Origin: Sphingobacterium multivorum
GTDB lineage: Bacteria; Bacteroidota; Bacteroidia; Sphingobacteriales; Sphingobacteriaceae
Length of the DNA stretch: 64,000 nucleotides
Reading direction: 5' to 3'
Assembly: GCF_039511225.1 (NCBI RefSeq)
Contig: NZ_CP154261.1
Span: forward strand, 2,232,001-2,296,000
Position numbers and translations under genes: made by a program. The notes below the pieces were generated by a model. It did not search any database. It was not told the DNA's origin and saw only the letters and a list, made by a program, of their open reading frames with translations. Positions 1 to 64,000 of this stretch are shown piece by piece; within the stretch, counting starts at the first letter, position 1, and every line of letters starts with the position of its first letter.

Positions 1-1606
1 TTTCAAAACCATTTCGGTATTTCCCGGCCATGATCTCACCACGTACCATCATCTGGTATCCAGCCATTGTTTTTCCTTGATAACTTGCTGCATCGTTCGG
101 GTAAACATCAATCAGTTTGACAACATAATCTGCATCTGTACCTGTTGAAGAAACCTTAAGGAAATTTTTGATGGGGCCAACTATAGTCAGATCTTCTGTC
201 AACGGTTCCGTTTGATAAACCATGACATCAGGGCGACTAGCGGCGAAACGCTGATCATCTACCATATACTCCCGCGTTCGGTTTTGGATTAGCCCACCCT
301 GGTGCGGAACCGGTTTATTGGGGTCAGTGACATATTCATCCCAAGAATCTGTACGTTGAACTTTGTCAAATCCAAGTTTCCCCTGAGGTTGGAAGTATAG
401 TTTTTTTATTTCTACATTTTTGGGTGGCCATTGTTCGAAATGTTTCCATTCATTGCTTCCAGAGACAAAAATGTTCGCTTCCGATGGTGCGAAGTTCCCT
501 TCATCTTTTAGATAATATTTGAAAAATGGTTGTTCAAATTGTTCCTGATAGGTAACGCTGGTTTTTTTCTCAAATTGGATATCACCTAAATAGTTTCCTT
601 CTGCACGAACCCAGCCGCCATGATACCAAGGTCCTGCGACTAAAATCGAGTTGTTTTTTTTGCTTTTATCCTCAATCGATTGATAGGTCTTAAATGTTCC
701 ATAAGCGTCTTCCGCGTCAAAGAAACCACCGACCACCATCACAGCTGGTTTTACCTCCTGTAAAGAATTGGTGATCACACGCGATTTCCAAAAATCATCA
801 TAGTCGGGATGTTTAAACAGATCATTCCAAAACTGTACGGAGTCACCAAAATACTTTTCCTTTAGTTCCCGCGCTGTTCCGGCTTCTAAAAAGAAGTTGT
901 ATTTATCGGCTTCTTTGATCTGAATTTTGCTCTTGAATTGATCTGGCGTGATGGGTTTTGGACGCGGGACACCAAAGGTTGACATAAAGGTGAATGCATC
1001 CTGAAGAAACAGTACGCCATTATGGTGGAAGTCATCGCCGATATACCAGTCTGTTACCGGAGCTTGTGGGGAGACGGCTTTCAAGCTCGGGTGCGTTTTG
1101 ACCAATCCAACGGTAGAATAGAAGCCCGGATAGGAGATCCCATAGAGTCCGGCTTTGCCATTATAGTTTTTGAGATTTTTCTGTAGCCATTCAAGCGCAT
1201 CATAGGTATCTGTACTTTCATCGAATGCTTTTTTATCTTTGCTGTAGGTGGTCGGACGTATATCTTCAAAATTACCTTCGCTCATCCATTTACCACGGAC
1301 ATCCTGGTAAACGAAAATATAGCCTTCACGCATCATTCCCGGAAAGTTGCCCAGGCTTTTTTTGTATTCGTTTTGACCATAAGGCGAGACAGTGTATGGC
1401 GTTCTATTGAGCAAAACCGGATATTTCTTGGATTTGTCTTTTGGACTGTAGATCGCAGTGAATAATTTTTTCCCATCTCGCATGGGGATTGCTACTTCGG
1501 TCTTTTCATAATGATCTCTAACATAAGCCGAGTCGGCAGCGGTTTGAGCATGTAACTGGCTTGCGCTTAACAGCGCCAAAGTTAGGTACGAAATTGTATT
1601 TTTCAT
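1..1606 (-). CDS. CocE/NonD family alpha/beta hydrolase (X-Pro dipeptidyl-peptidase S15-like), 3' end missing
   Basis: Secreted serine hydrolase. 535 codons are visible and the C-terminus lies beyond the left edge. The ATG at 1606-1604 is followed by a Sec signal peptide ending near LHAQ. The fold is the S15/CocE alpha/beta hydrolase. The nucleophile motif GISYPG gives Ser158, and Asp297 (FFDAED) and His329 (GPWYHGGW) complete a plausible triad. After the hydrolase domain the sequence continues into the jelly-roll domain typical of glutaryl-7-ACA acylase, cocaine esterase and X-Pro dipeptidyl-peptidase. Family members hydrolyse esters, amides or Xaa-Pro peptides, and the substrate cannot be read here. 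The gene is transcribed away from the inositol locus and looks monocistronic at this end. The family call is secure; the substrate is unknown. Confidence 0.9.
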   Translation of the reverse strand, partial: MKNTISYLTLALLSASQLHAQTAADSAYVRDHYEKTEVAIPMRDGKKLFTAIYSPKDKSKKYPVLLNRTPYTVSPYGQNEYKKSLGNFPGMMREGYIFVYQDVRGKWMSEGNFEDIRPTTYSKDKKAFDESTDTYDALEWLQKNLKNYNGKAGLYGISYPGFYSTVGLVKTHPSLKAVSPQAPVTDWYIGDDFHHNGVLFLQDAFTFMSTFGVPRPKPITPDQFKSKIQIKEADKYNFFLEAGTARELKEKYFGDSVQFWNDLFKHPDYDDFWKSRVITNSLQEVKPAVMVVGGFFDAEDAYGTFKTYQSIEDKSKKNNSILVAGPWYHGGWVRAEGNYLGDIQFEKKTSVTYQEQFEQPFFKYYLKDEGNFAPSEANIFVSGSNEWKHFEQWPPKNVEIKKLYFQPQGKLGFDKVQRTDSWDEYVTDPNKPVPHQGGLIQNRTREYMVDDQRFAASRPDVMVYQTEPLTEDLTIVGPIKNFLKVSSTGTDADYVVKLIDVYPNDAASYQGKTMAGYQMMVRGEIMAGKYRNGFE

Positions 1607-2243
1607 TCAGATAATTATTTGTTCAGTACATTCTTTGGTGTAAAACTCTACTTTACACTTGGTTTCGTTCGTTGCAATGTTATGGATACTCTTATGCACC
1701 TTAGGCTATAGGGAATACCGTTAAATTTGTCATCGCGCTACCGATTGGCAGAGCATTTATCCAATAACAATGCGCAGGTCAAATGCTGTTGGTTTATAAA
1801 TTGAACGATAGACTCATTGCCTGTATTTAGATTCTAGGCTAAAGTTAGTGCTACTAAAACCATTTTCCAATTTTATTGTCATATTTATGGGAAATAGAAA
1901 AAGAAAAATTGACCAATTTTTAAGAAAGAAAAACTTTTTTTGGATTGAATTTGGATTAGTTTTCGAATCTTGATATATTGAGTAAAATTAAGGACAATTG
2001 TTTTTTGGGTTAACAACTTTAGCTAAAAACGTTAAATTCCAGTTAGATGGACTAGTAGAATACTAAATAATAATTCATTTTCGGATTATTTCTTAAGGTT
2101 TCGAAAGGGCTTCGTATCGCTATTTGTCACGATTTTATAAATTAAGTGCGGGGTGGTATGAAATATGTTTTTTTAAGCTAATTTTAAGAATTATTTTATC
2201 ATAATACATCAATTAAATAACAAATTAAGTATATAGAATTAAT
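1607..2243. other. 637-base AT-rich divergent intergenic region
   Basis: This stretch separates the divergently transcribed hydrolase and inositol-3-phosphate synthase genes. It is AT-rich and stop-dense on both strands. I see no RNA gene, no strong hairpin and no convincing TAnnTTTG box close to 2244. It must hold the promoters of both neighbours, but I could not place them. Confidence 0.5.
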
Positions 2244-3572
2244 ATGGGACAACAAGTGAAAGATGCCAATGGAAAATTGGGTATTCTTATTCCGGGATTA
2301 GGTGCTGTGGCTACAACATTAATCGCTGGTGTGGCATCTATAAACAAAGGTTTTTCAAAACCAATCGGATCTGTTTCTCAATTGAGCAGAATCCGTCTGG
2401 GTAAACGCACTGAGAACAGAAATCCATTAATTAAAGATTTCGTCCCTTTAGCAAAACTGGAAGATGTTGTTTTTGGTGGCTGGGATGTATACGAAGATAA
2501 CGTATATGAGGCTGCATCAAAAGCACAGGTATTGGAGCAAGGTCAATTGGATGCTGTGAAGGCTGAATTGGAAGCTATCCAACCAATGAAAGCTGTGTTT
2601 GACCGTAATTTTGTGAAAAATTTAGACGGAACGCACATCAAATCTGAAAAAACTCGCCGTGAATTGGCAGATGCTGTACAACGTGATATTCGTGAATTCA
2701 AAGAGAAAAACGGATTGGATCGTGTTGTATTGGTATGGTGTGGATCTACGGAGCGTTATATTGAAACAAACGAAGCTTTTTCAACCTTAGCTAAATTAGA
2801 GGAAGCATTAGATAATGATGATCAACGTATTCCACCAAGTATGATCTATTGTTATGCGGCATTGAAAGAGGGCGCTCCGTATGTCAATGGTGCACCGAAT
2901 TTGACATGTGACGTTCCAGCGATTGTTGAGTTGGCGCATGAAAATGGTGTAGCAATTGCAGGTAAAGATTTTAAAACAGGTCAAACATTGATGAAGACAA
3001 TTGTGGCACCTGGTCTTCAAGCGAGAGCTTTGGGTGTTGAAGGTTGGTTTTCGACGAATATCTTAGGTAACCGTGACGGATTAGTATTGGATGATCCTGA
3101 AAATTTCAAAACAAAAGAAGTATCTAAATTATCGGTATTGGAAGAAATTTTAGATGCGAAAAAGAATCCTGAGTTATACGGTGACCTTTACCATAAAGTA
3201 CGTATCAACTATTATCCTCCACACGGTGATAATAAAGAATCTTGGGACAACATTGATATCTTTGGTTGGTTAGGCTACAAAATGCAGATTAAGATCAATT
3301 TCTTGTGTCGCGATTCAATTTTAGCTGCACCGGTTGCCTTGGATTTGGCGTTGTTCATTGATTTGGCTCAACGTGCAGGTATGTCGGGTATTCAAGAGTG
3401 GTTGTCATTCTACTTGAAGTCGCCTCAAACAGCTCCAGGATTGCCTCCTGAACACGATATCTTCAAACAATTGATGAAATTGCAAAATACATTGCGCCAC
3501 ATTATGGGTGAAGATTTAATCACACACTTGGGATTGGATTATTACCAGGAGCTCGTAGATAGTATTCAATAA
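2244..3572 (+). CDS. ino1: inositol-3-phosphate synthase (EC 5.5.1.4)
   Basis: Converts glucose-6-phosphate to myo-inositol-3-phosphate with NAD as recycled cofactor, the committed step of inositol synthesis. The 442 aa protein has an N-terminal Rossmann motif (ILIPGLGAVA, about residues 14-23). The conserved family blocks follow: FGGWDVYEDN, WCGSTERY, the catalytic-core stretch KDFKTGQT, and NILGNRDG. This is the full single-domain length of bacterial and archaeal enzymes. It is followed by a good terminator at 3590-3627 and then by the five-gene inositol-lipid operon, so it probably supplies the headgroup precursor for that operon while being transcribed separately. The ATG start lies in a leader with no Shine-Dalgarno, as usual for Bacteroidota. 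Confidence 0.96.
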   Translation: MGQQVKDANGKLGILIPGLGAVATTLIAGVASINKGFSKPIGSVSQLSRIRLGKRTENRNPLIKDFVPLAKLEDVVFGGWDVYEDNVYEAASKAQVLEQGQLDAVKAELEAIQPMKAVFDRNFVKNLDGTHIKSEKTRRELADAVQRDIREFKEKNGLDRVVLVWCGSTERYIETNEAFSTLAKLEEALDNDDQRIPPSMIYCYAALKEGAPYVNGAPNLTCDVPAIVELAHENGVAIAGKDFKTGQTLMKTIVAPGLQARALGVEGWFSTNILGNRDGLVLDDPENFKTKEVSKLSVLEEILDAKKNPELYGDLYHKVRINYYPPHGDNKESWDNIDIFGWLGYKMQIKINFLCRDSILAAPVALDLALFIDLAQRAGMSGIQEWLSFYLKSPQTAPGLPPEHDIFKQLMKLQNTLRHIMGEDLITHLGLDYYQELVDSIQ

Positions 3573-3589
3573 GTTACCTTTATAAGAGC

Positions 3590-3627
3590 GGGGAAACAAT
3601 TGTTTAAAAGCAATTTTTCCCCTTTTT
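3590..3627 (+). terminator. rho-independent terminator after ino1
   Basis: GGGGAAA (3590-3596) pairs with TTTCCCC (3616-3622), and five T follow. The loop contains a further weak CAATT pairing. It separates ino1 from the downstream operon. Confidence 0.7.
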
Positions 3628-3713
3628 CTTCAAGATATTTACGATATTGAAGATTTGTGATATAACCCTCTGTAGACTTTTGCGCTTACGAACGCTGAGA
3701 TAGTGACGGGGGT

Positions 3714-3743
3714 TTTGCTTTTTTTATAAATGATTTTATTTTG
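3714..3743 (+). promoter_or_regulatory. candidate Bacteroidota promoter of the inositol-lipid operon
   Basis: TTTG at 3714-3717 and TATTTTG at 3737-3743, separated by 19 bases, approximate the Bacteroidota consensus; the -7 box is one base short. It ends 12 bases before the ATG at 3756 and overlaps the alternative TTG start at 3741, which supports the ATG as the true start. Confidence 0.4.
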
Positions 3744-3755
3744 CAATTAGAAGAA

Positions 3756-4466
3756 ATGGAATTTGCAATTATAGCGGCGGGAGAAGGTTCTCGATTGCGA
3801 AAAGAGGGATTCAATTTACCGAAACCCTTGCTACCATTACATGGAGTTCCATTAATTGAACGATTGATTCGCGTGTTTGTTAAAGAAGGGGCGCAAAGTG
3901 TTCATGTTATTATCAATAAACAATCTCCAGAACTGAAATTGTTTTTGGAAACAACGACGTTTGAATTACCTATTGTGCTGATAGAAGAGGATACAGCAAG
4001 TTCATTGCATAGTTTTGCCTTGCTTGTCAAAAACAACCCCAATTGGTCGTCCTGTTGTCTGACCACAACAGATACGGTTTTTAGGCCACATGAATTTCAT
4101 GCCTATTTAGAAGCATTTCAGCAACATCAACAGGCCGATGCTTTTATGGCTGTAACTCCTTTTGTTGACGATGAGAGTCCGCTCTATGTGAACACCAATT
4201 CGCAGCTTCGGGTGGAAGCTTTTTTGGATACGGCAACCGCCAAAACGAAGTACGTTTCTGGGGGAATTTACTGCTTTCGTCAGGCGGCGATGAACTGTGC
4301 GTTAAGCTCCGTCGAAGCAGGTAATTCCAGAATGCGTAATTTTCAGCGTGCTCTATTGGAAAACGATTTACAAGTAGAGGCGTTTGTATTTGAAAAGGTG
4401 GTCGATATTGATCATTTAAAAGATCGTGTTGTTGCAGAACAATTTTTGAGTGAGGAGGTTAGTTAG
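3756..4466 (+). CDS. sugar/inositol-phosphate nucleotidyltransferase-like protein
   Basis: NTP-transferase (GT-A like) of 236 aa. It begins with the nucleotide-binding signature AAGEGSRL (residues 7-14) and LPKPL with Lys23, as in glucose-1-phosphate and inositol-1-phosphate nucleotidylyltransferases. The catalytic domain fills the protein. It starts an operon with an ATP-grasp protein, a CDP-alcohol phosphatidyltransferase, a flippase-like protein and a HAD protein, directly after ino1. By context the likely reaction is CTP plus inositol phosphate to CDP-inositol; this is inference. The ATG at 3756 is preferred over an in-frame TTG at 3741 because it precedes the hydrophobic first strand at the usual distance and because of the promoter position. 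The nucleotide and sugar specificity are not proven. Confidence 0.82.
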   Translation: MEFAIIAAGEGSRLRKEGFNLPKPLLPLHGVPLIERLIRVFVKEGAQSVHVIINKQSPELKLFLETTTFELPIVLIEEDTASSLHSFALLVKNNPNWSSCCLTTTDTVFRPHEFHAYLEAFQQHQQADAFMAVTPFVDDESPLYVNTNSQLRVEAFLDTATAKTKYVSGGIYCFRQAAMNCALSSVEAGNSRMRNFQRALLENDLQVEAFVFEKVVDIDHLKDRVVAEQFLSEEVS

Positions 4467-4470
4467 TAAA

Positions 4471-5364
4471 ATGAGCGATATGATTTCTATTTTAGGCGTA
4501 ACTCGAAAAAATCGCTTTTCACCCAACCATGTGGGGAATGATGCCGCCATATTCAATGAAGTAGTTTTAAAACTGACTGAAAAAGGTGCCTCGGTAGAGC
4601 TTTGTAATGAAGATGAATTTTTGTCTTCAGCATCCTTGAAGCAGGACAATATTCTGACCATGGGGAGAACAAAGACTTTAGTGAAAAAGTTGCAATCTCT
4701 TCAAAATAATGGGGTCAATGTTTTGAATTCAGGATTTGGAATTGAAAATTGCTTTCGGAAAAATATGACCCTTAAGCTTTTGGAAGGTGGAGTTCCTTAT
4801 CCGAAAAGTATCGTGATCTCTACGGTTGCCGATATACAATCTATTTTTGAGAAACTGAAAGGAAAGGGTGTGTGGATCAAACGTGGCGACTTTCACGCCA
4901 TTCATAAAGAAGATGTTACTTTTGCCGCTAGTCTGAAAGAAGCGCAACATATCTTGAATGAATATGCGCTCCGCGGGATTAAAGAGGCGGTGATTTCTGA
5001 ACATCTTGCCGGAGACCTACTAAAATTTTATGCGGTGCGGGGAACGGATTTCTTTTTTTATTTTTACCCCTATGAACACAATCATCACAAATATGATTTG
5101 TATGAACAAATTAATGATGAGGTCGTACACTTTCCTTTTGATCTCGACAAGCTAAAAGAAGTCGCCAATCGTGCGGCAGAAGTACTGGATGTACATATCT
5201 ATGGCGGCGATGTGATTATTGATGCAAATGGAGACTTCCATATTATTGACTTAAACGACTGGCCAAGTTTTGCGCCTTGTCGGGCAGAGGCTGCAGAGGC
5301 CATTGCTCAAATGGTTTACCATAAATTTACTGAAAAGAACCACAATGCAGAAAGAACAAGTTAA
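4471..5364 (+). CDS. ATP-grasp domain protein of the inositol-lipid operon
   Basis: 297 aa protein with a RimK-like ATP-grasp layout. The N-terminal preATP-grasp domain covers about residues 1-100. The lysine-bearing stretch VWIKRGD follows in the middle. The C-terminal metal-binding signature has an Asp (GGDVIIDANG) and IDLNDWPSF. ATP-grasp enzymes activate a carboxylate as an acyl-phosphate and ligate it to an amine, thiol or similar nucleophile, but no substrate can be named. It begins 4 bases after the nucleotidyltransferase stop. GGAGG at 4455-4459 supports the ATG at 4471 over a GTG at 4450. Its last 20 bases overlap the next gene, so the two are probably translationally coupled. The fold is clear; the role in inositol-lipid making is unknown. 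Confidence 0.8.
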   Translation: MSDMISILGVTRKNRFSPNHVGNDAAIFNEVVLKLTEKGASVELCNEDEFLSSASLKQDNILTMGRTKTLVKKLQSLQNNGVNVLNSGFGIENCFRKNMTLKLLEGGVPYPKSIVISTVADIQSIFEKLKGKGVWIKRGDFHAIHKEDVTFAASLKEAQHILNEYALRGIKEAVISEHLAGDLLKFYAVRGTDFFFYFYPYEHNHHKYDLYEQINDEVVHFPFDLDKLKEVANRAAEVLDVHIYGGDVIIDANGDFHIIDLNDWPSFAPCRAEAAEAIAQMVYHKFTEKNHNAERTS

Positions 5365-6295
5365 TGTAATCGAAGAAGATAATTTGAGTGCATTCGAACA
5401 ATCTTTAAAATCTAATGATACCGAGGAACGAATTGATATTTGGTTTTATCGACCTATAGGTTATCGCATTGCGCAAGTCTGTGCAAAAATTGGTATTACA
5501 CCCAACGCTGTAACCATTATTAGTATTTTCTTTGGCGTTGCGGCGGGTATTTTATTCTATTACCCGGCGTTATGGATTAATGTGATCGGCATGCTTTTAT
5601 TAGTTTTTGCCAATTCTCTAGATAGTGCCGATGGACAGCTGGCCAGAATGACGGACAATAAAAGTCGCTTTGGTCGTATCTTGGATGGTTTTGCTGGCGA
5701 TTTTTGGTTTGCTTCTATTCATATTGCGATCTGTTTACGCAGTATTAATGAAGGATGGCCACAATGGCTGTGGGTATTTTGTGTGCTTGCAGGTGTATCG
5801 CATATGCTTCAGTCAGCAATGGCTGATTATTACCGTAATGTGCATTTGTATTTTATAAAAGGTAAAGCTGGAAGTGAGCTGGACAATACTCGTGATTTGA
5901 AAGTTGACTACGATGCCTTGTCCTGGCGCAAGAATTTTTTCAGCAAATTTGTGTTAAATGGCTATATGGGCTATACACGAAACCAGGAAAAGCTTTCGCC
6001 AAAACTGCAAAAGCTACTGCACCTAGTGAAAAGTCGCTATAAAGACGAATTGCCAAAACAATTAATGGTCGACTTTAGGACTCAAAATAAACCATTGATG
6101 AAGTATACAAATATTGTACAGTTCAATACAAGGGTGATTTTCCTATTTGTTTGGTTGTTTATCGGCCAACCTTGGATTTACTTTTTCTTTGACATGTTTG
6201 TCCTAAATCCGATATTGATCTATATGTGTAACCGACAAGAAAAGGTAAGTGGCTATTTTGTTGATAAATTAACAAATGATCCAACCTATGGGTAG
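5345..6295 (+). CDS. CDP-alcohol phosphatidyltransferase family protein (probable inositol lipid synthase)
   Basis: Integral membrane enzyme of 316 aa that transfers a phospho-alcohol from a CDP-linked donor to a lipid or alcohol acceptor. The signature D-x2-D-G-x2-A-R is present with Asp93, Asp96, Gly97 and Arg101, followed by Gly110 and Asp114. The position of the fourth Asp is Gly118, and an Asp sits one residue later (119). Several hydrophobic helices flank it. Gene context suggests it forms phosphatidylinositol or inositol-phosphoceramide, either from CDP-inositol or from a CDP-lipid; this is inference. A long in-frame extension to 5270 exists, but the ATG at 5345 overlaps the upstream stop by 20 bases, as in tight operons. 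The downstream gene overlaps again by 20 bases. Confidence 0.88.
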   Translation: MQKEQVNVIEEDNLSAFEQSLKSNDTEERIDIWFYRPIGYRIAQVCAKIGITPNAVTIISIFFGVAAGILFYYPALWINVIGMLLLVFANSLDSADGQLARMTDNKSRFGRILDGFAGDFWFASIHIAICLRSINEGWPQWLWVFCVLAGVSHMLQSAMADYYRNVHLYFIKGKAGSELDNTRDLKVDYDALSWRKNFFSKFVLNGYMGYTRNQEKLSPKLQKLLHLVKSRYKDELPKQLMVDFRTQNKPLMKYTNIVQFNTRVIFLFVWLFIGQPWIYFFFDMFVLNPILIYMCNRQEKVSGYFVDKLTNDPTYG

Positions 6296-7277
6296 CAAAA
6301 TCTATAAAGTGCTCTTTATGCTGATCGGTATAGGTACACTGGCCTATATGATTCATGCAATGGGAATTGATGAGATTTGGAACAACCTTGAAAATATTGG
6401 CTGGTGGTTTCTGCCTGTACTTGGTAGCTGGGCAGTACTCTACTGGATGAATGCTATGGCATTTAAGGCAATTATTCAGGAACCGGAATTGCCACAGACA
6501 AACGTCCCTTTTTGGAAGGTCTTACAATTGACAATATCGGGGTATGCCATCAATTATATAACACCATTTGTTGCGTTAGGAGGGGAGCCTTATCGTATTA
6601 TGGAGCTTAAAAACTATGTCGGTGGTTCGAAGGCAGGTTCATCTGTGCTGTTATACGGTGTCATGCACATCCTATCGCATATTTTATTTTGGGTCGCTTC
6701 TGTTTTTCTAATTCTTTGGTTTGTGCCTGCTAGCACGATGGTCAATGTGGCCTGTGCTGCGATTTTTGTGATGGCTATCATCTGTACTTGGCTATTTACG
6801 AAGTTTTATAAGAAGGGAATTACAATTTCACTCTTGAAAGCTTTATCTAAGTTACCCTTGGTAGGTAAGAAAGTCGGTAATTTACTGGAGACGAAATATG
6901 AAACTTTGAATGACGTCGATCAACAGGTGAAAAACCTTTTTCAAAATCGCCGCGGTCGTTTCTATACGGCCCTTTTTTGGGAATTTGTAGCACGCGTTGT
7001 AGGCTGTTTTGAGATTTATTTTATTGGTTTGGCCTTAGATATCAATATTGATTTTATTGATGCTATGATCATTAGCTCAGGATCTTCCCTGTTTGCCAAT
7101 CTTGTTTTTTTCTTTCCAATGCAGTTGGGAACCCGGGAAGGTGGATTGGCAATGGCTGTAATGAGTATAGGATTGCCTGCGAAAGTCGGTATTTTTATGG
7201 GTGTTGTGACACGAATTAGGGAAATTGTGTGGATTATGATCGGTTTGGGGTGGATGAGTTTAGTAAAAAAGAAATAA
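6276..7277 (+). CDS. flippase-like / UPF0104 (YbhN/AglD-type) membrane protein
   Basis: Polytopic membrane protein of 333 aa with about eight hydrophobic segments. It belongs to the family of the lysylphosphatidylglycerol synthase transmembrane (flippase) region, recognisable by the ALGGEPYR-type stretch in the second third and QLGTREGG near the C-terminus. Members without the soluble synthase domain are often linked to lipid or polyprenyl-glycan translocation. Here it sits directly after the phosphatidyltransferase and may flip the inositol lipid or its precursor (inference). The ATG at 6276 overlaps the upstream gene by 20 bases; a second ATG at 6288 is an alternative. It ends 1 base before the HAD gene. 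Confidence 0.83.
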   Translation: MIQPMGSKIYKVLFMLIGIGTLAYMIHAMGIDEIWNNLENIGWWFLPVLGSWAVLYWMNAMAFKAIIQEPELPQTNVPFWKVLQLTISGYAINYITPFVALGGEPYRIMELKNYVGGSKAGSSVLLYGVMHILSHILFWVASVFLILWFVPASTMVNVACAAIFVMAIICTWLFTKFYKKGITISLLKALSKLPLVGKKVGNLLETKYETLNDVDQQVKNLFQNRRGRFYTALFWEFVARVVGCFEIYFIGLALDINIDFIDAMIISSGSSLFANLVFFFPMQLGTREGGLAMAVMSIGLPAKVGIFMGVVTRIREIVWIMIGLGWMSLVKKK

Positions 7278-7278
7278 C

Positions 7279-7986
7279 ATGAATAAGTTTAATATTAAAG
7301 GGATTATTTTTGATTATGGTGGAACCTTAGACACCAATGGGGGCCACTGGGGAGCTGTTATCTGGTCGGGTTATGAAAAATATCAGGTTCCTGTAAATTT
7401 GAACGCTTTTCAGGAAGCCTATACCTACGCGGAACGGCAGATGGCCTTACAACCTATTATTAAACCGCAGTTTAATTTTTTGGAAGTTCTTCAGGCAAAG
7501 CTCAAGGTGCAATTTGATTATCTTATTGCTGCAGGGTATGACTTAGACCGATCATTAGCGCATAGAATAGCCTTTGACGGTTATTCACTGGCGGAGAATA
7601 CGGTTGAACAGGTAAAACCACTGTTAAATTCACTCCATGAAAAATATCCGATTGTCATGGTTTCCAATTTTTATGGTAACTTAAAGTCGGTCCTTGATGA
7701 TTTTGGGATCCTATCTTATTTTCAGGATATTGTGGAGTCGGCTGTCGTCGGTGTGCGCAAACCTGATCCTGCCATTTATGCCTTAGGTGTAACTAAAATA
7801 GGACTTCCTGCACAAGAGGTATTGGTGGTGGGTGATTCCTATAGTAAAGATATGGTACCTGCCAAAGCGGTTGGCTGCCAAACCTTATGGTTGAAAGGGC
7901 AGACTTGGGGCGAGGATAAATTGCAGGATACTGGAGCTGCAGACCAGCAATTTACAAGCATCTTCGATTTAATCGACTTTGTTTAA
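7279..7986 (+). CDS. HAD superfamily hydrolase-like protein with altered DxD motif
   Basis: HAD-fold protein of 235 aa. Motif I is FDYGGT, with nucleophile Asp12 but Gly14 where phosphatases carry the second Asp. Motif II is VMVSN (Ser), motif III is in GVRKPDP (Lys), and motif IV is VGDSYSKD with the metal-binding acids. The helical cap lies between motifs I and II. It is the last gene of the inositol-lipid operon, where a phosphatase for inositol phosphate or phosphatidylinositol phosphate could be needed. The missing general acid/base Asp makes a classical fast phosphatase less certain. Its 3' end overlaps the convergent AraC gene by 18 bases. The fold is secure; activity and substrate are open. 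Confidence 0.85.
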   Translation: MNKFNIKGIIFDYGGTLDTNGGHWGAVIWSGYEKYQVPVNLNAFQEAYTYAERQMALQPIIKPQFNFLEVLQAKLKVQFDYLIAAGYDLDRSLAHRIAFDGYSLAENTVEQVKPLLNSLHEKYPIVMVSNFYGNLKSVLDDFGILSYFQDIVESAVVGVRKPDPAIYALGVTKIGLPAQEVLVVGDSYSKDMVPAKAVGCQTLWLKGQTWGEDKLQDTGAADQQFTSIFDLIDFV

Positions 7987-8859
7987 GTAGAGATTCTGAC
8001 GAAATTCTTTAGGCGAGATTCCAACATTTCGCTTAAAGAATTTACCAAAAAAAGATTGATCCGAGAAATGTAATTTCACCGCAATTTCTCCGATGGGAAG
8101 GCCCTGGCAAAGTAATGATTTTGCTTCCTCTACCAAGACGTTCTGAATAAGTTCTATTGCTGATTTTCCAGTTAGTTCCTTGGTAATCACCGATAGGTGT
8201 TTCGCTGTGATGCCTAGTTCCATCGCATAAAATTGCACCATGTGTTCTTTATGAAACGATTTTTTTAGTAGCAAATGAAAATTGGCCAGAATCTCTCTTT
8301 TCCGGGAGGGAATAGCGGGTGTATTTCGCATATTTTGGCTTCCTAGACGGGCTATTTCACAAAATAATATTTCCGTTAATGACTTTATAATCTGATGCTT
8401 GAAAAGATAGCTAGACTCTTGTCGATCGTAATGAATAAACTGTTTAAATAAGTTGGATAAGTTGGTCGAATCTTGGTTCGATAGCGACCAGATGTAACTG
8501 TCACTTAAGGCAAGCGACTTTTTGGTGACCTCAAAGAAATCTTCTTGAAAATCCAATTTGAAACTAAAATCCAGCGTAAAGAAAATCAAATATACCTCAC
8601 AGTCCCAAGATTTGACGACTGAAGAGCCATTCACTCGGGAGGATGGATTGGTTAACAATAGGTGATTTTGAGCAACCTGTACCCTTTCATTATTAATCAT
8701 GAACGAAGTTTCACCTTTTTTTATTAAACAGAGCGAATAGAGGTCACCTTTTGTTAAAATCTGCTGCTGCTCGGAACTAAATACAGGTTTCGATTTGTTG
8801 CCCTTAAAATGAAAGACATAAAAACCCTTGTTTTTGATGGGAGTTTCCTTTACAGACAT
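7969..8859 (-). CDS. AraC/XylS family transcriptional regulator
   Basis: 296 aa DNA-binding regulator. The N-terminal half is a cupin-like sensing domain (stretches such as MINNERV and LLLTNPSSRV). The C-terminal roughly 100 residues form the two helix-turn-helix AraC domain, including IGEIAVKLHFSDQSFFGKFF and the closing GISPKEFR motif. It converges on the HAD gene with an 18-base overlap. It starts 2 bases after the stop of the upstream D-Ala-D-Ala dipeptidase gene on the same strand, so the pair is probably co-transcribed. The ligand and targets are unknown. Confidence 0.9.
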   Translation of the reverse strand: MSVKETPIKNKGFYVFHFKGNKSKPVFSSEQQQILTKGDLYSLCLIKKGETSFMINNERVQVAQNHLLLTNPSSRVNGSSVVKSWDCEVYLIFFTLDFSFKLDFQEDFFEVTKKSLALSDSYIWSLSNQDSTNLSNLFKQFIHYDRQESSYLFKHQIIKSLTEILFCEIARLGSQNMRNTPAIPSRKREILANFHLLLKKSFHKEHMVQFYAMELGITAKHLSVITKELTGKSAIELIQNVLVEEAKSLLCQGLPIGEIAVKLHFSDQSFFGKFFKRNVGISPKEFRQNLYLNKVD

Positions 8860-8861
8860 GA

Positions 8862-9542
8862 TTATTTTACGATAAAATCAAAATAGGTTTTACGATAGGG
8901 TTCATCTTGCAAAGTGTAATGCCACCATTCCTTATCATAAGCTTTGAAGCCGAATTTGGCCATCGCTTCTTTTAAAATCTTTCGGTTTTCTTTCTGTTGG
9001 ACGGTCAGATGCGCATAGTGATGATGGGAGACCGCACCGAAAAAATCAAAAGGTCCACCCATATCAATCTCCTTATGATCTTTTAAGCTAATGAGCGTTA
9101 GATCGACTGTACTGCCACGGCTGTGGCCTGATTTGGAGGCAATAAAGCCTAGATTGAACAAGTTCTTCTTATTGATAAGCGGGTAGAATTCTCTTTTTGC
9201 GATAGTATCATTGGTGTTTAAGGACCATGTTTTAAAGTTGTCAACAGCACGTTGCGGACGGTAGGCATCGAATATTTTCAGGCCAAGACCTTTTTTATTT
9301 AAATGGTTCTCGACCTGTTGCAGTGCTAGCGCTGCGCGCTTCGTTAAAATAGCGACTGGTTTTTCATAACCTTGAATTGGCCTTCCGGTGAAGTTGTGGC
9401 TACCAAAATAACGCATTTCTAAACTTATTGTTGGAATAATGTCCTTGACGTATACAAAATCTGAAGGCATGGTCTTTTCCTGCGCACTGAGAGAAAGCGT
9501 GGAAAGGCTTAAGGCAAATATAAGACACAAGTTAAATTTCAT
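8862..9542 (-). CDS. D-alanyl-D-alanine dipeptidase (M15D, VanX/DdpX type), exported
   Basis: Zinc peptidase of 226 aa hydrolysing D-Ala-D-Ala, acting in the periplasm in cell-wall dipeptide recycling. The ATG at 9542 gives a Sec signal peptide ending near SLSAQ; an in-frame TTG at 9557 is a less likely start. The M15 motifs are visible: DAYRPQRAV with the substrate-binding Arg, SGHSRGSTVD with the first zinc His and Asp, and EWWHY with the catalytic Glu and third zinc His. It precedes an AraC-type regulator by 2 bases. No vanH or vanA-like ligase is nearby, so this is a housekeeping DdpX-like enzyme and not a glycopeptide resistance cassette. Confidence 0.9.
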   Translation of the reverse strand: MKFNLCLIFALSLSTLSLSAQEKTMPSDFVYVKDIIPTISLEMRYFGSHNFTGRPIQGYEKPVAILTKRAALALQQVENHLNKKGLGLKIFDAYRPQRAVDNFKTWSLNTNDTIAKREFYPLINKKNLFNLGFIASKSGHSRGSTVDLTLISLKDHKEIDMGGPFDFFGAVSHHHYAHLTVQQKENRKILKEAMAKFGFKAYDKEWWHYTLQDEPYRKTYFDFIVK

Positions 9543-9666
9543 GGAATGAAGATACAACTTGTGTCTTAATTAATATAATATAAAACGTTATTCTCGTTCG
9601 TAATGACAAGAACGATCTTGAATTCAGCTTATTGACCAATTTGCGCTCATATTGATCAACAGCCCA

Positions 9667-11736
9667 CTAATGATCCGCTAATTTTTTTCTCAGATAATTG
9701 TATATTTCAATCTGCGAACGGCATGGCGCCTTTTTATTCTCAACGTAATGATTGCTCAGTGAATTGTTGAGTATACGGGCCTTGACATTATCATTGAGCT
9801 GGATCTGAAGCATTTCTTTTAAATCTTCCTTGATTTTTTTACTTGTTATTTTGACCGCTGCTTCGATGCGATGATCCAAGTTTCTTGTCATCCAATCTGC
9901 CGAGGAAATAAATAGCTGCTCTCGGCCAGCGTTGTAGAAATACATCACACGTGCATGTTCCAAATACTCATCGACGATTGAAATGGCATTCATTTGCAAT
10001 TTAAAGGTTTTTTGATTTGTTGCACAGTAGATTCCCCGGATGATAAGGTCTATTTTGACACCAGCTGTTGCGGCATCATAGAGCTTTTTAATCATTTCTT
10101 TATCGCTCAGTGAGTTTACCTTGACAATAATATATGCTTTTCGACCAGCCTTGGCTTCGGCAATCTCCTGATCGATGTAGTGTAGAAGTTCCCTGCGCAT
10201 ATCCGTTGGGCATATCAACAGACTTTTGCAATTTTTGATAATTTCAGCCGGATTTGACTTAGGACGTCTCAGGTAATTGAAAACCTTATTTATATCGGCA
10301 ATAACATCCCTATTACTCGTTAACAGGCAGTAATCTCCGTATAATTTAGCCGTTTTTTCGTTGATATTTCCTGTGCTGACAAAACCATACTGGATCGTTT
10401 TCATTCCGATACGTTTTTTGATGACGCATAGTTTTGCATGGACCTTTTTATTTGGGATACCGGTCAATACCTTGATGCCTTCCAGTTCAAGTTTCTCTTT
10501 CCAGTCCAAATTGTTTTCTTCATCAAATCTTGCCCGAAGTTCAAGCATCACGGTGACTTCCTTTCCATTGCGGGCCGCGTTAATCAGGGCATTTGCAATT
10601 TTTGAATTCGAGGCTAAGCGGTATGCCGTAATCTGGATGGTTTTCACATCTGGATCCATCGCTGCTTCACGAAGTAGATCAATGATCGGTCTAAACTCAT
10701 GATAGGGGAAGGAGAGCAGCACATCTTTTTTCAATACAGTATCCGTTACACGTTCGTAGTTCTTGAAATAGGGGTGTGGAAAGGACGTCCGTTCCAAGGG
10801 CTGATTGTAGGATTTAAACACATTGGGGAAATCCATGAAGTGTTTGAAGTTGTGTATTTTTTGTCCTGGAATGATGCTGTCTTTTTTTGAAAGGTTAAGT
10901 TTCTTGATCAGGAATTCTACCAATTTATGGTCCATCTCTTGATCAAAAATAAATCGGGTAGGTTTACCTTTTCTTCTGTTTTTTACCCCTTTGCTTATCT
11001 TCTCGACCAGCGTCGTGTTGATGTCATTGTCAATGTCAAATTCGGCGTCTTTTGTGACTTTAAATACATGTGCATTGAATACATCAAAACCGAAATAGGA
11101 GAATATCAAAGGAAGATTAAACTTGATAACATCCTCCAAAAGTATGATGTGTTTTTCATCTTTTGGCGAAGGCAACTGGACGAAGCGTCCATTTTGACTG
11201 GTCGGGATTTCGATGAGTGCAAATTTGGTTTCGTACTGCCATTCCTGTTTTCCCATCGCAATGCCCAAATAAAGGCTCTTATCCCGAATATAGGGCATAG
11301 GCCGCACATCGTCCAATATCAGCGGAATGACGTTCGACTCCACATCATCCTGATAATAGTCGCTCACAAACTTCTGTTGTTCGGGGTTGAGTTCCTCACT
11401 GGTCTTAATATAGACATTTTGTTTGGCCATATCTTTTTGGATACGATTCCAGGTACTGTCAAATTTCTTTTGCTGCTTGATGACCCGGATATTGAGCTCT
11501 TCTAGGATAAGCTGAGGATCTTCATAGAAGGATTGATTGGCACTTTTATCTTTGAGGTCAATAGCCCGTTTTAGACCAGCAACACGCACACGGAAAAATT
11601 CATCGAGGTTATTGGAAAATATACCTAAAAATTTGATTCTTAAGGGTAAAGGGACAGTCTCATCCGCAGCTTCCTGAAGTACTCTGCCATTAAAGCTCAA
11701 CCAACTAACGTCTCTAGGGATAAATTTTTTCGCCAT
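9667..11736 (-). CDS. ppk1: polyphosphate kinase 1
   Basis: Makes inorganic polyphosphate from ATP reversibly, at the membrane or cytosol interface. The 689 aa protein has the four PPK1 domains in order. The N-terminal helical domain begins RDVSWLSFNGRVLQEA. The head domain follows. The two phospholipase-D-like catalytic domains are last; the first carries the autophosphorylated His in KKVHAKLC, and the second has YLEHARVMY and SSADWMTRN. Length and motifs match the family. It is followed on the minus strand by nothing close. Its probable -7 box is at 11763-11770. The start ATG at 11736 begins MAKKFIPRDVSW, a typical terminus. Confidence 0.96.
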   Translation of the reverse strand: MAKKFIPRDVSWLSFNGRVLQEAADETVPLPLRIKFLGIFSNNLDEFFRVRVAGLKRAIDLKDKSANQSFYEDPQLILEELNIRVIKQQKKFDSTWNRIQKDMAKQNVYIKTSEELNPEQQKFVSDYYQDDVESNVIPLILDDVRPMPYIRDKSLYLGIAMGKQEWQYETKFALIEIPTSQNGRFVQLPSPKDEKHIILLEDVIKFNLPLIFSYFGFDVFNAHVFKVTKDAEFDIDNDINTTLVEKISKGVKNRRKGKPTRFIFDQEMDHKLVEFLIKKLNLSKKDSIIPGQKIHNFKHFMDFPNVFKSYNQPLERTSFPHPYFKNYERVTDTVLKKDVLLSFPYHEFRPIIDLLREAAMDPDVKTIQITAYRLASNSKIANALINAARNGKEVTVMLELRARFDEENNLDWKEKLELEGIKVLTGIPNKKVHAKLCVIKKRIGMKTIQYGFVSTGNINEKTAKLYGDYCLLTSNRDVIADINKVFNYLRRPKSNPAEIIKNCKSLLICPTDMRRELLHYIDQEIAEAKAGRKAYIIVKVNSLSDKEMIKKLYDAATAGVKIDLIIRGIYCATNQKTFKLQMNAISIVDEYLEHARVMYFYNAGREQLFISSADWMTRNLDHRIEAAVKITSKKIKEDLKEMLQIQLNDNVKARILNNSLSNHYVENKKAPCRSQIEIYNYLRKKLADH

Positions 11737-11762
11737 AGCTAAATATACGTAAATTTAAAAAG

Positions 11763-11770
11763 CAAAACTA
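11763..11770 (-). promoter_or_regulatory. candidate -7 box of ppk1
   Basis: On the minus strand the octamer TAGTTTTG matches TAnnTTTG exactly. A GTTCG 20 bases further upstream is a weak -33 element. It lies 26 bases before the ppk1 start codon. Confidence 0.4.
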
Positions 11771-11920
11771 TAGCTCTGCAGGGGATAATCGAACTTTTTT
11801 GTGTTAAAGAATTATTAAGTTATTTTTTGTTCATGTATTTCGAGCATCGTTTTAAGGTGCATTTTTGCCGTCATTCTTCTTCCCTAGAAATAACCGCTAC
11901 AAGGTAGAGCATAGCATGGC

Positions 11921-11961
11921 AAAAAAAAATCCCCCAAAGGTCTATTCAGCCTTTGAGGGAT
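11921..11961 (-). terminator. rho-independent terminator (minus strand)
   Basis: On the minus strand a stem of about 11 base pairs (11950-11961 with 11930-11940, one mismatch) is followed by nine T (11921-11929). It ends the DJ-1 / small membrane protein transcript. Confidence 0.8.
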
Positions 11962-11983
11962 ACGTCATTATGTTTGGTTTCGT

Positions 11984-12361
11984 CTACTTCTTCTTTCCGT
12001 ACTTTTTGGAAATTTGAATAGCTTTGTATTTCGTCGTGTCAAAATGTGGTGTGTCAATTGACAAGCTTGTTGGATAAGGTGCACTTCGATCGAAGAAATA
12101 TACGGTTGTTGTACTTCCGTAATCATTAACTGGCATCAAGTCAAGACAGCCTGTATAATCTGCGTTCAACAGGTCACCTACTGTAACGGCATAGATGCGT
12201 ATGATACCGCCTTTATTTTGTTCATTTCTGACGAAAGCGACTTCCTTAAAACCTCCCGGTAAATCTTCAATACTTTTCTGATTGAAGCTATCTTTTAAAA
12301 TAAAACCCAGCAGCACTAAAATCGGTATGACCAAAAGCCATAACCTTTTATTCTTCTTCAT
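11984..12361 (-). CDS. hypothetical membrane-anchored protein
   Basis: 125 aa protein I do not recognise. An N-terminal hydrophobic helix (about residues 6-23, after MKKNKR) would anchor it or act as an uncleaved signal. The remaining roughly 100 residues look like a small periplasmic beta-rich domain (for example GGIIRIYAV and TTTVYFFDR), with a basic lysine-rich tail. It starts 10 bases after the DJ-1-like gene and shares its terminator, so the two are probably one transcript. No functional motif is visible. Confidence 0.7.
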   Translation of the reverse strand: MKKNKRLWLLVIPILVLLGFILKDSFNQKSIEDLPGGFKEVAFVRNEQNKGGIIRIYAVTVGDLLNADYTGCLDLMPVNDYGSTTTVYFFDRSAPYPTSLSIDTPHFDTTKYKAIQISKKYGKKK

Positions 12362-12371
12362 TAAAAAACAC

Positions 12372-12950
12372 TTAAATTGTAATAGTAATACCTAATAACT
12401 TATAAAACTCTTTTAAAATTGCCTGATGTCCTGGCCAAGCAGGAGAGGTGACCAAATTTCCGTCTACGACCGCTTGATCGGCAGGGATATTTTTCCATGT
12501 GCCGCCCGCTAGTTCGATGTCGGGACCTACAGCAACATAGGCTGTCAATGTACGACCTGCGAGCACTTTTGCAGCTGTTAACACCTGGATACCATGACAT
12601 ATAGCTGCCACAGGTTTGTTGTGCTCAAAGAAGTGTTTCGTAATCTCCAAAACACGATTGTTGAGTCGGATATATTCTGCCGATCGTCCGCCAGCAATAT
12701 ATAGTCCGTCATAATCTTCGACATTTACCTGGTCGAAATCTTTATTGATTGCGAAATTATGCCCGCGCAATTCTTTATAGGTCTGATCACCAGTGAAATC
12801 ATGTACTGCTGTGGGAACTACATCCCCGCTTTTGCGGTCTGGAGCAATTGCATCTACCGTTATCCCTATAGAACCCATTGCCTGAAATGGAACCATTGCT
12901 TCGTAGTCTTCTACAAAGTCTCCTACAAGTAGTAATATTTTTTTTGCCAT
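12372..12950 (-). CDS. DJ-1/PfpI family protein (type 1 glutamine amidotransferase-like)
   Basis: 192 aa single-domain DJ-1/PfpI protein. The nucleophile elbow AAICHG places Cys118 next to His119, and acidic residues near Glu14/Asp15 match the catalytic Glu of the family. Relatives include PfpI protease-like proteins, YhbO-type stress proteins and putative glyoxal or deglycase enzymes; the exact activity is disputed for the family. It lies downstream of an FMN reductase on the same strand, but a perfect 16-bp hairpin lies between them, directly before this ATG. It is followed 10 bases later by a small membrane protein gene. A stress role is likely but inferred. Confidence 0.88.
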   Translation of the reverse strand: MAKKILLLVGDFVEDYEAMVPFQAMGSIGITVDAIAPDRKSGDVVPTAVHDFTGDQTYKELRGHNFAINKDFDQVNVEDYDGLYIAGGRSAEYIRLNNRVLEITKHFFEHNKPVAAICHGIQVLTAAKVLAGRTLTAYVAVGPDIELAGGTWKNIPADQAVVDGNLVTSPAWPGHQAILKEFYKLLGITITI

Positions 12951-12954
12951 ATCA

Positions 12955-13003
12955 AAAAACCTCTTTTAATAGGTTTTCAATTTACATATTAAAAGAGGTT
13001 TTT
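12955..13003. terminator. perfect 16-bp inverted repeat, bidirectional terminator or leader hairpin
   Basis: The arms 12955-12970 and 12988-13003 are perfectly complementary with A/T runs at both ends, so on the minus strand the stem ends in a T tract. It lies downstream of the FMN reductase stop. It also ends only 4 bases before the DJ-1-family ATG and contains the AAGAGG that could serve as its ribosome-binding site. Confidence 0.75.
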
Positions 13004-13028
13004 ACAATGATTATTTGTTAATCTTTTG

Positions 13029-13592
13029 TTAACCCTGAACGGATAATTTTTCGGCGAGTGCACGTTTTGTTTTACGTACTTTAGCTTCTAATTGACTTCT
13101 TAAAGTCGGGTCGATAATACCTTTACCTTCTTCAAAGTTTTTGTGGAATTCGGGAAGAGAAAAGGAATCTAATATATCGGCACCGTCCCAAGTGATTCGA
13201 TTGACAGCAGTGTTCAAAACTGTGGCACCTCCCATTGGACCAGGGGCAGTAGCCAATAAGAAAACAGGTTTGCCATTGAATAATTTACGGTTAGGGATCC
13301 GTGAAACCCAGTCAACGATATTTTTGTAAGCTGTGGTATAGGATCCATTGTGTTCTGCCAAAGAAATCAACAGGAAATCTGCGGCATCCATTTTAGCTGC
13401 AAAGTCATGCGCTAATTGTGGAATGCCCAACTCGACTTCTTTGTCGTAAGAATAGATCGGCATTTCAAAATGGTTTAAGTCTAGCAATTCGATGATGTCG
13501 TCTGCTTCCTTGTAGTATTTTGAAGTACTTGTGACAAATGTTTTGTTGATTGAGTTTTTGTTGCTTGTGCCTGCAAATGCTAATATTTTCAT
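13029..13592 (-). CDS. NAD(P)H-dependent FMN reductase family protein
   Basis: 187 aa flavodoxin-like protein of the NADPH-dependent FMN reductase family (ArsH/ChrR/YieF group). The N-terminus ILAFAGTSNKNSIN is the FMN phosphate-binding loop. LISLAEHNGSYTTAYKN is the typical central motif near the isoalloxazine ring (family form PEYNGS), and GKPVFLL and PGPMGG follow. Such enzymes reduce flavins, quinones or metal ions with NAD(P)H. A second, distinct family member is encoded at 16713-17288. A terminator-like hairpin follows it. Substrate unknown. Confidence 0.86.
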   Translation of the reverse strand: MKILAFAGTSNKNSINKTFVTSTSKYYKEADDIIELLDLNHFEMPIYSYDKEVELGIPQLAHDFAAKMDAADFLLISLAEHNGSYTTAYKNIVDWVSRIPNRKLFNGKPVFLLATAPGPMGGATVLNTAVNRITWDGADILDSFSLPEFHKNFEEGKGIIDPTLRSQLEAKVRKTKRALAEKLSVQG

Positions 13593-13780
13593 CTTTATAT
13601 CATTAATTTATGAGGTGCTGCATAGGGTTAAAAATACCCCATACTGGCCTCGCTGTTACCTTTGGAAAATCATGGTTTTCGCATGTTTTCGATTTGATTT
13701 ATTTTTAAATCGGGTCAAACTTACAATATAATTGCTGAAAAATTGTCAATCAAATGTCGCTGTGTAGCATTCTAGCCTAT

Positions 13781-14689
13781 TTATTGATGTAGATCAAGAA
13801 AATTAAAACGTTCGTACATGCCAAGTAGGCCTGTAAGTCCGCCGGTATGTATTACGAGTACCTGATCGGCGGGGGTAAAGTAGTCCTTTTTGATCAGGTC
13901 ATCCACGGCATAGAGCAATTTGCCGGTATAAGTAGGCTCAATCATTATTCCTGTGGATGCTATAAAATGTTGAACGAAGGCGAGCAAGTCGGCGTTGGAT
14001 TTGGCATAACCACCAAAATGATAATCAAGATGTAAAATAGGCGGGGGGATGTTGGGGTAAAGTTGATCGACTTCCGTTTGAATAAAGCCACCATTTTTTA
14101 AAACAGGAACGCCATGTACATGGGTAAATAGATCCCGTTTTTCTACAGCATTACCTATTCCCGCTAATGTTGTTCCTGTACCACAGGCTGTAAAAATATG
14201 CTGATATTCATGTTGGAGTTCGTCAACGATTTCGGCGCAACCTTTCGCTCCAAGCGTACCGTAACCGCCTTCATGTATATAGAATGTCGTTGGATCCTGA
14301 CCAAAATAACGCTCGTATAAATTTTCTTTATTTCGGTAAGATTCGCGGTCGACGTAAATAAGCTGCATCCCAAAAAGACGACACATCGTTAAAACAGGGT
14401 TGTTAACCCCTTCTTCACCTCTAACAAAAGCAGTTGTTTTAAATTTGAAGGTAGCGCCGGCGCAAGCAGTAGCCAAAAGATGGTTGCTCCATGCCCCGCC
14501 AAAAGTAACCAGATGGCTTTTCCCTAGCTGCACTGCTTCTTCCAGATTATATTTTAATTTTCGCCACTTATTGCCCGAAATAAACGGATGTATGAGGTCA
14601 TCCCGCTTAAGCGTTACTTTAATATGCTTCTTCTCCCAGGCCGGAAGGCACAATTCAGTTTCGGGACTATGGATTTTGAACGGCAACAT
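13781..14689 (-). CDS. PLP-dependent 1-aminocyclopropane-1-carboxylate deaminase / D-cysteine desulfhydrase family protein
   Basis: Fold-type II PLP enzyme of 302 aa. The N-terminal stretch KRDDLIHPFISGNKWRK carries the Schiff-base Lys in SGNKWRKL. FGGAWSNH is the substrate-binding loop, and TACGTGTT binds the PLP phosphate. The family covers ACC deaminase and D-cysteine desulfhydrase, and in many bacteria these proteins act as D-cysteine desulfhydrases; sequence alone does not decide. The start MLPFKIHSP at 14689 is preferred over upstream in-frame codons at 14728 and 14770, because a consensus -7 box (TAAATTTG, minus strand 14705-14712) lies 15 bases before it. It diverges from the RluD-type gene. 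Confidence 0.88.
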   Translation of the reverse strand: MLPFKIHSPETELCLPAWEKKHIKVTLKRDDLIHPFISGNKWRKLKYNLEEAVQLGKSHLVTFGGAWSNHLLATACAGATFKFKTTAFVRGEEGVNNPVLTMCRLFGMQLIYVDRESYRNKENLYERYFGQDPTTFYIHEGGYGTLGAKGCAEIVDELQHEYQHIFTACGTGTTLAGIGNAVEKRDLFTHVHGVPVLKNGGFIQTEVDQLYPNIPPPILHLDYHFGGYAKSNADLLAFVQHFIASTGIMIEPTYTGKLLYAVDDLIKKDYFTPADQVLVIHTGGLTGLLGMYERFNFLDLHQ

Positions 14690-14704
14690 AACATTAAATG
14701 AAAA

Positions 14705-14712
14705 CAAATTTA
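14705..14712 (-). promoter_or_regulatory. candidate -7 box of the PLP enzyme gene
   Basis: TAAATTTG on the minus strand fits TAnnTTTG exactly and ends 15 bases before the ATG at 14689. No good -33 TTTG was found. Confidence 0.4.
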
Positions 14713-14734
14713 ACGAAAATTGTTTCATTTGGTT

Positions 14735-14742
14735 TATTTTTG
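14735..14742 (+). promoter_or_regulatory. candidate -7 box of the RluD-type gene
   Basis: TATTTTTG matches TAnnTTTG and ends only 4 bases before the ATG at 14747, implying a leaderless or nearly leaderless mRNA. The -33 element is not clear. Confidence 0.4.
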
Positions 14743-14746
14743 TAGC

Positions 14747-15793
14747 ATGACAGAACAAATTGGATCGCAAGATCAGGAAGAACAGGAATTATTTGAGCAT
14801 CTACGTATTGAGGTGGATAAGGGGCAAGCATTACTCCGCATTGATAAATATCTGATGAACAGGGTGGAAAATGCTACGCGGAGCAAAATTCAGCATGCTA
14901 TTGAAGCTGGTTCTGTCATGGTTAACGGTAAGGAGATCAAGGCGAGCTATAAGGTTAGACCTGATGATGTGATTACATTAGTGCTACCTGATCCGCCACG
15001 GGATAACGAAGTTTATCCTGAAAACATTCCATTAGATATCAAATACGAGGATGACGATGTGTTGATCGTGAATAAGGAGGCGGGAATGGTCGTGCATCCA
15101 GGATATAATAATTATACAGGAACCTTGGTCAATGCATTAACGTATCATATACAGCAGCTGCCACAGCTACCTGGAAACTCCGATCGCCCGGGTTTAGTGC
15201 ATCGAATCGATAAAGACACCTCCGGATTATTGGTCATTGCTAAAAATGAAAAATCAATGGCCTTTTTGGCAAAGCAGTTTTTCGATCACAGCATTACCCG
15301 TAAATATATTGCATTAGTTTGGGGAGATTTAAAAGAGGACGGAACAATCACAGGTTATATTGGACGTCATCTAAAAGACAGACGTATCATGGCGATGTAT
15401 GATAGTGAAGACAAGGGGCGTTGGTCAGTGACACATTACCGAGTTTTGGAGCGACTGGGCTATGTTACCCTAATAGAATGTCAATTAGAAACGGGACGTA
15501 CACATCAAATTCGTACGCATATGCAATCTATTGGTCATCCGCTATTTAATGATGCCATGTATGGCGGCGATAAGATTTTAAAAGGTACCGTGTTTTCAAA
15601 GTACAAGCAGTTTGTGGATAACTGTTTTTCATTGCTGCCGCGACAAGCACTTCATGCTCAAGTATTGGGATTTATTCATCCTTCTACAAAAGAAAATATG
15701 TATTTTGAGGTACCATATCCGGAAGATTTTCGTTTAGCTTTAGAAAAGTGGCGCGGATATGCGGCAAATTCAATGGCTATAGAACATGATTAA
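14747..15793 (+). CDS. rluD: RluA/RluD family 23S rRNA pseudouridine synthase
   Basis: Isomerises specific uridines of large-subunit rRNA to pseudouridine. The 348 aa protein has an N-terminal S4 RNA-binding domain (RIDKYLMNRV to VNGKEIKAS) and then the catalytic domain. The catalytic Asp lies in HRIDKDTSGLL, followed by KKYIALVWG-like and ETGRTHQIRTHM motifs. The architecture matches RluD (positions 1911/1915/1917 in E. coli), but RluC-type targets cannot be excluded. The start MTEQIG is chosen because an upstream in-frame TTG at 14720 would lie inside the promoter. The class IV aminotransferase gene follows after 19 bases and may be co-transcribed. Confidence 0.93.
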   Translation: MTEQIGSQDQEEQELFEHLRIEVDKGQALLRIDKYLMNRVENATRSKIQHAIEAGSVMVNGKEIKASYKVRPDDVITLVLPDPPRDNEVYPENIPLDIKYEDDDVLIVNKEAGMVVHPGYNNYTGTLVNALTYHIQQLPQLPGNSDRPGLVHRIDKDTSGLLVIAKNEKSMAFLAKQFFDHSITRKYIALVWGDLKEDGTITGYIGRHLKDRRIMAMYDSEDKGRWSVTHYRVLERLGYVTLIECQLETGRTHQIRTHMQSIGHPLFNDAMYGGDKILKGTVFSKYKQFVDNCFSLLPRQALHAQVLGFIHPSTKENMYFEVPYPEDFRLALEKWRGYAANSMAIEHD

Positions 15794-15812
15794 AATTTAG
15801 AACAAAATTAAG

Positions 15813-16679
15813 ATGCCAACAAACTATATCAATTTCAATGGCAATGTAGTGCCGGAAGATCAGGAAATATTTAGCATTGAGAATAGAGGTTTTCGTTATG
15901 GGGACGGACTGTTCGAAACGATGTTGTATAAGGATGGTGATATCCGCTTTCTAAATTTTCATGTCGAGCGTTTACAAAAAGGAATGGAGTTGATTCATTT
16001 GGATGATGCAAACCTTTTCGATGCATTTTTTATTCGTTCGAGATCCGAAGAATTAATCCGTAAAAACAATATGTTGGGACAGCAGGTTCGTATCCGGTTG
16101 ATCGTATTTAGATCTGGTGGCGGATTGTATAGTCCGACGAGTAATAAACCTGGTTTTGTTTTGCAGGTGCAGCGCATAGAACCTAATCTTCGCGATAAGA
16201 AGGTCGGTTTGATTGTAGGGCTGTACAATGAATTCAAAAAACCTTATAGCGATCTTTCAAAGATTAAATCTTTAAATGCGCAGATTTATGTGTTAGCTGG
16301 CATCTATAAAAAGAAAATGGCTTTTGATGATGTGTTAATTCTAAATCAGGAAGGTTACCTATGTGAATCCTTAATTTCAAATATCTTTGTCTATTATGAA
16401 AAGGTGCTTTATACACCAGCATTATCCGAAGGATGTATTGAAGGGGTGATGCGTCGGGTAGTCATGGACATGGCACAGGATGAAGGTATAGAAGTGGTGG
16501 AAGCACAGATAAGCCCCGAAATCATGAAACGGGCAGATGAGATTTTCTGTACCAATGCTGTACAGGGGGTACAATGGGTAATGGGCTATAAGCAAAAGCG
16601 CTATTTCAATAAGATATCGCGGATCTTACAGGAAAAATTACAGCATTGGAACTATGACCTCAGTGATGAACAAGACTAG
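15813..16679 (+). CDS. aminotransferase class IV (aminodeoxychorismate lyase / branched-chain aminotransferase-like)
   Basis: Fold-type IV PLP enzyme of 288 aa. RGFRYGDGLFETM near the N-terminus is the class IV hallmark. The Schiff-base Lys is in DLSKIKSLN, and the glutamate-containing block LCESLISNIFV and TPALSEGCIEGVMR complete the signature. The family includes 4-amino-4-deoxychorismate lyase (PabC, folate pathway), branched-chain aminotransferase and D-amino acid aminotransferase. The length and the gapped N-terminus fit a PabC-like enzyme best, but this is a guess. It follows the RluD-type gene by 19 bases and ends in a strong bidirectional terminator. Confidence 0.87.
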   Translation: MPTNYINFNGNVVPEDQEIFSIENRGFRYGDGLFETMLYKDGDIRFLNFHVERLQKGMELIHLDDANLFDAFFIRSRSEELIRKNNMLGQQVRIRLIVFRSGGGLYSPTSNKPGFVLQVQRIEPNLRDKKVGLIVGLYNEFKKPYSDLSKIKSLNAQIYVLAGIYKKKMAFDDVLILNQEGYLCESLISNIFVYYEKVLYTPALSEGCIEGVMRRVVMDMAQDEGIEVVEAQISPEIMKRADEIFCTNAVQGVQWVMGYKQKRYFNKISRILQEKLQHWNYDLSDEQD

Positions 16680-16688
16680 TTTAATTTG

Positions 16689-16739
16689 ATCATTCATACA
16701 AAAGGGCAGAACTTAATTCTGCCTTTTTGTATGAATGAT
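16689..16739. terminator. 23-bp bidirectional terminator between convergent genes
   Basis: The arms 16689-16711 and 16717-16739 pair with a single G-T mismatch and carry A/T runs for both directions. The right arm is inside the last codons of the convergent FMN reductase gene, so coding and termination signals overlap. Confidence 0.85.
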
Positions 16740-17288
16740 TCGCTCAGCCCATTGCTCAAATGCTGTTTTAAAGCTGCGGAGAAAATCTTTGGTTTTTGCT
16801 AATTCCACTGTTCCACTTGGACCGATACAGCTGCCGATATCGCCCAGATAAGCTTCAGGTTGCTGCATCGTTGGGATATTGACGAAGACAAGTGATTGAC
16901 GCAAATGATGGTTGGCCCCAAAGCCCCCATAAACTCCCGTTGATGAGGAAATTATTGCGCCAGGTTTACCATCCCATGTATTTTTTCCATAGGGTCTCGA
17001 ACCCACGTCAATCGCATTCTTTAATACCGCTGGAATCGAACGGTTATATTCTGCGGTAACAAAAAGCACAGCATCCAAGGACGCGACCTCTTGACGGAAA
17101 CGGGTATAGCTAGCCGGTGGGTTACCAGCATCGTCAAAATCCTGATTATATAAGGGGAGATCGCCGATATCAATCATGCGATAGCTAAATTTCGATTCCT
17201 CCTGGTCGAGAATAAACTGTGCGATCTTTTTATTGAAAGATTCCTTTCTTAAACTGCCGACAAATATGCCTACGTTATATATACTCAT
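16713..17288 (-). CDS. NAD(P)H-dependent FMN reductase family protein
   Basis: 191 aa flavodoxin-like protein. GIFVGSLRKESFN is the FMN phosphate loop, TAEYNRSIPAVLKNAIDVGSR is the PEYN-type flavin-contact motif, and SSSTGVYGGFGANHHLRQ is the usual third block. This is the ArsH/ChrR/YieF group, which reduces quinones, chromate, azo dyes or flavins with NAD(P)H. Identity to the paralogue at 13029-13592 is limited to the motifs. It is transcribed alone; its last seven codons lie in the terminator arm shared with the convergent aminotransferase gene. Physiological substrate unknown. Confidence 0.87.
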   Translation of the reverse strand: MSIYNVGIFVGSLRKESFNKKIAQFILDQEESKFSYRMIDIGDLPLYNQDFDDAGNPPASYTRFRQEVASLDAVLFVTAEYNRSIPAVLKNAIDVGSRPYGKNTWDGKPGAIISSSTGVYGGFGANHHLRQSLVFVNIPTMQQPEAYLGDIGSCIGPSGTVELAKTKDFLRSFKTAFEQWAERIIHTKRQN

Positions 17289-17497
17289 GGTAATTATTCA
17301 TTAAAGTCCTATCAATCTGAACAACGGATCCTTCAAAAAGGTTTGGGGTATTTTGTGAATTACACTATTTTCAACCTGTTCAAAATGAGGTTTTTATTGT
17401 TGTGTTAACAAAAATTAACATTTGAACATTAATCTTTTGCATACTGTTTGTTGTCGTATTGTAAAGAAGAAATTACAAACTAAGGGAGGAGCTACTT

Positions 17498-18061
17498 ATG
17501 AAAAAATTGTTTTATGCGGCGGCGATTATTGCAGGCCTTTTTACGGCGGGAGCTGCACAGGCGCAAGTGAGTATCAGTGTCAATATTGGAAGTCAGCCTA
17601 GTTGGGGACCAGCGGGTTATGATTACGCGCGTTATTATTATATGCCAGAATACAATATGTATTACGATGTACCCGCGAGATGTTACGTTTATTATGATAA
17701 CGGCGGCTGGATAAGAAGAGCAAGTTTACCGAGACGATATAGACATTACGATTTTTATCGGGTGCATAAAGTAGTAATCAACGATCGCACGCCTTGGCAT
17801 CATCACGATCGCTACAGAAGCCGTTATGGCGGTTATCGGGGAAGACAGGTCGCCATTCGAGACAGTCATCATGGTGGTGGATATTCATTTGCAAGCGAGC
17901 GTCGGGTAAGCCGCGAACATTCATGGGGTGAGCGTCGGGGATACGATAGAGGAAACGACCGCGGTTATGGACGAGGTCGCGAAGGTGGTCATGGGCGTGG
18001 CAATGATCAGGGACATGGACACGGGCGAGGTAACGGTCATGGCGGAAGACATCGGGATTAA
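17498..18061 (+). CDS. exported His/Gly/Arg-rich low-complexity protein
   Basis: 187 aa protein with a clear Sec signal peptide (MKKLFYAAAIIAGLFTAGAA, cleavage near AQA). Residues about 25-75 are tyrosine-rich (YYYMPEYNMYYDV) with a pattern seen in many small exported Bacteroidota proteins. From about residue 95 onward the chain is basic and dominated by Gly, Arg and His, ending in HGRGNxH-type repeats, so it is probably disordered. A strong Shine-Dalgarno (GGGAGG, 17483-17488) precedes the ATG, unusual in this window, and suggests high expression. Role unknown; metal or surface polyanion binding by the His/Arg tail is only a possibility. Confidence 0.8.
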   Translation: MKKLFYAAAIIAGLFTAGAAQAQVSISVNIGSQPSWGPAGYDYARYYYMPEYNMYYDVPARCYVYYDNGGWIRRASLPRRYRHYDFYRVHKVVINDRTPWHHHDRYRSRYGGYRGRQVAIRDSHHGGGYSFASERRVSREHSWGERRGYDRGNDRGYGRGREGGHGRGNDQGHGHGRGNGHGGRHRD

Positions 18062-18083
18062 TTGAGTAGCTAAATAACAGAAT

Positions 18084-18121
18084 AAAAAAGGGATCTATAT
18101 CAACATAGGTTCCTTTTTTTT
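18084..18121 (+). terminator. rho-independent terminator
   Basis: The A-rich arm with AAAAAGG (18085 on) pairs with CCTTTTT (18112 on) and an inner CTAT/ATAG pairing. The stem is imperfect and ends in a run of T. It terminates the His/Gly-rich protein gene. Confidence 0.6.
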
Positions 18122-18329
18122 GGCCGGAAATAACAGCTGGTCTGCTTTCGTAGCGCTGGAGGCATGCGAAATCATGACGCTTTGAGTGCCATGCACAATA
18201 AATTAAATAACATAACAGCTTGATTAATGAAAAATATATTAATTTTGCGCAACACGGGACTGAAATCAGCTTATTTTAGATGATTTTGAGTATTTGTGAA
18301 ATAATTGTGATGGTAAGTTAATTTTTGTA

Positions 18330-19256
18330 ATGAGAAAAGTAGTTAATTCGGGTGTTGTATGGGTAGGGTTAAGTATATCTATTTTGGGATTTTACTCCTG
18401 CAATCAAAGTGGGACAAATAAGGTGCAAAATGTGGGGGCTGTTGACTCTATGCTACCAAAAAAGGATAGCTTGCTGGCTGTGCAGGATTCAATAAGTAAA
18501 GTAGATTCCCTACGGAAAGACACCATTACAAAAATGGAAGAAGATGTGGACTATAAAGGAGCTAAAGATACAACGGCATTGTTGACTGATACTGTTTCTC
18601 CACGTTATATTTATCTCACTTTTGACGATGGACCCTTAAATGGAAGTCAGCACCTTGATTCCATTGCGACAGCAAAAGGCATTAAAATCAATGCTTTTCT
18701 GATTGGTAATCATGACAAGATGAGTAAGAAGTTACACGGCTTTACAGAACGTTATAAAAATAATCCATTAGTAGATTGTTACAACCACAGTTACTGGCAT
18801 GCACATAATAAGTACAGTACGTTCTATTCGAATGCGCAGACGGCCTTTGAAGATTTTGAACTTGCTGAGCAATCGCTGGGCTTAACACATAAGATAGTGC
18901 GGCTGCCGGGACGAAATATCTGGTATATCGGAGACCGCAAAAAGGTTGATTTGAAAAGTGGGGCTTCGACGGCCGAGCTACTACACCAAAATGGTTATAA
19001 AGTAATTGGTTGGGATTGTGAGTGGAAGATTAATGGTGTTACAGGGAAACCGGACCTGTCGGTGAATCAATTGTATACCCAAATGAAGAATTTACTCCGC
19101 AAAGGTACGTCTTATACAAAGAACAATGTTGTGCTCTTGACACATGACAATATGTACCAAACGAAAAAAGGGCAGCGGCTATTATCGGACTTGATCGATA
19201 GTCTCAAACAACATCCAAACTATCGTTTCGAATTTGTGCGGAATTATCCGCAATAG
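18330..19256 (+). CDS. polysaccharide deacetylase (NodB domain) lipoprotein
   Basis: 308 aa lipoprotein. The N-terminal hydrophobic stretch ends in a lipobox with FYSC (lipidated Cys near residue 24), followed by a low-complexity linker. The NodB domain starts at about residue 90 with YIYLTFDDGP, which holds the catalytic base and metal Asp. NHSYWHAH is the metal-binding HxxxH, and VRLPGRN and VGWDCEW follow as later motifs. These enzymes remove N-acetyl groups from chitin-like sugars or peptidoglycan, or act on other amides. Placement is at the inner face of the outer membrane or the cell surface. It stands alone and is followed by a strong terminator. Confidence 0.9.
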   Translation: MRKVVNSGVVWVGLSISILGFYSCNQSGTNKVQNVGAVDSMLPKKDSLLAVQDSISKVDSLRKDTITKMEEDVDYKGAKDTTALLTDTVSPRYIYLTFDDGPLNGSQHLDSIATAKGIKINAFLIGNHDKMSKKLHGFTERYKNNPLVDCYNHSYWHAHNKYSTFYSNAQTAFEDFELAEQSLGLTHKIVRLPGRNIWYIGDRKKVDLKSGASTAELLHQNGYKVIGWDCEWKINGVTGKPDLSVNQLYTQMKNLLRKGTSYTKNNVVLLTHDNMYQTKKGQRLLSDLIDSLKQHPNYRFEFVRNYPQ

Positions 19257-19275
19257 TGGCAACTAGTATCTATTT

Positions 19276-19325
19276 AAATAATTAAGGCTTAAACGGGAGT
19301 TCCCCAGTTTAAGCCTTAATTATTT
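19276..19325. terminator. 19-bp perfect bidirectional terminator
   Basis: The arms 19276-19294 and 19307-19325 are perfectly complementary, with the loop GGGAGTTCCCCA able to pair further. It separates the convergent deacetylase and PhnA-domain genes. Confidence 0.85.
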
Positions 19326-19341
19326 AGACGAAAAGTCTATC

Positions 19342-19923
19342 TTAATTTTGTTTACGGAGATATTTGGTCAGAATCACGATGGTTTGACCTTCAATCTTTC
19401 CTTCAATTTGTTCGATATTGTCTGCTACAAGTCGAATATTCTTAACCACGGTACCTAAAGTCGCTTTTAAAGAGGAGCCTTTCACATCAAGCGTTTTTGT
19501 TAGAACAACAGTGTCGCCCTCCAATAGTCGTTGCCCGATGCTATCTTCATGAAATGAAACATAGCCGTCATTTTCATGGTCTCCAGTTTTCTTAGCTTCA
19601 GCTAGTGTCTCATCGTCTAAATATAGAATATCCAATGCTTCAGACGCCCAACCTTCATTTTTTAGTCGGTTTAACATACGCCAGCATACAATTTGTACCG
19701 ATGGGTTCTCGGACCACATCGCATTTGGAAGGAATTTCCAATCGTCCGGATTTAATTGCTCCGTTTTGTTGAGCTGATTGACCAATGTTTCTGAAATCAG
19801 TAAAGTATTGTCCAAATTTGATGTTATTTCCGGTGGTAATGTATAAGCAATTAAAGTGGCATCTTCGCCTGTCAGCTCACATTTTCCGCCAGCTCTCGCT
19901 TGTAATTGTTCTTCTAATTTCAT
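19342..19923 (-). CDS. PhnA domain-containing protein (YjdM-like)
   Basis: 193 aa protein whose C-terminal roughly 70 residues match the PhnA/YjdM domain (EGDTVVLTKTLDVKGSS, GTVVKNIRL, IEGKIEGQTIVI). The N-terminal part starts with a degenerate zinc-ribbon-like CELTG segment that keeps only one of the usual cysteines. A helical insert of about 90 residues precedes the PhnA domain. Despite the name, this family is not phosphonoacetate hydrolase and its function is unknown. It is a single gene with its own promoter region in the divergent gap 19924-20201, facing the metallopeptidase gene. Confidence 0.88.
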   Translation of the reverse strand: MKLEEQLQARAGGKCELTGEDATLIAYTLPPEITSNLDNTLLISETLVNQLNKTEQLNPDDWKFLPNAMWSENPSVQIVCWRMLNRLKNEGWASEALDILYLDDETLAEAKKTGDHENDGYVSFHEDSIGQRLLEGDTVVLTKTLDVKGSSLKATLGTVVKNIRLVADNIEQIEGKIEGQTIVILTKYLRKQN

Positions 19924-20201
19924 GTCAGTTTTTTTGAAAGCCCAAACTTAGCCAAATTTGTTTTGATGTACAATGACGAATATCACGACTGAGGGAATAA
20001 CTCCTGTTTTTGTCCCTTTAAAGCATTGTTTTTGCTGATGACTATCTTTTCTTACCGGTAAATTTGTGATATGAGCGAGCTATGATGTAAATTGTAGCGT
20101 GAGTTTTTTATTCAAATAAATCTACTTCATGTAGAACATTGGTACCGAATTTGTGTTTAACCAACATTAGAAAAGATTATTAACTGTAATATAGAAATAC
20201 T

Positions 20202-21071
20202 ATGAAATGGCAAGGAGGAAAGCAAAGTGGTAATTTTGAAGACCGTCGCGGAATGTCGGGTGGTGGAAAAATTGCTTTAGGAGGAATTGGTGGAATTATT
20301 GTTTTGGTCATTGGATTTTTGATGGGTGGAGATCCGATGCAACTCTTACAGCAAGCCCAAAATATGGGGGCCCAGACAGAACAGTCGGGGCAACCACGTG
20401 AACTGAATCCTGAAGAAAAAAGGCTAACCGAATTCTCCTTGACTGTACTCCAAAGTACAGAGGATGTCTGGACTAAGCTGTTTAAAGAGCAGATGCAGAA
20501 GAGTTATACGCCTACTACCCTTGTTTTTTATGATGGTGGTACACAAACGGATGGTTGTGGCATGGGACAGGCCTCTTACGGGCCTTTTTATTGTCCTGGC
20601 GACCAAAAGATTTATCTGGATCTGAGCTTTAGTAAAGAACTGTCGGATAAATTCGGGGCAAAGGGAGAGTTCGCCATGGCGTATGTAATTGCCCATGAGG
20701 TTGGACACCATATCCAACAGTTGGTGGGTTTATTACCAAAGACCAATCAGGCCCGTGGGCAAATGAGTGAACGTGAAAATAATCGGATCTCTGTGATGAC
20801 CGAACTACAAGCCGATTTTTATGCCGGAGTATGGGCGCATTATCTCAATGAATATACCGATATAAAAATCGATTACAATGACATTATGGACGGTATGAAA
20901 GCCGCCGAAGCAGTGGGAGATGATAAATTACAGACAGAAGCACAGGGCTATGCTGTTCCTGAATCATTTACGCATGGTACGTCCGCTCAACGTATGGAAT
21001 GGTTTAAAAAGGGATATGATTCGGGGGATATGCGATCGGGCAATACCTTTGAAGATCCGAGCCTGAAATAA
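20202..21071 (+). CDS. neutral zinc metallopeptidase (YpfJ family)
   Basis: 289 aa protein of the YpfJ/KPN_02809 putative neutral zinc metallopeptidase family. A basic N-terminus (MKWQGGKQSGNFEDRR) is followed by one transmembrane helix (about residues 24-42), so the catalytic domain probably lies outside the cytoplasm. The zinc site is His165-Glu166-x2-His169 (AHEVGHH), and ELQADFYAGVWAH carries the downstream metal-ligand Glu. The length is standard. A perfect 14-bp terminator follows. The substrate is unknown for the family. Confidence 0.92.
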   Translation: MKWQGGKQSGNFEDRRGMSGGGKIALGGIGGIIVLVIGFLMGGDPMQLLQQAQNMGAQTEQSGQPRELNPEEKRLTEFSLTVLQSTEDVWTKLFKEQMQKSYTPTTLVFYDGGTQTDGCGMGQASYGPFYCPGDQKIYLDLSFSKELSDKFGAKGEFAMAYVIAHEVGHHIQQLVGLLPKTNQARGQMSERENNRISVMTELQADFYAGVWAHYLNEYTDIKIDYNDIMDGMKAAEAVGDDKLQTEAQGYAVPESFTHGTSAQRMEWFKKGYDSGDMRSGNTFEDPSLK

Positions 21072-21090
21072 AGATCATATTTCGAATGAA

Positions 21091-21125
21091 AAAACACCTG
21101 TTCACACATCATGAACAGGTGTTTT
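21091..21125 (+). terminator. rho-independent terminator
   Basis: The arms 21091-21104 and 21112-21125 are perfectly complementary (14 bp), end in TTTT and stop the metallopeptidase transcript. Confidence 0.8.
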
Positions 21126-21220
21126 AATTTAATTGCCCTATGTGTTTCACCACCTACGCTTTCATTTATTTGGGAATATAAAGAATCATCACAAAACCCG
21201 TGCTGAATCATGTTGGATCA

Positions 21221-22201
21221 TTATTGAACCAACAAATTACATCCCCTGATATCACTTTGGTCAAAACGTCCTAATATTTCAAAAGATCCATCCGGATATA
21301 CTTTACCCAAATCCTGCGTGGCTATAAATGAACACGAGTAACGATTTGCAAGGTCGATAACGTTGATACCACCAGTTTTATTCATGGGAATTAGGCTCAA
21401 TGGATCATTGGTGTCGCGAATCAAGATTTTCATCCATTTGGGAAAATGGAAAATTCCCTGACCTGAAGAATAACCTTGTGAGAGTAATTCTGTCATGCCA
21501 TATTCCGAATGGATTCCATGGACGGAAAAGGCTTCTTCCAGGAGTTTATGGATTTCCTGTTTGACCATTTCCTTACGCTTACCTTTCATTCCGCCAGTTT
21601 CCATAATAATCAGTTCAGGAAATTCAAAAGCGTATTGTTCAATGAAGTCGAGTAGGGCGTACGTTACGCCGAAAAGGATTGTTTTTGTGCCTTTATTTTT
21701 GAGCGCCACAAGTGTATCGTAAAGCTCTTGGTGGTTATAGAGAAAATAATTGCTTTCAGGTTGCTCACTTTGCTTCATGAGATCATCAATCATGTAGATT
21801 AAAGATGAACCACTTCTTTCGAGGTATGAGGGTAGAAGGGCAAGTACGGCAATATTGCTTAGTGGACCATAGAAGTCTTCAAAAATACGACGGAAAGTGC
21901 GTTCGTAAATACGGAGGTCAGCGACTAAATGTTTTGAGGTGACCATACCCGTTGTACCCGAACTCGAGAATACGATTTCAGCCTCCATTCCTTCAGCAAT
22001 AACCTGTTGCGTCTTAAAAAATTCAATAGGCATAAAAGGAATATCCGTATAGTGCTGAATAAGGTCTTTTTCTCTGCCGAGGAGTTTGATATAGTCACGA
22101 TAAACCTTACAATGCTGGCTTTGGAATCGGTAGGTATCTAAACAATGCTGATTAAAATCATCTTCGGTTTTAATTTCAAAAAAATCCTTCCAGTTCGCCA
22201 T
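21221..22201 (-). CDS. LuxE/PaaK-type acyl-activating enzyme
   Basis: 326 aa member of the adenylate-forming superfamily, closest in layout to LuxE acyl-protein synthetase. The ATP-binding P-loop-like motif FSSSGTTGMVTSKH is clear, and later SEYGMTELLSQGY is the aryl/acyl-CoA ligase A5-like motif. The short C-terminal domain IIDLANRYSCSF to FDQSDIRGCN ends with the hinge region. LuxE activates fatty acids for reduction in bioluminescence; here no luxCD genes are present, so another acyl acceptor is likely. It is not in an operon with fabG, because 272 bases and a strong hairpin separate them. The family is sure, the substrate unknown. Confidence 0.82.
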   Translation of the reverse strand: MANWKDFFEIKTEDDFNQHCLDTYRFQSQHCKVYRDYIKLLGREKDLIQHYTDIPFMPIEFFKTQQVIAEGMEAEIVFSSSGTTGMVTSKHLVADLRIYERTFRRIFEDFYGPLSNIAVLALLPSYLERSGSSLIYMIDDLMKQSEQPESNYFLYNHQELYDTLVALKNKGTKTILFGVTYALLDFIEQYAFEFPELIIMETGGMKGKRKEMVKQEIHKLLEEAFSVHGIHSEYGMTELLSQGYSSGQGIFHFPKWMKILIRDTNDPLSLIPMNKTGGINVIDLANRYSCSFIATQDLGKVYPDGSFEILGRFDQSDIRGCNLLVQ

Positions 22202-22425
22202 AGCATTTAAATTTGATCGACAAAATTAACGAAAATTTGTAAATATTGGAGGCGATCTATAGATTCCTTCTTATCAGAAGCCTATTGAAGATATTTGGTA
22301 TTATTAACAATACGGGCATTTGGAGACAGAGAATTCTATAAACAGAAGGAGAAGTAGAGTGTCTTTGTCCAGTATAACCGGAATAGAGGGGATAGATTAG
22401 GATAGGTCGTGAAGTATAACTAGAG

Positions 22426-22468
22426 AACAGGCTAAGGTCAAGGTAAGAAAACTTGACCTTAGCCTGTT
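22426..22468. terminator. 17-bp perfect inverted repeat after fabG
   Basis: The arms 22426-22442 and 22452-22468 are perfectly complementary. The stem is 5 bases from the fabG stop. No T tract follows on the minus strand, so it may terminate weakly or mainly protect the mRNA 3' end. Confidence 0.55.
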
Positions 22469-22473
22469 ATATT

Positions 22474-23217
22474 TTATAACATACCACCATCAACAGGAAG
22501 AACCTGTCCGGTTACGTATGCCGATAAGTCAGATGCTAAATAAAGACATGCATTGGCAACATCTTCTGGTTGGCCAGCACGTTTCAATGGAATTCCAGCT
22601 TCCCATCCTGTCACAACTTTAGGATCCAGTACATCTGTCATTTCGGTACGTATAAAGCCTGGAGCAACTACGTTTGCACGGATATTACGAGAACCTAATT
22701 CTTTAGCGACAGATTTTGTGAACCCAATGATACCAGCTTTTGATGCAGCATAATTTGCCTGACCAGCATTTCCCTGAACACCAACAACGGATGACATATT
22801 GATAAATGAACCCTTACGGTTTTTCATCATAATTTTCGAAGCAGCTTTTGTAACGTTAAAAACAGATTTTAAGTTGACATTTAATACATCATCCCAATTC
22901 TCTTCAGTCATACGCATTAATAAGCCGTCTTTTGTGATGCCGGCATTGTTGACAACGATATCCAATCCGCCAAAGTCAGCAACGATCGCGTTGATTAATT
23001 GTTCTGCTTCTTCAAATTTTGAAGCATCAGAGCGATACCCAATTACTTTGGTGCCGAACGCTTGAAGCTCCTGTTCAAGTGCCTGTCCTTTTTCGACAGA
23101 AGAAAGATACGTAAAAGCGACGTTAGCACCATGTTGTGCAAACACTTCTGCAATTTTCCTTCCGATTCCTTTTGATGCTCCTGTTACTAAAGCAATTTTT
23201 CCTTCAAGTATTTTCAT
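22474..23217 (-). CDS. fabG: 3-oxoacyl-[acyl-carrier-protein] reductase
   Basis: NADPH-dependent reductase of the fatty acid elongation cycle, 247 aa. The short-chain dehydrogenase motifs are all present: TGASKGIG (12-19) for NADP binding, NNAGI, the catalytic Ser in INMSSVVG, and YAASKAG with the Tyr and Lys. The ending GQVLPVDGGML is the classical FabG terminus. The gene is not next to other fab genes here. A stretch of 510 bases with no clear gene precedes it. Specificity for the ACP-linked substrate is inferred from the high similarity to FabG proteins. Confidence 0.95.
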   Translation of the reverse strand: MKILEGKIALVTGASKGIGRKIAEVFAQHGANVAFTYLSSVEKGQALEQELQAFGTKVIGYRSDASKFEEAEQLINAIVADFGGLDIVVNNAGITKDGLLMRMTEENWDDVLNVNLKSVFNVTKAASKIMMKNRKGSFINMSSVVGVQGNAGQANYAASKAGIIGFTKSVAKELGSRNIRANVVAPGFIRTEMTDVLDPKVVTGWEAGIPLKRAGQPEDVANACLYLASDLSAYVTGQVLPVDGGML

Positions 23218-23727
23218 CTGTATAAGTTATTTGTTCTTCCATTATTCACGCCAAGGCATTTATGGCCATTTTCCACGCGCTGTCTTTCGTTCACAGTCCG
23301 TTTGTTCTTGGAATTCAAGACGATATATGAACTCGTTTCCGTTTGGTTTATCTTGGTTATGCCACAGTTCCTGTGTTTTCCCGATGCCGTCGTATGAGCG
23401 AATACATGATCTTTTTTTAGCTACTGTATACGCTATTGCCCGTCGATGTTCTGCAAAAATGTTAAAACTATATTATAACACAAAATCTTTCGATAAATAA
23501 CGGGTTAAAATAGAAAAACATTGTGTGCTGACCTGGTGTTTATCTTGGAGTAGGGGAGTGTTTTTAATAAACAATTTTAGAATTTTACGGTAAGCGATCG
23601 CTCACTTAGGATTATTTTAATAAATCAATGGTATTTTTGAATAAGTGGTTCTAAAAAGTACAGTTTTTTGACAAAAGACTTGGACGTTTACCAAAAACTA
23701 TATTAAATTTGCATCAATCACAAAAAC
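23218..23727. other. 510-base intergenic region with start-less open frames
   Basis: Between the divergent fabG and mqo genes. On the minus strand 23260-23472 is open for about 70 codons and has a protein-like composition, but contains no ATG, GTG or TTG. The plus-strand frame 23231-23500 opens with TTG and has an unlikely composition. The GCGATCGC palindrome near 23593 has no obvious role. The mqo promoter lies at the right end. Confidence 0.5.
23680..23711 (+). promoter_or_regulatory. candidate promoter of mqo
   Basis: TTG at 23680-23682, 21 bases, then TAAATTTG at 23704-23711, an exact TAnnTTTG. The ATG follows 16 bases later, giving a leader of about 10 bases. Confidence 0.5.
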
Positions 23728-25227
23728 ATGAGCAAAAAATCAAATAAAGAAGTTGACGTTGTTCTAATCGGCGCCGGTATTATGAGTGCTACTTTGGGTA
23801 CTCTAATCAATGAATTAAGCCCAGACATTAATATTGAAATTCTTGAGCGTTTGGATGTTGTGGCTGCTGAAAGTTCTGACGCATGGAATAATGCTGGCAC
23901 GGGTCACTCTGCTTTATGCGAGTTGAATTATACCCCCGAACAGAAAGATGGTTCTGTCAAGATTGATAAAGCAGTGAAAATTGCCGAGCAATTTGAAGTG
24001 TCTAAGCAATTCTGGTCCTATCTTGTTGATAAAGGCATTATTGCACAACCTGAAAATTTTATCCGTAGCATTCCACACATGAGTGCGGTTTTTGGTGAAA
24101 AAGACGCTAAATTTCTAAAAACAAGATGGGAAACGTTGACGACCCAAAATTTGTTTAAGGGAATGGAGTATACGGAAGATACAACATTATTGAAATCATG
24201 GATTCCATTAATGATGGAAGGACGTGCGGCAGACGAAAAAATCGCTGCAACAAAAATGGATCTCGGTACGGATGTGAACTTTGGTTCATTGACGCGTGAT
24301 TTGATCGCAAATCTTGAAAATAAAGAAAATATTTCGATTTCCTTAAACCACGAAGTAATTGACATCGATCGTGAAGACGATGGTCGTTGGGAAGTGGAAG
24401 TCAAAGATTTAAAGACAGGAAAGAAGAGAGAAATCAAAGCAAAATTTGTATTCATTGGTGCCGGTGGTCACTCCTTGTTATTGTTGGAAAAATCCGGCAT
24501 ACCAGAAGCAAAAGGTTATGGTGGATTCCCGGTGGGAGGCCAATGGCTACGTTGTGTGAATGAAGAGATCATTAATACACACCATGCGAAAGTATATGGT
24601 AAAGCTTCTGTCGGTGCGCCGCCAATGTCGGTACCGCACTTGGATACACGTTATATTGATGGCAAGCAAGCCTTATTGTTTGGACCTTATGCAGGCTTCT
24701 CAACGAAGTTCTTAAAACAGGGGTCTTACTTCGATTTACCGGCTTCTATCAAATTGTCTAATATCCGTCCGATGTTATCAGCCGGACTTGATAATTTACC
24801 TTTGACGAAGTATCTTATTACTGAAGTCATGAAGTCACCTAAAGATAAACTGGAGTCCTTAAAACAATTTATGCCTACAGCTAAATTGGAAGATTGGGTC
24901 ATTGAAAAAGCAGGGCAACGTGTTCAGGTCATCAAAAAAGATGAAAAGAAAGGTGGAATTTTGGAATTCGGTACAGAGGTAGTGTCTAGTGCCGATGGTT
25001 CTATTGCTGCGCTATTAGGAGCGTCTCCTGGGGCTTCCACTTCTGTTGCTATTATGATCAGCCTGTTGAAGAAATGTTTTCCTGAACGTGCCAAATCAGA
25101 TGAATACCGTAAAAAACTACGTGAGATGATTCCTTCGCATGGGAAATCATTGAACGACGATGCGCAACTTTGTAAAGAAACGCGTACGCGTACGCACAAA
25201 GCGTTGAAATTGATTGCTATAGAATAA
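23728..25227 (+). CDS. mqo: malate:quinone oxidoreductase
   Basis: FAD-dependent membrane-associated enzyme that oxidises malate to oxaloacetate and passes electrons to menaquinone, joining the TCA cycle to respiration. The 499 aa protein begins with the dinucleotide motif DVVLIGAGIMSATLG, followed by ERLDVVAAESSDAWNNAGTGH, the family hallmark. GAGGHSLLLLEKSGIPE and VGGQWLRC are further Mqo-specific blocks, and the GASPGASTS segment near the C-terminus binds FAD. Full length. A good promoter lies 16 bases upstream. It ends 24 bases before a TPP riboswitch but is not part of that unit. icd (37646) is the other TCA gene in the window. Confidence 0.96.
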   Translation: MSKKSNKEVDVVLIGAGIMSATLGTLINELSPDINIEILERLDVVAAESSDAWNNAGTGHSALCELNYTPEQKDGSVKIDKAVKIAEQFEVSKQFWSYLVDKGIIAQPENFIRSIPHMSAVFGEKDAKFLKTRWETLTTQNLFKGMEYTEDTTLLKSWIPLMMEGRAADEKIAATKMDLGTDVNFGSLTRDLIANLENKENISISLNHEVIDIDREDDGRWEVEVKDLKTGKKREIKAKFVFIGAGGHSLLLLEKSGIPEAKGYGGFPVGGQWLRCVNEEIINTHHAKVYGKASVGAPPMSVPHLDTRYIDGKQALLFGPYAGFSTKFLKQGSYFDLPASIKLSNIRPMLSAGLDNLPLTKYLITEVMKSPKDKLESLKQFMPTAKLEDWVIEKAGQRVQVIKKDEKKGGILEFGTEVVSSADGSIAALLGASPGASTSVAIMISLLKKCFPERAKSDEYRKKLREMIPSHGKSLNDDAQLCKETRTRTHKALKLIAIE

Positions 25228-25251
25228 TCAATTCGACCGAAAATATACTTA

Positions 25252-25369
25252 TGGGGTGCTTGGAATGACCGTGGTCATTCTCGGCTGAGATTATACCCAA
25301 TAGAAGCGATTGTACCTCCTTGTACAATCGCTTTTATATACCTGATCCAGGTAATGCTGGCGTAGGGAT
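25252..25369 (+). promoter_or_regulatory. TPP riboswitch (THI element)
   Basis: The conserved core is read directly: GGGGTGC (25253-25259), an 8-bp P3 hairpin (GAATGACC with GGTCATTC), GGCTGAGATTATACCC, ACCTGATC, GGTAATGC and GCGTAGGGA. An extra perfect 12-bp hairpin (25304-25315 with 25322-25333) is inserted between ACCC and ACCTGATC. Downstream, GTTTATTAT and ATAATAAAC form a 9-bp stem just before the pnuT start, with no T tract, so control is more likely translational. It binds thiamine pyrophosphate and represses the pnuT operon. Confidence 0.95.
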
Positions 25370-25441
25370 TTAATTTCAATCAAAATAGCCGTTTCTCTCC
25401 CATAGGTTTATTATGAATGACACGAAATAATAAACAAGGCG

Positions 25442-26059
25442 ATGACTTCTGAAACAATTCTCGAAGCTTTTATAAAACAGATTCAACAGGCCACCATTGC
25501 GGAATGGCTAGGGGTATCCTTTGGTGTTTTACAAGTTTGGTTTTCCCGGCAAAATAAATCCATCAATTACATTTTTGGGATTATTGGGATCTTAATTTCT
25601 GTATACGTATTATTCCATGCGAAACTATATGCCGAAATATTGCTACATCTCTATTATTTGATCATGAGCATCTATGGCTGGATCTATTGGAAATATAGTC
25701 GTGACGTAGCTACGCCCATAACACACTGTGAGCCGAAAGAATGGTGGATAGTCGGGGGAATTTGTGCCGCCGGTTTTCTCTTGTTTTATTTCGGATTGGT
25801 ACACTTAACAGATTCTGATGTACCGCTTTGGGATTCTGCAGTTTCCTGTACAGCTTGGGCAGGGATGTGGTTATTGGCAAAGCGGAAGATAGAAAACTGG
25901 ATATTGTTGAATATCAGTAATCTGATGGCAATTCCTTTACTGATCCATAAAGGGCTGTTTCTTTATTCGGGCTTGACGTTATTTTTATTTGTTATGGCAT
26001 TTAGTGGGTATTTTAATTGGAGGAGAATAATACGTGAAGAAAGATATGCAATTCAATAG
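25442..26059 (+). CDS. pnuT: thiamine transporter of the PnuC family (PnuT)
   Basis: Inner-membrane facilitator of 205 aa with about seven hydrophobic helices. The PnuC fold is recognisable by SFGVLQVWFSRQNKSINYIFGI at the start of the core and the tryptophan-rich SIYGWIYW motif in the middle. PnuC members import vitamins (nicotinamide riboside, riboflavin, thiamine), and the TPP riboswitch immediately upstream assigns this one to thiamine. Phosphorylation after entry traps the vitamin, but no thiamine pyrophosphokinase is in the operon here. Its end overlaps the next gene by 26 bases, so the pair is co-translated. Confidence 0.9.
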   Translation: MTSETILEAFIKQIQQATIAEWLGVSFGVLQVWFSRQNKSINYIFGIIGILISVYVLFHAKLYAEILLHLYYLIMSIYGWIYWKYSRDVATPITHCEPKEWWIVGGICAAGFLLFYFGLVHLTDSDVPLWDSAVSCTAWAGMWLLAKRKIENWILLNISNLMAIPLLIHKGLFLYSGLTLFLFVMAFSGYFNWRRIIREERYAIQ

Positions 26060-27125
26060 CGAAGATATCGCTATACTGAAAGATAATCAGGCAAAAGGAA
26101 TTCAGCAGAAAACGTTGTCAGATGGACAATTGCAGCTGATTTACCGTCGGAAGTGGTTTAAGATTTGGGTTCCCCGTGCATTAGGTGGATTGGGGTTAAG
26201 TGTACCTGAAGGACTCAGTTTATTGGCTGAGCTGGCTTATTGGGATGGGGGATTAGCCTGGACAGTCACGTTATGTTCAGGAGCAAATCTGTTTGTCGGT
26301 TTTATTGATCCCCTTATAGGAAATCAAATTTTCGAAACGGATCGGGTTTGTTTCGGGGGTAGTGGACAGGCATCAGGGACTGCTACGCGTGAAGGGGACC
26401 ACTATCGACTCCGTGGTTTCTGGAGATATGCTACCGGAGCGCCACATTTAACGCACTTCACATTAAATGCCGCAATTCAGGAGGCGGGAAAACCCGTATT
26501 GGATGAAAACGGTGAACCACTGATCAAGTCATTTTTTGTCGATCGGGATCATGTACTGATTCACTATGATTGGGATACATTTGGATTGGAGGCTACGGCT
26601 TCGCATTCTTTTTCACTTGAAGACATTCTTGTCGATGGTAGGCAGTCTTTTGAGATTGATGCGGCAAAAAGTGCACGTGGCGAGCCGTTGTACCAATATC
26701 CCTTTATGCCTTTTGCAGAATTGACTTTATTGGCAAACTTTATGGGCATGCACAAACGCTTTCTGGATCTGGTTGAAAAACTGTTTGTAATGAAAGGCAA
26801 TCAATCTAAATGGGAAAAGTCTGAAAGTAAGGCTGCGTTTAGGTTGCTGGATGACCTTCAGCAGGATTATGCCAATCGGAGGGAAGCCATCATGAATTTG
26901 GCCGCTCTTTCTTGGGTAAATCTTCACGATGGCAATGATAATGCCGCGATTTATGAACAGATAGGGATACAAAGCCGGGATTTTGTGGAATCTATTTTGA
27001 CAAATACAATACGACTCTATCCACATACCGGAATTTCAGGGGCAGCCCTTGGTCATGAAATCAATATCATCTTCCGGAATATTTTTACGGCTTCGCAACA
27101 CAAGTTATTGCAAAAGAGCTTCTAA
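26034..27125 (+). CDS. acyl-CoA dehydrogenase-like flavoprotein in the TPP-riboswitch operon
   Basis: 363 aa protein of the acyl-CoA dehydrogenase / group D flavin monooxygenase superfamily. The N-terminal helical part contains VPRALGGLGLSVPEG. The middle beta domain has CFGGSGQASGTATREGDHYRLRG-type strands and WRYATGA. The C-terminal helical domain ends with NIFTASQH, closer to the RD-x-TA-x-x-H ending of HsaA/DszC-like monooxygenases than to classical acyl-CoA dehydrogenases. The GTG at 26034 has GGAGGAG 8 bases upstream; an ATG at 26046 is the alternative. It overlaps pnuT by 26 bases and is under the same riboswitch, so a thiamine-related substrate is inferred. A strong terminator follows. 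Confidence 0.75.
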   Translation: MKKDMQFNSEDIAILKDNQAKGIQQKTLSDGQLQLIYRRKWFKIWVPRALGGLGLSVPEGLSLLAELAYWDGGLAWTVTLCSGANLFVGFIDPLIGNQIFETDRVCFGGSGQASGTATREGDHYRLRGFWRYATGAPHLTHFTLNAAIQEAGKPVLDENGEPLIKSFFVDRDHVLIHYDWDTFGLEATASHSFSLEDILVDGRQSFEIDAAKSARGEPLYQYPFMPFAELTLLANFMGMHKRFLDLVEKLFVMKGNQSKWEKSESKAAFRLLDDLQQDYANRREAIMNLAALSWVNLHDGNDNAAIYEQIGIQSRDFVESILTNTIRLYPHTGISGAALGHEINIIFRNIFTASQHKLLQKSF

Positions 27126-27160
27126 ACAACAAAGACTATCCTAGGATAGTCTTTGTTGTT
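27125..27160. terminator. 17-bp palindromic terminator
   Basis: The arms 27125-27141 and 27144-27160 are a perfect inverted repeat with a 2-base loop. It overlaps the stop codon end of the flavoprotein gene and faces the end of the minus-strand tRNA gene. It has only a short T run. Confidence 0.75.
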
Positions 27161-27170
27161 AAATAGGATG

Positions 27171-27242
27171 TGTTCCCGGCGGGGGTCGAACCCACATCGT
27201 CAGAACCGGAATCTGAAATTCTATCCATTGAACTACGGGAAC
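27171..27242 (-). tRNA. tRNA-Arg(CCG)
   Basis: On the minus strand a complete cloverleaf is visible. The acceptor GTTCCCG pairs with CGGGAAC, then discriminator A. The D arm is GTTC...GAAT. The anticodon stem TCAGA/TCTGA encloses the loop TTCCGGT, with anticodon CCG. The T stem GTGGG/CCCGC holds the loop TTCGACC. It is 72 nt and the CCA end is not encoded. Confidence 0.95.
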
Positions 27243-27404
27243 GTCTCGCAAAGATATACTATTTTCTAGATCTTACAAACAATCTTTGTGATAAAATTAT
27301 ATCTTTTAGCAATCAATTTTTAAGGCATCTTATCGTCAGTATTTTAGCGTTTAGCTTTCGTCAATTCTCTATTTTTTTTACGTCAATGCTAATAGTTTCC
27401 ATAT

Positions 27405-27545
27405 ATGCTTAGCATCGGGCGGGCCATGTGGAATGAGAGTTGGCTAGCACGATTGCCCCTGAATAAAGCAGTACAGTTCATTTGGATGGCCGAGCTGGCA
27501 AAAGGTGATCGGACATTCATCACGACCGTGGATGATATTGCGTAA
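27405..27545 (+). CDS. possible small protein, 46 aa
   Basis: An open frame of 46 codons with ATG starts at 27405 and 27426, in a local stretch clearly richer in G and C than its surroundings. The product has a protein-like composition (MWNESWLARLPLNK, FIWMAELAKGDR), with Trp, Leu, Ala and charged residues mixed. Its last 26 bases overlap the 3' end of xerD on the other strand. No Shine-Dalgarno or clear promoter is present, and I recognise no family. It could be a real small gene, a remnant of a longer one, or chance. Confidence 0.25.
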   Translation: MLSIGRAMWNESWLARLPLNKAVQFIWMAELAKGDRTFITTVDDIA

Positions 27546-28422
27546 TAATGGAATGAAGGTAGTCCCTATCGATGTGTGTGTATATTTCGGTCGTAGTAAT
27601 ACTTTCATGACCGAGCATATCCTGTACAGCTCTTAAGTCGGCACCACCTTCCACCAGATGTGACGCAAAGCTATGTCTAAAGGTATGTGGGCTGATGGTT
27701 TTTTGTAAACCAATTTTTAAGGCAAGTTCTTTGATGATCAAGAAGATCATGACCCGGGATAATGCGGCGCCTCTTCTGTTGAGGAATACAATATCTTCAT
27801 TTCCGGCCTTAATCTTGATATGAGGTCTGATTGTTTCTAAATAGATGCGAAGGTGTTTAATGGCGTGTTGACCAATTGGAATGAGGCGTTCTTTGCTTCC
27901 CTTACCCTCAACTTTGATAAATTCGACGTCTAAAAAAAGGTTTGATATTTTGAGTGTGACAAGTTCGGAAACACGGAGACCACATCCGTATAAGATTTCG
28001 ATGATCGTTTTATTACGCTCACCCTCGGGTGAAGAGAGATCGATTGCCGCGATCAATTGGTCAATCTCATGTATGCTCAAAACGCTGGGCAGCTTGCGTG
28101 CCAAGCGTGGTGCCTGAAGAAGGTCTGTCGGATTGTTGACTAATTCATGCTCGATCATCAAAAAGTTAAAGAAAGTCTTCAGACCAGATATCAGCCGGGA
28201 TTGTGTGAAGGGTGAAATATTAAACTCCTGCAACCAAGCCAAAAACTCCTGTATGTTCTTTCTCGTGACGGTATTTAAAACCAAATGATTGTCTTCGCAG
28301 TAGATCTGAAATTTGGATACGTCATTTAAGTAAGCATCAATTGAATTAACGCTTAAGCCTCTTTCGAACTTTAAGAATTGTTCGAATTCTTTTTTTATAT
28401 CACTCCAGTTTTCAAAATCCAT
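27520..28422 (-). CDS. xerD: site-specific tyrosine recombinase XerD
   Basis: Chromosome dimer resolution recombinase acting at dif with its partner, 300 aa. The N-terminal SAM-like core-binding domain spans about residues 1-90 and the catalytic domain the rest. The catalytic Arg is in GCGLRVSELV, the Lys in GKGSKERLIPI, and HTFRHSFASHLVEGGADLRA carries the H-x-x-R. LGHESITTTEIYTHI gives the His and the nucleophile Tyr. Length and lack of phage neighbours mark it as the housekeeping enzyme, although XerC versus XerD cannot be fully separated by eye. The ATG at 28422 is preferred over a TTG at 28431, because a consensus -7 box lies at 28429-28436. Confidence 0.92.
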   Translation of the reverse strand: MDFENWSDIKKEFEQFLKFERGLSVNSIDAYLNDVSKFQIYCEDNHLVLNTVTRKNIQEFLAWLQEFNISPFTQSRLISGLKTFFNFLMIEHELVNNPTDLLQAPRLARKLPSVLSIHEIDQLIAAIDLSSPEGERNKTIIEILYGCGLRVSELVTLKISNLFLDVEFIKVEGKGSKERLIPIGQHAIKHLRIYLETIRPHIKIKAGNEDIVFLNRRGAALSRVMIFLIIKELALKIGLQKTISPHTFRHSFASHLVEGGADLRAVQDMLGHESITTTEIYTHIDRDYLHSIITQYHPRS

Positions 28423-28428
28423 TTGCAA

Positions 28429-28436
28429 CAAAATTA
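28429..28436 (-). promoter_or_regulatory. candidate -7 box of xerD
   Basis: TAATTTTG on the minus strand matches TAnnTTTG and ends 6 bases before the ATG at 28422. TTTCG lies 20 bases upstream as a weak -33. The predicted leader is only a few bases. Confidence 0.4.
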
Positions 28437-28666
28437 CAATTAACTGTTGTTCTTTTCGAAAGTTATTCTGTATTTTTAAGTGGAATTTTTACAGATTATA
28501 AGTAATACAAAGAGACGTTCCCTTATAGCGGGTCCCGATTCCTCCTTGGATAATGAAAAAAGTATTAATCTGTATTTTACGATTTATCGGGACAATTGAT
28601 CTCCTGTTCCGTTTACCCTAATATAAAACAATTAGCAAAAATAACTGAAAAAAGACATTTTTTTGT

Positions 28667-31522
28667 ATGAAATTCATTAAACCACTCGCATTAGCTTTTC
28701 TATTACCGGCTACGTTCTATATAGCAGAAGCAAAAATGCCAACCACGTTAACTGCGGAAGCGCGCGCGATTCTATCCCAAGATAGTTTGGCCCTGAATCA
28801 AAAATTACCCTTCGACAATGAAGTCGTCACAGGGAAACTGAAAAATGGATTTACATACTTTATTCGTAAAAATAGCGAACCTAAAGGTCGTGTTACCATG
28901 TATCTGGGCATGAAGGCCGGCTCTATTCTGGAAAATGAAAAACAGCTCGGTCTGGCACATTTTTTAGAGCATATGAACTTCAATGGCCTGAAGCACTTTC
29001 CAAAGAATGAATTGGTTAACTACCTGCAGAAAGCGGGTGTTCGATTTGGATCGGACCTCAATGCCTATACCAGCTTTGACCAGACCGTTTATCAGCTACC
29101 CATTCCTTCTGACGATCCTGAACTTTTAAAAAATGGTTTGCAGGTGATGCGCGATTGGGCTCAGGACGCTTTGTTGGATGGCGAAGAAATTGATAAAGAA
29201 CGGGGTGTTATCCTCGAAGAAAAACGAGGTGGAAGAGGAGTACAGCAGCGTTTACAGGATCAGTACTTTCCGATGTTGCTCAATGGTTCCCTTTACTCCA
29301 AACGTTTGCCGATCGGAACGGAACAGATACTGAAAACATTTCCCTACACAGAAATACGCAAATTCCATGAAGACTGGTATCGCCCGGATTTACAGGCCCT
29401 GATCATCGTTGGAGATATTGATCCCAAGGAAATGGAAGAAAGGGTGAAAGTATTGTTTTCCGATATGAAAATGCCCAAAAAAGCGTTGGAGCGTAAAAAA
29501 TATCGTGTCGATCTGTTAAACAAGAACCAGTTCTTGGCTATTTCAGATCCGGAACTGCCCTACACTGTTGCACAGATTTTGATCAAAAGCGAAAAAGAAA
29601 AGGTTTCCACGGTAGGAGATTACAGAAACGAGCTGTTGAAGAATGTGTTCAATCAGATGATCGCGGGTCGTTTTTCTGAATTGATGCAACAACCGAACCC
29701 TCCTTTTATGCAGGCAGGTGGAAGTATCAGCGATTTTGTTGCTAACCTTAATACTTTTTCATTGTTGGTAGTGCCTAAACCAGGCGAGTTGGAATCCGGA
29801 TTTAAAGCGATGTTAACCGAATTTGAGCGCATTCAAAAATACGGTTTTACACAGACGGAGTTGGATCGGGCCATCGCCGATATGAAAAAGGGTAACGAGA
29901 TGTCTTTTATCGAGCGTGATAAAAAGAAATCGGATAGCTATGTAAACCGTTATCTCAATTATTTTATTGATGATGAACCGGCTTTAAGTAATGAAAACGC
30001 TTATCGTTTGACTAAACAGTTGTTACCAACGTTGAAACTGTCGGAAGTGAATGGTTTGGTGAAAAAATATTATACCGATCTGAACCGCGATGTTTTAGTT
30101 ATGGGGCCAGAAAAGGATAAGGCCAACTTACCCGCTGAGTCCACCGTGATGGGTTGGGTGAAGGCAGTGGAAGAGAGCCCCGTGACAGCATATGAAGATA
30201 AAGTTTCCAATCTTCCCTTGCTTTCAAAAGAGCCCGTAAAAGGCACTGTTGTATCGTCAAAAAGTATTGACGCCGTTCAAGCGAAAGAATTGACCTTAAG
30301 CAATGGTGTGAAAGTAATCCTAAAGCCTACGGACTTTAAAAATGATGAGATACAGATTATGGCGTATAGTCCGGGTGGAACATCAGGCTATAGTGATGCA
30401 GATTACTTCTCAGCCTCCAATGCATCTTCTTTAATTGATGCGAGCGGTGTTGGACAAATGAACAACGTTGAGCTTACGAAGTATCTCTCAGGAAAAGATG
30501 TTTCGATCTCTCCGTATATCTCCGAACGTTATGAAGGTATTTCAGGTAGCACAGATAAAGAAGGCTTGAAGAATGCTTTTGAATTGATTTATGGTTATTT
30601 TACCGAGCCTCGATTGGATCAGGATATTTTCCAGAGTACCATGACCCGGGCAAAAGGATCTTTGGAAAATAGATTGAGCAATCCAAATAATGTATTCTCG
30701 GATAAAGTGAAAGAAGTGCTTTATGGCAACAATATCCGCCGGCAAAATCCAACGGTAGAAACGATCAATAAAATTGATCGGGAGCGTGCTTTGACAATTT
30801 ACAAAGAACGATTTGCTGATGCTTCGGATTTTGTATTCACAATCGTGGGGTCATTTGACGAGAATCAGATCAAGCCTTATTTAGAAACCTACCTGGCTTC
30901 GTTGCCGGCCCTTAAAAGAGGCGAGACCTATAAGGATTTAAATATCCTAGAGCCGAGCAAGGGCGAGCGCGTGGTTGTTCATAAGGGCAAAGAAGAAAAA
31001 GCAAGTACGCAATTGGCTTACTATGGGGATTATTCCTATAATGAAACTGAAAATGTCAATATGGAAGCCTTGGAGAGTGTCTTGACGATCAAATTATTGG
31101 AAAGACTCCGTGAAAAAGAAGGTGGAGTTTATGGTGTGGGCGCTCGGGCGAGTTTCAGTAAGCTGCCAAAAGCACGTTATGCTTTTTCCATTGGTTTTGG
31201 TTCGGCAGTAGATAAGGCTGATGCCCTAATCGCTTCGGCCTTGGATGAAGTCAAGAAGATTCAGGAAAAAGGCCCTGAAAATGGAGATATCGAAAAGTTC
31301 CTAGCAGAACAACAGCGACAAAATGAGTTGAATCTTCGTGAAAATGGTTATTGGCTGAATTATATATCAAGTTCCTATCAGAATGATCTTGATCTTGCAC
31401 GATATACACGTAGAATAGACAATTTGAAGAAGGTAACTTCGAAGTCGGTGCAGGATGTTGCCGGAAAATATTTGAAAAGAGATCGACTTTTTGAATTTAT
31501 TTTGATGCCGGATTCTAAATAA
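28667..31522 (+). CDS. M16 family zinc metallopeptidase (PqqL-like), exported
   Basis: 951 aa two-half insulinase-family peptidase with a Sec signal peptide (MKFIKPLALAFLLPATFYIA). The inverted zinc motif is His98-x-x-Glu101-His102 (HFLEH), with the distal Glu in the ERGVILEEKR region. The second half (from about residue 520, ELTLSNGVKVILK) is the inactive clamshell partner, ending in the RLREKEGGVYGVGARA block typical of the C-terminal domain. Members degrade peptides in the periplasm or at the outer membrane. It has its own upstream region and is followed by a hairpin between it and the convergent rpoD. Confidence 0.93.
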   Translation: MKFIKPLALAFLLPATFYIAEAKMPTTLTAEARAILSQDSLALNQKLPFDNEVVTGKLKNGFTYFIRKNSEPKGRVTMYLGMKAGSILENEKQLGLAHFLEHMNFNGLKHFPKNELVNYLQKAGVRFGSDLNAYTSFDQTVYQLPIPSDDPELLKNGLQVMRDWAQDALLDGEEIDKERGVILEEKRGGRGVQQRLQDQYFPMLLNGSLYSKRLPIGTEQILKTFPYTEIRKFHEDWYRPDLQALIIVGDIDPKEMEERVKVLFSDMKMPKKALERKKYRVDLLNKNQFLAISDPELPYTVAQILIKSEKEKVSTVGDYRNELLKNVFNQMIAGRFSELMQQPNPPFMQAGGSISDFVANLNTFSLLVVPKPGELESGFKAMLTEFERIQKYGFTQTELDRAIADMKKGNEMSFIERDKKKSDSYVNRYLNYFIDDEPALSNENAYRLTKQLLPTLKLSEVNGLVKKYYTDLNRDVLVMGPEKDKANLPAESTVMGWVKAVEESPVTAYEDKVSNLPLLSKEPVKGTVVSSKSIDAVQAKELTLSNGVKVILKPTDFKNDEIQIMAYSPGGTSGYSDADYFSASNASSLIDASGVGQMNNVELTKYLSGKDVSISPYISERYEGISGSTDKEGLKNAFELIYGYFTEPRLDQDIFQSTMTRAKGSLENRLSNPNNVFSDKVKEVLYGNNIRRQNPTVETINKIDRERALTIYKERFADASDFVFTIVGSFDENQIKPYLETYLASLPALKRGETYKDLNILEPSKGERVVVHKGKEEKASTQLAYYGDYSYNETENVNMEALESVLTIKLLERLREKEGGVYGVGARASFSKLPKARYAFSIGFGSAVDKADALIASALDEVKKIQEKGPENGDIEKFLAEQQRQNELNLRENGYWLNYISSSYQNDLDLARYTRRIDNLKKVTSKSVQDVAGKYLKRDRLFEFILMPDSK

Positions 31523-31543
31523 CAGGAGTCTTGGAAAACAGAA

Positions 31544-31600
31544 GGGTTGCCTGCGTAGTAGGCAACCCAAAAAAAATCCCAACCATTTCTGATTGGGATT
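31544..31600. terminator. paired hairpins between M16 protease and rpoD
   Basis: Two adjacent stems are present. 31544-31552 with 31560-31568 has 9 bp and serves the plus strand. 31575-31582 with 31593-31600 on the minus strand has 8 bp and is followed by a T run. The second is a good terminator for rpoD. Confidence 0.75.
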
Positions 31601-31627
31601 GCCAAAATGTCTAATAAGTATCTCTTG

Positions 31628-32488
31628 TTAACCCAAATAGGATTTTAAGATTTTGCTTCTTGAAGTGTGTCTCAAACGCTGAAGAGCTTTATCTTTGATC
31701 TGACGAACACGCTCACGTGTCAAATTGAATTTTTCTCCGATTTCCTCTAACGACAATTGGTGATTGGAACCTAAGCCAAAGAAAAGTACGATAATTTCAC
31801 GTTCTCTTTCTGTTAATGTTGCCAATGATCGTTTGATTTCTTCTGACAGAGATTCATCAATCAAAGAACTGTCTGTGTCTGGATCATGGTTCTCCAAAAC
31901 GTCCAAAAGTGTGTTTTCTTCACCTTGAACAAAGGGAGCATCCATAGATACGTGACGGCCAGAGTTGCTTAGGGTATCCGAAACCTTGTCTACTGTGGTT
32001 TCAAGGATATCCGCCAATTCTTCTGGAGACGGTTCCCGTTCGTATTCTTGTTCTAGTTTTGAGAAAGCCTTACTGATTTTGCTCAATGAACCAACCTGGT
32101 TCAATGGCAGACGTACGATACGCGATTGTTCAGCAATTGCTTGAAGAATAGATTGGCGAATCCACCAAACGGCATAAGAAATGAATTTAAACCCCTTTGT
32201 TTCGTCAAAACGTTTAGCTGCTTTAATTAAGCCCAGGTTTCCTTCATTGATTAAATCACCTAAGGTTAAACCCTGATTTTGATATTGTTTTGCTACTGAT
32301 ACTACGAAACGAAGGTTGGTTTTAGTCAATTTTTCCAAGGCAACTTGATCGCCTTCGCGGATACGCTGTGCTAATTCTACTTCTTCTTCTGCTGTAATTA
32401 AGTCTACTTTACCAATTTCGTGTAAGTATTTGTCCAAAGACTGTGACTCACGATTGGTGATAGATTGTGTAATTTTGAGCTGTCTCAT
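31628..32488 (-). CDS. rpoD: primary sigma factor RpoD/SigA, short Bacteroidota form
   Basis: 286 aa sigma-70 with no region 1.1 acidic extension, which is the normal form in Bacteroidota. Region 1.2 begins at [11 protein letters not shown]. Region 2 includes [17 protein letters not shown] and the [18 protein letters not shown] and [13 protein letters not shown] blocks that bind core and the -10 element. Region 3 follows, and region 4 ends in [21 protein letters not shown] for -35 recognition. It is the factor that would read the TTTG/TAnnTTTG promoters seen here. Transcribed alone, with a terminator at 31575-31600. Confidence 0.97.
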
Positions 32489-32877
32489 TAATTTTTATTA
32501 ATTCTCCTCTCTAAGAAATGTTTGCGAAAATACGAAAAATTTTTGAATTATTAATGGAAAATTGATTATCTAGCCACTCATATTTAGTGAGTTAGGCTTT
32601 TTTGAGTTTCAATTTTTAATCATCAAAAACTATTCCATTCTAATATTTTTTTTCTTCTTATCCATTGCTGTAATATTCAACTGTTTGATATTTAAAGAGC
32701 TAAAAGGTTTAATTTTTTTTCTTATTCTAGACAATTTAACTCAACGGTAGCTGATTTACTATGCGCTATGCATTCCTCAAATTTATTTTAAAATGATAAT
32801 TTTATGATAAAACAAAAAGATGGATCTTTTGTTTTATTAGTGACATTAAATAAATTTAAAAGAATAAAAATTATATT
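32489..32877. other. 389-base AT-rich divergent intergenic region
   Basis: It lies between rpoD and a small XRE regulator. No RNA gene or repeat is seen. A TTTTG at 32827-32831 followed after 19 bases by TAAATTTA at 32851-32858 (one mismatch from TAnnTTTG) is a likely promoter of the XRE gene, giving a leader of about 14 bases. The rpoD promoter was not clearly located. Confidence 0.5.
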
Positions 32878-33099
32878 ATGCCAATCTTAATTCACTTGGA
32901 TAAAATAATGAAAGAGAAAAAGATGTCACTTAACCAATTGAGTGACAACGTCGGAATTACCCTTTCCAATCTTTCAATCATCAAGAATCAAAAGGCGAAG
33001 GCATTGCGATTAGATACTCTTGAAGCGATATGTAAAGCGCTAGACTGCCAGCCTGGTGATTTGCTGCAATATTATGATGGTGGTGATGAAAAAGGTTAA
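32878..33099 (+). CDS. small Cro/C1-type (XRE, YozG-like) helix-turn-helix regulator
   Basis: 73 aa protein that is almost entirely an HTH_3-type domain: MSLNQLSDNVGITLSNLSII is the helix-turn-helix, then LRLDTLEAICKALDCQPGDLL is the usual C-terminal part of the YozG family. Such proteins commonly sit beside a DUF2975 membrane protein gene, but none is present here. Its stop overlaps the convergent fmt stop by 4 bases. It probably autoregulates; its target is unknown. Confidence 0.9.
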   Translation: MPILIHLDKIMKEKKMSLNQLSDNVGITLSNLSIIKNQKAKALRLDTLEAICKALDCQPGDLLQYYDGGDEKG

Positions 33100-34013
33100 A
33101 ATCGATAGCCTTTTAAAAAATCGACTACATTCATCCTTTTCTTGCCTTCAAGCTGAAGGTCAGTAATGACAATATAGCCGTCTTGTGCCGCAATTTTTAA
33201 GAAACTTTTCTTATCAGTTTCTATGGTTCCAGGGAGTGTAGCTGTATTGACAAGTTCTTTTTCTGTGCGATAGATTTTTAGGACCTTATCGTTTAAGAGG
33301 GTAAATGCCGCTGGGTAAGGGCTTAAACCACGAATGAAGTTATACACCTGCGCAGTGGGCTGATCCCAGTTTATTTTACAGTCTTCTTTGAAAATTTTTG
33401 GTGCATGTTTGAGCGGTTCCCCTGTGAGAAGGACCTCTTGAGACTTAGGCTGTAAGGTTCCTGCCTTTAATTGCTGAATCGTTTGAAGGAGGGTTTCTGC
33501 CCCAGCTACCATGAGGTTGTCGTGAAGATCGCCGGCGTTATCAGTTTCTTTGATGGCAACTTTTTTCGACAATAAGATGTTTCCCGTATCGATTTCGTGC
33601 TGTAGTAAAAATGTCGTTACGCCCGATTCTTTCTCGCCATTGATGATGGCATGATTTATCGGTGCTGCACCCCGATATTGTGGAAGGAGTGAGGCGTGAA
33701 CGTTGATTGTTCCAAATTTGGGCATATTCCAGACGATCTCAGGGAGCATGCGAAATGCCACCACAACCTGTAGATCAGCCTGAAAACTTTTCAGTTCATC
33801 TAAAAATGCTTCATCGCGAAGTTTCACAGGTTGAAGGACGGGAATGTTATGTTGCGTAGCAAATATTTTTACAGCAGACTCCTGTATTTTTTGTCCACGT
33901 CCCGCTGGTTTGTCCGGTACCGTAACCACAGCGACAACTTGTTCGCCAGACTGAATCAGCGCTTCAAGAGAAGCTACAGCAAAATCGGGAGTACCCATGA
34001 AAATAATACGCAT
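33096..34013 (-). CDS. fmt: methionyl-tRNA formyltransferase
   Basis: Formylates initiator Met-tRNA using 10-formyltetrahydrofolate, 305 aa. The N-terminal hydrolase-like domain begins MRIIFMGTPDFAV. It contains the formyl-binding site VHASLLPQYRGAAPINHAIINGE with catalytic Asn and His, and the Asp in HEIDTGNIL. The C-terminal tRNA-binding domain starts about residue 205 (INWDQPTAQVYNFIRGLSP). MMRIIF allows a start one codon earlier at 34016. It is the last gene before a divergent gap and shares a 4-base end overlap with the XRE gene. No def gene adjoins. Confidence 0.96.
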   Translation of the reverse strand: MRIIFMGTPDFAVASLEALIQSGEQVVAVVTVPDKPAGRGQKIQESAVKIFATQHNIPVLQPVKLRDEAFLDELKSFQADLQVVVAFRMLPEIVWNMPKFGTINVHASLLPQYRGAAPINHAIINGEKESGVTTFLLQHEIDTGNILLSKKVAIKETDNAGDLHDNLMVAGAETLLQTIQQLKAGTLQPKSQEVLLTGEPLKHAPKIFKEDCKINWDQPTAQVYNFIRGLSPYPAAFTLLNDKVLKIYRTEKELVNTATLPGTIETDKKSFLKIAAQDGYIVITDLQLEGKKRMNVVDFLKGYRF

Positions 34014-34129
34014 CATAATTGTAATTTTTATAAAACTCTTTAAACCAGCACAGGGGCATCCTCATGGAATAGCCTACTGAAAAACGCCTAATTATTTGTC
34101 ATTTCAGTTTTGTAAATAACAAATTTTTA

Positions 34130-34137
34130 TAACTTTG
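34130..34137 (+). promoter_or_regulatory. candidate -7 box of the LolC/E-type permease gene
   Basis: TAACTTTG matches TAnnTTTG; TTTTG lies 17 bases upstream. The box ends 26 bases before the TTG start at 34164. Confidence 0.4.
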
Positions 34138-34163
34138 CGAAGTTACATAAATATATTGAAAGC

Positions 34164-35381
34164 TTGAATTTTCCTTATTTTTTAGCAAATCGGATCGCAT
34201 TTTCTGGAAAAAGAACGTTCTCAAAATTGATCGTTCGGGTGACTATTGGTGCTATTGCTCTTGCCATTGCAGCGATTATTATCTCTATTGCGGTATTGCG
34301 CGGATTTAAGGGAGAGATTATCAGTAAACAACGGAGTTTTTTTGCCGATGTATTGGTGTTGCGTTACGACTTAAATAAGTCTTACGAAAATTCACCGATA
34401 ACGCTTACACCCGAGGTCCGAAAGTCCATATTGGCGATTCCCCAAGTCAGCTCAATCAGTTCCTTTGCGACCAAGGCCGGGATCATCAATGTGAACGACG
34501 AGGTTGAAGGCGTGGTTCTCAAGGGTATTGATTCATTGTATAATCAGCAGCCCTTTCAGCGTATGCTGGTGGAAGGGAATATGATAGACTTTAAATCGGA
34601 TAATGCCGATAATCAGATTTTAGTATCCAAGTATCTCGCTGATCGACTGCTCCTAAAAGTCGGTGACGACTTTATCATGTATTTCGTGCAGGATCCTATA
34701 CGCAAACGTAAATTTGTCATTAAGGGCATTTTTAATACGGGTTCCGAAGAACTAGATAAGGTTTATGTGATCGGTTCGCTAAACGTCATCCGCAAACTGA
34801 GCAACCTCGATGATCATGAAGTAGGGGGCTATGAGATTCGGATTAAAGATTTTAGTCAACTCGAACAGACAACGAATAGGGTGGAAGATCTGTTGCCTAT
34901 CGATATGCAGGCCATCAATATCAAGGATCAGGTTCCCGATATTTTTCAATGGTTGGAATTGCTGGATATGAATACCAAAATCATTTTTGTCCTGATGACG
35001 GTCGTGGCGATTATCAATATGATTTCCGCCTTGCTGATCACCATTCTTGAGCGGACTTCAATGATCGGTATTTTAAAGGCGTTGGGGTATCACAATGCCG
35101 GAATTCGCCGCGTCTTCATGTACAGTGCCTTGTACCTGATCGGCCTCGGATTGTTAATCGGTAATCTTATTGGCCTCGGTTTTTACTTTTTTCAGGATTT
35201 TACCCATTTCTTTAAATTGGATGAGAAGACCTACTATATCTCCTATGTGGCCGTTCAACTTCAATGGTCTGATGTGATTCTTGTCAATTTGGCGGTTGTG
35301 TTTATCGGAATGATCTCTTTATTTATTCCGTCAATGCTTATTACCAAGATTAGTCCGATTAAAGCCATTTCTTTTAAGTAA
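34164..35381 (+). CDS. FtsX-like ABC transporter permease (LolC/LolE family)
   Basis: 405 aa membrane protein with the LolC/LolE/MacB FtsX fold. One helix near the N-terminus (LIVRVTIGAIALAIAAIIIS) precedes a large periplasmic domain of about 220 residues (KQRSFFADVLVLR to LEQTTNRVEDLL). Three C-terminal helices follow (VLMTVVAIINMISALLI and on), ending with the SISPIKAI-type tail. The family extracts lipoproteins from the inner membrane or moves other lipids with an ATPase such as LolD, which is not adjacent here. The TTG at 34164 is chosen because MNFPYFLANRIAFSGKRTFS is the typical terminus; no ATG upstream is possible. Confidence 0.85.
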   Translation: MNFPYFLANRIAFSGKRTFSKLIVRVTIGAIALAIAAIIISIAVLRGFKGEIISKQRSFFADVLVLRYDLNKSYENSPITLTPEVRKSILAIPQVSSISSFATKAGIINVNDEVEGVVLKGIDSLYNQQPFQRMLVEGNMIDFKSDNADNQILVSKYLADRLLLKVGDDFIMYFVQDPIRKRKFVIKGIFNTGSEELDKVYVIGSLNVIRKLSNLDDHEVGGYEIRIKDFSQLEQTTNRVEDLLPIDMQAINIKDQVPDIFQWLELLDMNTKIIFVLMTVVAIINMISALLITILERTSMIGILKALGYHNAGIRRVFMYSALYLIGLGLLIGNLIGLGFYFFQDFTHFFKLDEKTYYISYVAVQLQWSDVILVNLAVVFIGMISLFIPSMLITKISPIKAISFK

Positions 35382-35496
35382 CACTCTTTTTAGGCTTCGC
35401 TTTCTTTAAAAAATCGTATTTTTAATGCTGTTAACTATTTTTCGAGCTATATAGAAAAATAAATATTTATATTTTACGGCTAGTATACAAGCACTT

Positions 35497-37620
35497 ATGA
35501 ATAAAACTTTTGAGCATATTTCCCACGCTTTCGAAGCACCTTTACAAAATCCTGTACTTATATTTTCACTGGTACTTTTTATTATCCTGTTATCACCGAT
35601 TGTGCTGCGCCCGATTAAGGTGCCGGGTATTATAGGATTAATTATATCTGGCGTTGTTATTGGGCCACATGGACTCAACTGGTTGGAAAAAAACTCGGCC
35701 ATAACGCTGTTTTCAACAATCGGCCTGCTCTATATCATGTTTATTGCCGGCCTTGAGTTGGACATGAATGAATTTAAAAAGACCAAAAATAAAAGCTTGC
35801 TCTTTGGCTTTCTAACATTCATCGTGCCGATCAGTATTGGTTATCCCGTTTGTCACTTTTTATTGGGTTACGGTGTTTTGCCGAGTTTGTTGATATCAAG
35901 CATGTTTGCTACCCATACGCTAGTTTCGTATCCCATCGTCAATAGCTATGGTATTTCAAAAATGGAGGCTGTGGCGATAACGATCGGTGGAACAATCCTG
36001 ACGGATACGGCCGTGTTGATTATTCTTGCTGTGATTACCGGTATTTCCCAGGGAAATATAGGCAATGAATTTTGGATTACACTGGCCATTTCCTTTGCTA
36101 TCTTTCTATTTATCATGTTTGGTGTTATTCCAAGGATCGCGAAATGGTTTTTTGAGCGCTTGGGGAGTGAGAAAACATCCAACTATATCTTCGTTCTCTC
36201 GGTTGTTTTTTTTGCGGCCTTTCTAGCGGAAATTGCCGGCCTTGAGCCGATTATTGGGGCTTTCGTGGCCGGTCTCGCCCTCAATAAACTGATTCCACAT
36301 TCTTCGGCTTTGATGAACCGGATCGAGTTTATTGGCAATGCGATTTTTATTCCTTTCTTCTTGATATCTGTGGGAATGATTGTCGATGTCAGCGTGATCT
36401 TGAAGGGGCCGCAGGCCCTGATTATTGCCGGAACACTGACCGTTGTGGCTATCGTCGGAAAATATGTGGCCGCCTGGCTGACACAGATCGTTTTTAAATA
36501 CAGCCGTGGTCAACGTAACCTAATATTTGGTTTAAGTAGTGCGCATGCCGCAGCAACACTGGCGGTTATCATGGTTGGACATAAGAACGGCATTATCGAT
36601 GAAAATGTGCTTAATGGTACAATTCTACTGATTTTGGTGACCTGCATTGTCGCCACGGTGGTGACGGGAAATGCCTCACGTAAAGTGGTTATGGATGGTG
36701 AACAGGACGAAGAACATACTGATGTGGTGAAGGAAAAAGATGAAAACATCTTGATTTCTATCGCTAATATGGATAATATGGAGCCGATTTTGGATTTTTC
36801 AACCTACATTAAAAGCAAGAAATGTTCCTATCCTGTCAATATTGTGTCCGTTGTGAAAGATAATGAACAGGCACAATTAAACATGTCCAAAGCACGGAAG
36901 AACCTGGACAATATGGTCAGATATGCTTCGGGTAGTGAAACAAATGTGAATATAAGTGCTACAATAGATTTAAACATTGCCAGCGGCGTTGCGCGTTCGG
37001 CAAAAGAGGTTTCTGCCAATTGTATTGTTTTGGGCTGGCCAAGTGCGGCCAATTTTATGGATAAGTTTGTCGGGGAGAAAACGGAAAGTATTTTAAATAG
37101 AACCTCGGCTAATGTGATGTTATGTCATTTTAAAAAACCTTTTATTTCGAATAAGTCCATTGTCGTTTTTGCACCACCGATGTGCGAGGCGGAATTTGGT
37201 TTCGAATACTGGCTGGAGAAGGTGGTTAAGTTTGCCCAGGAATTATCCCTGTCTATCACTTTTGTGGTTGATACACGTTCTGCCGCTGCCATTGAAGAAC
37301 ATCTCGTCGAATTGAAAAATTCTGTTCCTGTCACATTCAAACATTACGACAACTGGGACAATTTACAGGGCCTTAAAGCGTTTAAGGAGGAGGATGCGAT
37401 GTTTATTTTTGTGTCGGCTAGAAATGGAGAAGTTTCCTATCGTGATTCTTTGGATGGAGTAGCAAAGAAATTAGATCGTATTTATGCAAACGAAAATCTT
37501 GTTTTAGTGTTTCCTAGTAGAGTGGAAAATGCGCACATCGACGAATATGAAGATGTTGAAGCTGCACCAATCTTTAGAAAAATTAGCAAAGAAATCGGAA
37601 ATATGTTTAATAAGGGATAG
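35497..37620 (+). CDS. CPA2 (Kef-type) cation:proton antiporter with universal-stress-like C-terminal part
   Basis: 707 aa. The N-terminal roughly 400 residues form the Na/H exchanger domain with about twelve helices ([46 protein letters not shown]). The ion-binding Asp-type motif is in [11 protein letters not shown] in the fifth helix region. The C-terminal roughly 280 residues are cytosolic with two universal-stress-protein-like halves ([12 protein letters not shown] marks a domain boundary). These transporters exchange Na or K for H in pH and salt homeostasis. It follows the permease gene by 115 bases and ends 25 bases before icd; co-transcription is possible. The ion is not established. 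Confidence 0.88.
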
Positions 37621-37645
37621 TTATTGTCCGTTAAAATTGAAGGTT

Positions 37646-38908
37646 ATGTCAAATAAGATTACAATGTCAAGTGAAGGAACTTTACAGGTTCCAGATTTTC
37701 CAACAATTCCTTTTATTATCGGCGACGGTATTGGTCCCGACCTTTGGCATGCGGCAGTGCGTGTTTTTGATCAGGCGGTGGAGAAAGCGTATGGCGGAAA
37801 ACGGAAAATAACCTGGAAGGAGGTGTTGGCAGGTGAGAAAGCTTTCAACGAAACAGGCGAATGGCTACCAAAAGATACGCTGAATGTATTAAAAGAGTAC
37901 CTGGTTGGAATCAAAGGGCCGCTCACCACGCCAGTAGGCGGAGGAATCCGTTCGTTGAATGTTGCGTTGCGTAAGGATTTGGATCTCTATGTATGTCAAC
38001 GCCCGACAAAATGGTTTGAGGGTGTACCTTCACCAGTCAAACATCCCGAGTATGTGGATATGGTGATCTTTCGCGAAAATACCGAAGATATTTATGCTGG
38101 AATAGAGTTTCAGGCAGGAACAGCTGAAGCCAATAGGTTTCAGGATTTCTTGCATGACGAGCTTGATATCGATTACAATTTCTCGTCCACGACAGGCGTC
38201 GGTGTCAAACTGGTTTCTGAGGAGGGGTCGAAAAGATTGGTCCGCGCAGCGATTGAACATGCTATTGATCATAATCTGCCTTCCGTTACGATTGTCCACA
38301 AAGGAAATATCATGAAATTTACGGAGGGAGCTTTTAAGATTTGGGGTTATGAGGTTGCTGAAACGGAATTTGCTGACAAAACGTATACTTGGGGACAGTG
38401 GGAGCGAACGAAAGAAGAAAAGGGTGCCGAGGTTGCCAACCAAGAACAACAGGCGGCCTTGGATTCCGGTAAAATTTTGATTAAAGATATGATTGCCGAC
38501 AATTTTTTACAGCAGATCCTACTTAATCCACGGGATTTTTCTGTTGTAGCAACGTTGAATCTGAACGGCGATTATATTTCTGATGCGCTAGCCGCTATGG
38601 TTGGCGGGATAGGGATTGCTCCGGGGGCTAACATCAATTTTAAAACAGGGCATGCTGTCTTTGAAGCCACCCATGGTACTGCACCTCGCTTTGCAAATAC
38701 CAATACCATGAATCCTTCATCGGTTATTTTGAGTGGTGTCATGCTGTTTGAATATCTAGGTTGGACGGAAGCTGCAGCGGCAATTGTTAAGGCTTTAGGA
38801 GAAACGATACTGGCTAAAACGGTGACGGTGGATTTTTACAATTTGATGGATGATGCTACCTTAGTTAAAACAAGTGAATTTGCAGATCGAATTATTGAAA
38901 AAATATAA
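37646..38908 (+). CDS. icd: isocitrate dehydrogenase (NADP-type)
   Basis: Oxidatively decarboxylates isocitrate to 2-oxoglutarate in the TCA cycle, 420 aa. The E. coli-type architecture is plain: [24 protein letters not shown] with the phosphorylatable Ser, [25 protein letters not shown] and [26 protein letters not shown] corresponds to the cofactor loop. The E. coli NADP-determining Tyr391 and Arg395 are Val and Asn here (VTVDFYNLM), so cofactor preference is uncertain. The ATG at 37646 is preferred over in-frame starts from 37529 that run into the antiporter gene, since AAGG precedes it. A terminator at 38931-38963 follows. Confidence 0.95.
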
Positions 38909-38930
38909 GAATTTTATTTTCTGAGATATT

Positions 38931-38963
38931 AAGCAGAAATTTGAATAAAATTTCTGCTTTTTT
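38931..38963 (+). terminator. terminator whose T run touches the next start codon
   Basis: The arms 38931-38942 and 38948-38959 are perfect (12 bp) and are followed by TTTT up to 38963. The ATG of the following 85-codon gene starts at 38964, so this hairpin is also its leader if that gene is read from icd. Confidence 0.8.
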
Positions 38964-39221
38964 ATGGATTACAATCAGCTGCCGCCTTTTATAAAGGAAT
39001 CGACTGTTTTTACGGAGAACGAAAAAATGAAGTTGGCTCAGATCGACCGTTTACCCACCCCACAGGAGGTAGATGAGATAACGAGTCTCCCTGAAATTTA
39101 CGAATTGCTAAATGCCTTTATTGGTGATCAATCTTCTCGCAATACCCATCTTCAGCTCAAGGCTAAGGAGTATTTGCAAGATAATCAGGTAGATATGGCG
39201 TGGAAAGTGTTGCTTATTTGA
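38964..39221 (+). CDS. hypothetical small protein, 85 aa
   Basis: 85 aa soluble, mostly helical protein with no signal peptide or membrane segment. Recognisable only as a Bacteroidota-type small protein; the acidic N-terminal half (STVFTENEKMKLAQIDRLPTP) is followed by helices (SLPEIYELLNAFIGDQ, LKAKEYLQD). It starts immediately behind the icd terminator and has no Shine-Dalgarno of its own, so it may be expressed by read-through or by a promoter inside icd. Function unknown. Confidence 0.65.
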   Translation: MDYNQLPPFIKESTVFTENEKMKLAQIDRLPTPQEVDEITSLPEIYELLNAFIGDQSSRNTHLQLKAKEYLQDNQVDMAWKVLLI

Positions 39222-39312
39222 TGTTTTTTGCATTGAATTAGCTGTTTGTTGTGCGATCTTTTTATTGAAATCATTTAGAATTTTATAAATTTTCAATAAA
39301 AAAACAGATTAG

Positions 39313-39343
39313 TTGAAAAATATATAATTTTATTTTACCTTTG
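39313..39343 (+). promoter_or_regulatory. Bacteroidota promoter of serC
   Basis: TTG at 39313-39315, 20 bases, then TACCTTTG at 39336-39343, an exact TAnnTTTG. It gives a leader of about 58 bases before the ATG at 39408 and is among the best promoter matches in the window. Confidence 0.65.
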
Positions 39344-39407
39344 GTTTTTAAACAACGGATTGCTTAGCTAGGGTTAAACAATAGCAATCAAACAAACTAT
39401 AACATCA

Positions 39408-40478
39408 ATGAAACATAATTTTGGAGCAGGTCCATGTATTCTGCCAAAGGAAGTATTTCAACAAGCCTCAGAAGCTGTAATTGATTTTAACAACACCGGT
39501 TTATCAATTTTAGAGATCTCTCACCGTTCCAAAGAGTTTGAAGCAGTGATAGATGAAGCCACACAATTAGTACGTGAGTTATTGGCAGTACCTCAAGGAT
39601 ATTCGATTCTTTTCCTTCAAGGCGGGGCGAGTTTGCAATTTGCAATGGCACCGTTGAATCTTTTACCAGAAGGCGGTAAGGCTGCTTATTTGGATACGGG
39701 TGTCTGGGCTACAAAAGCATTAAAAGAAGCTAAAAAATTCGGTACAGTAGATGTTGTAGCTTCGTCGATTGATAAAAATTATTCCTACATCCCTAAAGGA
39801 TATGCCATCCCAACAGATGCTGCATATTTTCATTATACAGCCAACAATACCATTTACGGTACGGAGGTTTTTGATAAACCTGAGACAACATTGCCCGTGG
39901 TGGTTGATATGTCGTCGGATATCTTTTCACGCGAAATCAACGTGGCTGACTATGATTTGATCTACGCCGGTGCTCAAAAAAATATGGGACCTGCAGGTGT
40001 CACACTCGTGATTGTTAAAGATGATATCTTAGGTAAATCAGGACGTGTTCTTCCATCGATGTTGGATTATCAATTGCATATCAATGGAGGTTCAATGTAC
40101 AATACGCCGCCTGTGTATTCGATCTTTGTTTCGATGTTAAATCTACGTTGGTTAAAAGCAAAAGGCGGTGTTGCGGTATTGGAACAAGAGAATATCATCA
40201 AAGCACGCGCTTTATATGATGAAATCGACCGTAACCCATTGTTCAAAGGTACTGCAGCGGTTGAAGATCGTTCGCGCATGAATGTTACTTTTGTGATGGA
40301 TACACCAGAGTTGGAAGCTGAATTTTTGGCTTTGGCGAAAGAACGTAATCTGATTGGCATCAAAGGTCATCGTTCTGTAGGTGGGTTTAGAGCTTCAATT
40401 TACAATGCTTTACCATTAAGTAGCGTAAATGCGTTGATTGATGCCATGAAAGAATTTGAGGACACGCATACGGCCTAA
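39408..40478 (+). CDS. serC: phosphoserine aminotransferase
   Basis: Converts 3-phosphohydroxypyruvate and glutamate to phosphoserine and 2-oxoglutarate, the second step of serine synthesis, 356 aa. The N-terminal [14 protein letters not shown] is diagnostic. The PLP-bound Lys lies in [13 protein letters not shown], and [11 protein letters not shown] binds the cofactor phosphate. [12 protein letters not shown] marks the C-terminus. Full length. It precedes serA by 144 bases and is probably expressed together with it, from the strong promoter at 39313-39343. The enzyme can also serve pyridoxine synthesis. Confidence 0.97.
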
Positions 40479-40622
40479 TGTCGTATGAATGTTGCTGGAA
40501 TTTAACAGTTGACGAACAAATAATTAGTTAGATTAAGAATTATAAAGGTCGTATCGTATTCACGGGATTGGATCTTCCAATAAGTTGAATGGTACTGATA
40601 CCTTTAAAAACGAATTATAAAG

Positions 40623-41570
40623 ATGAAAATATTAGCGAATGACGGTATCGATCCACTAGGAAAAAAAATGCTGGAAGATGCCGGTCATAGTGTAGATACG
40701 ACGCATATCCCGCAAGAAGAGCTTCCGGAAAAGCTTCTTGCTTATGACGCAATCACGGTACGTAGTGCAACTAAAGTACGTCAGGCCCTGATTGATGGCT
40801 GCCCTAATTTGAAAGTTATCGGCCGTGGTGGAGTAGGCATGGATAATATTGACGTAGAATATGCCCGTTCAAAAGGCATTGCTGTTGTCAATACCCCGGC
40901 GGCATCTTCGCTATCCGTCGCTGAGCTGGTGTTTGCTCACCTATTGAATGGTGTACGCTTCTTATACGATGCCAACAGAAAAATGCCTGTTGAGGGCAAC
41001 ACAAAATTTGGCGCCCTTAAAAAAGCATATGGTGCCGGTACAGAGCTTCGTGGTAAGACGATTGGTATCGTTGGATTTGGCCGTATCGGTCGCGAAGTTG
41101 CCAAAATCGCCATTGGTCTAGGAATGGATGTGGTTTACACGGATTTGTTTGAAGGACCAAAAGCGTTGACTATAACACTTTCAGGTGGTATCCAAGTTGA
41201 AGTGCCTATTCAACAAGTGGAGATGGACGAGCTATTGAAAGTTTCTGATTTTATCTCTTTACACGTTCCATTTTTGGATAAACCAGCGATCGGAGCTGCT
41301 GAGTTCCCATTATTGAAAGATGGTGTAGGCTTAGTCAATGCTTCTAGGGGTGGTGTTATTGATGAATTGGAATTGGTGAAAGCATTGGATTCGGGCAAGG
41401 TAGCATTTGCTGGTTTAGATGTATTCGACAACGAACCTACTCCACGTGAGGAGATCCTAAAACATCCGAAAATTTCGTTGACTCCACATATTGGGGCGGC
41501 GACCAATGAAGCTCAAGAAAGAATCGGCGAAGAATTGGCTGGTCTACTGATCGAAAACTTGAAGAAGTAA
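40623..41570 (+). CDS. serA: D-3-phosphoglycerate dehydrogenase (short form)
   Basis: NAD-dependent D-2-hydroxyacid dehydrogenase of 315 aa that starts serine synthesis from 3-phosphoglycerate. NAD binding is in GIVGFGRIGREVAKI. The catalytic Arg lies near VNASRGGVIDE, the Glu is in DNEPTPREEIL, and TPHIGAAT gives the catalytic His. It lacks the C-terminal ACT domain of serine-inhibited enzymes, so feedback must differ. Adjacency to serC supports the assignment over other hydroxyacid dehydrogenases. A 13-bp terminator with a T tract follows. Confidence 0.93.
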   Translation: MKILANDGIDPLGKKMLEDAGHSVDTTHIPQEELPEKLLAYDAITVRSATKVRQALIDGCPNLKVIGRGGVGMDNIDVEYARSKGIAVVNTPAASSLSVAELVFAHLLNGVRFLYDANRKMPVEGNTKFGALKKAYGAGTELRGKTIGIVGFGRIGREVAKIAIGLGMDVVYTDLFEGPKALTITLSGGIQVEVPIQQVEMDELLKVSDFISLHVPFLDKPAIGAAEFPLLKDGVGLVNASRGGVIDELELVKALDSGKVAFAGLDVFDNEPTPREEILKHPKISLTPHIGAATNEAQERIGEELAGLLIENLKK

Positions 41571-41592
41571 TTCTTCCGCATAACATAAAGGT

Positions 41593-41634
41593 ATGCGGCA
41601 CAAAACTTTCATGATTTTGTGCCGCATTTTTTTT
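41593..41634 (+). terminator. rho-independent terminator after serA
   Basis: The arms 41593-41605 and 41615-41627 are perfectly complementary (13 bp, GC-rich core) and are followed by seven or more T. Confidence 0.9.
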
Positions 41635-41694
41635 AATATAAATTCATGAATTGCCTATATTGGCACACAGAAATTTAATAATTGTAACTTCAGT

Positions 41695-43008
41695 ATGAAA
41701 GTTTTAAAATTTGGTGGTACTTCCGTGGGGAGTGCAGCACGTATCAAAGGGTTGTTGGATATTGTAAACCCTGCTGAACGTCAGATCGTCGTGTTGTCCG
41801 CAGTTGCTGGAACGACAAATGCTTTGGTTGAAATCGGTCAAGCTTACACAGCAGGTAAGAAGGACGAAGCTAAAGAGTTGGTCAAGAAGCATAAGGATAA
41901 GTACGAAGACCTTATTAAAGAACTTTTCAGTACTGAACAGGGATATAAAAATGGTAAAGAATTGATCGATTACCATTTTAACCTGATTTCTACCTTGGCC
42001 AACGAATTGTTTACACCGATCGAGGAGAAAGTTATTTTAGCACAAGGCGAATTGATGTCTACCGCTTTATGGCATTTTTATCTGAATGAAATTGGCGTAA
42101 AATCCGTGCTGTTGCCAGCCCTGGACTTTATGAAAATTGATGAAGACAATGAGCCTATGGTTGATTACATTGGCGAAAAGCTAAGCCATATTTTGGTCCA
42201 GAGTCCAGAAAATACCTTATTTATCACGCAAGGTTTTATTTGCCGTAATTCTTTTGGTGAAATTGATAATTTGCGCCGTGGAGGTTCAGATTATACGGCT
42301 TCCTTGATCGGGGCAGCAATCCGTGCCGAGGAAGTTCAGATCTGGACTGACATCGACGGGATGCACAACAATGATCCCCGTGTTGTCAAAGGAACCACAC
42401 CAATTGCACATCTAAGCTTTGATGAGGCAGCGGAGCTGGCTTATTTTGGTGCTAAAATCTTACATCCACAATCGGTATTCCCAGCACAAAAATATAACGT
42501 TCCAGTTCGCCTTTTGAATACGATGGAACCTAATGCAAAAGGGACATTGATCAGTAAAGACGGTGCACAGAAAGGTTGTATCCGTGCTATAGCAGCGAAA
42601 GACGGTATTACGGCAATTCATATCCATTCGTCGAGAATGCTACTTGCCTACGGTTTCCTACGCCGTGTCTTTGAAATATTCGAGCGTTATAAAACACCAA
42701 TCGATATGATCACAACGTCGGAAGTTGCGGTATCATTGACGATTGATGATACCACAAATTTGGCAGATATCATCAAAGAAGTGGAGGATTTTGGTTCAGT
42801 AACAGTGGATGGTGATCAGACCATTGTATGCGTTGTAGGCGATTTTGGTTTAAATAGCCATGGTTATGCCGCCCGCGTGCTTGATGCTGTAAAACACCTT
42901 CCGGTTCGTATGATTTCGTATGGTGGTTCAGACTTTAACGTGTCAATTCTATTGAATTCAGATCATAAAACTGAAGCATTACGTTCATTGCACAATCGCT
43001 TATTTTAA
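41695..43008 (+). CDS. lysC: aspartate kinase
   Basis: Phosphorylates aspartate to start lysine, threonine and methionine synthesis, 437 aa. It begins MKVLKFGGTSVGS, the amino-acid-kinase signature. RRGGSDYTASLIGAAI follows in the nucleotide region, and two C-terminal ACT domains (ISLTIDDTTNLADIIKEV, VVGDFGLNSHGYAARV) provide feedback control by lysine or threonine. It is a monofunctional enzyme; the homoserine dehydrogenase fusion is absent. lysA follows after 15 bases in the same operon. Confidence 0.95.
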   Translation: MKVLKFGGTSVGSAARIKGLLDIVNPAERQIVVLSAVAGTTNALVEIGQAYTAGKKDEAKELVKKHKDKYEDLIKELFSTEQGYKNGKELIDYHFNLISTLANELFTPIEEKVILAQGELMSTALWHFYLNEIGVKSVLLPALDFMKIDEDNEPMVDYIGEKLSHILVQSPENTLFITQGFICRNSFGEIDNLRRGGSDYTASLIGAAIRAEEVQIWTDIDGMHNNDPRVVKGTTPIAHLSFDEAAELAYFGAKILHPQSVFPAQKYNVPVRLLNTMEPNAKGTLISKDGAQKGCIRAIAAKDGITAIHIHSSRMLLAYGFLRRVFEIFERYKTPIDMITTSEVAVSLTIDDTTNLADIIKEVEDFGSVTVDGDQTIVCVVGDFGLNSHGYAARVLDAVKHLPVRMISYGGSDFNVSILLNSDHKTEALRSLHNRLF

Positions 43009-43023
43009 GAATTAGGTTTTTAT

Positions 43024-44184
43024 ATGATAAATACAGGTATTGCGGCGGAGTTTGCAGAGAAAGAAACGCCGTTCTATTATTATGATCTGGATGTGTTAAA
43101 CAAGACCCTGGAGACTGCGCATGCTGCTTCGCACAAACGGGGATTTCATGTTCATTATGCATTAAAGGCCAATTTTAACGACGAGTTATTGAAGGCGATT
43201 CAAGCGGTCGGCTTTGGTGCGGATTGTGTGAGTGGCAATGAGGTGAAGAAAGCCATTGAGTGTGGCTTTGATTCCAAAAAAGTCACTTTTGCAGGAGTTG
43301 GTAAATCCGATAAGGAAATCAATTACGCGCTCGATCAAAATATTTTCGCGTTTAATGTTGAATCCATTCAGGAGCTTGAGGTCATCAATGAGCTTGCCTC
43401 AAAGAAAGATGTAAAAGCGAATGTAGCTTTACGGATCAATCCAAACGTGGATGCACATACCCATCATTATATTACAACAGGGCTTGATGAAAACAAATTT
43501 GGTGTGCCCAATGCCGATTTGGAAAAATGTGCAGCCGTGCTTAAAAAATGTGAGTCTATTGAATTGGTAGGCCTTCATTTTCACGTCGGTTCACAGATTA
43601 CGGATATGACCGTATTCAAAAGCCTGTGTGTGAAAGTCAATGAATGGAAAAACTGGTTTGAAGAACGCGGTACACAAATCCGTGTATTGAATGTCGGTGG
43701 CGGATTGGGAATAGATTATAAAAACCCGGATGGGAATACAATTCCCGATTTTGAAGCCTATTTTGATATTTTCGACCGCTTCCTGGAGCGTACAGCACAG
43801 CAAGAAGTGCACTTTGAATTGGGACGGGCTTTGGTTGCGCAATGCGGAAGCTTGGTAAGCCGTGTCTTGTATGTCAAAAATGGTGTCAAGAAGAATTTCT
43901 TGGTATTGGATGCAGGAATGACTGAATTAATGCGCCCAGCCTTGTATCAGGCCTATCATAAAATTGAGAATATTAGTGCGAACGATACGGTGGAATCCAT
44001 TAATTATGATGTGGTTGGACCTATCTGTGAATCTTCAGATTGTTTTGGTAAGGAAGTGCCACTTCCGGTCTCAAAACGTGGCGACTTAATTGCCATTCGT
44101 TCTGCAGGCGCCTATGGCGAAGTGATGGCTTCGCGTTATAACCTCCGTGAGGAAATACGGTTTGTGTATAGCAATCAGCTTTAA
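43024..44184 (+). CDS. lysA: diaminopimelate decarboxylase
   Basis: PLP enzyme making L-lysine from meso-diaminopimelate, last step of the pathway, 386 aa. The Schiff-base Lys is in HYALKANFND, HFHVGSQIT is the second family motif, and NVGGGLGIDY binds the PLP phosphate. ELGRALVAQCGSL is the third motif, with Leu in place of the usual Pro. CESSDCFG near the C-terminus carries the catalytic Cys of the second subunit in the dimer. It follows lysC by 15 bases, so the two are one transcript ending at 44210-44240. Diaminopimelate is needed for peptidoglycan in Bacteroidota. Confidence 0.96.
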   Translation: MINTGIAAEFAEKETPFYYYDLDVLNKTLETAHAASHKRGFHVHYALKANFNDELLKAIQAVGFGADCVSGNEVKKAIECGFDSKKVTFAGVGKSDKEINYALDQNIFAFNVESIQELEVINELASKKDVKANVALRINPNVDAHTHHYITTGLDENKFGVPNADLEKCAAVLKKCESIELVGLHFHVGSQITDMTVFKSLCVKVNEWKNWFEERGTQIRVLNVGGGLGIDYKNPDGNTIPDFEAYFDIFDRFLERTAQQEVHFELGRALVAQCGSLVSRVLYVKNGVKKNFLVLDAGMTELMRPALYQAYHKIENISANDTVESINYDVVGPICESSDCFGKEVPLPVSKRGDLIAIRSAGAYGEVMASRYNLREEIRFVYSNQL

Positions 44185-44209
44185 TAGCTGTCGTAAAATA
44201 ATTATTCTT

Positions 44210-44240
44210 AAGCCAGTCCATTTCTCGGACTGGCTTTTTT
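44210..44240 (+). terminator. rho-independent terminator after lysA
   Basis: AAGCCAGTCC (44210-44219) pairs perfectly with GGACTGGCTT (44227-44236), and four more T follow. Confidence 0.9.
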
Positions 44241-44315
44241 GGTTTTTAAATGCTGGCGTCCTATCTGCTTGGTAAGCAATTTTGTTTATCATTTTGTTGA
44301 TCGTCTTTCGTATAC

Positions 44316-45080
44316 TTGTTTATGCTTGTGCTAATTGAATTTCCGGTTACGATAGATTTGTTTGGAAAAACATTTCTCTTACATCCTTTTATGGAAGGGT
44401 TGGGGATGTTTATAGGGATGCGTTATTACCAACTGCTCAAATGGAAGGATGAGGAAAGTTTAGGGCATATCAATTCACTTCTTATTGTTATTGCTGCCGG
44501 CTTAGGCGCTTTAATCGGCTCGCATATTATCGGTTCCCTCGAGCGTCCTGCTGAGTTGCTCAATGCGACACATAAATGGACTTACATCTGGGTGAATAAT
44601 ACGATAATCGGTGGTTTGGCAGGAGGTTTGGTTGCCGTAGAAGGGATGAAAAAGATCATGGGTAAAAAAGAAAGTACCGGGGATCGCATGGTCTTTCCTT
44701 TAATTACCGCAATTGCCATTGGCAGAATAGGATGTTTTTACACGGGTGTGTTCGAGCAGACCTACGGTTTACCCACTACCTCTCCATTGGGGATGTACTT
44801 GGGCGATGCCTACAAACGGCATCCAGTTGCGCTGTATGAAATCGCATTTTTGCTGCTTTTATTTGTAACGCTCCAACTTTTTAAACGACGATACAATTAT
44901 CGAAATGGTGTGTTGTTTCAGCTTTTTATGCTTAGTTATTTTGGTTTTCGTTTCCTGCTGGACTTTATTAAGCCGCGGGCAATTATACTTTTGGGGCTAA
45001 GTACCATACAAATTACCTGCATCGTGGTGATAATTTATTATATTTATTTATTAAAAAATGAACGTTTAATCAAAAAATAG
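44316..45080 (+). CDS. Lgt-like prolipoprotein diacylglyceryl transferase family protein, diverged
   Basis: 254 aa polytopic protein with about seven helices in the Lgt family. The lipid-binding core is seen in AIGRIGCFYTG (Arg137 matching E. coli Arg143), HPVALYE (169-175) and GVLFQLFMLSYFGFRF with Arg212 matching Arg239. At the position of E. coli His103 (SFHGGLIG) there is Ile98 (NTIIGGLAGG), and the Asn after the GRxG motif is absent. Housekeeping lipoprotein modification is therefore doubtful. The gene starts an operon (5-base and 11-base gaps) with a small membrane protein and a radical-SAM lipid enzyme, suggesting lipid substrate handling (inference). Confidence 0.78.
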   Translation: MFMLVLIEFPVTIDLFGKTFLLHPFMEGLGMFIGMRYYQLLKWKDEESLGHINSLLIVIAAGLGALIGSHIIGSLERPAELLNATHKWTYIWVNNTIIGGLAGGLVAVEGMKKIMGKKESTGDRMVFPLITAIAIGRIGCFYTGVFEQTYGLPTTSPLGMYLGDAYKRHPVALYEIAFLLLLFVTLQLFKRRYNYRNGVLFQLFMLSYFGFRFLLDFIKPRAIILLGLSTIQITCIVVIIYYIYLLKNERLIKK

Positions 45081-45085
45081 GAATC

Positions 45086-45325
45086 ATGTATTTGCTTGAA
45101 GGATCATTTGGATCGGAAAGTACCGCGATGCTAGGACTTTTTCTTCTTACTATAGGTGCTATTGTGATTGGCATTGCACTTTTGGTTATTATTATCGGCT
45201 CGATTATTAAAGCAGGTAATAAGGAGTCGAAGTTTAATGTCAATCCCTGGCTTAAAGTATTGTTGGGCGGAATTGGAGCAATGCTGGCAGGAGGGCTTGC
45301 CTGCGGACTTACCTTTATGAACTAG
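45086..45325 (+). CDS. small two-helix membrane protein of the Lgt-like/radical-SAM operon
   Basis: 79 aa, with two strongly hydrophobic helices (about residues 14-42 and 57-76) joined by a basic loop GNKESKFNVNPWLK. No known domain is recognised. It lies between the Lgt-like gene (5 bases upstream) and the radical-SAM gene (11 bases downstream), so it belongs to the same transcript. A small helper or scaffold protein for the lipid-modifying pair is one possibility; this is inference. Alternatively it may be an unrelated membrane peptide. Confidence 0.72.
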   Translation: MYLLEGSFGSESTAMLGLFLLTIGAIVIGIALLVIIIGSIIKAGNKESKFNVNPWLKVLLGGIGAMLAGGLACGLTFMN

Positions 45326-45336
45326 AAATCAGAACG

Positions 45337-46740
45337 ATGCCAGTAAGAAACTATACGTACTACGATTATACCATTAGCCTATGTCCAACATGCCTTTCGC
45401 GTGTGGGTGCCAAGATTATTATCGAGGATGAACAGGTATTTATGACCAAAAACTGTCCCGATCATGGTTTTTTCAAAACGCTGATTGCGACGGATGTTGA
45501 CTATTATAAGAACATTCGGAATTATAATAAAGCCTCCGAAACACCGTTGAAATTTGACAACGAAGTACATTATGGCTGCCCATACGATTGCGGTTTATGT
45601 GTAGATCACGAGCAGCATAGCTGCTTGTCCATTGTTGAGGTCACCGACCGTTGTAATTTGACCTGCCCAACTTGTTACGCCATGTCGTCGCCCCACTACG
45701 GACGACATCGCTCGCTGGAAGAGATTGAACAGATGTTTGACAAAATCGTCGAAAGTGAGGGTGAACCAGATGTGGTTCAGATCAGCGGTGGAGAGCCAAC
45801 CATACACCCTGATTTTTTTAAGATTTTAGACATTGCGAAGACAAAACCTATTAAGCATCTCATGCTCAATACGAATGGTATCCGAATTGCCAATGATCCC
45901 GGTTTTGCTGAGCAACTCGCCACCTATGCGCCTGAATTTGAAATCTATCTCCAGTTTGATTCTTTTCGCCCATCCGTGCTCGAAAAGTTTCGGGGCAAAG
46001 ATCTCACGGATGTCCGAAAAAAGGCCATTGACAAATTAAATGCGCTCAATCTGAGTACAACATTGGTTGTGGTCTTAGAAAAGGGAACCAATGATGATGA
46101 AATCGGGGAAATCTTGGAGTACGCTTTACAACAGCGATGTGTACGCGGGGTAACTTTTCAACCGGTGGAAATTGCCGGGCGAAATGCCGCCGATGCACAG
46201 CAGCATAAAATGACACTGACTGAGGTACGTCAGGAAATCCTGAATCAATATTCCCTATTGGATCCACATGATATTATTCCTGTTCCTTGTAATCCTGATG
46301 CCTTGGCGATGGGTTATATCCTAAAGATAGGCGATGAGCGGATACCCTTGACCCGGCATATTGATCCGGCTATTTTATTAAATAACCAATCGCGCAATAC
46401 CATTGTCTATGAACAGGACAAAGGGGTTCAGATGCAATTGCTGGATATATTTAGCACCGGAATTTCGGTGGATAAGGTAAAGCCGAAAGTAAATCAATTG
46501 CTTTGCTGTTTGCCGGAAGTGTGCGCACCTGATCTTGATTACGATAATCTTTTCCGTATTATCATTATGAATTTTATGGATGCCTACGATTTTGATGTTC
46601 GTGCGGTTAAGAAATCTTGTGTCCACATCGTCAATAAAGACTTGAAGTTGATTCCTTTTGAGACGATGAATTTATTTTATCGTGATGATAAAATAAAACG
46701 GCTGGAAGAACTAAAACTCTCGGATGCTATTCGATTTTAA
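45337..46740 (+). CDS. radical SAM protein resembling archaeal tetraether lipid synthase (Tes/GDGT-MAS)
   Basis: 467 aa. The radical SAM cluster is C106-x3-C110-x2-C113 (CNLTCPTC), followed by SGGEPT at 150-155 for SAM binding. A cysteine-rich N-terminus holds C16-x2-C19 with CP at 40 (rubredoxin-like). A second set C81-x3-C85-x2-C88 and C96 (GCPYDCGLC, HSC) lies directly before the core. The layout LCPTCLSRVGAK, GCPYDCGLCVDH and EVTDRCNLTC is that of archaeal Tes, which joins C-40 ends of lipid tails, although the substrate here is untested. More cysteines occur near the C-terminus (LLCCLPEVCAP). It ends the Lgt-like operon. Confidence 0.82.
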   Translation: MPVRNYTYYDYTISLCPTCLSRVGAKIIIEDEQVFMTKNCPDHGFFKTLIATDVDYYKNIRNYNKASETPLKFDNEVHYGCPYDCGLCVDHEQHSCLSIVEVTDRCNLTCPTCYAMSSPHYGRHRSLEEIEQMFDKIVESEGEPDVVQISGGEPTIHPDFFKILDIAKTKPIKHLMLNTNGIRIANDPGFAEQLATYAPEFEIYLQFDSFRPSVLEKFRGKDLTDVRKKAIDKLNALNLSTTLVVVLEKGTNDDEIGEILEYALQQRCVRGVTFQPVEIAGRNAADAQQHKMTLTEVRQEILNQYSLLDPHDIIPVPCNPDALAMGYILKIGDERIPLTRHIDPAILLNNQSRNTIVYEQDKGVQMQLLDIFSTGISVDKVKPKVNQLLCCLPEVCAPDLDYDNLFRIIIMNFMDAYDFDVRAVKKSCVHIVNKDLKLIPFETMNLFYRDDKIKRLEELKLSDAIRF

Positions 46741-46752
46741 CAGGAGATAAGT

Positions 46753-46760
46753 TATTTTTG
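46753..46760 (+). promoter_or_regulatory. candidate -7 box of the MscS gene
   Basis: TATTTTTG is an exact TAnnTTTG; TTC lies 20 bases upstream as a weak -33. It starts 13 bases after the radical-SAM stop and would give a leader of roughly 90 bases. Confidence 0.4.
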
Positions 46761-46855
46761 TCGGAGAAAAACCTTTGGTCCTTTCTTTGCAATTTGTAGT
46801 TTCCATGGCATTTGACTACCTATTGCCGGGAAAGAAAATCAACAAAATTAGAAGT

Positions 46856-49204
46856 ATGAAATTGGGCATTGTTAAGCGTTTTATTTTTGTCTTAAGTCTC
46901 TTGGCTTTTCAGCTGCACGGATTTGCACAGGACTCCGTTCAGGTTCGGAAGAATCAGATAGGCGATCGCACGGCGAACCATAGCAGCCTAAGTAGACGGT
47001 CGAATGTGGATTCGACACGGGTTGGAAATGACTCACTGCGGAATGAACTACGCAATGATCTGCGCAAAGTAAATCTAAACTTTTTATCCAATATTCGTAC
47101 GGCTTCCATGGCTGAGCTTATCGCGCAGCTGAATGAAAAATCCAATGGCTACTTGACAACGAATGCTGGATCGGCTAAAGATAGTATTGCTTTAATAAAA
47201 AATAGTATCCATGAAGAAATCAGCCAGCTGAAGTCTATTAAAGGCAGTATCAGCAATTATTCCAATAGCCTCAATGTGACAGCAGATCAGATCAAGACGC
47301 TGATCAACCGCTATGATATCAGTGCCAATAATCACAGTAGAGCGTATCAATATCTCGACAATGCGCAGCTTAAACTAGCTGCAAAACAAGATTCGCTGGA
47401 AGCGATCAATCGGACGATTGATGAACTTATTGCTAAAAATCAACGTCATCTGATTCGGATCGAAGCCGTTCACGAAATAAAAACCGGAAGCAAAAAAGCC
47501 GATTCCGTGACCGCTAAAAGTTCGATATGGAAAGCCAATACGGCAGCCATCTCTAAAGATGTGATCTTAAATAATATCCGGAGTAATTACAGTAACAATA
47601 AGTCGATAGACAAATATGTGAATCGCACGGATTGGGCGAGCCGTATCCTGTTGATTGTACTGGGATTGGGTTATTGCTACTGGATTGTACGGGTGTCTTA
47701 TGTCCTTCGGCAAAATGATCCTGAACATAAACTTGCGATTGACGCAGTTGTTGGGAAAACCATTATTTTTCTCCTGACACTGTTGCCCTTTGTAAACTTC
47801 TTTACACCAAGTTTCATTTTGCAGGCTTCCCAATTGGTCGTTATGTTAATCTTCATGTTTTTGCTCAGGCATCGCATGAGTGGATTGCAGCGTAAAATTG
47901 CCATTATCCTTATTGTATTCTATATCCTGGATGTATTTGTCAATATGATCGTAAGCGACGACCTGTTTTTACGTATCGTTTGTATTGCCTTCAATTTGAT
48001 TGCTTTAGGATTGGTCAGTTATACGAAACGGCGTATAAAGAATGCGGATAGTCCGGGCTATATCAGTAATTTTATTTATGTGATTTTTGCGATACTCAAC
48101 GTGACGGCAATTACGCTGAATATTATTGGGCATGTGGAGCATTCACGTAGTTTTAGTATTGCCTGTGCTGTGGGGCTTGTACAGTCTTTTACACTTCAGT
48201 ATTTTTCGGATATGATTAAGGCAGATGTCCGTAATCAGTTTAAAAAAGATCGGTTGACTTCCGGTTTTTGGATGCGTTTCAACGAGCAGCGTACCTTGGC
48301 AATCATCACCGAAATTCTGCGTATTGTGTGTGTGCTTTTGGCGATCATTGTCCTGGCAAATAACTTACAGTTTATTGAAAGTTTATTGGCACTAAGCGAA
48401 ACATTCTTCGGAAAAGTACGCAGCATCGGCAGCATCTCTTTTACCTTAGGAAATCTTGTTGTAGCAGTTTTATTACTGTTGGTGGCCAATTGGTTTCAGA
48501 AGAATATCAGTTTGATCGTTCTCGGTGGTGAAGACGGTCAGCTCAGCCAGGTCTATAATCAGAAGATGACCTTATTTCCGCTCTTTCGCTTGGCCATTAT
48601 TTTGATCGGTTTCTTTATGGCCATCTCGGCCCTGGGCATGAGTTTGGACAAACTTACGGTCGTGATTGGCGCATTGAGTGTTGGTATCGGGCTCGGCATG
48701 CAGAACATCATCAATAATTTTGTTTCGGGCATAATTCTGGTTTTTGATAAGCCGTTTCGCGTTGGTGATCAAATTGAGCTTGCCGATAAAAAAGGGCGCG
48801 TCAAGGAAATCGGTATACGCGCTAGTGTTTTAAAAACGGGAGATGGTGCAGATGTCATTATTCCAAATGGTGATTTACTGTCGGGAAGGGTTGTCAATTG
48901 GACCTTATCCCAAGAATACAGCAAGACAAGTTTTGTTCTCCATATCGATCGGAAAGCAGATTTAGACCAAGCCAAACAATGGATTAAGGACGCGATGGAA
49001 AATAGCGACCATTTTATCAAGGATAGAGATAGCGGAATCAGCATACAGGACATCAGTGCGGAGATGATCTACCTGAGTGTTTCCGGTTGGGTAAATTTTG
49101 CTGCCAATGCTTCCGCCTTTAAAAATGATGTCTTACTTGTATTATATAAGAAGTTTGAAGCGGAGGGCTTGAAGTTTTATAGTGTCATTCCGCCCAAAAA
49201 TTAA
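46856..49204 (+). CDS. MscS-family mechanosensitive channel with signal peptide and periplasmic coiled coil
   Basis: 782 aa. A signal peptide (MKLGIVKRFIFVLSLLAFQLHGFAQ, cleaved after Ala-Gln) is followed by a long helical, probably coiled-coil, periplasmic region (about residues 60-240). About ten helices come next, and the MscS core occupies the last roughly 200 residues: LTVVIGALSVGIGLGMQNIINNFVSG is the pore helix TM3, and VGDQIELADKKGRVKEIG opens the cytosolic beta domain. These channels release solutes on hypoosmotic shock. In-frame starts from 46775 on precede the signal peptide and are rejected. The large MscK-like size is normal for the family. Confidence 0.9.
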   Translation: MKLGIVKRFIFVLSLLAFQLHGFAQDSVQVRKNQIGDRTANHSSLSRRSNVDSTRVGNDSLRNELRNDLRKVNLNFLSNIRTASMAELIAQLNEKSNGYLTTNAGSAKDSIALIKNSIHEEISQLKSIKGSISNYSNSLNVTADQIKTLINRYDISANNHSRAYQYLDNAQLKLAAKQDSLEAINRTIDELIAKNQRHLIRIEAVHEIKTGSKKADSVTAKSSIWKANTAAISKDVILNNIRSNYSNNKSIDKYVNRTDWASRILLIVLGLGYCYWIVRVSYVLRQNDPEHKLAIDAVVGKTIIFLLTLLPFVNFFTPSFILQASQLVVMLIFMFLLRHRMSGLQRKIAIILIVFYILDVFVNMIVSDDLFLRIVCIAFNLIALGLVSYTKRRIKNADSPGYISNFIYVIFAILNVTAITLNIIGHVEHSRSFSIACAVGLVQSFTLQYFSDMIKADVRNQFKKDRLTSGFWMRFNEQRTLAIITEILRIVCVLLAIIVLANNLQFIESLLALSETFFGKVRSIGSISFTLGNLVVAVLLLLVANWFQKNISLIVLGGEDGQLSQVYNQKMTLFPLFRLAIILIGFFMAISALGMSLDKLTVVIGALSVGIGLGMQNIINNFVSGIILVFDKPFRVGDQIELADKKGRVKEIGIRASVLKTGDGADVIIPNGDLLSGRVVNWTLSQEYSKTSFVLHIDRKADLDQAKQWIKDAMENSDHFIKDRDSGISIQDISAEMIYLSVSGWVNFAANASAFKNDVLLVLYKKFEAEGLKFYSVIPPKN

Positions 49205-49259
49205 TCAATTAATTGATTTGTTTTAAACCATATACAGGATGTATTATCAGGAAGGCTTA

Positions 49260-50090
49260 CTATTTAGTCAGATGTGTTCGGTAATGTAAAGGGCTATAAC
49301 CCTTGGCGCGTTTGTAGAAATGGGAAAGATGGCTCTCGTCGGTAAATCCGAGTTCTGCAGCAATTTGTTTCAACGTATAATCTTTCGATTTAAGTCTGTT
49401 TTCGATGAGTTCGATCCGATAGGTATTGATATACGCTCTTAAACTGCTGCCGAAGTTCTTCTTAAAGTAGATACCAAAATAGGATGGGGCAATATTGAAT
49501 TTCTGAGCCAGTAGGCTGACCTGAAGTTGTTCGGGCGAAAAAATATGCTGATGAATGTAGGCCGAAATCGATCGGCCAACATATAGTTCATGCTGCTGGG
49601 GTAAACGTTGCGTATCTGCTATTTCTTTATAGAGTCCAAAGATTGCGACGAGTTGATCAAATAGCCAGTCCGAACGCTCGCTGACGCTCGTATGACTATA
49701 CAATCGGACCGCTTCGAGGATATGGGTGTAAATCAGGCGATAATGCTCGTCCATATCCAATTTGCGTTCCTTTAATCCCCGGTCATTCATCAGCTCCATA
49801 ATCCAGGCGTAGCGCTTTTGATTGCGTTTATTCTGCAGGAAGTAGGTATCTGTAAATAAAATAAACAGAAAATGTGTCTTTTCTTCAATATTAAAATAAT
49901 GCTTGTCTGCCGGACTAATTAAAAATACATCGCCACGTTTATAATTCAGTTCAAATTTGTTGATCACATGGGTTCCTGTGCCCGAACGAATATAAACAAG
50001 CTCATAATAATTCTGCTCATGTGGAGGCAAATGAAAGCTATCCTCAATAAATTCACTGATCCGCAAAGGCTCAAACTGTTTTTTGCGCAT
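49260..50090 (-). CDS. AraC family transcriptional regulator
   Basis: 276 aa. The N-terminal cupin-like domain (PHEQNYYELVYIRSGTGTHVI and YKRGDVFLISPADKHYF) senses an unknown ligand. The C-terminal two-HTH domain includes LAQKFNIAPSYFGIYFKKNFG and IAAELGFTDESHLSHFYKR with the closing GYSPLHYR. The ATG at 50090 is preferred; longer in-frame forms up to 50144 run through a sequence rich in Ile/Tyr that is not domain-like. It diverges from the AEC transporter gene (108-base gap) and probably regulates it (inference). Confidence 0.9.
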   Translation of the reverse strand: MRKKQFEPLRISEFIEDSFHLPPHEQNYYELVYIRSGTGTHVINKFELNYKRGDVFLISPADKHYFNIEEKTHFLFILFTDTYFLQNKRNQKRYAWIMELMNDRGLKERKLDMDEHYRLIYTHILEAVRLYSHTSVSERSDWLFDQLVAIFGLYKEIADTQRLPQQHELYVGRSISAYIHQHIFSPEQLQVSLLAQKFNIAPSYFGIYFKKNFGSSLRAYINTYRIELIENRLKSKDYTLKQIAAELGFTDESHLSHFYKRAKGYSPLHYRTHLTK

Positions 50091-50198
50091 TATTCTTCTG
50101 ATTATATATCTGTAAATGTACATAAAAAGAATGTATTTGTACATGTTATTGCCTGCCGCACTATTGCACCTTTGTGTCGTATAAAATGGTAATAAAAC

Positions 50199-51113
50199 AT
50201 GGTCAATTTTATAATGATAGCATTTTGCATTGCGGCGGGGATGCTGTTGAGGCGAACAAATTTAATTCACTCCGAAGCACATAAAGGGATCAATACCTGG
50301 ATTCTTTATTTTGCCCTTCCAGCGGTGTCTTTCAAATATATTCCGAAGATTGTATGGTCATCGCAATTACTGTTTCCGGTGTTTTCGGCAATCCTGGTTT
50401 GGGCAGGTAGTTGGTTATTTATGGAAATGTACTGTAGGCGTAAAAACTACAAACAGCGTTCGCGCAGTAGTTTGGAATTGGCCGCTGGTTATAGCAATAC
50501 GTCCTTTATTGGCTTTCCATTGATCATCGCCTATTTTGGCGAAGCCCAGTTGCCGATTGCAATTATTTGCGACCAAACCACATTTATTCTGCTTTCTACA
50601 GCTGGAATTATCAATGCACTGCGAGCGAATGCCCAAGATGGCGAGGCGATCGATGTCAAATTTATGCTTCGAAAGTTAGTCAGCTTCCCACCCTTGATCG
50701 GTTGTATAACAGCCTTAATGCTGTCGCAATTAGTTGATCTTTCGGTTGCCGAGCCTTTTTTTGATAAGCTGGTGGCGACCGTTGGGCCATTGGCCTTATT
50801 TTCTATTGGTTTACAGTTGAAGTTTGACGGTTGGCGACAACAGATTTCGCAGATCAGTACAGCGATGAGTTATAAATTGATTCTTGCCCCAGCATTGGTA
50901 TTACTATTTGCTTTACTACTTGGTGTAAAGGGTGCTGTTGCGCGGATCAGTATATTCGAAGCGGCAATGCCAACCTTGGTCACTTCAGGAATCATTGCCG
51001 AGCAATACCACCTGAATACCAAATTGGTCAATCTGGTGATCGGTTTTAGCATTGTTGCGGGGCTGCTGACAACCGCGTTTTGGGATTTTGTCATTCGACT
51101 TTGTTTCTCCTAA
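50199..51113 (+). CDS. AEC family transporter (auxin efflux carrier fold)
   Basis: Inner-membrane secondary carrier of 304 aa with about ten helices. MIAFCIAAGMLLRRTNLI at the start and the Asn-containing AGYSNTSFIGFPLI half-helix are family hallmarks, as is the second repeat FEAAMPTLVTSGIIAE. Members transport malate, auxin-like acids or other organic acids, and the substrate is not evident. It diverges from an AraC-type regulator that is a likely controller. A (TTGA)18 microsatellite begins 12 bases after its stop. Confidence 0.9.
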   Translation: MVNFIMIAFCIAAGMLLRRTNLIHSEAHKGINTWILYFALPAVSFKYIPKIVWSSQLLFPVFSAILVWAGSWLFMEMYCRRKNYKQRSRSSLELAAGYSNTSFIGFPLIIAYFGEAQLPIAIICDQTTFILLSTAGIINALRANAQDGEAIDVKFMLRKLVSFPPLIGCITALMLSQLVDLSVAEPFFDKLVATVGPLALFSIGLQLKFDGWRQQISQISTAMSYKLILAPALVLLFALLLGVKGAVARISIFEAAMPTLVTSGIIAEQYHLNTKLVNLVIGFSIVAGLLTTAFWDFVIRLCFS

Positions 51114-51125
51114 CCTACGGTTTTG

Positions 51126-51199
<74 letters not shown>

Positions 51200-51372
51200 T
51201 TGGAAACAGTGTGGGGCCTCATTTGCCAACGATTGGTTTTAGCAGAAGTGTTGCGTAGTAAAGGCTATGTATTCTGTTCGTAACATTTTGATAGTGAATC
51301 ATCTCATACAAACAACTTTTTTACTGTTCAATTGTTATTAGGCTATAACCATCTATAAAAAGGAGGTATGTT

Positions 51373-51819
51373 ATGAACCTGATACACAAAATTGAGCATT
51401 GGGGCGATGCACATCACCCACAATGGATCGATTACCTAAGAATAGCCTTAGGGATCGTTATTTTTGCCAAAGGTGTAAGTTTCGTAAATGATAGGGATGT
51501 TGTTCAACACATGATTGAGCAAAGTAGTTTCCATTTATCATCGTGGGGTGCGGTTCACTATGTGGTTTTTACCCATTTGGTAGGCGGGCTGTTCCTTATC
51601 TTAGGTTTTCAAACCCGTTTGGCCTCATTACTATTATTTCCGGTACTGGTAGGGGCTGTATTTTTTGTTAATATTACCCACGGGTTTAGTTATTTGAATT
51701 CCGAATTGTGGCTTTCTATAGTCGTATTCTTTTTGCTGATCTTTTTTATGGTCATGGGTTCTGGAAAATATTCCCTTGATCAAATGATGAACAAACCAGG
51801 ATACAAAAGGGATATCTAA
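51373..51819 (+). CDS. DoxX family membrane protein
   Basis: 148 aa with four helices (YLRIALGIVIFAKGVSF, VHYVVFTHLVGGLFLILGF, LLLFPVLVGAVFFV, LWLSIVVFFLLIFFMVMG). The DoxX/SURF4 family has a core of this length; reported roles range from thiosulfate:quinone oxidation to redox stress complexes, and none can be assigned. AGGAGG at 51361-51366, 6 bases before the ATG, is one of the strongest Shine-Dalgarno sites in the window. It ends in a terminator shared with purL. Confidence 0.88.
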   Translation: MNLIHKIEHWGDAHHPQWIDYLRIALGIVIFAKGVSFVNDRDVVQHMIEQSSFHLSSWGAVHYVVFTHLVGGLFLILGFQTRLASLLLFPVLVGAVFFVNITHGFSYLNSELWLSIVVFFLLIFFMVMGSGKYSLDQMMNKPGYKRDI

Positions 51820-51821
51820 AA

Positions 51822-51851
51822 AAAAACTCCTTCATACATGAAGGAGTTTTT
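51822..51851. terminator. bidirectional terminator between doxX and purL
   Basis: The arms 51822-51835 and 51838-51851 form a perfect 14-bp palindrome with a 2-base loop and A/T runs for both strands; it serves both convergent genes. Confidence 0.85.
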
Positions 51852-51857
51852 CTTTTT

Positions 51858-54800
51858 TTATTTGCCTTGCTCGTCAATCCATTGGCGTGCATTAACGAAT
51901 GCTTCAATCCAAGGAGAAACTTCGTCCTGACGACCTTTTGGATAATTTGCCCAATGCCATTGGAATACCGAACGCTCAATATGTGGCATGGTAGCCAAGT
52001 GGCGGCCAGTCTTGTCGCAGACCATTGCTGTATTATAATCCGAACCATTTGGGTTATGCGGATATTGCTCATAAGCATATTTTGCCACGATATTGTATTG
52101 CTCTTCCGCATACGGAAGATTGAATTTTCCTTCCCCGTGTGAAATCCAAACCCCTAAGGTACTTCCAGCTAGTGTCGATAACATGACCGAATTGTTTTCC
52201 TGAACTTTTACAGATACAAAGTTTGACTCGTGTTTTCCTGAAGTATTGTGTAGCATTTTTCCATGGATTTCATGCTCAGGATTGATCATTTCAAGTTCCA
52301 TAAATAACTGACAGCCATTACAGATACCAATCGAAAGTGTATCCGGACGAGCAAAGAAATCGGTTAAGGCTTTTTTCGCTTTTTCATTGTAAAGGAAAGC
52401 ACCGGCCCAACCTTTTGCCGAACCCAATACATCTGAGTTCGAGAAGCCTCCGACGGCACCGATAAATTGGATGTCTTCCAATGTCTCACGACCAGTGATC
52501 AAATCGGTCATGTGTACATCTTTCACATCAAAGCCGGCCAAGAACATGGCATTTGCCATTTCGCGTTCGGAGTTGGAACCCTTCTCACGAAGGATTGCCG
52601 CTTTCGGACGTGCTTTAGTTCCGTCGATTTTTGGTTTCTTACCATCAAATTGACTTGGGAAAGTAAAGGCTAGGGGTTGGTGTTTATAATTATCAAAACG
52701 TTGTTGTGCAGTTCCATTTTTAGATTGCTTGGAATCCAAAAGGAAGGACGTCGTAAACCATACATCACGTGTTGCAGCAACATCAAAGCTAAAGGAAGCT
52801 TCTTGATTTTTAATCGTCACTGTATTCCCTTCGATCACCTGACCAATTTTAACCGCGTCTACACCGGCATCTTTCACGATCGCTTCGAAGGCCGCATCGT
52901 CTTTTGCCTGCAACACCAAGGCGATATTTTCATTAAAGAAGGCTTTTACGCTATCCGGTTCATGTAATGCCGAAAGGTCATAGTTGGCGCCAAGATTAAC
53001 ATCGGCAAAGGTCATTTCCAATAAGGTGGTAATCAAGCCACCCGATCCGACGTCGTGACCAGCTTCGATCTGTCCTTCTTGAATTAATTGCTGTACGGTA
53101 TTGAATGCTGTTTTAAAGTAAGCAGCATCTTGAATGGTCGGAACTTCAGTACCTAATTTATTGATGATTTGTGCAAATGACGAACCGCCTAATTTGAACT
53201 GATCTTTTGATAAGTTGATGTAATAGATTGATCCAGCCTTTTTGTTCAGCACAGGTTCAACCACTTTGGTAATATCAGTACAGTTTCCTGCGGCAGAAAT
53301 GATCAATGTGCCAGGGGCAATGACGTTTTCGCCGTTTGGATATTTTTGCTTCATCGACAAAGAATCTTTTCCCGTGGGGATATTGATTCCCAACGCGATG
53401 GCAAAATCCGAGCAGGCTTTAACAGCTTGGTATAAGCGGGCGTCTTCACCTTCATTATTGGCCGCCCACATCCAGTTGGCCGATAGGGAGATTCCTGCAA
53501 GACCATTTTTGATTGGGGCAAATACGATGTTGGAAAGCGATTCGGCAATAGCCGTTCTGCTTGCCGCAGCCGGATCCACTAAGGCCGCCACAGGGGAGTG
53601 ACCTATTGTTGTCGCAATACCTTCTTTACCTTTATAATCCAATGCCATAACACCGACGTTATTCAACGGCAATTGCAATGGACCCGCACATTGTTGTTTG
53701 GCAACACGGCCACCAACACAACGGTCTACTTTATTGGTTAACCAATCTTTGGAAGCAACAGCTTCCAGTTGTAATACTTGGTTTAAGTAGCTTGGAATGT
53801 TGGCTGCATCATAAGCAAGATCAGCGTAATTGCGAACTACGGTTTTATCGCGCATGAAAGTTTTTGGCGATGAGCCAAAGAAATCTTCAAGGGCGTAATC
53901 CATTGGTTTTTCACCCGTACTTTTTGATTCGAAAGTAAAGCGGTGGTCGCCAGTGACATCACCTACGGTGTACATTGGTGCACGTTCGCGATCGGCAACA
54001 CGTTTTAAGGTGTCAATATCATCTTCAGCGATCACAAGTCCCATACGTTCTTGCGATTCATTACCGATAATTTCTTTTGCGGATAGGGTAGGATCGCCTA
54101 CAGGAAGTGCATCCAGGTCAATTAAACCGCCGGTCTCTTCAACAAGTTCAGATAAGCAGTTTAGGTGGCCACCTGCACCATGATCGTGAATAGAGACAAT
54201 GGGGTTATGATCAGACTCTACTAAGCCACGAACAGCATTCGCTGCACGTTTTTGCATTTCGGGATTGGAACGTTGAATGGCATTAAGCTCAATTCCAGAA
54301 CCAAATGCCCCTGTATCTGCAGAAGATACAGCAGCGCCACCCATTCCGATGCGGTAATTTTCACCACCTAGGATAACAACTTTATCACCAGTTTTCGGCG
54401 TATGTTTTTTTGCCTGATCCAGTTTTCCATAGCCAACACCGCCGGCTTGCATAATGACTTTGTCGTAACCAAGTTTACGGCCATCCTCTTCATGCTCGAA
54501 GGTCAATACAGAACCCGTAATTAAGGGCTGACCAAACTTATTACCGAAGTCAGAAGCACCGTTGGAAGCTTTGATCAGGATGTCAACCGGGGTTTGGTAC
54601 AACCATTGACGTTCTTGCATCGCATTTTCCCATGGACGCGTTTTGTTGAGTTCCTTTGCCGGTTCAGTAACTGTTCCTGCCTGAAGGTCCAATTTATTTT
54701 GTTCCAATCGCGAATAAGCAGTCATGTATACGGCAGTACCCGCCAATGGAATCGCTCCTTGGCCACCGGCCATACGGTCGCGGATTTCACCACCTGATCC

Positions 54801-55589
54801 AGTAGCAGCACCCGAAAATGGTTCTACAGTAGTTGGGAAATTGTGTGTTTCAGCTTTTACGGATAAAACGGAATCAAATGCTTTCTCTTCGTAAAAATCA
54901 GGTTTGTCGGCCGATTTAGGCGCAAATTGTGTGACACGTGGACCTTTGACAAAGGCAACGTTATCTTTATAAGCAGAAACAATCTCGTTCGGATTGGTTT
55001 CAGAAGTCTTTTTAATTAATTTAAAGAGGGAAGTTGGTTGCTCTTCGCCATCAATGATAAAAGTACCATTGAAAATCTTGTGTCTACAGTGTTCAGAATT
55101 CGCTTGCGAAAAAGCGAATACTTCCGAGTCTGTAAGCAGACGACCCAATTTGGTCGAAAGGTTATTGAGGTAATCTACTTCTTCTGGATTTAGCGCTAGG
55201 CCCTCAGATTTGTTGTAGGCCTCGATGTCTTCAATTTCCAATATCGGTTCAGGTGTAATGTTGACGGTATACATGTCCTGCGTCAACATACTGAACTTTT
55301 GTGAAATCATTGGATCGAAGTCATTGAAATCCGCTGGTACCGGTTGAAATTCTTCTATACGAACAATTCCTGCAATGCCCATATTTTGTGTGATTTCTAC
55401 TGCATTGGTACTCCAGGGAGTCACCATCGCGGCACGGGGTCCTACAAAGTAATGGTTAAGGTTTTGGTCGTCTAGTTTTTTGGCGTTGCCGAATAGCCAG
55501 TTGAGTTTAGTAATGTCTTCTTGTGATAAAGAGTTTACGCTTTGAACACCATATACAGTGTTCGATGGGTTCTCAAAGAAATGAATCAT
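51858..55589 (-). CDS. purL: phosphoribosylformylglycinamidine synthase, large fused form
   Basis: Fourth step of purine synthesis: FGAR, glutamine and ATP to FGAM. The 1243 aa protein is the long single-chain type with PurS-, PurL- and PurQ-equivalent parts. The N-terminal PurS-like region is followed by two AIR-synthase-like halves ([49 protein letters not shown]). The C-terminal class I glutamine amidotransferase has the nucleophile in [14 protein letters not shown] and the His/Glu pair near [10 protein letters not shown]. This form is common in Bacteroidota and gammaproteobacteria. A -7 box lies at 55628-55635. Confidence 0.97.
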
Positions 55590-55627
55590 TATAAATGTTT
55601 GTTTTGAACGTTCTTCAAATTAAAGCA

Positions 55628-55635
55628 CAAAGTTA
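55628..55635 (-). promoter_or_regulatory. candidate -7 box of purL
   Basis: TAACTTTG on the minus strand is an exact TAnnTTTG; it ends 38 bases before the purL ATG. No convincing -33 TTTG. Confidence 0.35.
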
Positions 55636-56020
55636 CATATTATTTTTATGGAAATGACTGGATTTTGATTAAAAACTGCTTCCAGTTTTAATCTAATCAA
55701 ACGCTATTTCAAAATACCGAAGAATAGCTTTATAATTGTCCTGAGCTGAGCTCCCTTAATCTTGTGTGTAGCCCCCTTTAATTGGCTCTTATTCGCTTAG
55801 TGTTCGCCCCTGAGTCTGAACATGGTCGATATTCGTGCGTCTTCTCACTAGCATCTAACAGCCTTCCAACCGTCTTTAGCTCGGAGATAACAGGGAGGCA
55901 CGTCGTATTTATGCCGCTAGCATGTCGAAGCTGATACGACGCTATCCCGAAGCTGTCTCGTACGAAACAGCACGATTTCACGACAATTTACCGAAGACAC
56001 CGATGATCGGCAAATTGACG
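55636..56020. other. 385-base unassigned region between divergent purL and pheT
   Basis: About 55740-56000 is clearly richer in G and C than other intergenic stretches. It contains CGTCGTAT/ATACGACG (about 55906-55940) and GCTGT/ACAGC inverted repeats. Frames open across it (minus 55778-55981, plus from 55922) have no protein-like features. The pheT promoter lies to its right, so it is not the pheT leader. It may be a small RNA or a decayed gene; I cannot tell. Confidence 0.4.
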
Positions 56021-56051
56021 TTGGATATAAACTCAAATTTATCTAAGTTTG
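56021..56051 (+). promoter_or_regulatory. Bacteroidota promoter of pheT
   Basis: TTG at 56021-56023, 20 bases, then TAAGTTTG at 56044-56051. Same spacing as the serC promoter. The ATG at 56072 would have a leader of about 15 bases, which also argues against the longer frame starting at 55922. Confidence 0.6.
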
Positions 56052-56071
56052 TGCATCAAATCAGATTCGAG

Positions 56072-58468
56072 ATGAATATTTCATATAATTGGTTAAAACA
56101 ACACGTTAATATAGATTCGACACCGGAGGAACTATCGCTGATCTTAACAAATACAGGATTGGAAGTAGAAGCTTTGGACGTCGTGCAGAGTATCCCAGGT
56201 GGATTGGATGGTTTGGTTGTTGGTGAAGTGAAAACTTGTGAACAGCATCCTAATGCCGATAAATTAAGAGTAACCACTGTTGATGTCGGTGGACCGGAGT
56301 TATTGCACATTGTATGTGGTGCACCAAACTGTCGTACAGGATTGAAAGTCATTGTTGCTACAGTAGGTACTACTTGCCATCCGCTTACCGGAGAGCCTTT
56401 TAAAATTACCAAATCTAAAATTCGTGGTGAAGTTTCCGAAGGTATGTTATGTGGGGAAGATGAAATCGGTTTGGGTACATCTCATGCCGGTATCGTTGAA
56501 TTACCAGCTGACGTTGCTGTGGGGACCTTAGTGAAAGATCATTTCAATATCCAGGATGATTACCGTTATGAAATTGGCTTAACACCAAACCGTGCGGATG
56601 CTGCTTCGCATTTAGGTGTTGCAAGAGATATTGCGGCACATTTCCGTACACACGTGTTAAAGGCAGATGTTTCTGCATTTAAGGCTGCTGAGGCGGAGGG
56701 AACGACAGTGGTCGTTGCAGACGCACAGGCAAGCCCACGTTATAGTGGTATCAATATTACCGGTGTTCGTGTTGGGGAATCTCCCGATTGGTTAAAAGAG
56801 AAATTAAATGTTATCGGTGTTCGTCCGATCAATAATATTGTCGATGTTACCAATTACATATTACACGATTTAGGTCAGCCACTGCATGCTTTTGATGCAG
56901 ATAAAATTGCTGGAAATAAAGTCCTTGTTCGTTTGGCGACTGAGGGTGAAAAATTTGTTACGCTGGATGGTGTGGAGCGTACCTTGTCTGCAGAGGACTT
57001 GGTGATTGCTGATACTGAAAAACCGATGTGTATTGCGGGTGTTTTCGGTGGAGCACATTCGGGTGTATCAGCCGAAACGACCAATGTATTTTTGGAATCG
57101 GCCTATTTCAATGCTGTTTCTGTACGGAAGACCTCCAAAAGACATGGCTTAAAAACAGATGCTTCTTTCCGTTTCGAACGTGGTACCGATCCGAATATTA
57201 CGGTTGAAGCCTTGAAGCGCGCAGCTTTATTGATTCAGGAAATTGCAGGTGGAACGATTTCATCGACGCTAAAAGATGAGTATCCCGTGGTGATTAACCC
57301 GTTTTCATTTCACGTGAGCTATGCGAATGTGGTTCGTTTGATCGGTCAGGCGATCCCAAATGAAGAAATTAAATCCATTATTGTCGCTCTTGGCATTGAA
57401 GTCGCTTCAGAAACTGAAACAGGACTTGATGTGTTGGTACCTGCATACCGCGTTGATGTCACACGCGAGGTAGACGTTGTGGAAGAAGTGTTGCGGATTT
57501 ACGGTTATAACAATATTGAGTTGAAGTCACAAATTAAGGCCTCTTTAAATACGGTTGAAAAGCCAGACAAGGAAGTTGTCTTAAATCAATTGGCTGATCT
57601 GCTCATAGCCAATGGGTTTCGTGAGATTCTGTCCAACTCTCTTACGAAGCTGGATTATGCGGATGATAGCGAAACGGCGGTCAAATTGTATAATCCATTG
57701 AGCTCGGATTTGGACACAATGCGTCAAAATATGGTTTTTTCTGTTTTGAGTGCGATTGAATATAACCAAAAACGAAGAAACTTTGACCTGAAGTTCTTCG
57801 AATTCGGTAAGACGTATGCGCTCGATGGCGAAGGCTATAAAGAAACGCAGCATCTGGCTTTTGCCATGGCAGGTAAAAATGAAGCTGAGCAATGGAACAG
57901 CAAAAAAGACGCCGTTAATTTCTATAACCTTAAAGCGGCTGTAGATACGCTTATCAAACGTTTGAAAATTGAAGGAATTCAAATACAGGATGCTTCAAAT
58001 GCACATTTTGCCTATGGTTTGAATTATATGAAAGGGCAGAAATGTTTAGTTTCGTTTGGTGCAATTGCAAACGCAGATTTGAAAAAAGCAGATGTTGAAG
58101 GTCAGGTTTTCTTTGCTGATTTTGACTGGGATGTTTTGATGAAAATTATTCGTAAGAATAGCATTCAATACAAAGAAGTTTCCAAATTCCCGGCTGTGCG
58201 CAGAGATTTGTCGCTCTTAATCGATGAAAATGTGAGCTTCGATAAGCTACAATTTGTTGCTCAAAAGACCGAACGCAAGCTTTTGAAGGAGGTAAATGTG
58301 TTTGATGTGTATAAAGGTGATAAAATTCCGGAAGGGAAAAAGTCTTATGCTCTGAGCTTTATCTTGCAGGATGAAGAAAAAACACTTACGGATAAGCAAA
58401 TTGATGCGATAGTTCAAAAATTAATTGTTAATTTTGAGAAGGAACTAGGCGCGGAAGTGCGTGGTTAA
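56072..58468 (+). CDS. pheT: phenylalanyl-tRNA synthetase beta subunit
   Basis: Partner of PheS in charging tRNA-Phe, 798 aa. It begins MNISYNWLKQHVNID and holds an EMAP/OB tRNA-binding domain (about 40-150, VGEVKTCEQHPNADKLRV). The B3/B4 editing domain and B5 (about 400-470) follow, and the core-fold region is after them. The C-terminal anticodon-binding FDX-ACB domain is marked by FPAVRRDLSLLID. The start at 56072 fits the family terminus and the promoter at 56021-56051. pheS is not in this window. The coiled-coil gene, zapA, 6S RNA and rny follow in the same direction. Confidence 0.96.
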   Translation: MNISYNWLKQHVNIDSTPEELSLILTNTGLEVEALDVVQSIPGGLDGLVVGEVKTCEQHPNADKLRVTTVDVGGPELLHIVCGAPNCRTGLKVIVATVGTTCHPLTGEPFKITKSKIRGEVSEGMLCGEDEIGLGTSHAGIVELPADVAVGTLVKDHFNIQDDYRYEIGLTPNRADAASHLGVARDIAAHFRTHVLKADVSAFKAAEAEGTTVVVADAQASPRYSGINITGVRVGESPDWLKEKLNVIGVRPINNIVDVTNYILHDLGQPLHAFDADKIAGNKVLVRLATEGEKFVTLDGVERTLSAEDLVIADTEKPMCIAGVFGGAHSGVSAETTNVFLESAYFNAVSVRKTSKRHGLKTDASFRFERGTDPNITVEALKRAALLIQEIAGGTISSTLKDEYPVVINPFSFHVSYANVVRLIGQAIPNEEIKSIIVALGIEVASETETGLDVLVPAYRVDVTREVDVVEEVLRIYGYNNIELKSQIKASLNTVEKPDKEVVLNQLADLLIANGFREILSNSLTKLDYADDSETAVKLYNPLSSDLDTMRQNMVFSVLSAIEYNQKRRNFDLKFFEFGKTYALDGEGYKETQHLAFAMAGKNEAEQWNSKKDAVNFYNLKAAVDTLIKRLKIEGIQIQDASNAHFAYGLNYMKGQKCLVSFGAIANADLKKADVEGQVFFADFDWDVLMKIIRKNSIQYKEVSKFPAVRRDLSLLIDENVSFDKLQFVAQKTERKLLKEVNVFDVYKGDKIPEGKKSYALSFILQDEEKTLTDKQIDAIVQKLIVNFEKELGAEVRG

Positions 58469-58508
58469 TGAGAGATACAACATTAATTGGTAATATTCAA
58501 TTTATACT

Positions 58509-58814
58509 ATGGCAACATTGTCTTCACAAATGAATCTGATCGTTGAGAAAACGAAAAATTTAATTCAATTGTGCGAAGTCTTGCAAGAAGAAAATGATTT
58601 GCTTAAATTAGAGGTACAATCCTTAAAAGTGGCTTTCGATGCGAGCAACGATAAGAGCAAGCAGTTGGAAGAGAAGGTCAAAGCGTTGGCAGTTGCCCGT
58701 ACGTTAGATTCTGAAACGGATAAGGAAGCAATTAATGAAAAAATACTTGACACAAAACAAAAAATTAACGATTTTGTGCGGGAAATAGACAAATGTATTA
58801 GTTTGTTGAAATAG
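58509..58814 (+). CDS. small coiled-coil protein upstream of zapA
   Basis: 101 aa, almost fully helical with heptad-like leucine spacing (VLQEENDLLKLEVQSLKVAF, KQLEEKVKALAVA). No signal or membrane segment. It lies 40 bases after pheT and 54 bases before zapA, and looks like a cytoplasmic partner of cell division, perhaps ZapB-like in shape; no homology to ZapB is claimed. Function not established. Confidence 0.72.
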   Translation: MATLSSQMNLIVEKTKNLIQLCEVLQEENDLLKLEVQSLKVAFDASNDKSKQLEEKVKALAVARTLDSETDKEAINEKILDTKQKINDFVREIDKCISLLK

Positions 58815-58868
58815 TTGGGAGAAGTGTTATCGGATTCAAACTAATACAACGTTAAAAAGCTCAAAGAA

Positions 58869-59159
58869 ATGGGAGAGATTTCCATAAAAATAAATATCGC
58901 AGATCGTGTTTATCCCCTTCGGGTGGAGAGCGCGGAAGAAGAAGTAATTCGACATGCTGCGAAATTGATAAATGAAAAAGTAAAGGAATTGCAGGAAAAC
59001 TATACTGTGAGAGATAAGCAGGATTTGTTGTCCATGTGTGTATTGCAATTTGCGACGCGTATGCTTAATGCAGAGCGGCAGTCCCAAAACCACGAAGTGG
59101 GCTTGGAAAATTCAGTACAGGAACTTGATCAGTTGTTGACGGATTTCTTTAAAAAATAA
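58869..59159 (+). CDS. zapA: cell division protein ZapA
   Basis: 96 aa FtsZ-ring stabiliser. The N-terminal beta-hairpin domain ISIKINIADRVYPLRV followed by AEEEVIRHAAKLINEKVKEL is the typical ZapA head; the rest is the tail helix that forms the tetramer coiled coil. It promotes FtsZ filament bundling at midcell. It follows the coiled-coil gene by 54 bases and precedes the candidate 6S RNA, an arrangement also seen for zapA and ssrS in proteobacteria. Confidence 0.92.
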   Translation: MGEISIKINIADRVYPLRVESAEEEVIRHAAKLINEKVKELQENYTVRDKQDLLSMCVLQFATRMLNAERQSQNHEVGLENSVQELDQLLTDFFKK

Positions 59160-59189
59160 ATTTACGTTCTTTATATTTAGAGCTTAAAC

Positions 59190-59373
59190 GACGAATTTGC
59201 CGCAATTAAATTCGGGTTGTCACTATTTTAAACTTAACGCTTCAATATTACAGGCGCAAAAAGATATAGGCCATTTTGCGAAAGCCATCTGGGTCACAAT
59301 CTAAGCCTAATTATGTAATCACGAAGTTTAATAATACATGAGACCTGTTTAAATTTAATTGCGGTTTTTTTTT
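59190..59373 (+). ncRNA. ssrS: probable 6S RNA
   Basis: Between zapA and rny, about 180 bases fold as 6S RNA does. A perfect 13-bp closing stem (59200-59212 with 59352-59364) is followed by nine T. A large internal bubble follows (59213-59227 and 59332-59351), then an inner stem TTAAACTT/AAGTTTAA (59228-59235 with 59324-59331) and an apical hairpin with GCAAAA/TTTTGC arms. The 5' end is estimated from the stem. 6S RNA binds RNA polymerase with the primary sigma factor; the location after zapA agrees. No sequence match was made, so the call rests on structure and position. Confidence 0.55.
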
Positions 59374-59510
59374 GTCATGAAAGTCGTACGAGCTTCGTAA
59401 GCTCGCTACTTCGTTGTTACATACCGAAGTAAGGGAAAGGCCGATTGATGATTTTACCGGAATTTGAATATAATTAATAAAAACAAACATAATAATACAA
59501 TTATACATAC

Positions 59511-61064
59511 ATGGACATCGCAATTTATAGCATAATTTCTCTGATTGTTGGTGTTGTTATAGGTCGTTATCTATTGGTGTTGTTGTTTAAAAAACAAGAA
59601 CAGGAAGCCAAGGATAAGGTAAATAGCATACTGAAAGATGCAGAGCAGGAAGGGGAACACATTAAAAAGAAACGCCTGTTAGAGGCCAAAGAAAAGTTCC
59701 TTCAATTAAAATCTGAACATGAAAAGGAAGTCAATCAACGTAACAATACCATCAACCAGAAGGAAAATACGTTAAGACAAAAAGAGCAGTCAATTAACCA
59801 AAAATTGGAAAACATCAACCGCGACAAGCAGGAGGTGGATGCCAAGAAAAAGCAATTGGATAAATTGGTTGAACTGAATGAAAAGAAATCTGAAGAAGTA
59901 GAAACGCTCAAATTACAACAGATTAAACAATTGGAAAGCATCGCTGGCGTAACAGCCGACGAAGCAAAAAATCAATTGGTGGATTCGTTGCGCGAAGAAG
60001 CCCGCTCACAAGCCATGATTCAAATCAAAGATATTGTGGATGAGGCAAAATTGACAGCGACTAAAGAGGCGAAAAAGGTTGTTATACAGACGATTCAACG
60101 CACCGCTACGGAATCTGCAATCGAAAATACCGTTTCAATTTTCAATATTGAAAATGATGAAATTAAGGGCCGTATTATTGGTCGTGAAGGTCGTAATATT
60201 CGTGCTTTGGAAGCTGCAACAGGCGTAGAGATCATCGTTGACGATACACCTGAAGCAATTATCCTATCTGGCTTCGATCCTGTACGTCGGGAGATCGCAC
60301 GTTTGGCTTTACACCGTTTGGTAACAGATGGTCGTATCCACCCTGCACGTATCGAGGAGGTTGTTGCAAAAACGCGGACGCAAATTGAGGATGAAATAGT
60401 TGAAATCGGTGAACGTACAGCGATCGATTTGGGGATCCATGGTCTGCACCCCGAGTTGATTCGTATGGTAGGGCGTATGCGTTACCGTTCGTCTTACGGA
60501 CAGAATCTTTTACAGCACTCGCGTGAGGTTGCTAATTTTGCAGCGACAATGGCAGCAGAACTGGGCCTGAATGTTAAACATGCGAAACGTGCTGGATTAC
60601 TACACGATATTGGTAAAGTGCCTGATGATAATCCAGAGTTGCCACACGCTATTTTAGGTATGCAACTTGCAGAGAAATACAAGGAACATCCTGATGTATG
60701 TAACGCAATTGGTGCGCACCATGACGAGATCGAAATGACGGCTTTAATATCTCCGGTTGTTCAGGCTTGTGACGCGATTTCTGGTGCACGCCCGGGCGCA
60801 CGCCGCGAGGTTGTAGAAAGTTACATCAAACGCTTAAAAGAGCTGGAAGACTTGGCTTTATCGTATCCTGGGGTGGAGAAGACCTTCGCGATACAAGCTG
60901 GTCGTGAACTACGTGTCATCGTGGAGAGTGAGAAAGTCTCTGATGCGCAGTCGGAAATACTCGCTGCTGATATCTCTAACCGTATCCAAACGGAAATGAC
61001 GTATCCAGGGCAAATTAAAGTAACTGTTATCCGTGAGACAAGATCGGTGTCTTACGCAAAATAG
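59511..61064 (+). CDS. rny: ribonuclease Y
   Basis: Membrane-anchored endoribonuclease that starts mRNA decay, 517 aa. It has an N-terminal helix (about residues 3-25) and a long charged coiled coil (about 30-200). A KH RNA-binding domain ([19 protein letters not shown]) follows, then an HD phosphohydrolase domain ([13 protein letters not shown], with His-Asp) and a C-terminal region. The layout is that of RNase Y. A 137-base leader after the 6S RNA terminator contains a hairpin with stem CGAGCTT/AAGCTCG near 59400. It is followed by a 17-bp terminator at 61083-61119. Confidence 0.96.
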
Positions 61065-61082
61065 ATCCCGAGGATCCAGGAT

Positions 61083-61119
61083 AAAAAAAGCTCCAATCAT
61101 TTTGATTGGAGCTTTTTTT
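61083..61119 (+). terminator. rho-independent terminator after rny
   Basis: The arms 61083-61099 and 61103-61119 are perfectly complementary (17 bp, GCTCCAATCA core) and end in seven T. Confidence 0.9.
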
Positions 61120-61173
61120 ATGCAATCCAACAGCTTTTCCCAACAGGGTGATTTCAGCTATTCAAGGTGTTTG

Positions 61174-61360
61174 GGGATTGACTTGAACAGTTCTGAATAG
61201 ACTTGGCCTGAGTAGAATTAGCCTGAATTGACTTGTGTCTTGCCTGGTGAATGGACTTGAATTGGTGTCAATAGACTGTATTGGAATTGATCTGAATAGA
61301 CCAGACTTGAATAGACTAGACTTGAATCAAGTTGACCTAAATGGACTCAACCTAAATTGT
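61174..61360. repeat. degenerate short tandem repeats (unit about 15 bases, CTGAATAGACTTG-like)
   Basis: About eleven imperfect copies of a TGAAT(A/T)GACTTG-like unit, spaced about 13-18 bases, fill this stretch. Variants are CTGAATAGACTTGG, CTGAATTGACTTG, TGAATGGACTTGAA, TTGAATAGACTAGA and CTAAATGGACTC. It lies between the rny terminator and the HAD gene's stop. Both strands have stops; I see no gene in it. Confidence 0.75.
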
Positions 61361-61383
61361 CTTTAATTTAGGATCCCTATTTT

Positions 61384-62034
61384 TTAATTGAAAAATTCGA
61401 TCAGGTCAGGCACTGTCTGGATGAGATAGGTCGGTGACTCCTGCTCGAGTTCAGCTTGGCTACCATAGCCATACAGTACGCCAACAGCATCCATGGCAGT
61501 TTCCCTTGCGCCAATCAGATCATGTTTGCGATCGCCGATCATGAGGCATTCCTGTGGATTTGTTAGTTTGGCCTTCTCCATGACATATTGGATGACGCTG
61601 GTTTTGGTCGGTCTGGAATCGTCCAAAGCGCTTCCACCCGCAAAATCAAAATAAGTATTTATTTCAAAGTGTTGTAATATTTTGTGGGCGAATATTTCGG
61701 GTTTGGAGGTCGCCAGATAGATGCTGTACCCCTTTGTTTTCAGGAGCGTTAAGAGCTCCGGTATGCGATCAAACAGGATGTTCTCGTACAGCCCTATGGC
61801 TGAAAAGCGCTCCCGATATTTTTCTACACAGGCAATTGCTTCGCTTTCCCCAAATCCAAAGGTATGTATGAAAGAATCTTTAAGGGGCGGACCGATCAAG
61901 GGTTTGAGGCTATTCAGATCGGCTGTATGGATGCCTTTTGATTCCAAGGCATAGGCAATACATTTTGTAATCCCTTCTGCAGGGTCGGTCAGGGTTCCGT
62001 CCAGATCGAATAAGATATGTTTGTAAGACTTCAT
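61384..62034 (-). CDS. HAD family hydrolase (phosphoglycolate-phosphatase-like)
   Basis: 216 aa. Motif I is FDLDGTLTDP with both Asp residues, motif II YLATSKPE, motif III in DDSRPTKTS, and motif IV GDRKHDLIGA. The helical cap lies between motifs I and II (about 15-80). The DLDGTLTDPAEGI terminus is typical of the Gph/PpaX-like group, which dephosphorylates 2-phosphoglycolate, pyrophosphate-like or nucleotide substrates. It is transcribed alone; no operon partner. Substrate not fixed by sequence. Confidence 0.9.
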   Translation of the reverse strand: MKSYKHILFDLDGTLTDPAEGITKCIAYALESKGIHTADLNSLKPLIGPPLKDSFIHTFGFGESEAIACVEKYRERFSAIGLYENILFDRIPELLTLLKTKGYSIYLATSKPEIFAHKILQHFEINTYFDFAGGSALDDSRPTKTSVIQYVMEKAKLTNPQECLMIGDRKHDLIGARETAMDAVGVLYGYGSQAELEQESPTYLIQTVPDLIEFFN

Positions 62035-62175
62035 GCTGCAATATTACGGAATAGAATAGGAGTAAGCGAGTTTGTTTGCCCTGAAAGCAGATAATGACCT
62101 ACGGCAGACCAAAAAATAGGGAATATTATCATTTTTAAGACCTAAGGCATGCTCAATATTTGTTAAATTTGCCGA

Positions 62176-62703
62176 ATGAAACAAAAGAAGAAAGTTCAAG
62201 AAGTCGAACCTTTACGCCCCGTGGATAAGTATTTTGCGGAGCTGGATGCTAATTTTCAGGATCCGACCAACCGCCTGATTCAGGCCATCTTTTTACCATT
62301 ATTGTTTTTTGGTATCATGGGCTGCATCTGGATGATTCCATTTCCACAGTTCGAATTCTTGGTCAAACTCAATTGGCATACCTTTTTGAATTGGGGCTCT
62401 TTCTTCATCGCTATTGTTATTTATTATTATTTAAAGCTGTCTGCAACCTTGTCCTATGCGATATTATTCTCGATCGGGGGTATGAGTTTCTTTATCGTGC
62501 AACTGGAATACGCACAGAAGAACGGTGGCCCGGCTGTCATCTGGGTATGTTTGGGAATCGCATTGCTATCTATTGTCGCGCTGTTTATCGGTAAGGGAAA
62601 GGAAAAGAAAAAAATCACAGGACAACAGTTTCTACAGTTTTTACTTGTCGGACCGATATGGCTGTGGCATTTTGTCTTTAAAAAATTGAAATTAAGATAT
62701 TAA
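62176..62703 (+). CDS. DUF962/Mpo1-like family membrane protein, metal-binding histidines replaced
   Basis: 175 aa with four hydrophobic helices. The DUF962/Mpo1 family layout is recognised in PVDKYFAELDANFQDPTNRLIQ at the start and FLQFLLVGPIWLWHFVFKK at the end. Yeast Mpo1 is an iron-dependent dioxygenase that shortens 2-hydroxy fatty acids from phytosphingosine. In typical bacterial relatives the early motif is HQNxxNxxxH and there is a later GHxxE; here these positions are Asn-Phe, Gln and Lys (GKGKEKK), so iron binding and activity are doubtful. It stands alone between two minus-strand genes and is followed by a strong terminator. Confidence 0.75.
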   Translation: MKQKKKVQEVEPLRPVDKYFAELDANFQDPTNRLIQAIFLPLLFFGIMGCIWMIPFPQFEFLVKLNWHTFLNWGSFFIAIVIYYYLKLSATLSYAILFSIGGMSFFIVQLEYAQKNGGPAVIWVCLGIALLSIVALFIGKGKEKKKITGQQFLQFLLVGPIWLWHFVFKKLKLRY

Positions 62704-62760
62704 TTGAGCTGTCTTTAGGAGTGATCATACTGCATCTGATCGCAGCCTAATCGCGAGCTT

Positions 62761-62804
62761 AAAAGTACAGGGCCAAATTGCTTGCAATTTGGCCCTGTAC
62801 TTTT
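62761..62804. terminator. 20-bp perfect bidirectional terminator
   Basis: The arms 62761-62780 and 62785-62804 are perfectly complementary with loop CTTG and A/T ends on both strands; it serves the Mpo1-like gene and the convergent ABC permease. Confidence 0.9.
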
Positions 62805-62868
62805 ATAGGAACGTTCTGACACTGTTCGGGAATATTCGATCGTTATGGACAGTAGGTTCAGTATAAAA

Positions 62869-64000
62869 CTAACTTTTGTAATTGAACCATTTGATGATTT
62901 CTTTGAGATTTGCTTTTTTTCCATAGATCAAAATCCCGACGCGGTAGATACGTGCAGCGACCCAGGTTACCAATAAGAAGGTCAGTATGAGCAAGGTCAA
63001 CGAGGTTAGTATCTGCCATAGGGGTACACCAAAAGGTATACGAACGAGCATGGCGATCGGTGAGGTGAATGGAATAAAGCTCAACCATGTTGCTATCGGT
63101 CCATTGGGATCATTGATAATGACGCCGAACGAGAGAATATAGGTCAATAGCAAGGGCATGGTAATGGGCATGGAAAACTGATTGGCCTCTGTTTCGTTGT
63201 CGACAGCTGAGCCTGCAGCGGCGAAAATAGCACTATACAACAGGTATCCGGCAATAAAAAACAGAAAGAAGAAAATGATGACTTCTGTGAAATTAAAGCT
63301 TTGGATCGACGTAAGGATCGAAGCAGAACCATTCTGGGCCATAGCTTTTGATACGGTACTCATATTACCCGCTCCAGGTTGGCTAGCGGCGACTTCCTGC
63401 ATATCCTGCGGATTGACAAACAGTAGCGTTGCTGTGATAAATAAGCCCCCGGTAAGCACAAGCCACATCACAAATTGGGTCAGTCCAACCATACCGATTC
63501 CAACAATTTTACCCATCATGAGCTGAAAGGGCTTGACCGAGGAAATAATAACTTCGATGATACGATTGCTCTTTTCTTCGATAATACCACGCATTACCTG
63601 GGCACCATAAAGAAACAGGGATAGATAGACTAAGATAGCCAAAGCGACACCAAGGCCCATTGCAATGGCCGTGTTGCTGTTCTTTTCTTCGCCGTCGGCT
63701 GTTATTTCTTTTGCATCGATGCTGACTTTCGGCTTAATGGACTGGATAATCTGCAGGTCAATTCCCTTGGCTTTATATTCCTTTTCACGGATGATCTCTT
63801 CCAGCTGTCCACTAATGATCTCCTGTATGACAAAGCTGGTCTTGCCACTGGTAATGAGTTCGGCTCTTTGGCTTGTTAAAATATCTTTTGGGATATAAAG
63901 GATCGACTGTTTTCCTTCACTTTGGGTCAGCTGCGCTTTTTGTGCCTGGAGATCCAGTTTACTGATTGTATAACTTACATTTTTATTGCTTTGCAGTTTT
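62869..64000 (-). CDS. ABC-2 type transporter permease (NatB-like), 5' end missing
   Basis: 377 codons are visible; the N-terminus lies beyond the right edge, since the frame stays open through 64000. The visible part begins in a periplasmic domain (SQRAELITSGKTSFVIQEI). The ABC-2 helices follow: a helix region after SNTAIAMGLGVALAILVYLS, then GAQVMRGIIEEKSNRIIEVIISSVKP, the hallmark cytosolic loop of NatB/YhaP permeases, then five more helices ending in RIYRVGILIYGKK. These pump sodium or drugs with a NatA-type ATPase, which would lie off the edge. An ATG at 63660 is internal, not the start. Confidence 0.88.
   Translation of the reverse strand, partial: KLQSNKNVSYTISKLDLQAQKAQLTQSEGKQSILYIPKDILTSQRAELITSGKTSFVIQEIISGQLEEIIREKEYKAKGIDLQIIQSIKPKVSIDAKEITADGEEKNSNTAIAMGLGVALAILVYLSLFLYGAQVMRGIIEEKSNRIIEVIISSVKPFQLMMGKIVGIGMVGLTQFVMWLVLTGGLFITATLLFVNPQDMQEVAASQPGAGNMSTVSKAMAQNGSASILTSIQSFNFTEVIIFFFLFFIAGYLLYSAIFAAAGSAVDNETEANQFSMPITMPLLLTYILSFGVIINDPNGPIATWLSFIPFTSPIAMLVRIPFGVPLWQILTSLTLLILTFLLVTWVAARIYRVGILIYGKKANLKEIIKWFNYKS

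Follow-up and report, generated by a model that had tools for sequence, protein, structure and literature searches.

Three closely spaced genes of Sphingobacterium multivorum, encoding a radical SAM protein that resembles archaeal Tes, a relative of Lgt and a very small membrane protein, raise the question of whether they form one system and, if so, what its substrate might be. They lie on the forward strand of the window (the whole stretch of 64,000 nucleotides that was analysed), separated by 5 and 11 bases. The first open reading frame (44316-45080) has 254 amino acids when counted from its TTG, but translation more likely begins at the in-frame ATG at 44322, giving a gene at 44322-45080; residue numbers are counted here from TTG 44316. 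It is followed by frames of 79 (45086-45325) and 467 amino acids (45337-46740). A sequence-only reading of this DNA had named the products an Lgt-like, a two-helix membrane and a radical SAM protein, and the spacing it gave holds, while its names are confirmed by Pfam matches to LGT (PF01790; 75.0 bits, cut-off 24.9) and Radical_SAM (97.2 bits) and by the motifs present; the middle, two-helix membrane protein gave no Pfam match above the cut-off. Pfam also identifies a lysA-like gene upstream, preceded by what we take to be serC, serA and lysC, and an MscS-type channel downstream. A terminator-like stem-loop with a T-run (44210-44236, forward strand; 10 pairs, 6 GC), 3' of the lysA-like gene, forms the upstream edge of the module, such sites being weak evidence alone, as three were found in the region and 2.9 were expected from shuffles.

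The trio consists of real genes and is a conserved system. Among 300 sampled genomes of the order Sphingobacteriales, including that of S. multivorum, the radical SAM and Lgt-like genes are both present in the same 106, and neither exceeds the threshold in the remaining 194. All 106 pairs are adjacent on one strand with the Lgt-like gene upstream (gap -1 to 271). In a wider survey, the named loci were the best 80 of 584 confirmed matches and are therefore biased towards close relatives; they include Flavobacterium, Chryseobacterium, Chitinophaga, Pedobacter and Sphingobacterium. The pair is linked in 77 of these 80, and a Cys-bearing miniprotein, or hairpin, lies beside it in 75, so that the three-gene linkage on which the sequence-only reading depended holds. 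In G354 and G585 the genes are apart, the Lgt-like gene being on another contig of the same genome. Clustering of the neighbourhoods of the best 80 of 584 loci placed a radical SAM protein in 80, an Lgt-like protein in 78 and small membrane proteins of any one cluster in at most 20; a wider operon was not found, no other cluster occurring in more than 16 of these loci. Similar trios are carried by plasmids of Mycobacterium avium and M. branderi, by Nonomuraea and by G414. The trio is common to many Bacteroidota and some actinobacteria, and not to Bacteroidota alone.

The closest solved structure by sequence to the radical SAM protein, which also matches Zn_ribbon_HMPTM in Pfam (70.4 bits), is that of Tes (tetraether lipid synthase or GDGT-MAS; MJ0619 of Methanocaldococcus jannaschii, PDB 7TOL/7TOM), the archaeal enzyme that couples sp3 carbons of two lipid tails. 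Its predicted model superimposes on 7TOM over the whole chain (Z 34.6, rmsd 3.5 A, 413 residues), while the second-best fold reaches Z 17.7 and the listed peptide maturases Z 12-17; the model has a pLDDT of 72.6, falling below 50 at residues 64-93, 106-120 and 349-395 and in short stretches. Three of the four metal-site motifs of Tes are present. These are a rubredoxin-type motif, C16-x2-C19-x20-C40-x2-H43 (45382-45465), spaced exactly as C9 to H36 of M. jannaschii Tes; an N-terminal [4Fe-4S] motif, C81-x3-C85-x2-C88 with H91 (45577-45609), corresponding to C73, C77, C80 and a His of Tes; and the radical SAM cluster motif, C106-x3-C110-x2-C113 (45652-45675). C96 and SGGEPT are further motifs of the protein, and the SAM-side residues FQP..GR are common to it and Tes. 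The N-terminal [4Fe-4S] motif is absent from three actinobacterial relatives and from the Tes-like protein L176 (Tes score 441.9). The fourth site, CC...PFC of Tes, whose cysteines are by inference ligands of a C-terminal [4Fe-4S] cluster, reads S427, C428 and E442, and S/T, C and E/D in 12 rows of the main family. The cysteine layout that the sequence-only reading compared with Tes is present in the first three motifs; at the C-terminus, two of three cysteines are replaced. The module protein also differs from Tes in its fixed cysteines, C318 and C390-C391, and in its linkage to an Lgt paralogue and to hairpins; neither partner was seen beside L174 and L176, two Tes-like genes from Bacteroidota.

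Family models give a similar picture. The NCBIfam model for Tes (NF045702) scores 280.6 bits, under its curated cut-off of 450, and the best-matching family is TrsS (NF045646), a radical SAM (seleno)protein family matched along almost the entire chain with 327.6 bits, again under its cut-off of 490. Membership of Tes and of TrsS was rejected on these scores, and because both fall short and two of the three C-terminal cysteines are lost, the protein is placed in a sister family. The sequence-only reading had itself named, as evidence against it, a best match among other radical SAM enzymes that lack the fold of Tes; the best family is indeed TrsS rather than Tes, while the fold is that of Tes. 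Related genes of haloarchaea and of an M. vanbaalenii plasmid, presumably of the TrsS kind, adjoin a methyltransferase, and no Lgt is annotated around them within the stretches examined. Support for a single clade of the Lgt-linked radical SAM proteins is only 87/82, and the branches of the tree are long, so that no origin is rested on it. The anti-phage viperin model PADLOC pVip was also rejected, its matches (48.8 bits, residues 101-218; 46.6 bits, 102-262) covering the radical SAM core only.

The predicted fold of the Lgt-like protein matches Escherichia coli Lgt (phosphatidylglycerol:prolipoprotein diacylglyceryl transferase; PDB 5AZB) with Z 15.2 over 240 residues; the protein also keeps both catalytic Arg residues and the greater part of the polar network. 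Residues kept in S. multivorum are R137 (R143 of Lgt), G139, Y174-E175, Y208, R212 (R239) and D216 (E243). In an alignment of 77 module sequences, R143, E202, Y235, R239 and E243 (as E or D) of Lgt are kept in all and Y201 in 75. In contrast to E. coli Lgt, the column of H103 is a gap in all 77 (the arm reads TIIGGL in S. multivorum), Asn146 is replaced by Cys in all 77 (C140 in S. multivorum), and the phosphatidylglycerol-binding E151 is not kept. In E. coli, H103 is essential, none of its A, N, Q, R or Y mutants complementing. Since His103 is missing and E151 is not kept, the reaction may differ from that of Lgt. An ordinary second Lgt was rejected: besides the missing His103, the Lgt equivalog model TIGR00544 gives 20.3 bits, far under its cut-off of 118.9, and the genome holds two stronger Lgt genes elsewhere. 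The paralogue is plausible as a catalyst.

The hairpin of S. multivorum (45086-45325) has a loop with K and ends in ...AMLAGGLACGLTFMN; the codon of Cys73, the proposed lipid acceptor, is at 45302-45304. An initial narrow motif, [GSA]xC, was found in 56 of the best 80 of 584 loci and in 74 of 113 frames, and missed the hairpins of Sphingobacterium and most of those of Chryseobacterium. The rule was then widened to a Cys within the last 15 residues, which holds for 101 of 108 hairpins in the best 80 of 584 loci (shuffled mean 31.1, maximum 45 in 1000 shuffles), a count that is no blind test since the missed hairpins had been seen. A second, overlapping set, counted after the rule was fixed and sharing some genomes with the first (e.g. 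L009 and L092), has the Cys in 73 of 73 hairpins and in 58 of 62 loci (shuffled mean 23.0). Among controls, a late Cys occurs in 3 of 21 small two-helix frames from the same flanks and in 3 of 65 large membrane proteins. Hairpins number one to three per locus in the 76 of the best 80 of 584 loci that have any. No matching hairpin was found at five of the 80 (L112, L113, L129, L138 and L160); the sequence stops 118 bases downstream in L138 and 300 bases downstream in L160, and in L113 a hairpin lies 4.6 kb away. None was found at G354. When eight genomes from other branches were searched with hairpin profile A4, seven held no convincing match, and homology between hairpins of different branches is not shown.

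Little else in the hairpins is constant. In 24 aligned hairpins, which were chosen for having the Cys, so that its own invariance follows from the choice and the absence of others does not, the Cys is the sole invariant column. For comparison, 183 of 467 columns (39%) are invariant among 38 radical SAM proteins and 37 of 254 (15%) among 41 Lgt-like proteins. This pattern of conservation is that expected of a substrate. In each of the 101 late-Cys hairpins, one or more K/R occur within the 14 residues that precede the last helix, and the mean number of K and R after the Cys is 0.14; by the charge rule, the Cys is predicted to lie on the outer side. A simpler test, requiring more K and R in the inter-helix loop than at both ends, holds for only 82 of 108 hairpins (best 80 of 584 loci), and three-helix forms carry K/R at the N-terminus. 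The lipobox of lipoproteins is an N-terminal signal with [LVI][ASTVI][GAS]C. All 101 late-Cys hairpins show the lipoprotein-type layout of positive n-region, hydrophobic helix and Cys at its outer end, but at the C-terminus, and they thus lack the N-terminal lipobox signal. The context of the Cys is no canonical lipobox either, the residue at -1 being T or I in 47 of 74 motif-bearing hairpins.

Taken together, we tentatively prefer, at somewhat below an even chance, a three-part dedicated lipid-modification system in which the Lgt paralogue would load the hairpin Cys with a lipid tailored by the radical SAM enzyme; the fold and the linkage come from computation, the chemistry from inference. 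The last helix of the hairpin, following a positive cytoplasmic loop, would act like a lipoprotein signal shifted to the C-terminus, ending mostly in [G/S]-x-[G/S]-x-Cys and a short outer tail. On the cytoplasmic side, the radical SAM enzyme would abstract hydrogen from an unactivated lipid carbon, as Tes does, giving special tails (coupled, cyclised or otherwise changed) on the lipid to be attached. The Lgt paralogue, its active site presumably facing outward as in Lgt, would move a diacylglycerol-type group from a phospholipid to the hairpin Cys. Against this reading stand the lost His103 and E151, the non-canonical context of the Cys, the hairpins that fail the simpler charge test, the loci without a matching hairpin, the lack of shown homology between hairpins of different branches and the limited clade support. 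The compartments speak against it as well: the radical SAM enzyme should work in the cytoplasm and the Cys, by the charge rule, lies outside, so that enzyme and Cys could not meet in one place at one moment. The miniprotein would be substrate and product carrier, with no catalytic role. The sequence-only reading had treated the middle gene as a bystander, yet of all the parts this one evolves most like a substrate; the earlier proposal that the Lgt-like protein moves diacylglycerol accordingly becomes one in which the paralogue would lipidate a C-terminal Cys. Its suggestion of lipid-tail crosslinking or membrane-spanning lipids retains the Tes fold and the linkage, and loses ground by the missed cut-off and the lost C-terminal cysteines; with two of three of these replaced, membrane-spanning lipids are not inferable from kinship alone. 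It is unlikely, though worth stating, that the miniproteins form a new class of lipoprotein with a reversed, C-terminal lipobox. The dedicated Lgt paralogue would load them with a glycerolipid whose tails the Tes-like enzyme had remodelled, joining them to one another or onto a second lipid, and proteins of mesophilic aerobic bacteria would thus be anchored by a cyclic or membrane-spanning lipid.

Tandem, fast-changing small frames next to a radical SAM gene are a typical sign of precursor peptides, and those seen here have little fixed except one residue. The hairpins could thus be RiPP-like precursors whose Cys, or a residue near it, is modified by the radical SAM enzyme before membrane insertion, with the Lgt paralogue lipidating the Cys or another residue and the lipid being ordinary. 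This is rather unlikely, although a RiPP processed through the lipoprotein pathway is described for Bacteroidota in the available part of PMC12636315: the Tes fold extends over the whole chain, at Z 34.6 against 12-17 for the listed peptide maturases, Pfam matched no peptide-binding (RRE-like) domain, and a membrane helix contains the fixed residue or ends with it.

The complete Tes fold with three of four metal sites, and the kept Lgt fold and Arg pair, would also suit a pathway confined to lipids, the model of the sequence-only reading, in which the radical SAM enzyme couples tails of free phospholipids, the Lgt-like protein moves or prepares diacylglycerol and the hairpin is an accessory. 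We consider this unlikely. The Tes cut-off is missed and two of the three C-terminal cysteines are replaced; further, a subunit should keep more than one residue where 39% and 15% of the columns are invariant in the enzymes, and up to three hairpins occur per hairpin-bearing locus.

It is improbable that the hairpin is a membrane subunit binding a metal or cluster through the Cys, in some cases with a C-terminal His, and in this way feeding electrons to the radical SAM enzyme or docking it at the membrane, the Lgt-like protein having lost its transferase activity. The loss of His103, and a C-terminal His in 19 of 74 motif-bearing hairpins, speak for such a subunit. Against it, 41 of the 74 have a single Cys, 55 and the S. 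multivorum hairpin have no terminal His, and the Cys is predicted to lie outside, apart from the enzyme in the cytoplasm. Finally, that the genes are neighbours with no joint function is very improbable and already contradicted by their identical presence in 106 of 300 genomes, their joint retention when split and a like trio in another phylum.

Returning to the preferred reading of a lipid-loaded hairpin Cys, all lipoproteins known to us receive their lipid on an N-terminal Cys that follows a signal peptide, and lipid-tail coupling by a Tes-fold enzyme has, to our knowledge, been proven only for archaeal lipids. MYXO-CTERM and GlyGly-CTERM sorting tails are also short C-terminal membrane signals with a fixed residue. 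In these, the signature precedes the helix and the positive charges follow it; the hairpin order is the reverse, with charges before and Cys after. Mss, the bacterial membrane-spanning lipid synthase, is a radical SAM enzyme. It is said to couple two fatty acids in bacteria, a likeness by description, and the available part of the source mentions no Lgt partner and describes the activity of bacterial Tes homologues as not confirmed (PMC11868695). The ChrH/DybH-type lipidated RiPP pathway likewise passes a small peptide through the Bacteroidota lipoprotein pathway, but, according to the available part of its description, with an MNIO enzyme, an ordinary Lgt and a canonical N-terminal lipobox (PMC12636315), whereas in the module their places are taken by a radical SAM enzyme, an Lgt paralogue of its own and a Cys at the C-terminus. 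Among the titles listed in searches of open-licence literature, none concerned the Lgt-paralogue/radical SAM pair. The earlier remark that such a pair was undescribed in Bacteroidota therefore survives, except that the trio extends to actinobacteria. As far as that literature shows, a gene set joining a Tes relative, an Lgt relative and Cys-ended miniproteins is undescribed, and it points to a new route to membrane proteins that carry lipid. As the trio is widespread in cultivable bacteria and the candidate substrate is small with one nearly constant Cys, the role of bacterial Tes relatives becomes directly testable. Methyltransferases of the ICMT/PEMT family act on lipidated Cys or phospholipids, and, in support of the preferred reading, one is added in two scanned deep-branch operons.

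The trio in the window comprises an Lgt-like ORF (44316-45080), a small hairpin gene (45086-45325) and a radical SAM ORF (45337-46740), all co-directional on the + strand. Their coordinates confirm the three genes and the gaps of 5 and 11 bases described in the sequence-only reading. The Lgt-like ORF opens at TTG, and an in-frame ATG at 44322 agrees with the consensus start among its relatives. This ORF matched the Pfam LGT family (75.0 bits) and the third contained Pfam Radical_SAM together with a Zn_ribbon_HMPTM domain, while the middle ORF gave no Pfam match over the cut-off.

A sample of 300 genomes of the order, own genome included, was scanned with the radical SAM protein at E <= 1e-20 and with the Lgt-like profile at E <= 1e-25; each query matched 106 genomes, and the same 106 hold both. 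Every pair lies on one contig and one strand, with the Lgt-like gene upstream and a gap of -1 to 271 bases. The two genes are strongly linked across the order, 106/106 pairs being adjacent. Among loci fetched from own-genus, order and phylum searches, the Lgt-like gene is within 1.5 kb in 61 of 63 and on a different contig in the remaining two (G354 and G585); in the named loci, which are the best 80 of 584 matches, it lies no more than 1.5 kb upstream in 77. The radical SAM query matched 34 of 395 genomes sampled from the phylum, a figure that includes Tes-like genes.

Within Sphingobacterium the distribution is patchy, with a full-length radical SAM gene in 7 of 23 other same-genus genomes, one of which (G005, locus L011) has internal stops in it. 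The Sphingobacterium radical SAM protein is 82-84% identical to those of Chryseobacterium/Epilithonimonas and about 67% identical to those of Pedobacter/Mucilaginibacter, members of its own family (window locus and L094-L108). Because of this higher identity to Weeksellaceae and the patchiness in the genus, the gene looks to have been exchanged between Weeksellaceae and Sphingobacterium. Among the 106 genomes of the order, one (G305) has an Lgt-like gene broken by many stops and three (G194, G131 and G124) have a single stop within the radical SAM match. In a Lacinutrix locus (L151) the Lgt-like frame appears split. The broken copies (G005/L011, G305 and L151) reflect either real decay or assembly error.

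One to three small membrane ORFs of 45-130 residues adjoin the pair in 76 of the named loci (best 80 of 584), and at least one with a Cys no more than 15 residues from its end is present in 75 of these 80. Such a late Cys occurs in 101 of 108 hairpin ORFs from the named loci, against a mean of 31.1 and a maximum of 45 in 1000 shuffles; Cys density is 0.072 within the last 15 residues and 0.0078 in the remainder. Similarly, a second set of 62 loci, overlapping the first in part, yielded a matching ORF in 58 and the Cys in 73/73 ORFs (shuffled mean 23.0, maximum 34). Of its four misses, one is the split locus G354, one (L084) lies at the end of a contig, and in two deep loci the hairpin is present beyond the Lgt-like gene. 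As controls, a late Cys occurred in 3/21 other small two-helix ORFs of the same flanks, one of them (L113) probably a displaced hairpin, and in 3/65 large membrane proteins.

Apart from the Cys, zero columns are invariant in an alignment of 24 hairpins hand-picked among those having it. Median pairwise identity is 25.0% for hairpins (n=24), 46.2% for Lgt-like proteins (n=41) and 71.8% for radical SAM proteins (n=38). The 14 residues preceding the last helix contain at least one K/R in 101/101 Cys-bearing hairpins (mean 3.15), and a mean of 0.14 K/R follows the Cys; the positive-inside rule thus predicts an outward-lying Cys, like that of a lipoprotein precursor. A cruder charge test, in which loop K+R exceeds both ends, was passed by 82/108. 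The Cys context differs from the standard lipobox: 74 hairpins fit a narrow motif that by definition allows G, S or A at -2, and of these 73 have G or S at -4 and 47 have T or I at -1. Across 30 genomes, own included, the only matches of hairpin profile A4 at E of about 1e-15 were in the own genome, G005, G008, G015, G016 and G017, which are those of the sample having the radical SAM gene; six further matches (E 0.003-0.01) were noise-like. The final residue is His in 19/74 narrow-motif hairpins, and an -FH or -MH ending shortly past the Cys was seen in many hairpins from Chitinophaga, Mucilaginibacter and some Flavobacterium loci, L121, L149 and L157 being examples. By eye, a leader-like LLEVGNLxGL start is common in hairpins of Flavobacteriaceae, Chryseobacterium and Lewinella; this stretch could be a recognition sequence.

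The window genome has two more strong LGT matches (228 and 222.7 bits), both containing SHGG, whose His is equivalent to His103, and RxGN; the module gene is therefore an additional paralogue. Its model (pLDDT 88.9) had E. coli Lgt (5AZB) as sole PDB match at E <= 0.001 (E 2.3e-6; Z 15.2, rmsd 4.7 A over 240 residues). In an alignment of L177 with 76 sequences of the named loci (E. coli numbering), R143, G145, G154, E202, Y235 and R239 are retained in all 77 and Y201 in 75, position 243 is always E or D, the His103 column is always gapped, N146 is always replaced by Cys, and E151 is unconserved. In E. coli Lgt, R143 mutants and every H103 mutant tested were inactive, R143 and R239 flank the bond being cut, and the active site presumably opens towards the periplasm (PMC4728403). 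The conserved R143/R239 network, the lost His103, the N146 to Cys change and the variable E151 indicate that the transfer site is kept and part of donor/acceptor recognition altered.

A sequence search of solved structures placed Methanocaldococcus jannaschii Tes (7TOL) first (E 1.3e-63), well ahead of all others. The AlphaFold2 model (pLDDT 72.6, pTM 0.79, cluster loops weakly modelled) matched 7TOM with Z 34.6 over 413 residues; the runner-up was MoaA (Z 17.7). In Tes, C9-x2-C12-x20-C33-x2-H36 forms the rubredoxin iron site, C73, C77, C80 and a His bind the N-terminal cluster, CX3CX2C holds the SAM cluster, and the C-terminal cluster, with labile Met439, is close to the lipid (PMC9433317). 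The first three motifs have identical spacing in the window protein, where every cysteine motif noticed earlier is present. CC...PFC in Tes-like, haloarchaeal, M. vanbaalenii and actinobacterial relatives contrasts with S427-C428...E442 in the window protein, and these positions are S/T, C and E/D in 12 rows of the main family. In place of this set, 38 main-family sequences all share C318 and C390-C391; we infer that these residues are ligands.

The proposed kinship to Tes stands for fold and closest solved relative, but the best NCBIfam model is TrsS (327.6 bits, cut-off 490), followed by Tes (280.6, cut-off 450), both below cut-off. Two other genes of the phylum score higher for Tes, at L174 6864-8321 (493.8) and L176 6107-7582 (441.9, slightly below cut-off), and we therefore place the window family beside Tes and TrsS as their sister. 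No Lgt-like ORF was seen beside these two genes, whose products are candidate bacterial makers of tetraether-type lipids. In a tree carrying long-branch warnings, 18 module-kind proteins lie on one side of a branch (support 87/82) and Tes-like, haloarchaeal and M. vanbaalenii proteins on the other. A methyltransferase gene adjoins the radical SAM gene in three haloarchaeal relatives and M. vanbaalenii, and Lgt is not among the annotations surrounding these four.

Fold, motifs, linkage, charge-based topology and the substrate-like evolution of the hairpins come from computation. In the mechanism we propose, the Tes-like enzyme would abstract hydrogen from a lipid by radical chemistry, and the Lgt-like enzyme would then use the altered lipid, transferring a glycerolipid onto the hairpin Cys. 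The main difficulty is that a radical SAM enzyme is cytoplasmic and the Cys is predicted outside, which is why lipid modification first and transfer second is the favoured order.

To our knowledge, no known system joins a Tes-like radical SAM enzyme, an Lgt paralogue and hairpins, and no described Lgt/radical SAM pair was found in the open-licence papers searched. Each of the two enzymes comes from a known superfamily. Bacterial Tes homologues number 456, with a proposed role in branched tetraethers (PMC8941075); relatives also appear in PMC11868695, and homologues occur in bacteria not known for such chains (PMC9433317). The available portions of these three papers mention neither an Lgt partner nor hairpins. 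TrsS is a table row in PMC13188914. Combining peptide modification with Lgt seems chemically reasonable because a Bacteroidota RiPP goes through the ordinary lipoprotein pathway (PMC12636315), although with other enzymes and an N-terminal Cys.

Related trios occur further afield. In a deep branch of the phylum, whose radical SAM proteins show 38-40% identity, L171 and L172 have the order radical SAM, ICMT/PEMT-family methyltransferase, DUF4395, Lgt-like and a small membrane protein with the end ..FGACMVGIGG.. or ..FGSCLSILF..; at L173 an Lgt-like gene, a small membrane protein ending ..FGACIIGLGG.. and a DUF4395-like frame were seen, the methyltransferase scan having covered L171 and L172. On plasmids of Mycobacterium avium (L182) and M. 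branderi (L185), an 'Lgt family' gene is followed by two small proteins per plasmid (ends ..AGICTGLNP.., ..AGYCTGLNP.., ..GGLCTGLNP.. and ..VGVCTGLNP..) and then by a radical SAM gene, and a Persicobacter psychrovividus megaplasmid (L183) carries an Lgt-like frame, a radical SAM gene and a Cys-ended hairpin. In Nonomuraea gerenzanensis, a proline-rich 368-residue protein ending ..SAGICTGINPSLYG adjoins the pair, and a trio of actinobacterial type, with the end ..SGGMCIFLPQPL, is present in G414, a genome of the same phylum as the window. The actinobacterial (three aligned) and G414 (by eye) radical SAM proteins are without the N-terminal cluster motif and keep C96 and CC...PFC. The GRxGC signature and the absence of HGG recur in actinobacterial, G414 and deep-branch Lgt-like copies, and Cys-ended hairpins adjoin the radical SAM gene in G545, G585 and G449 too.
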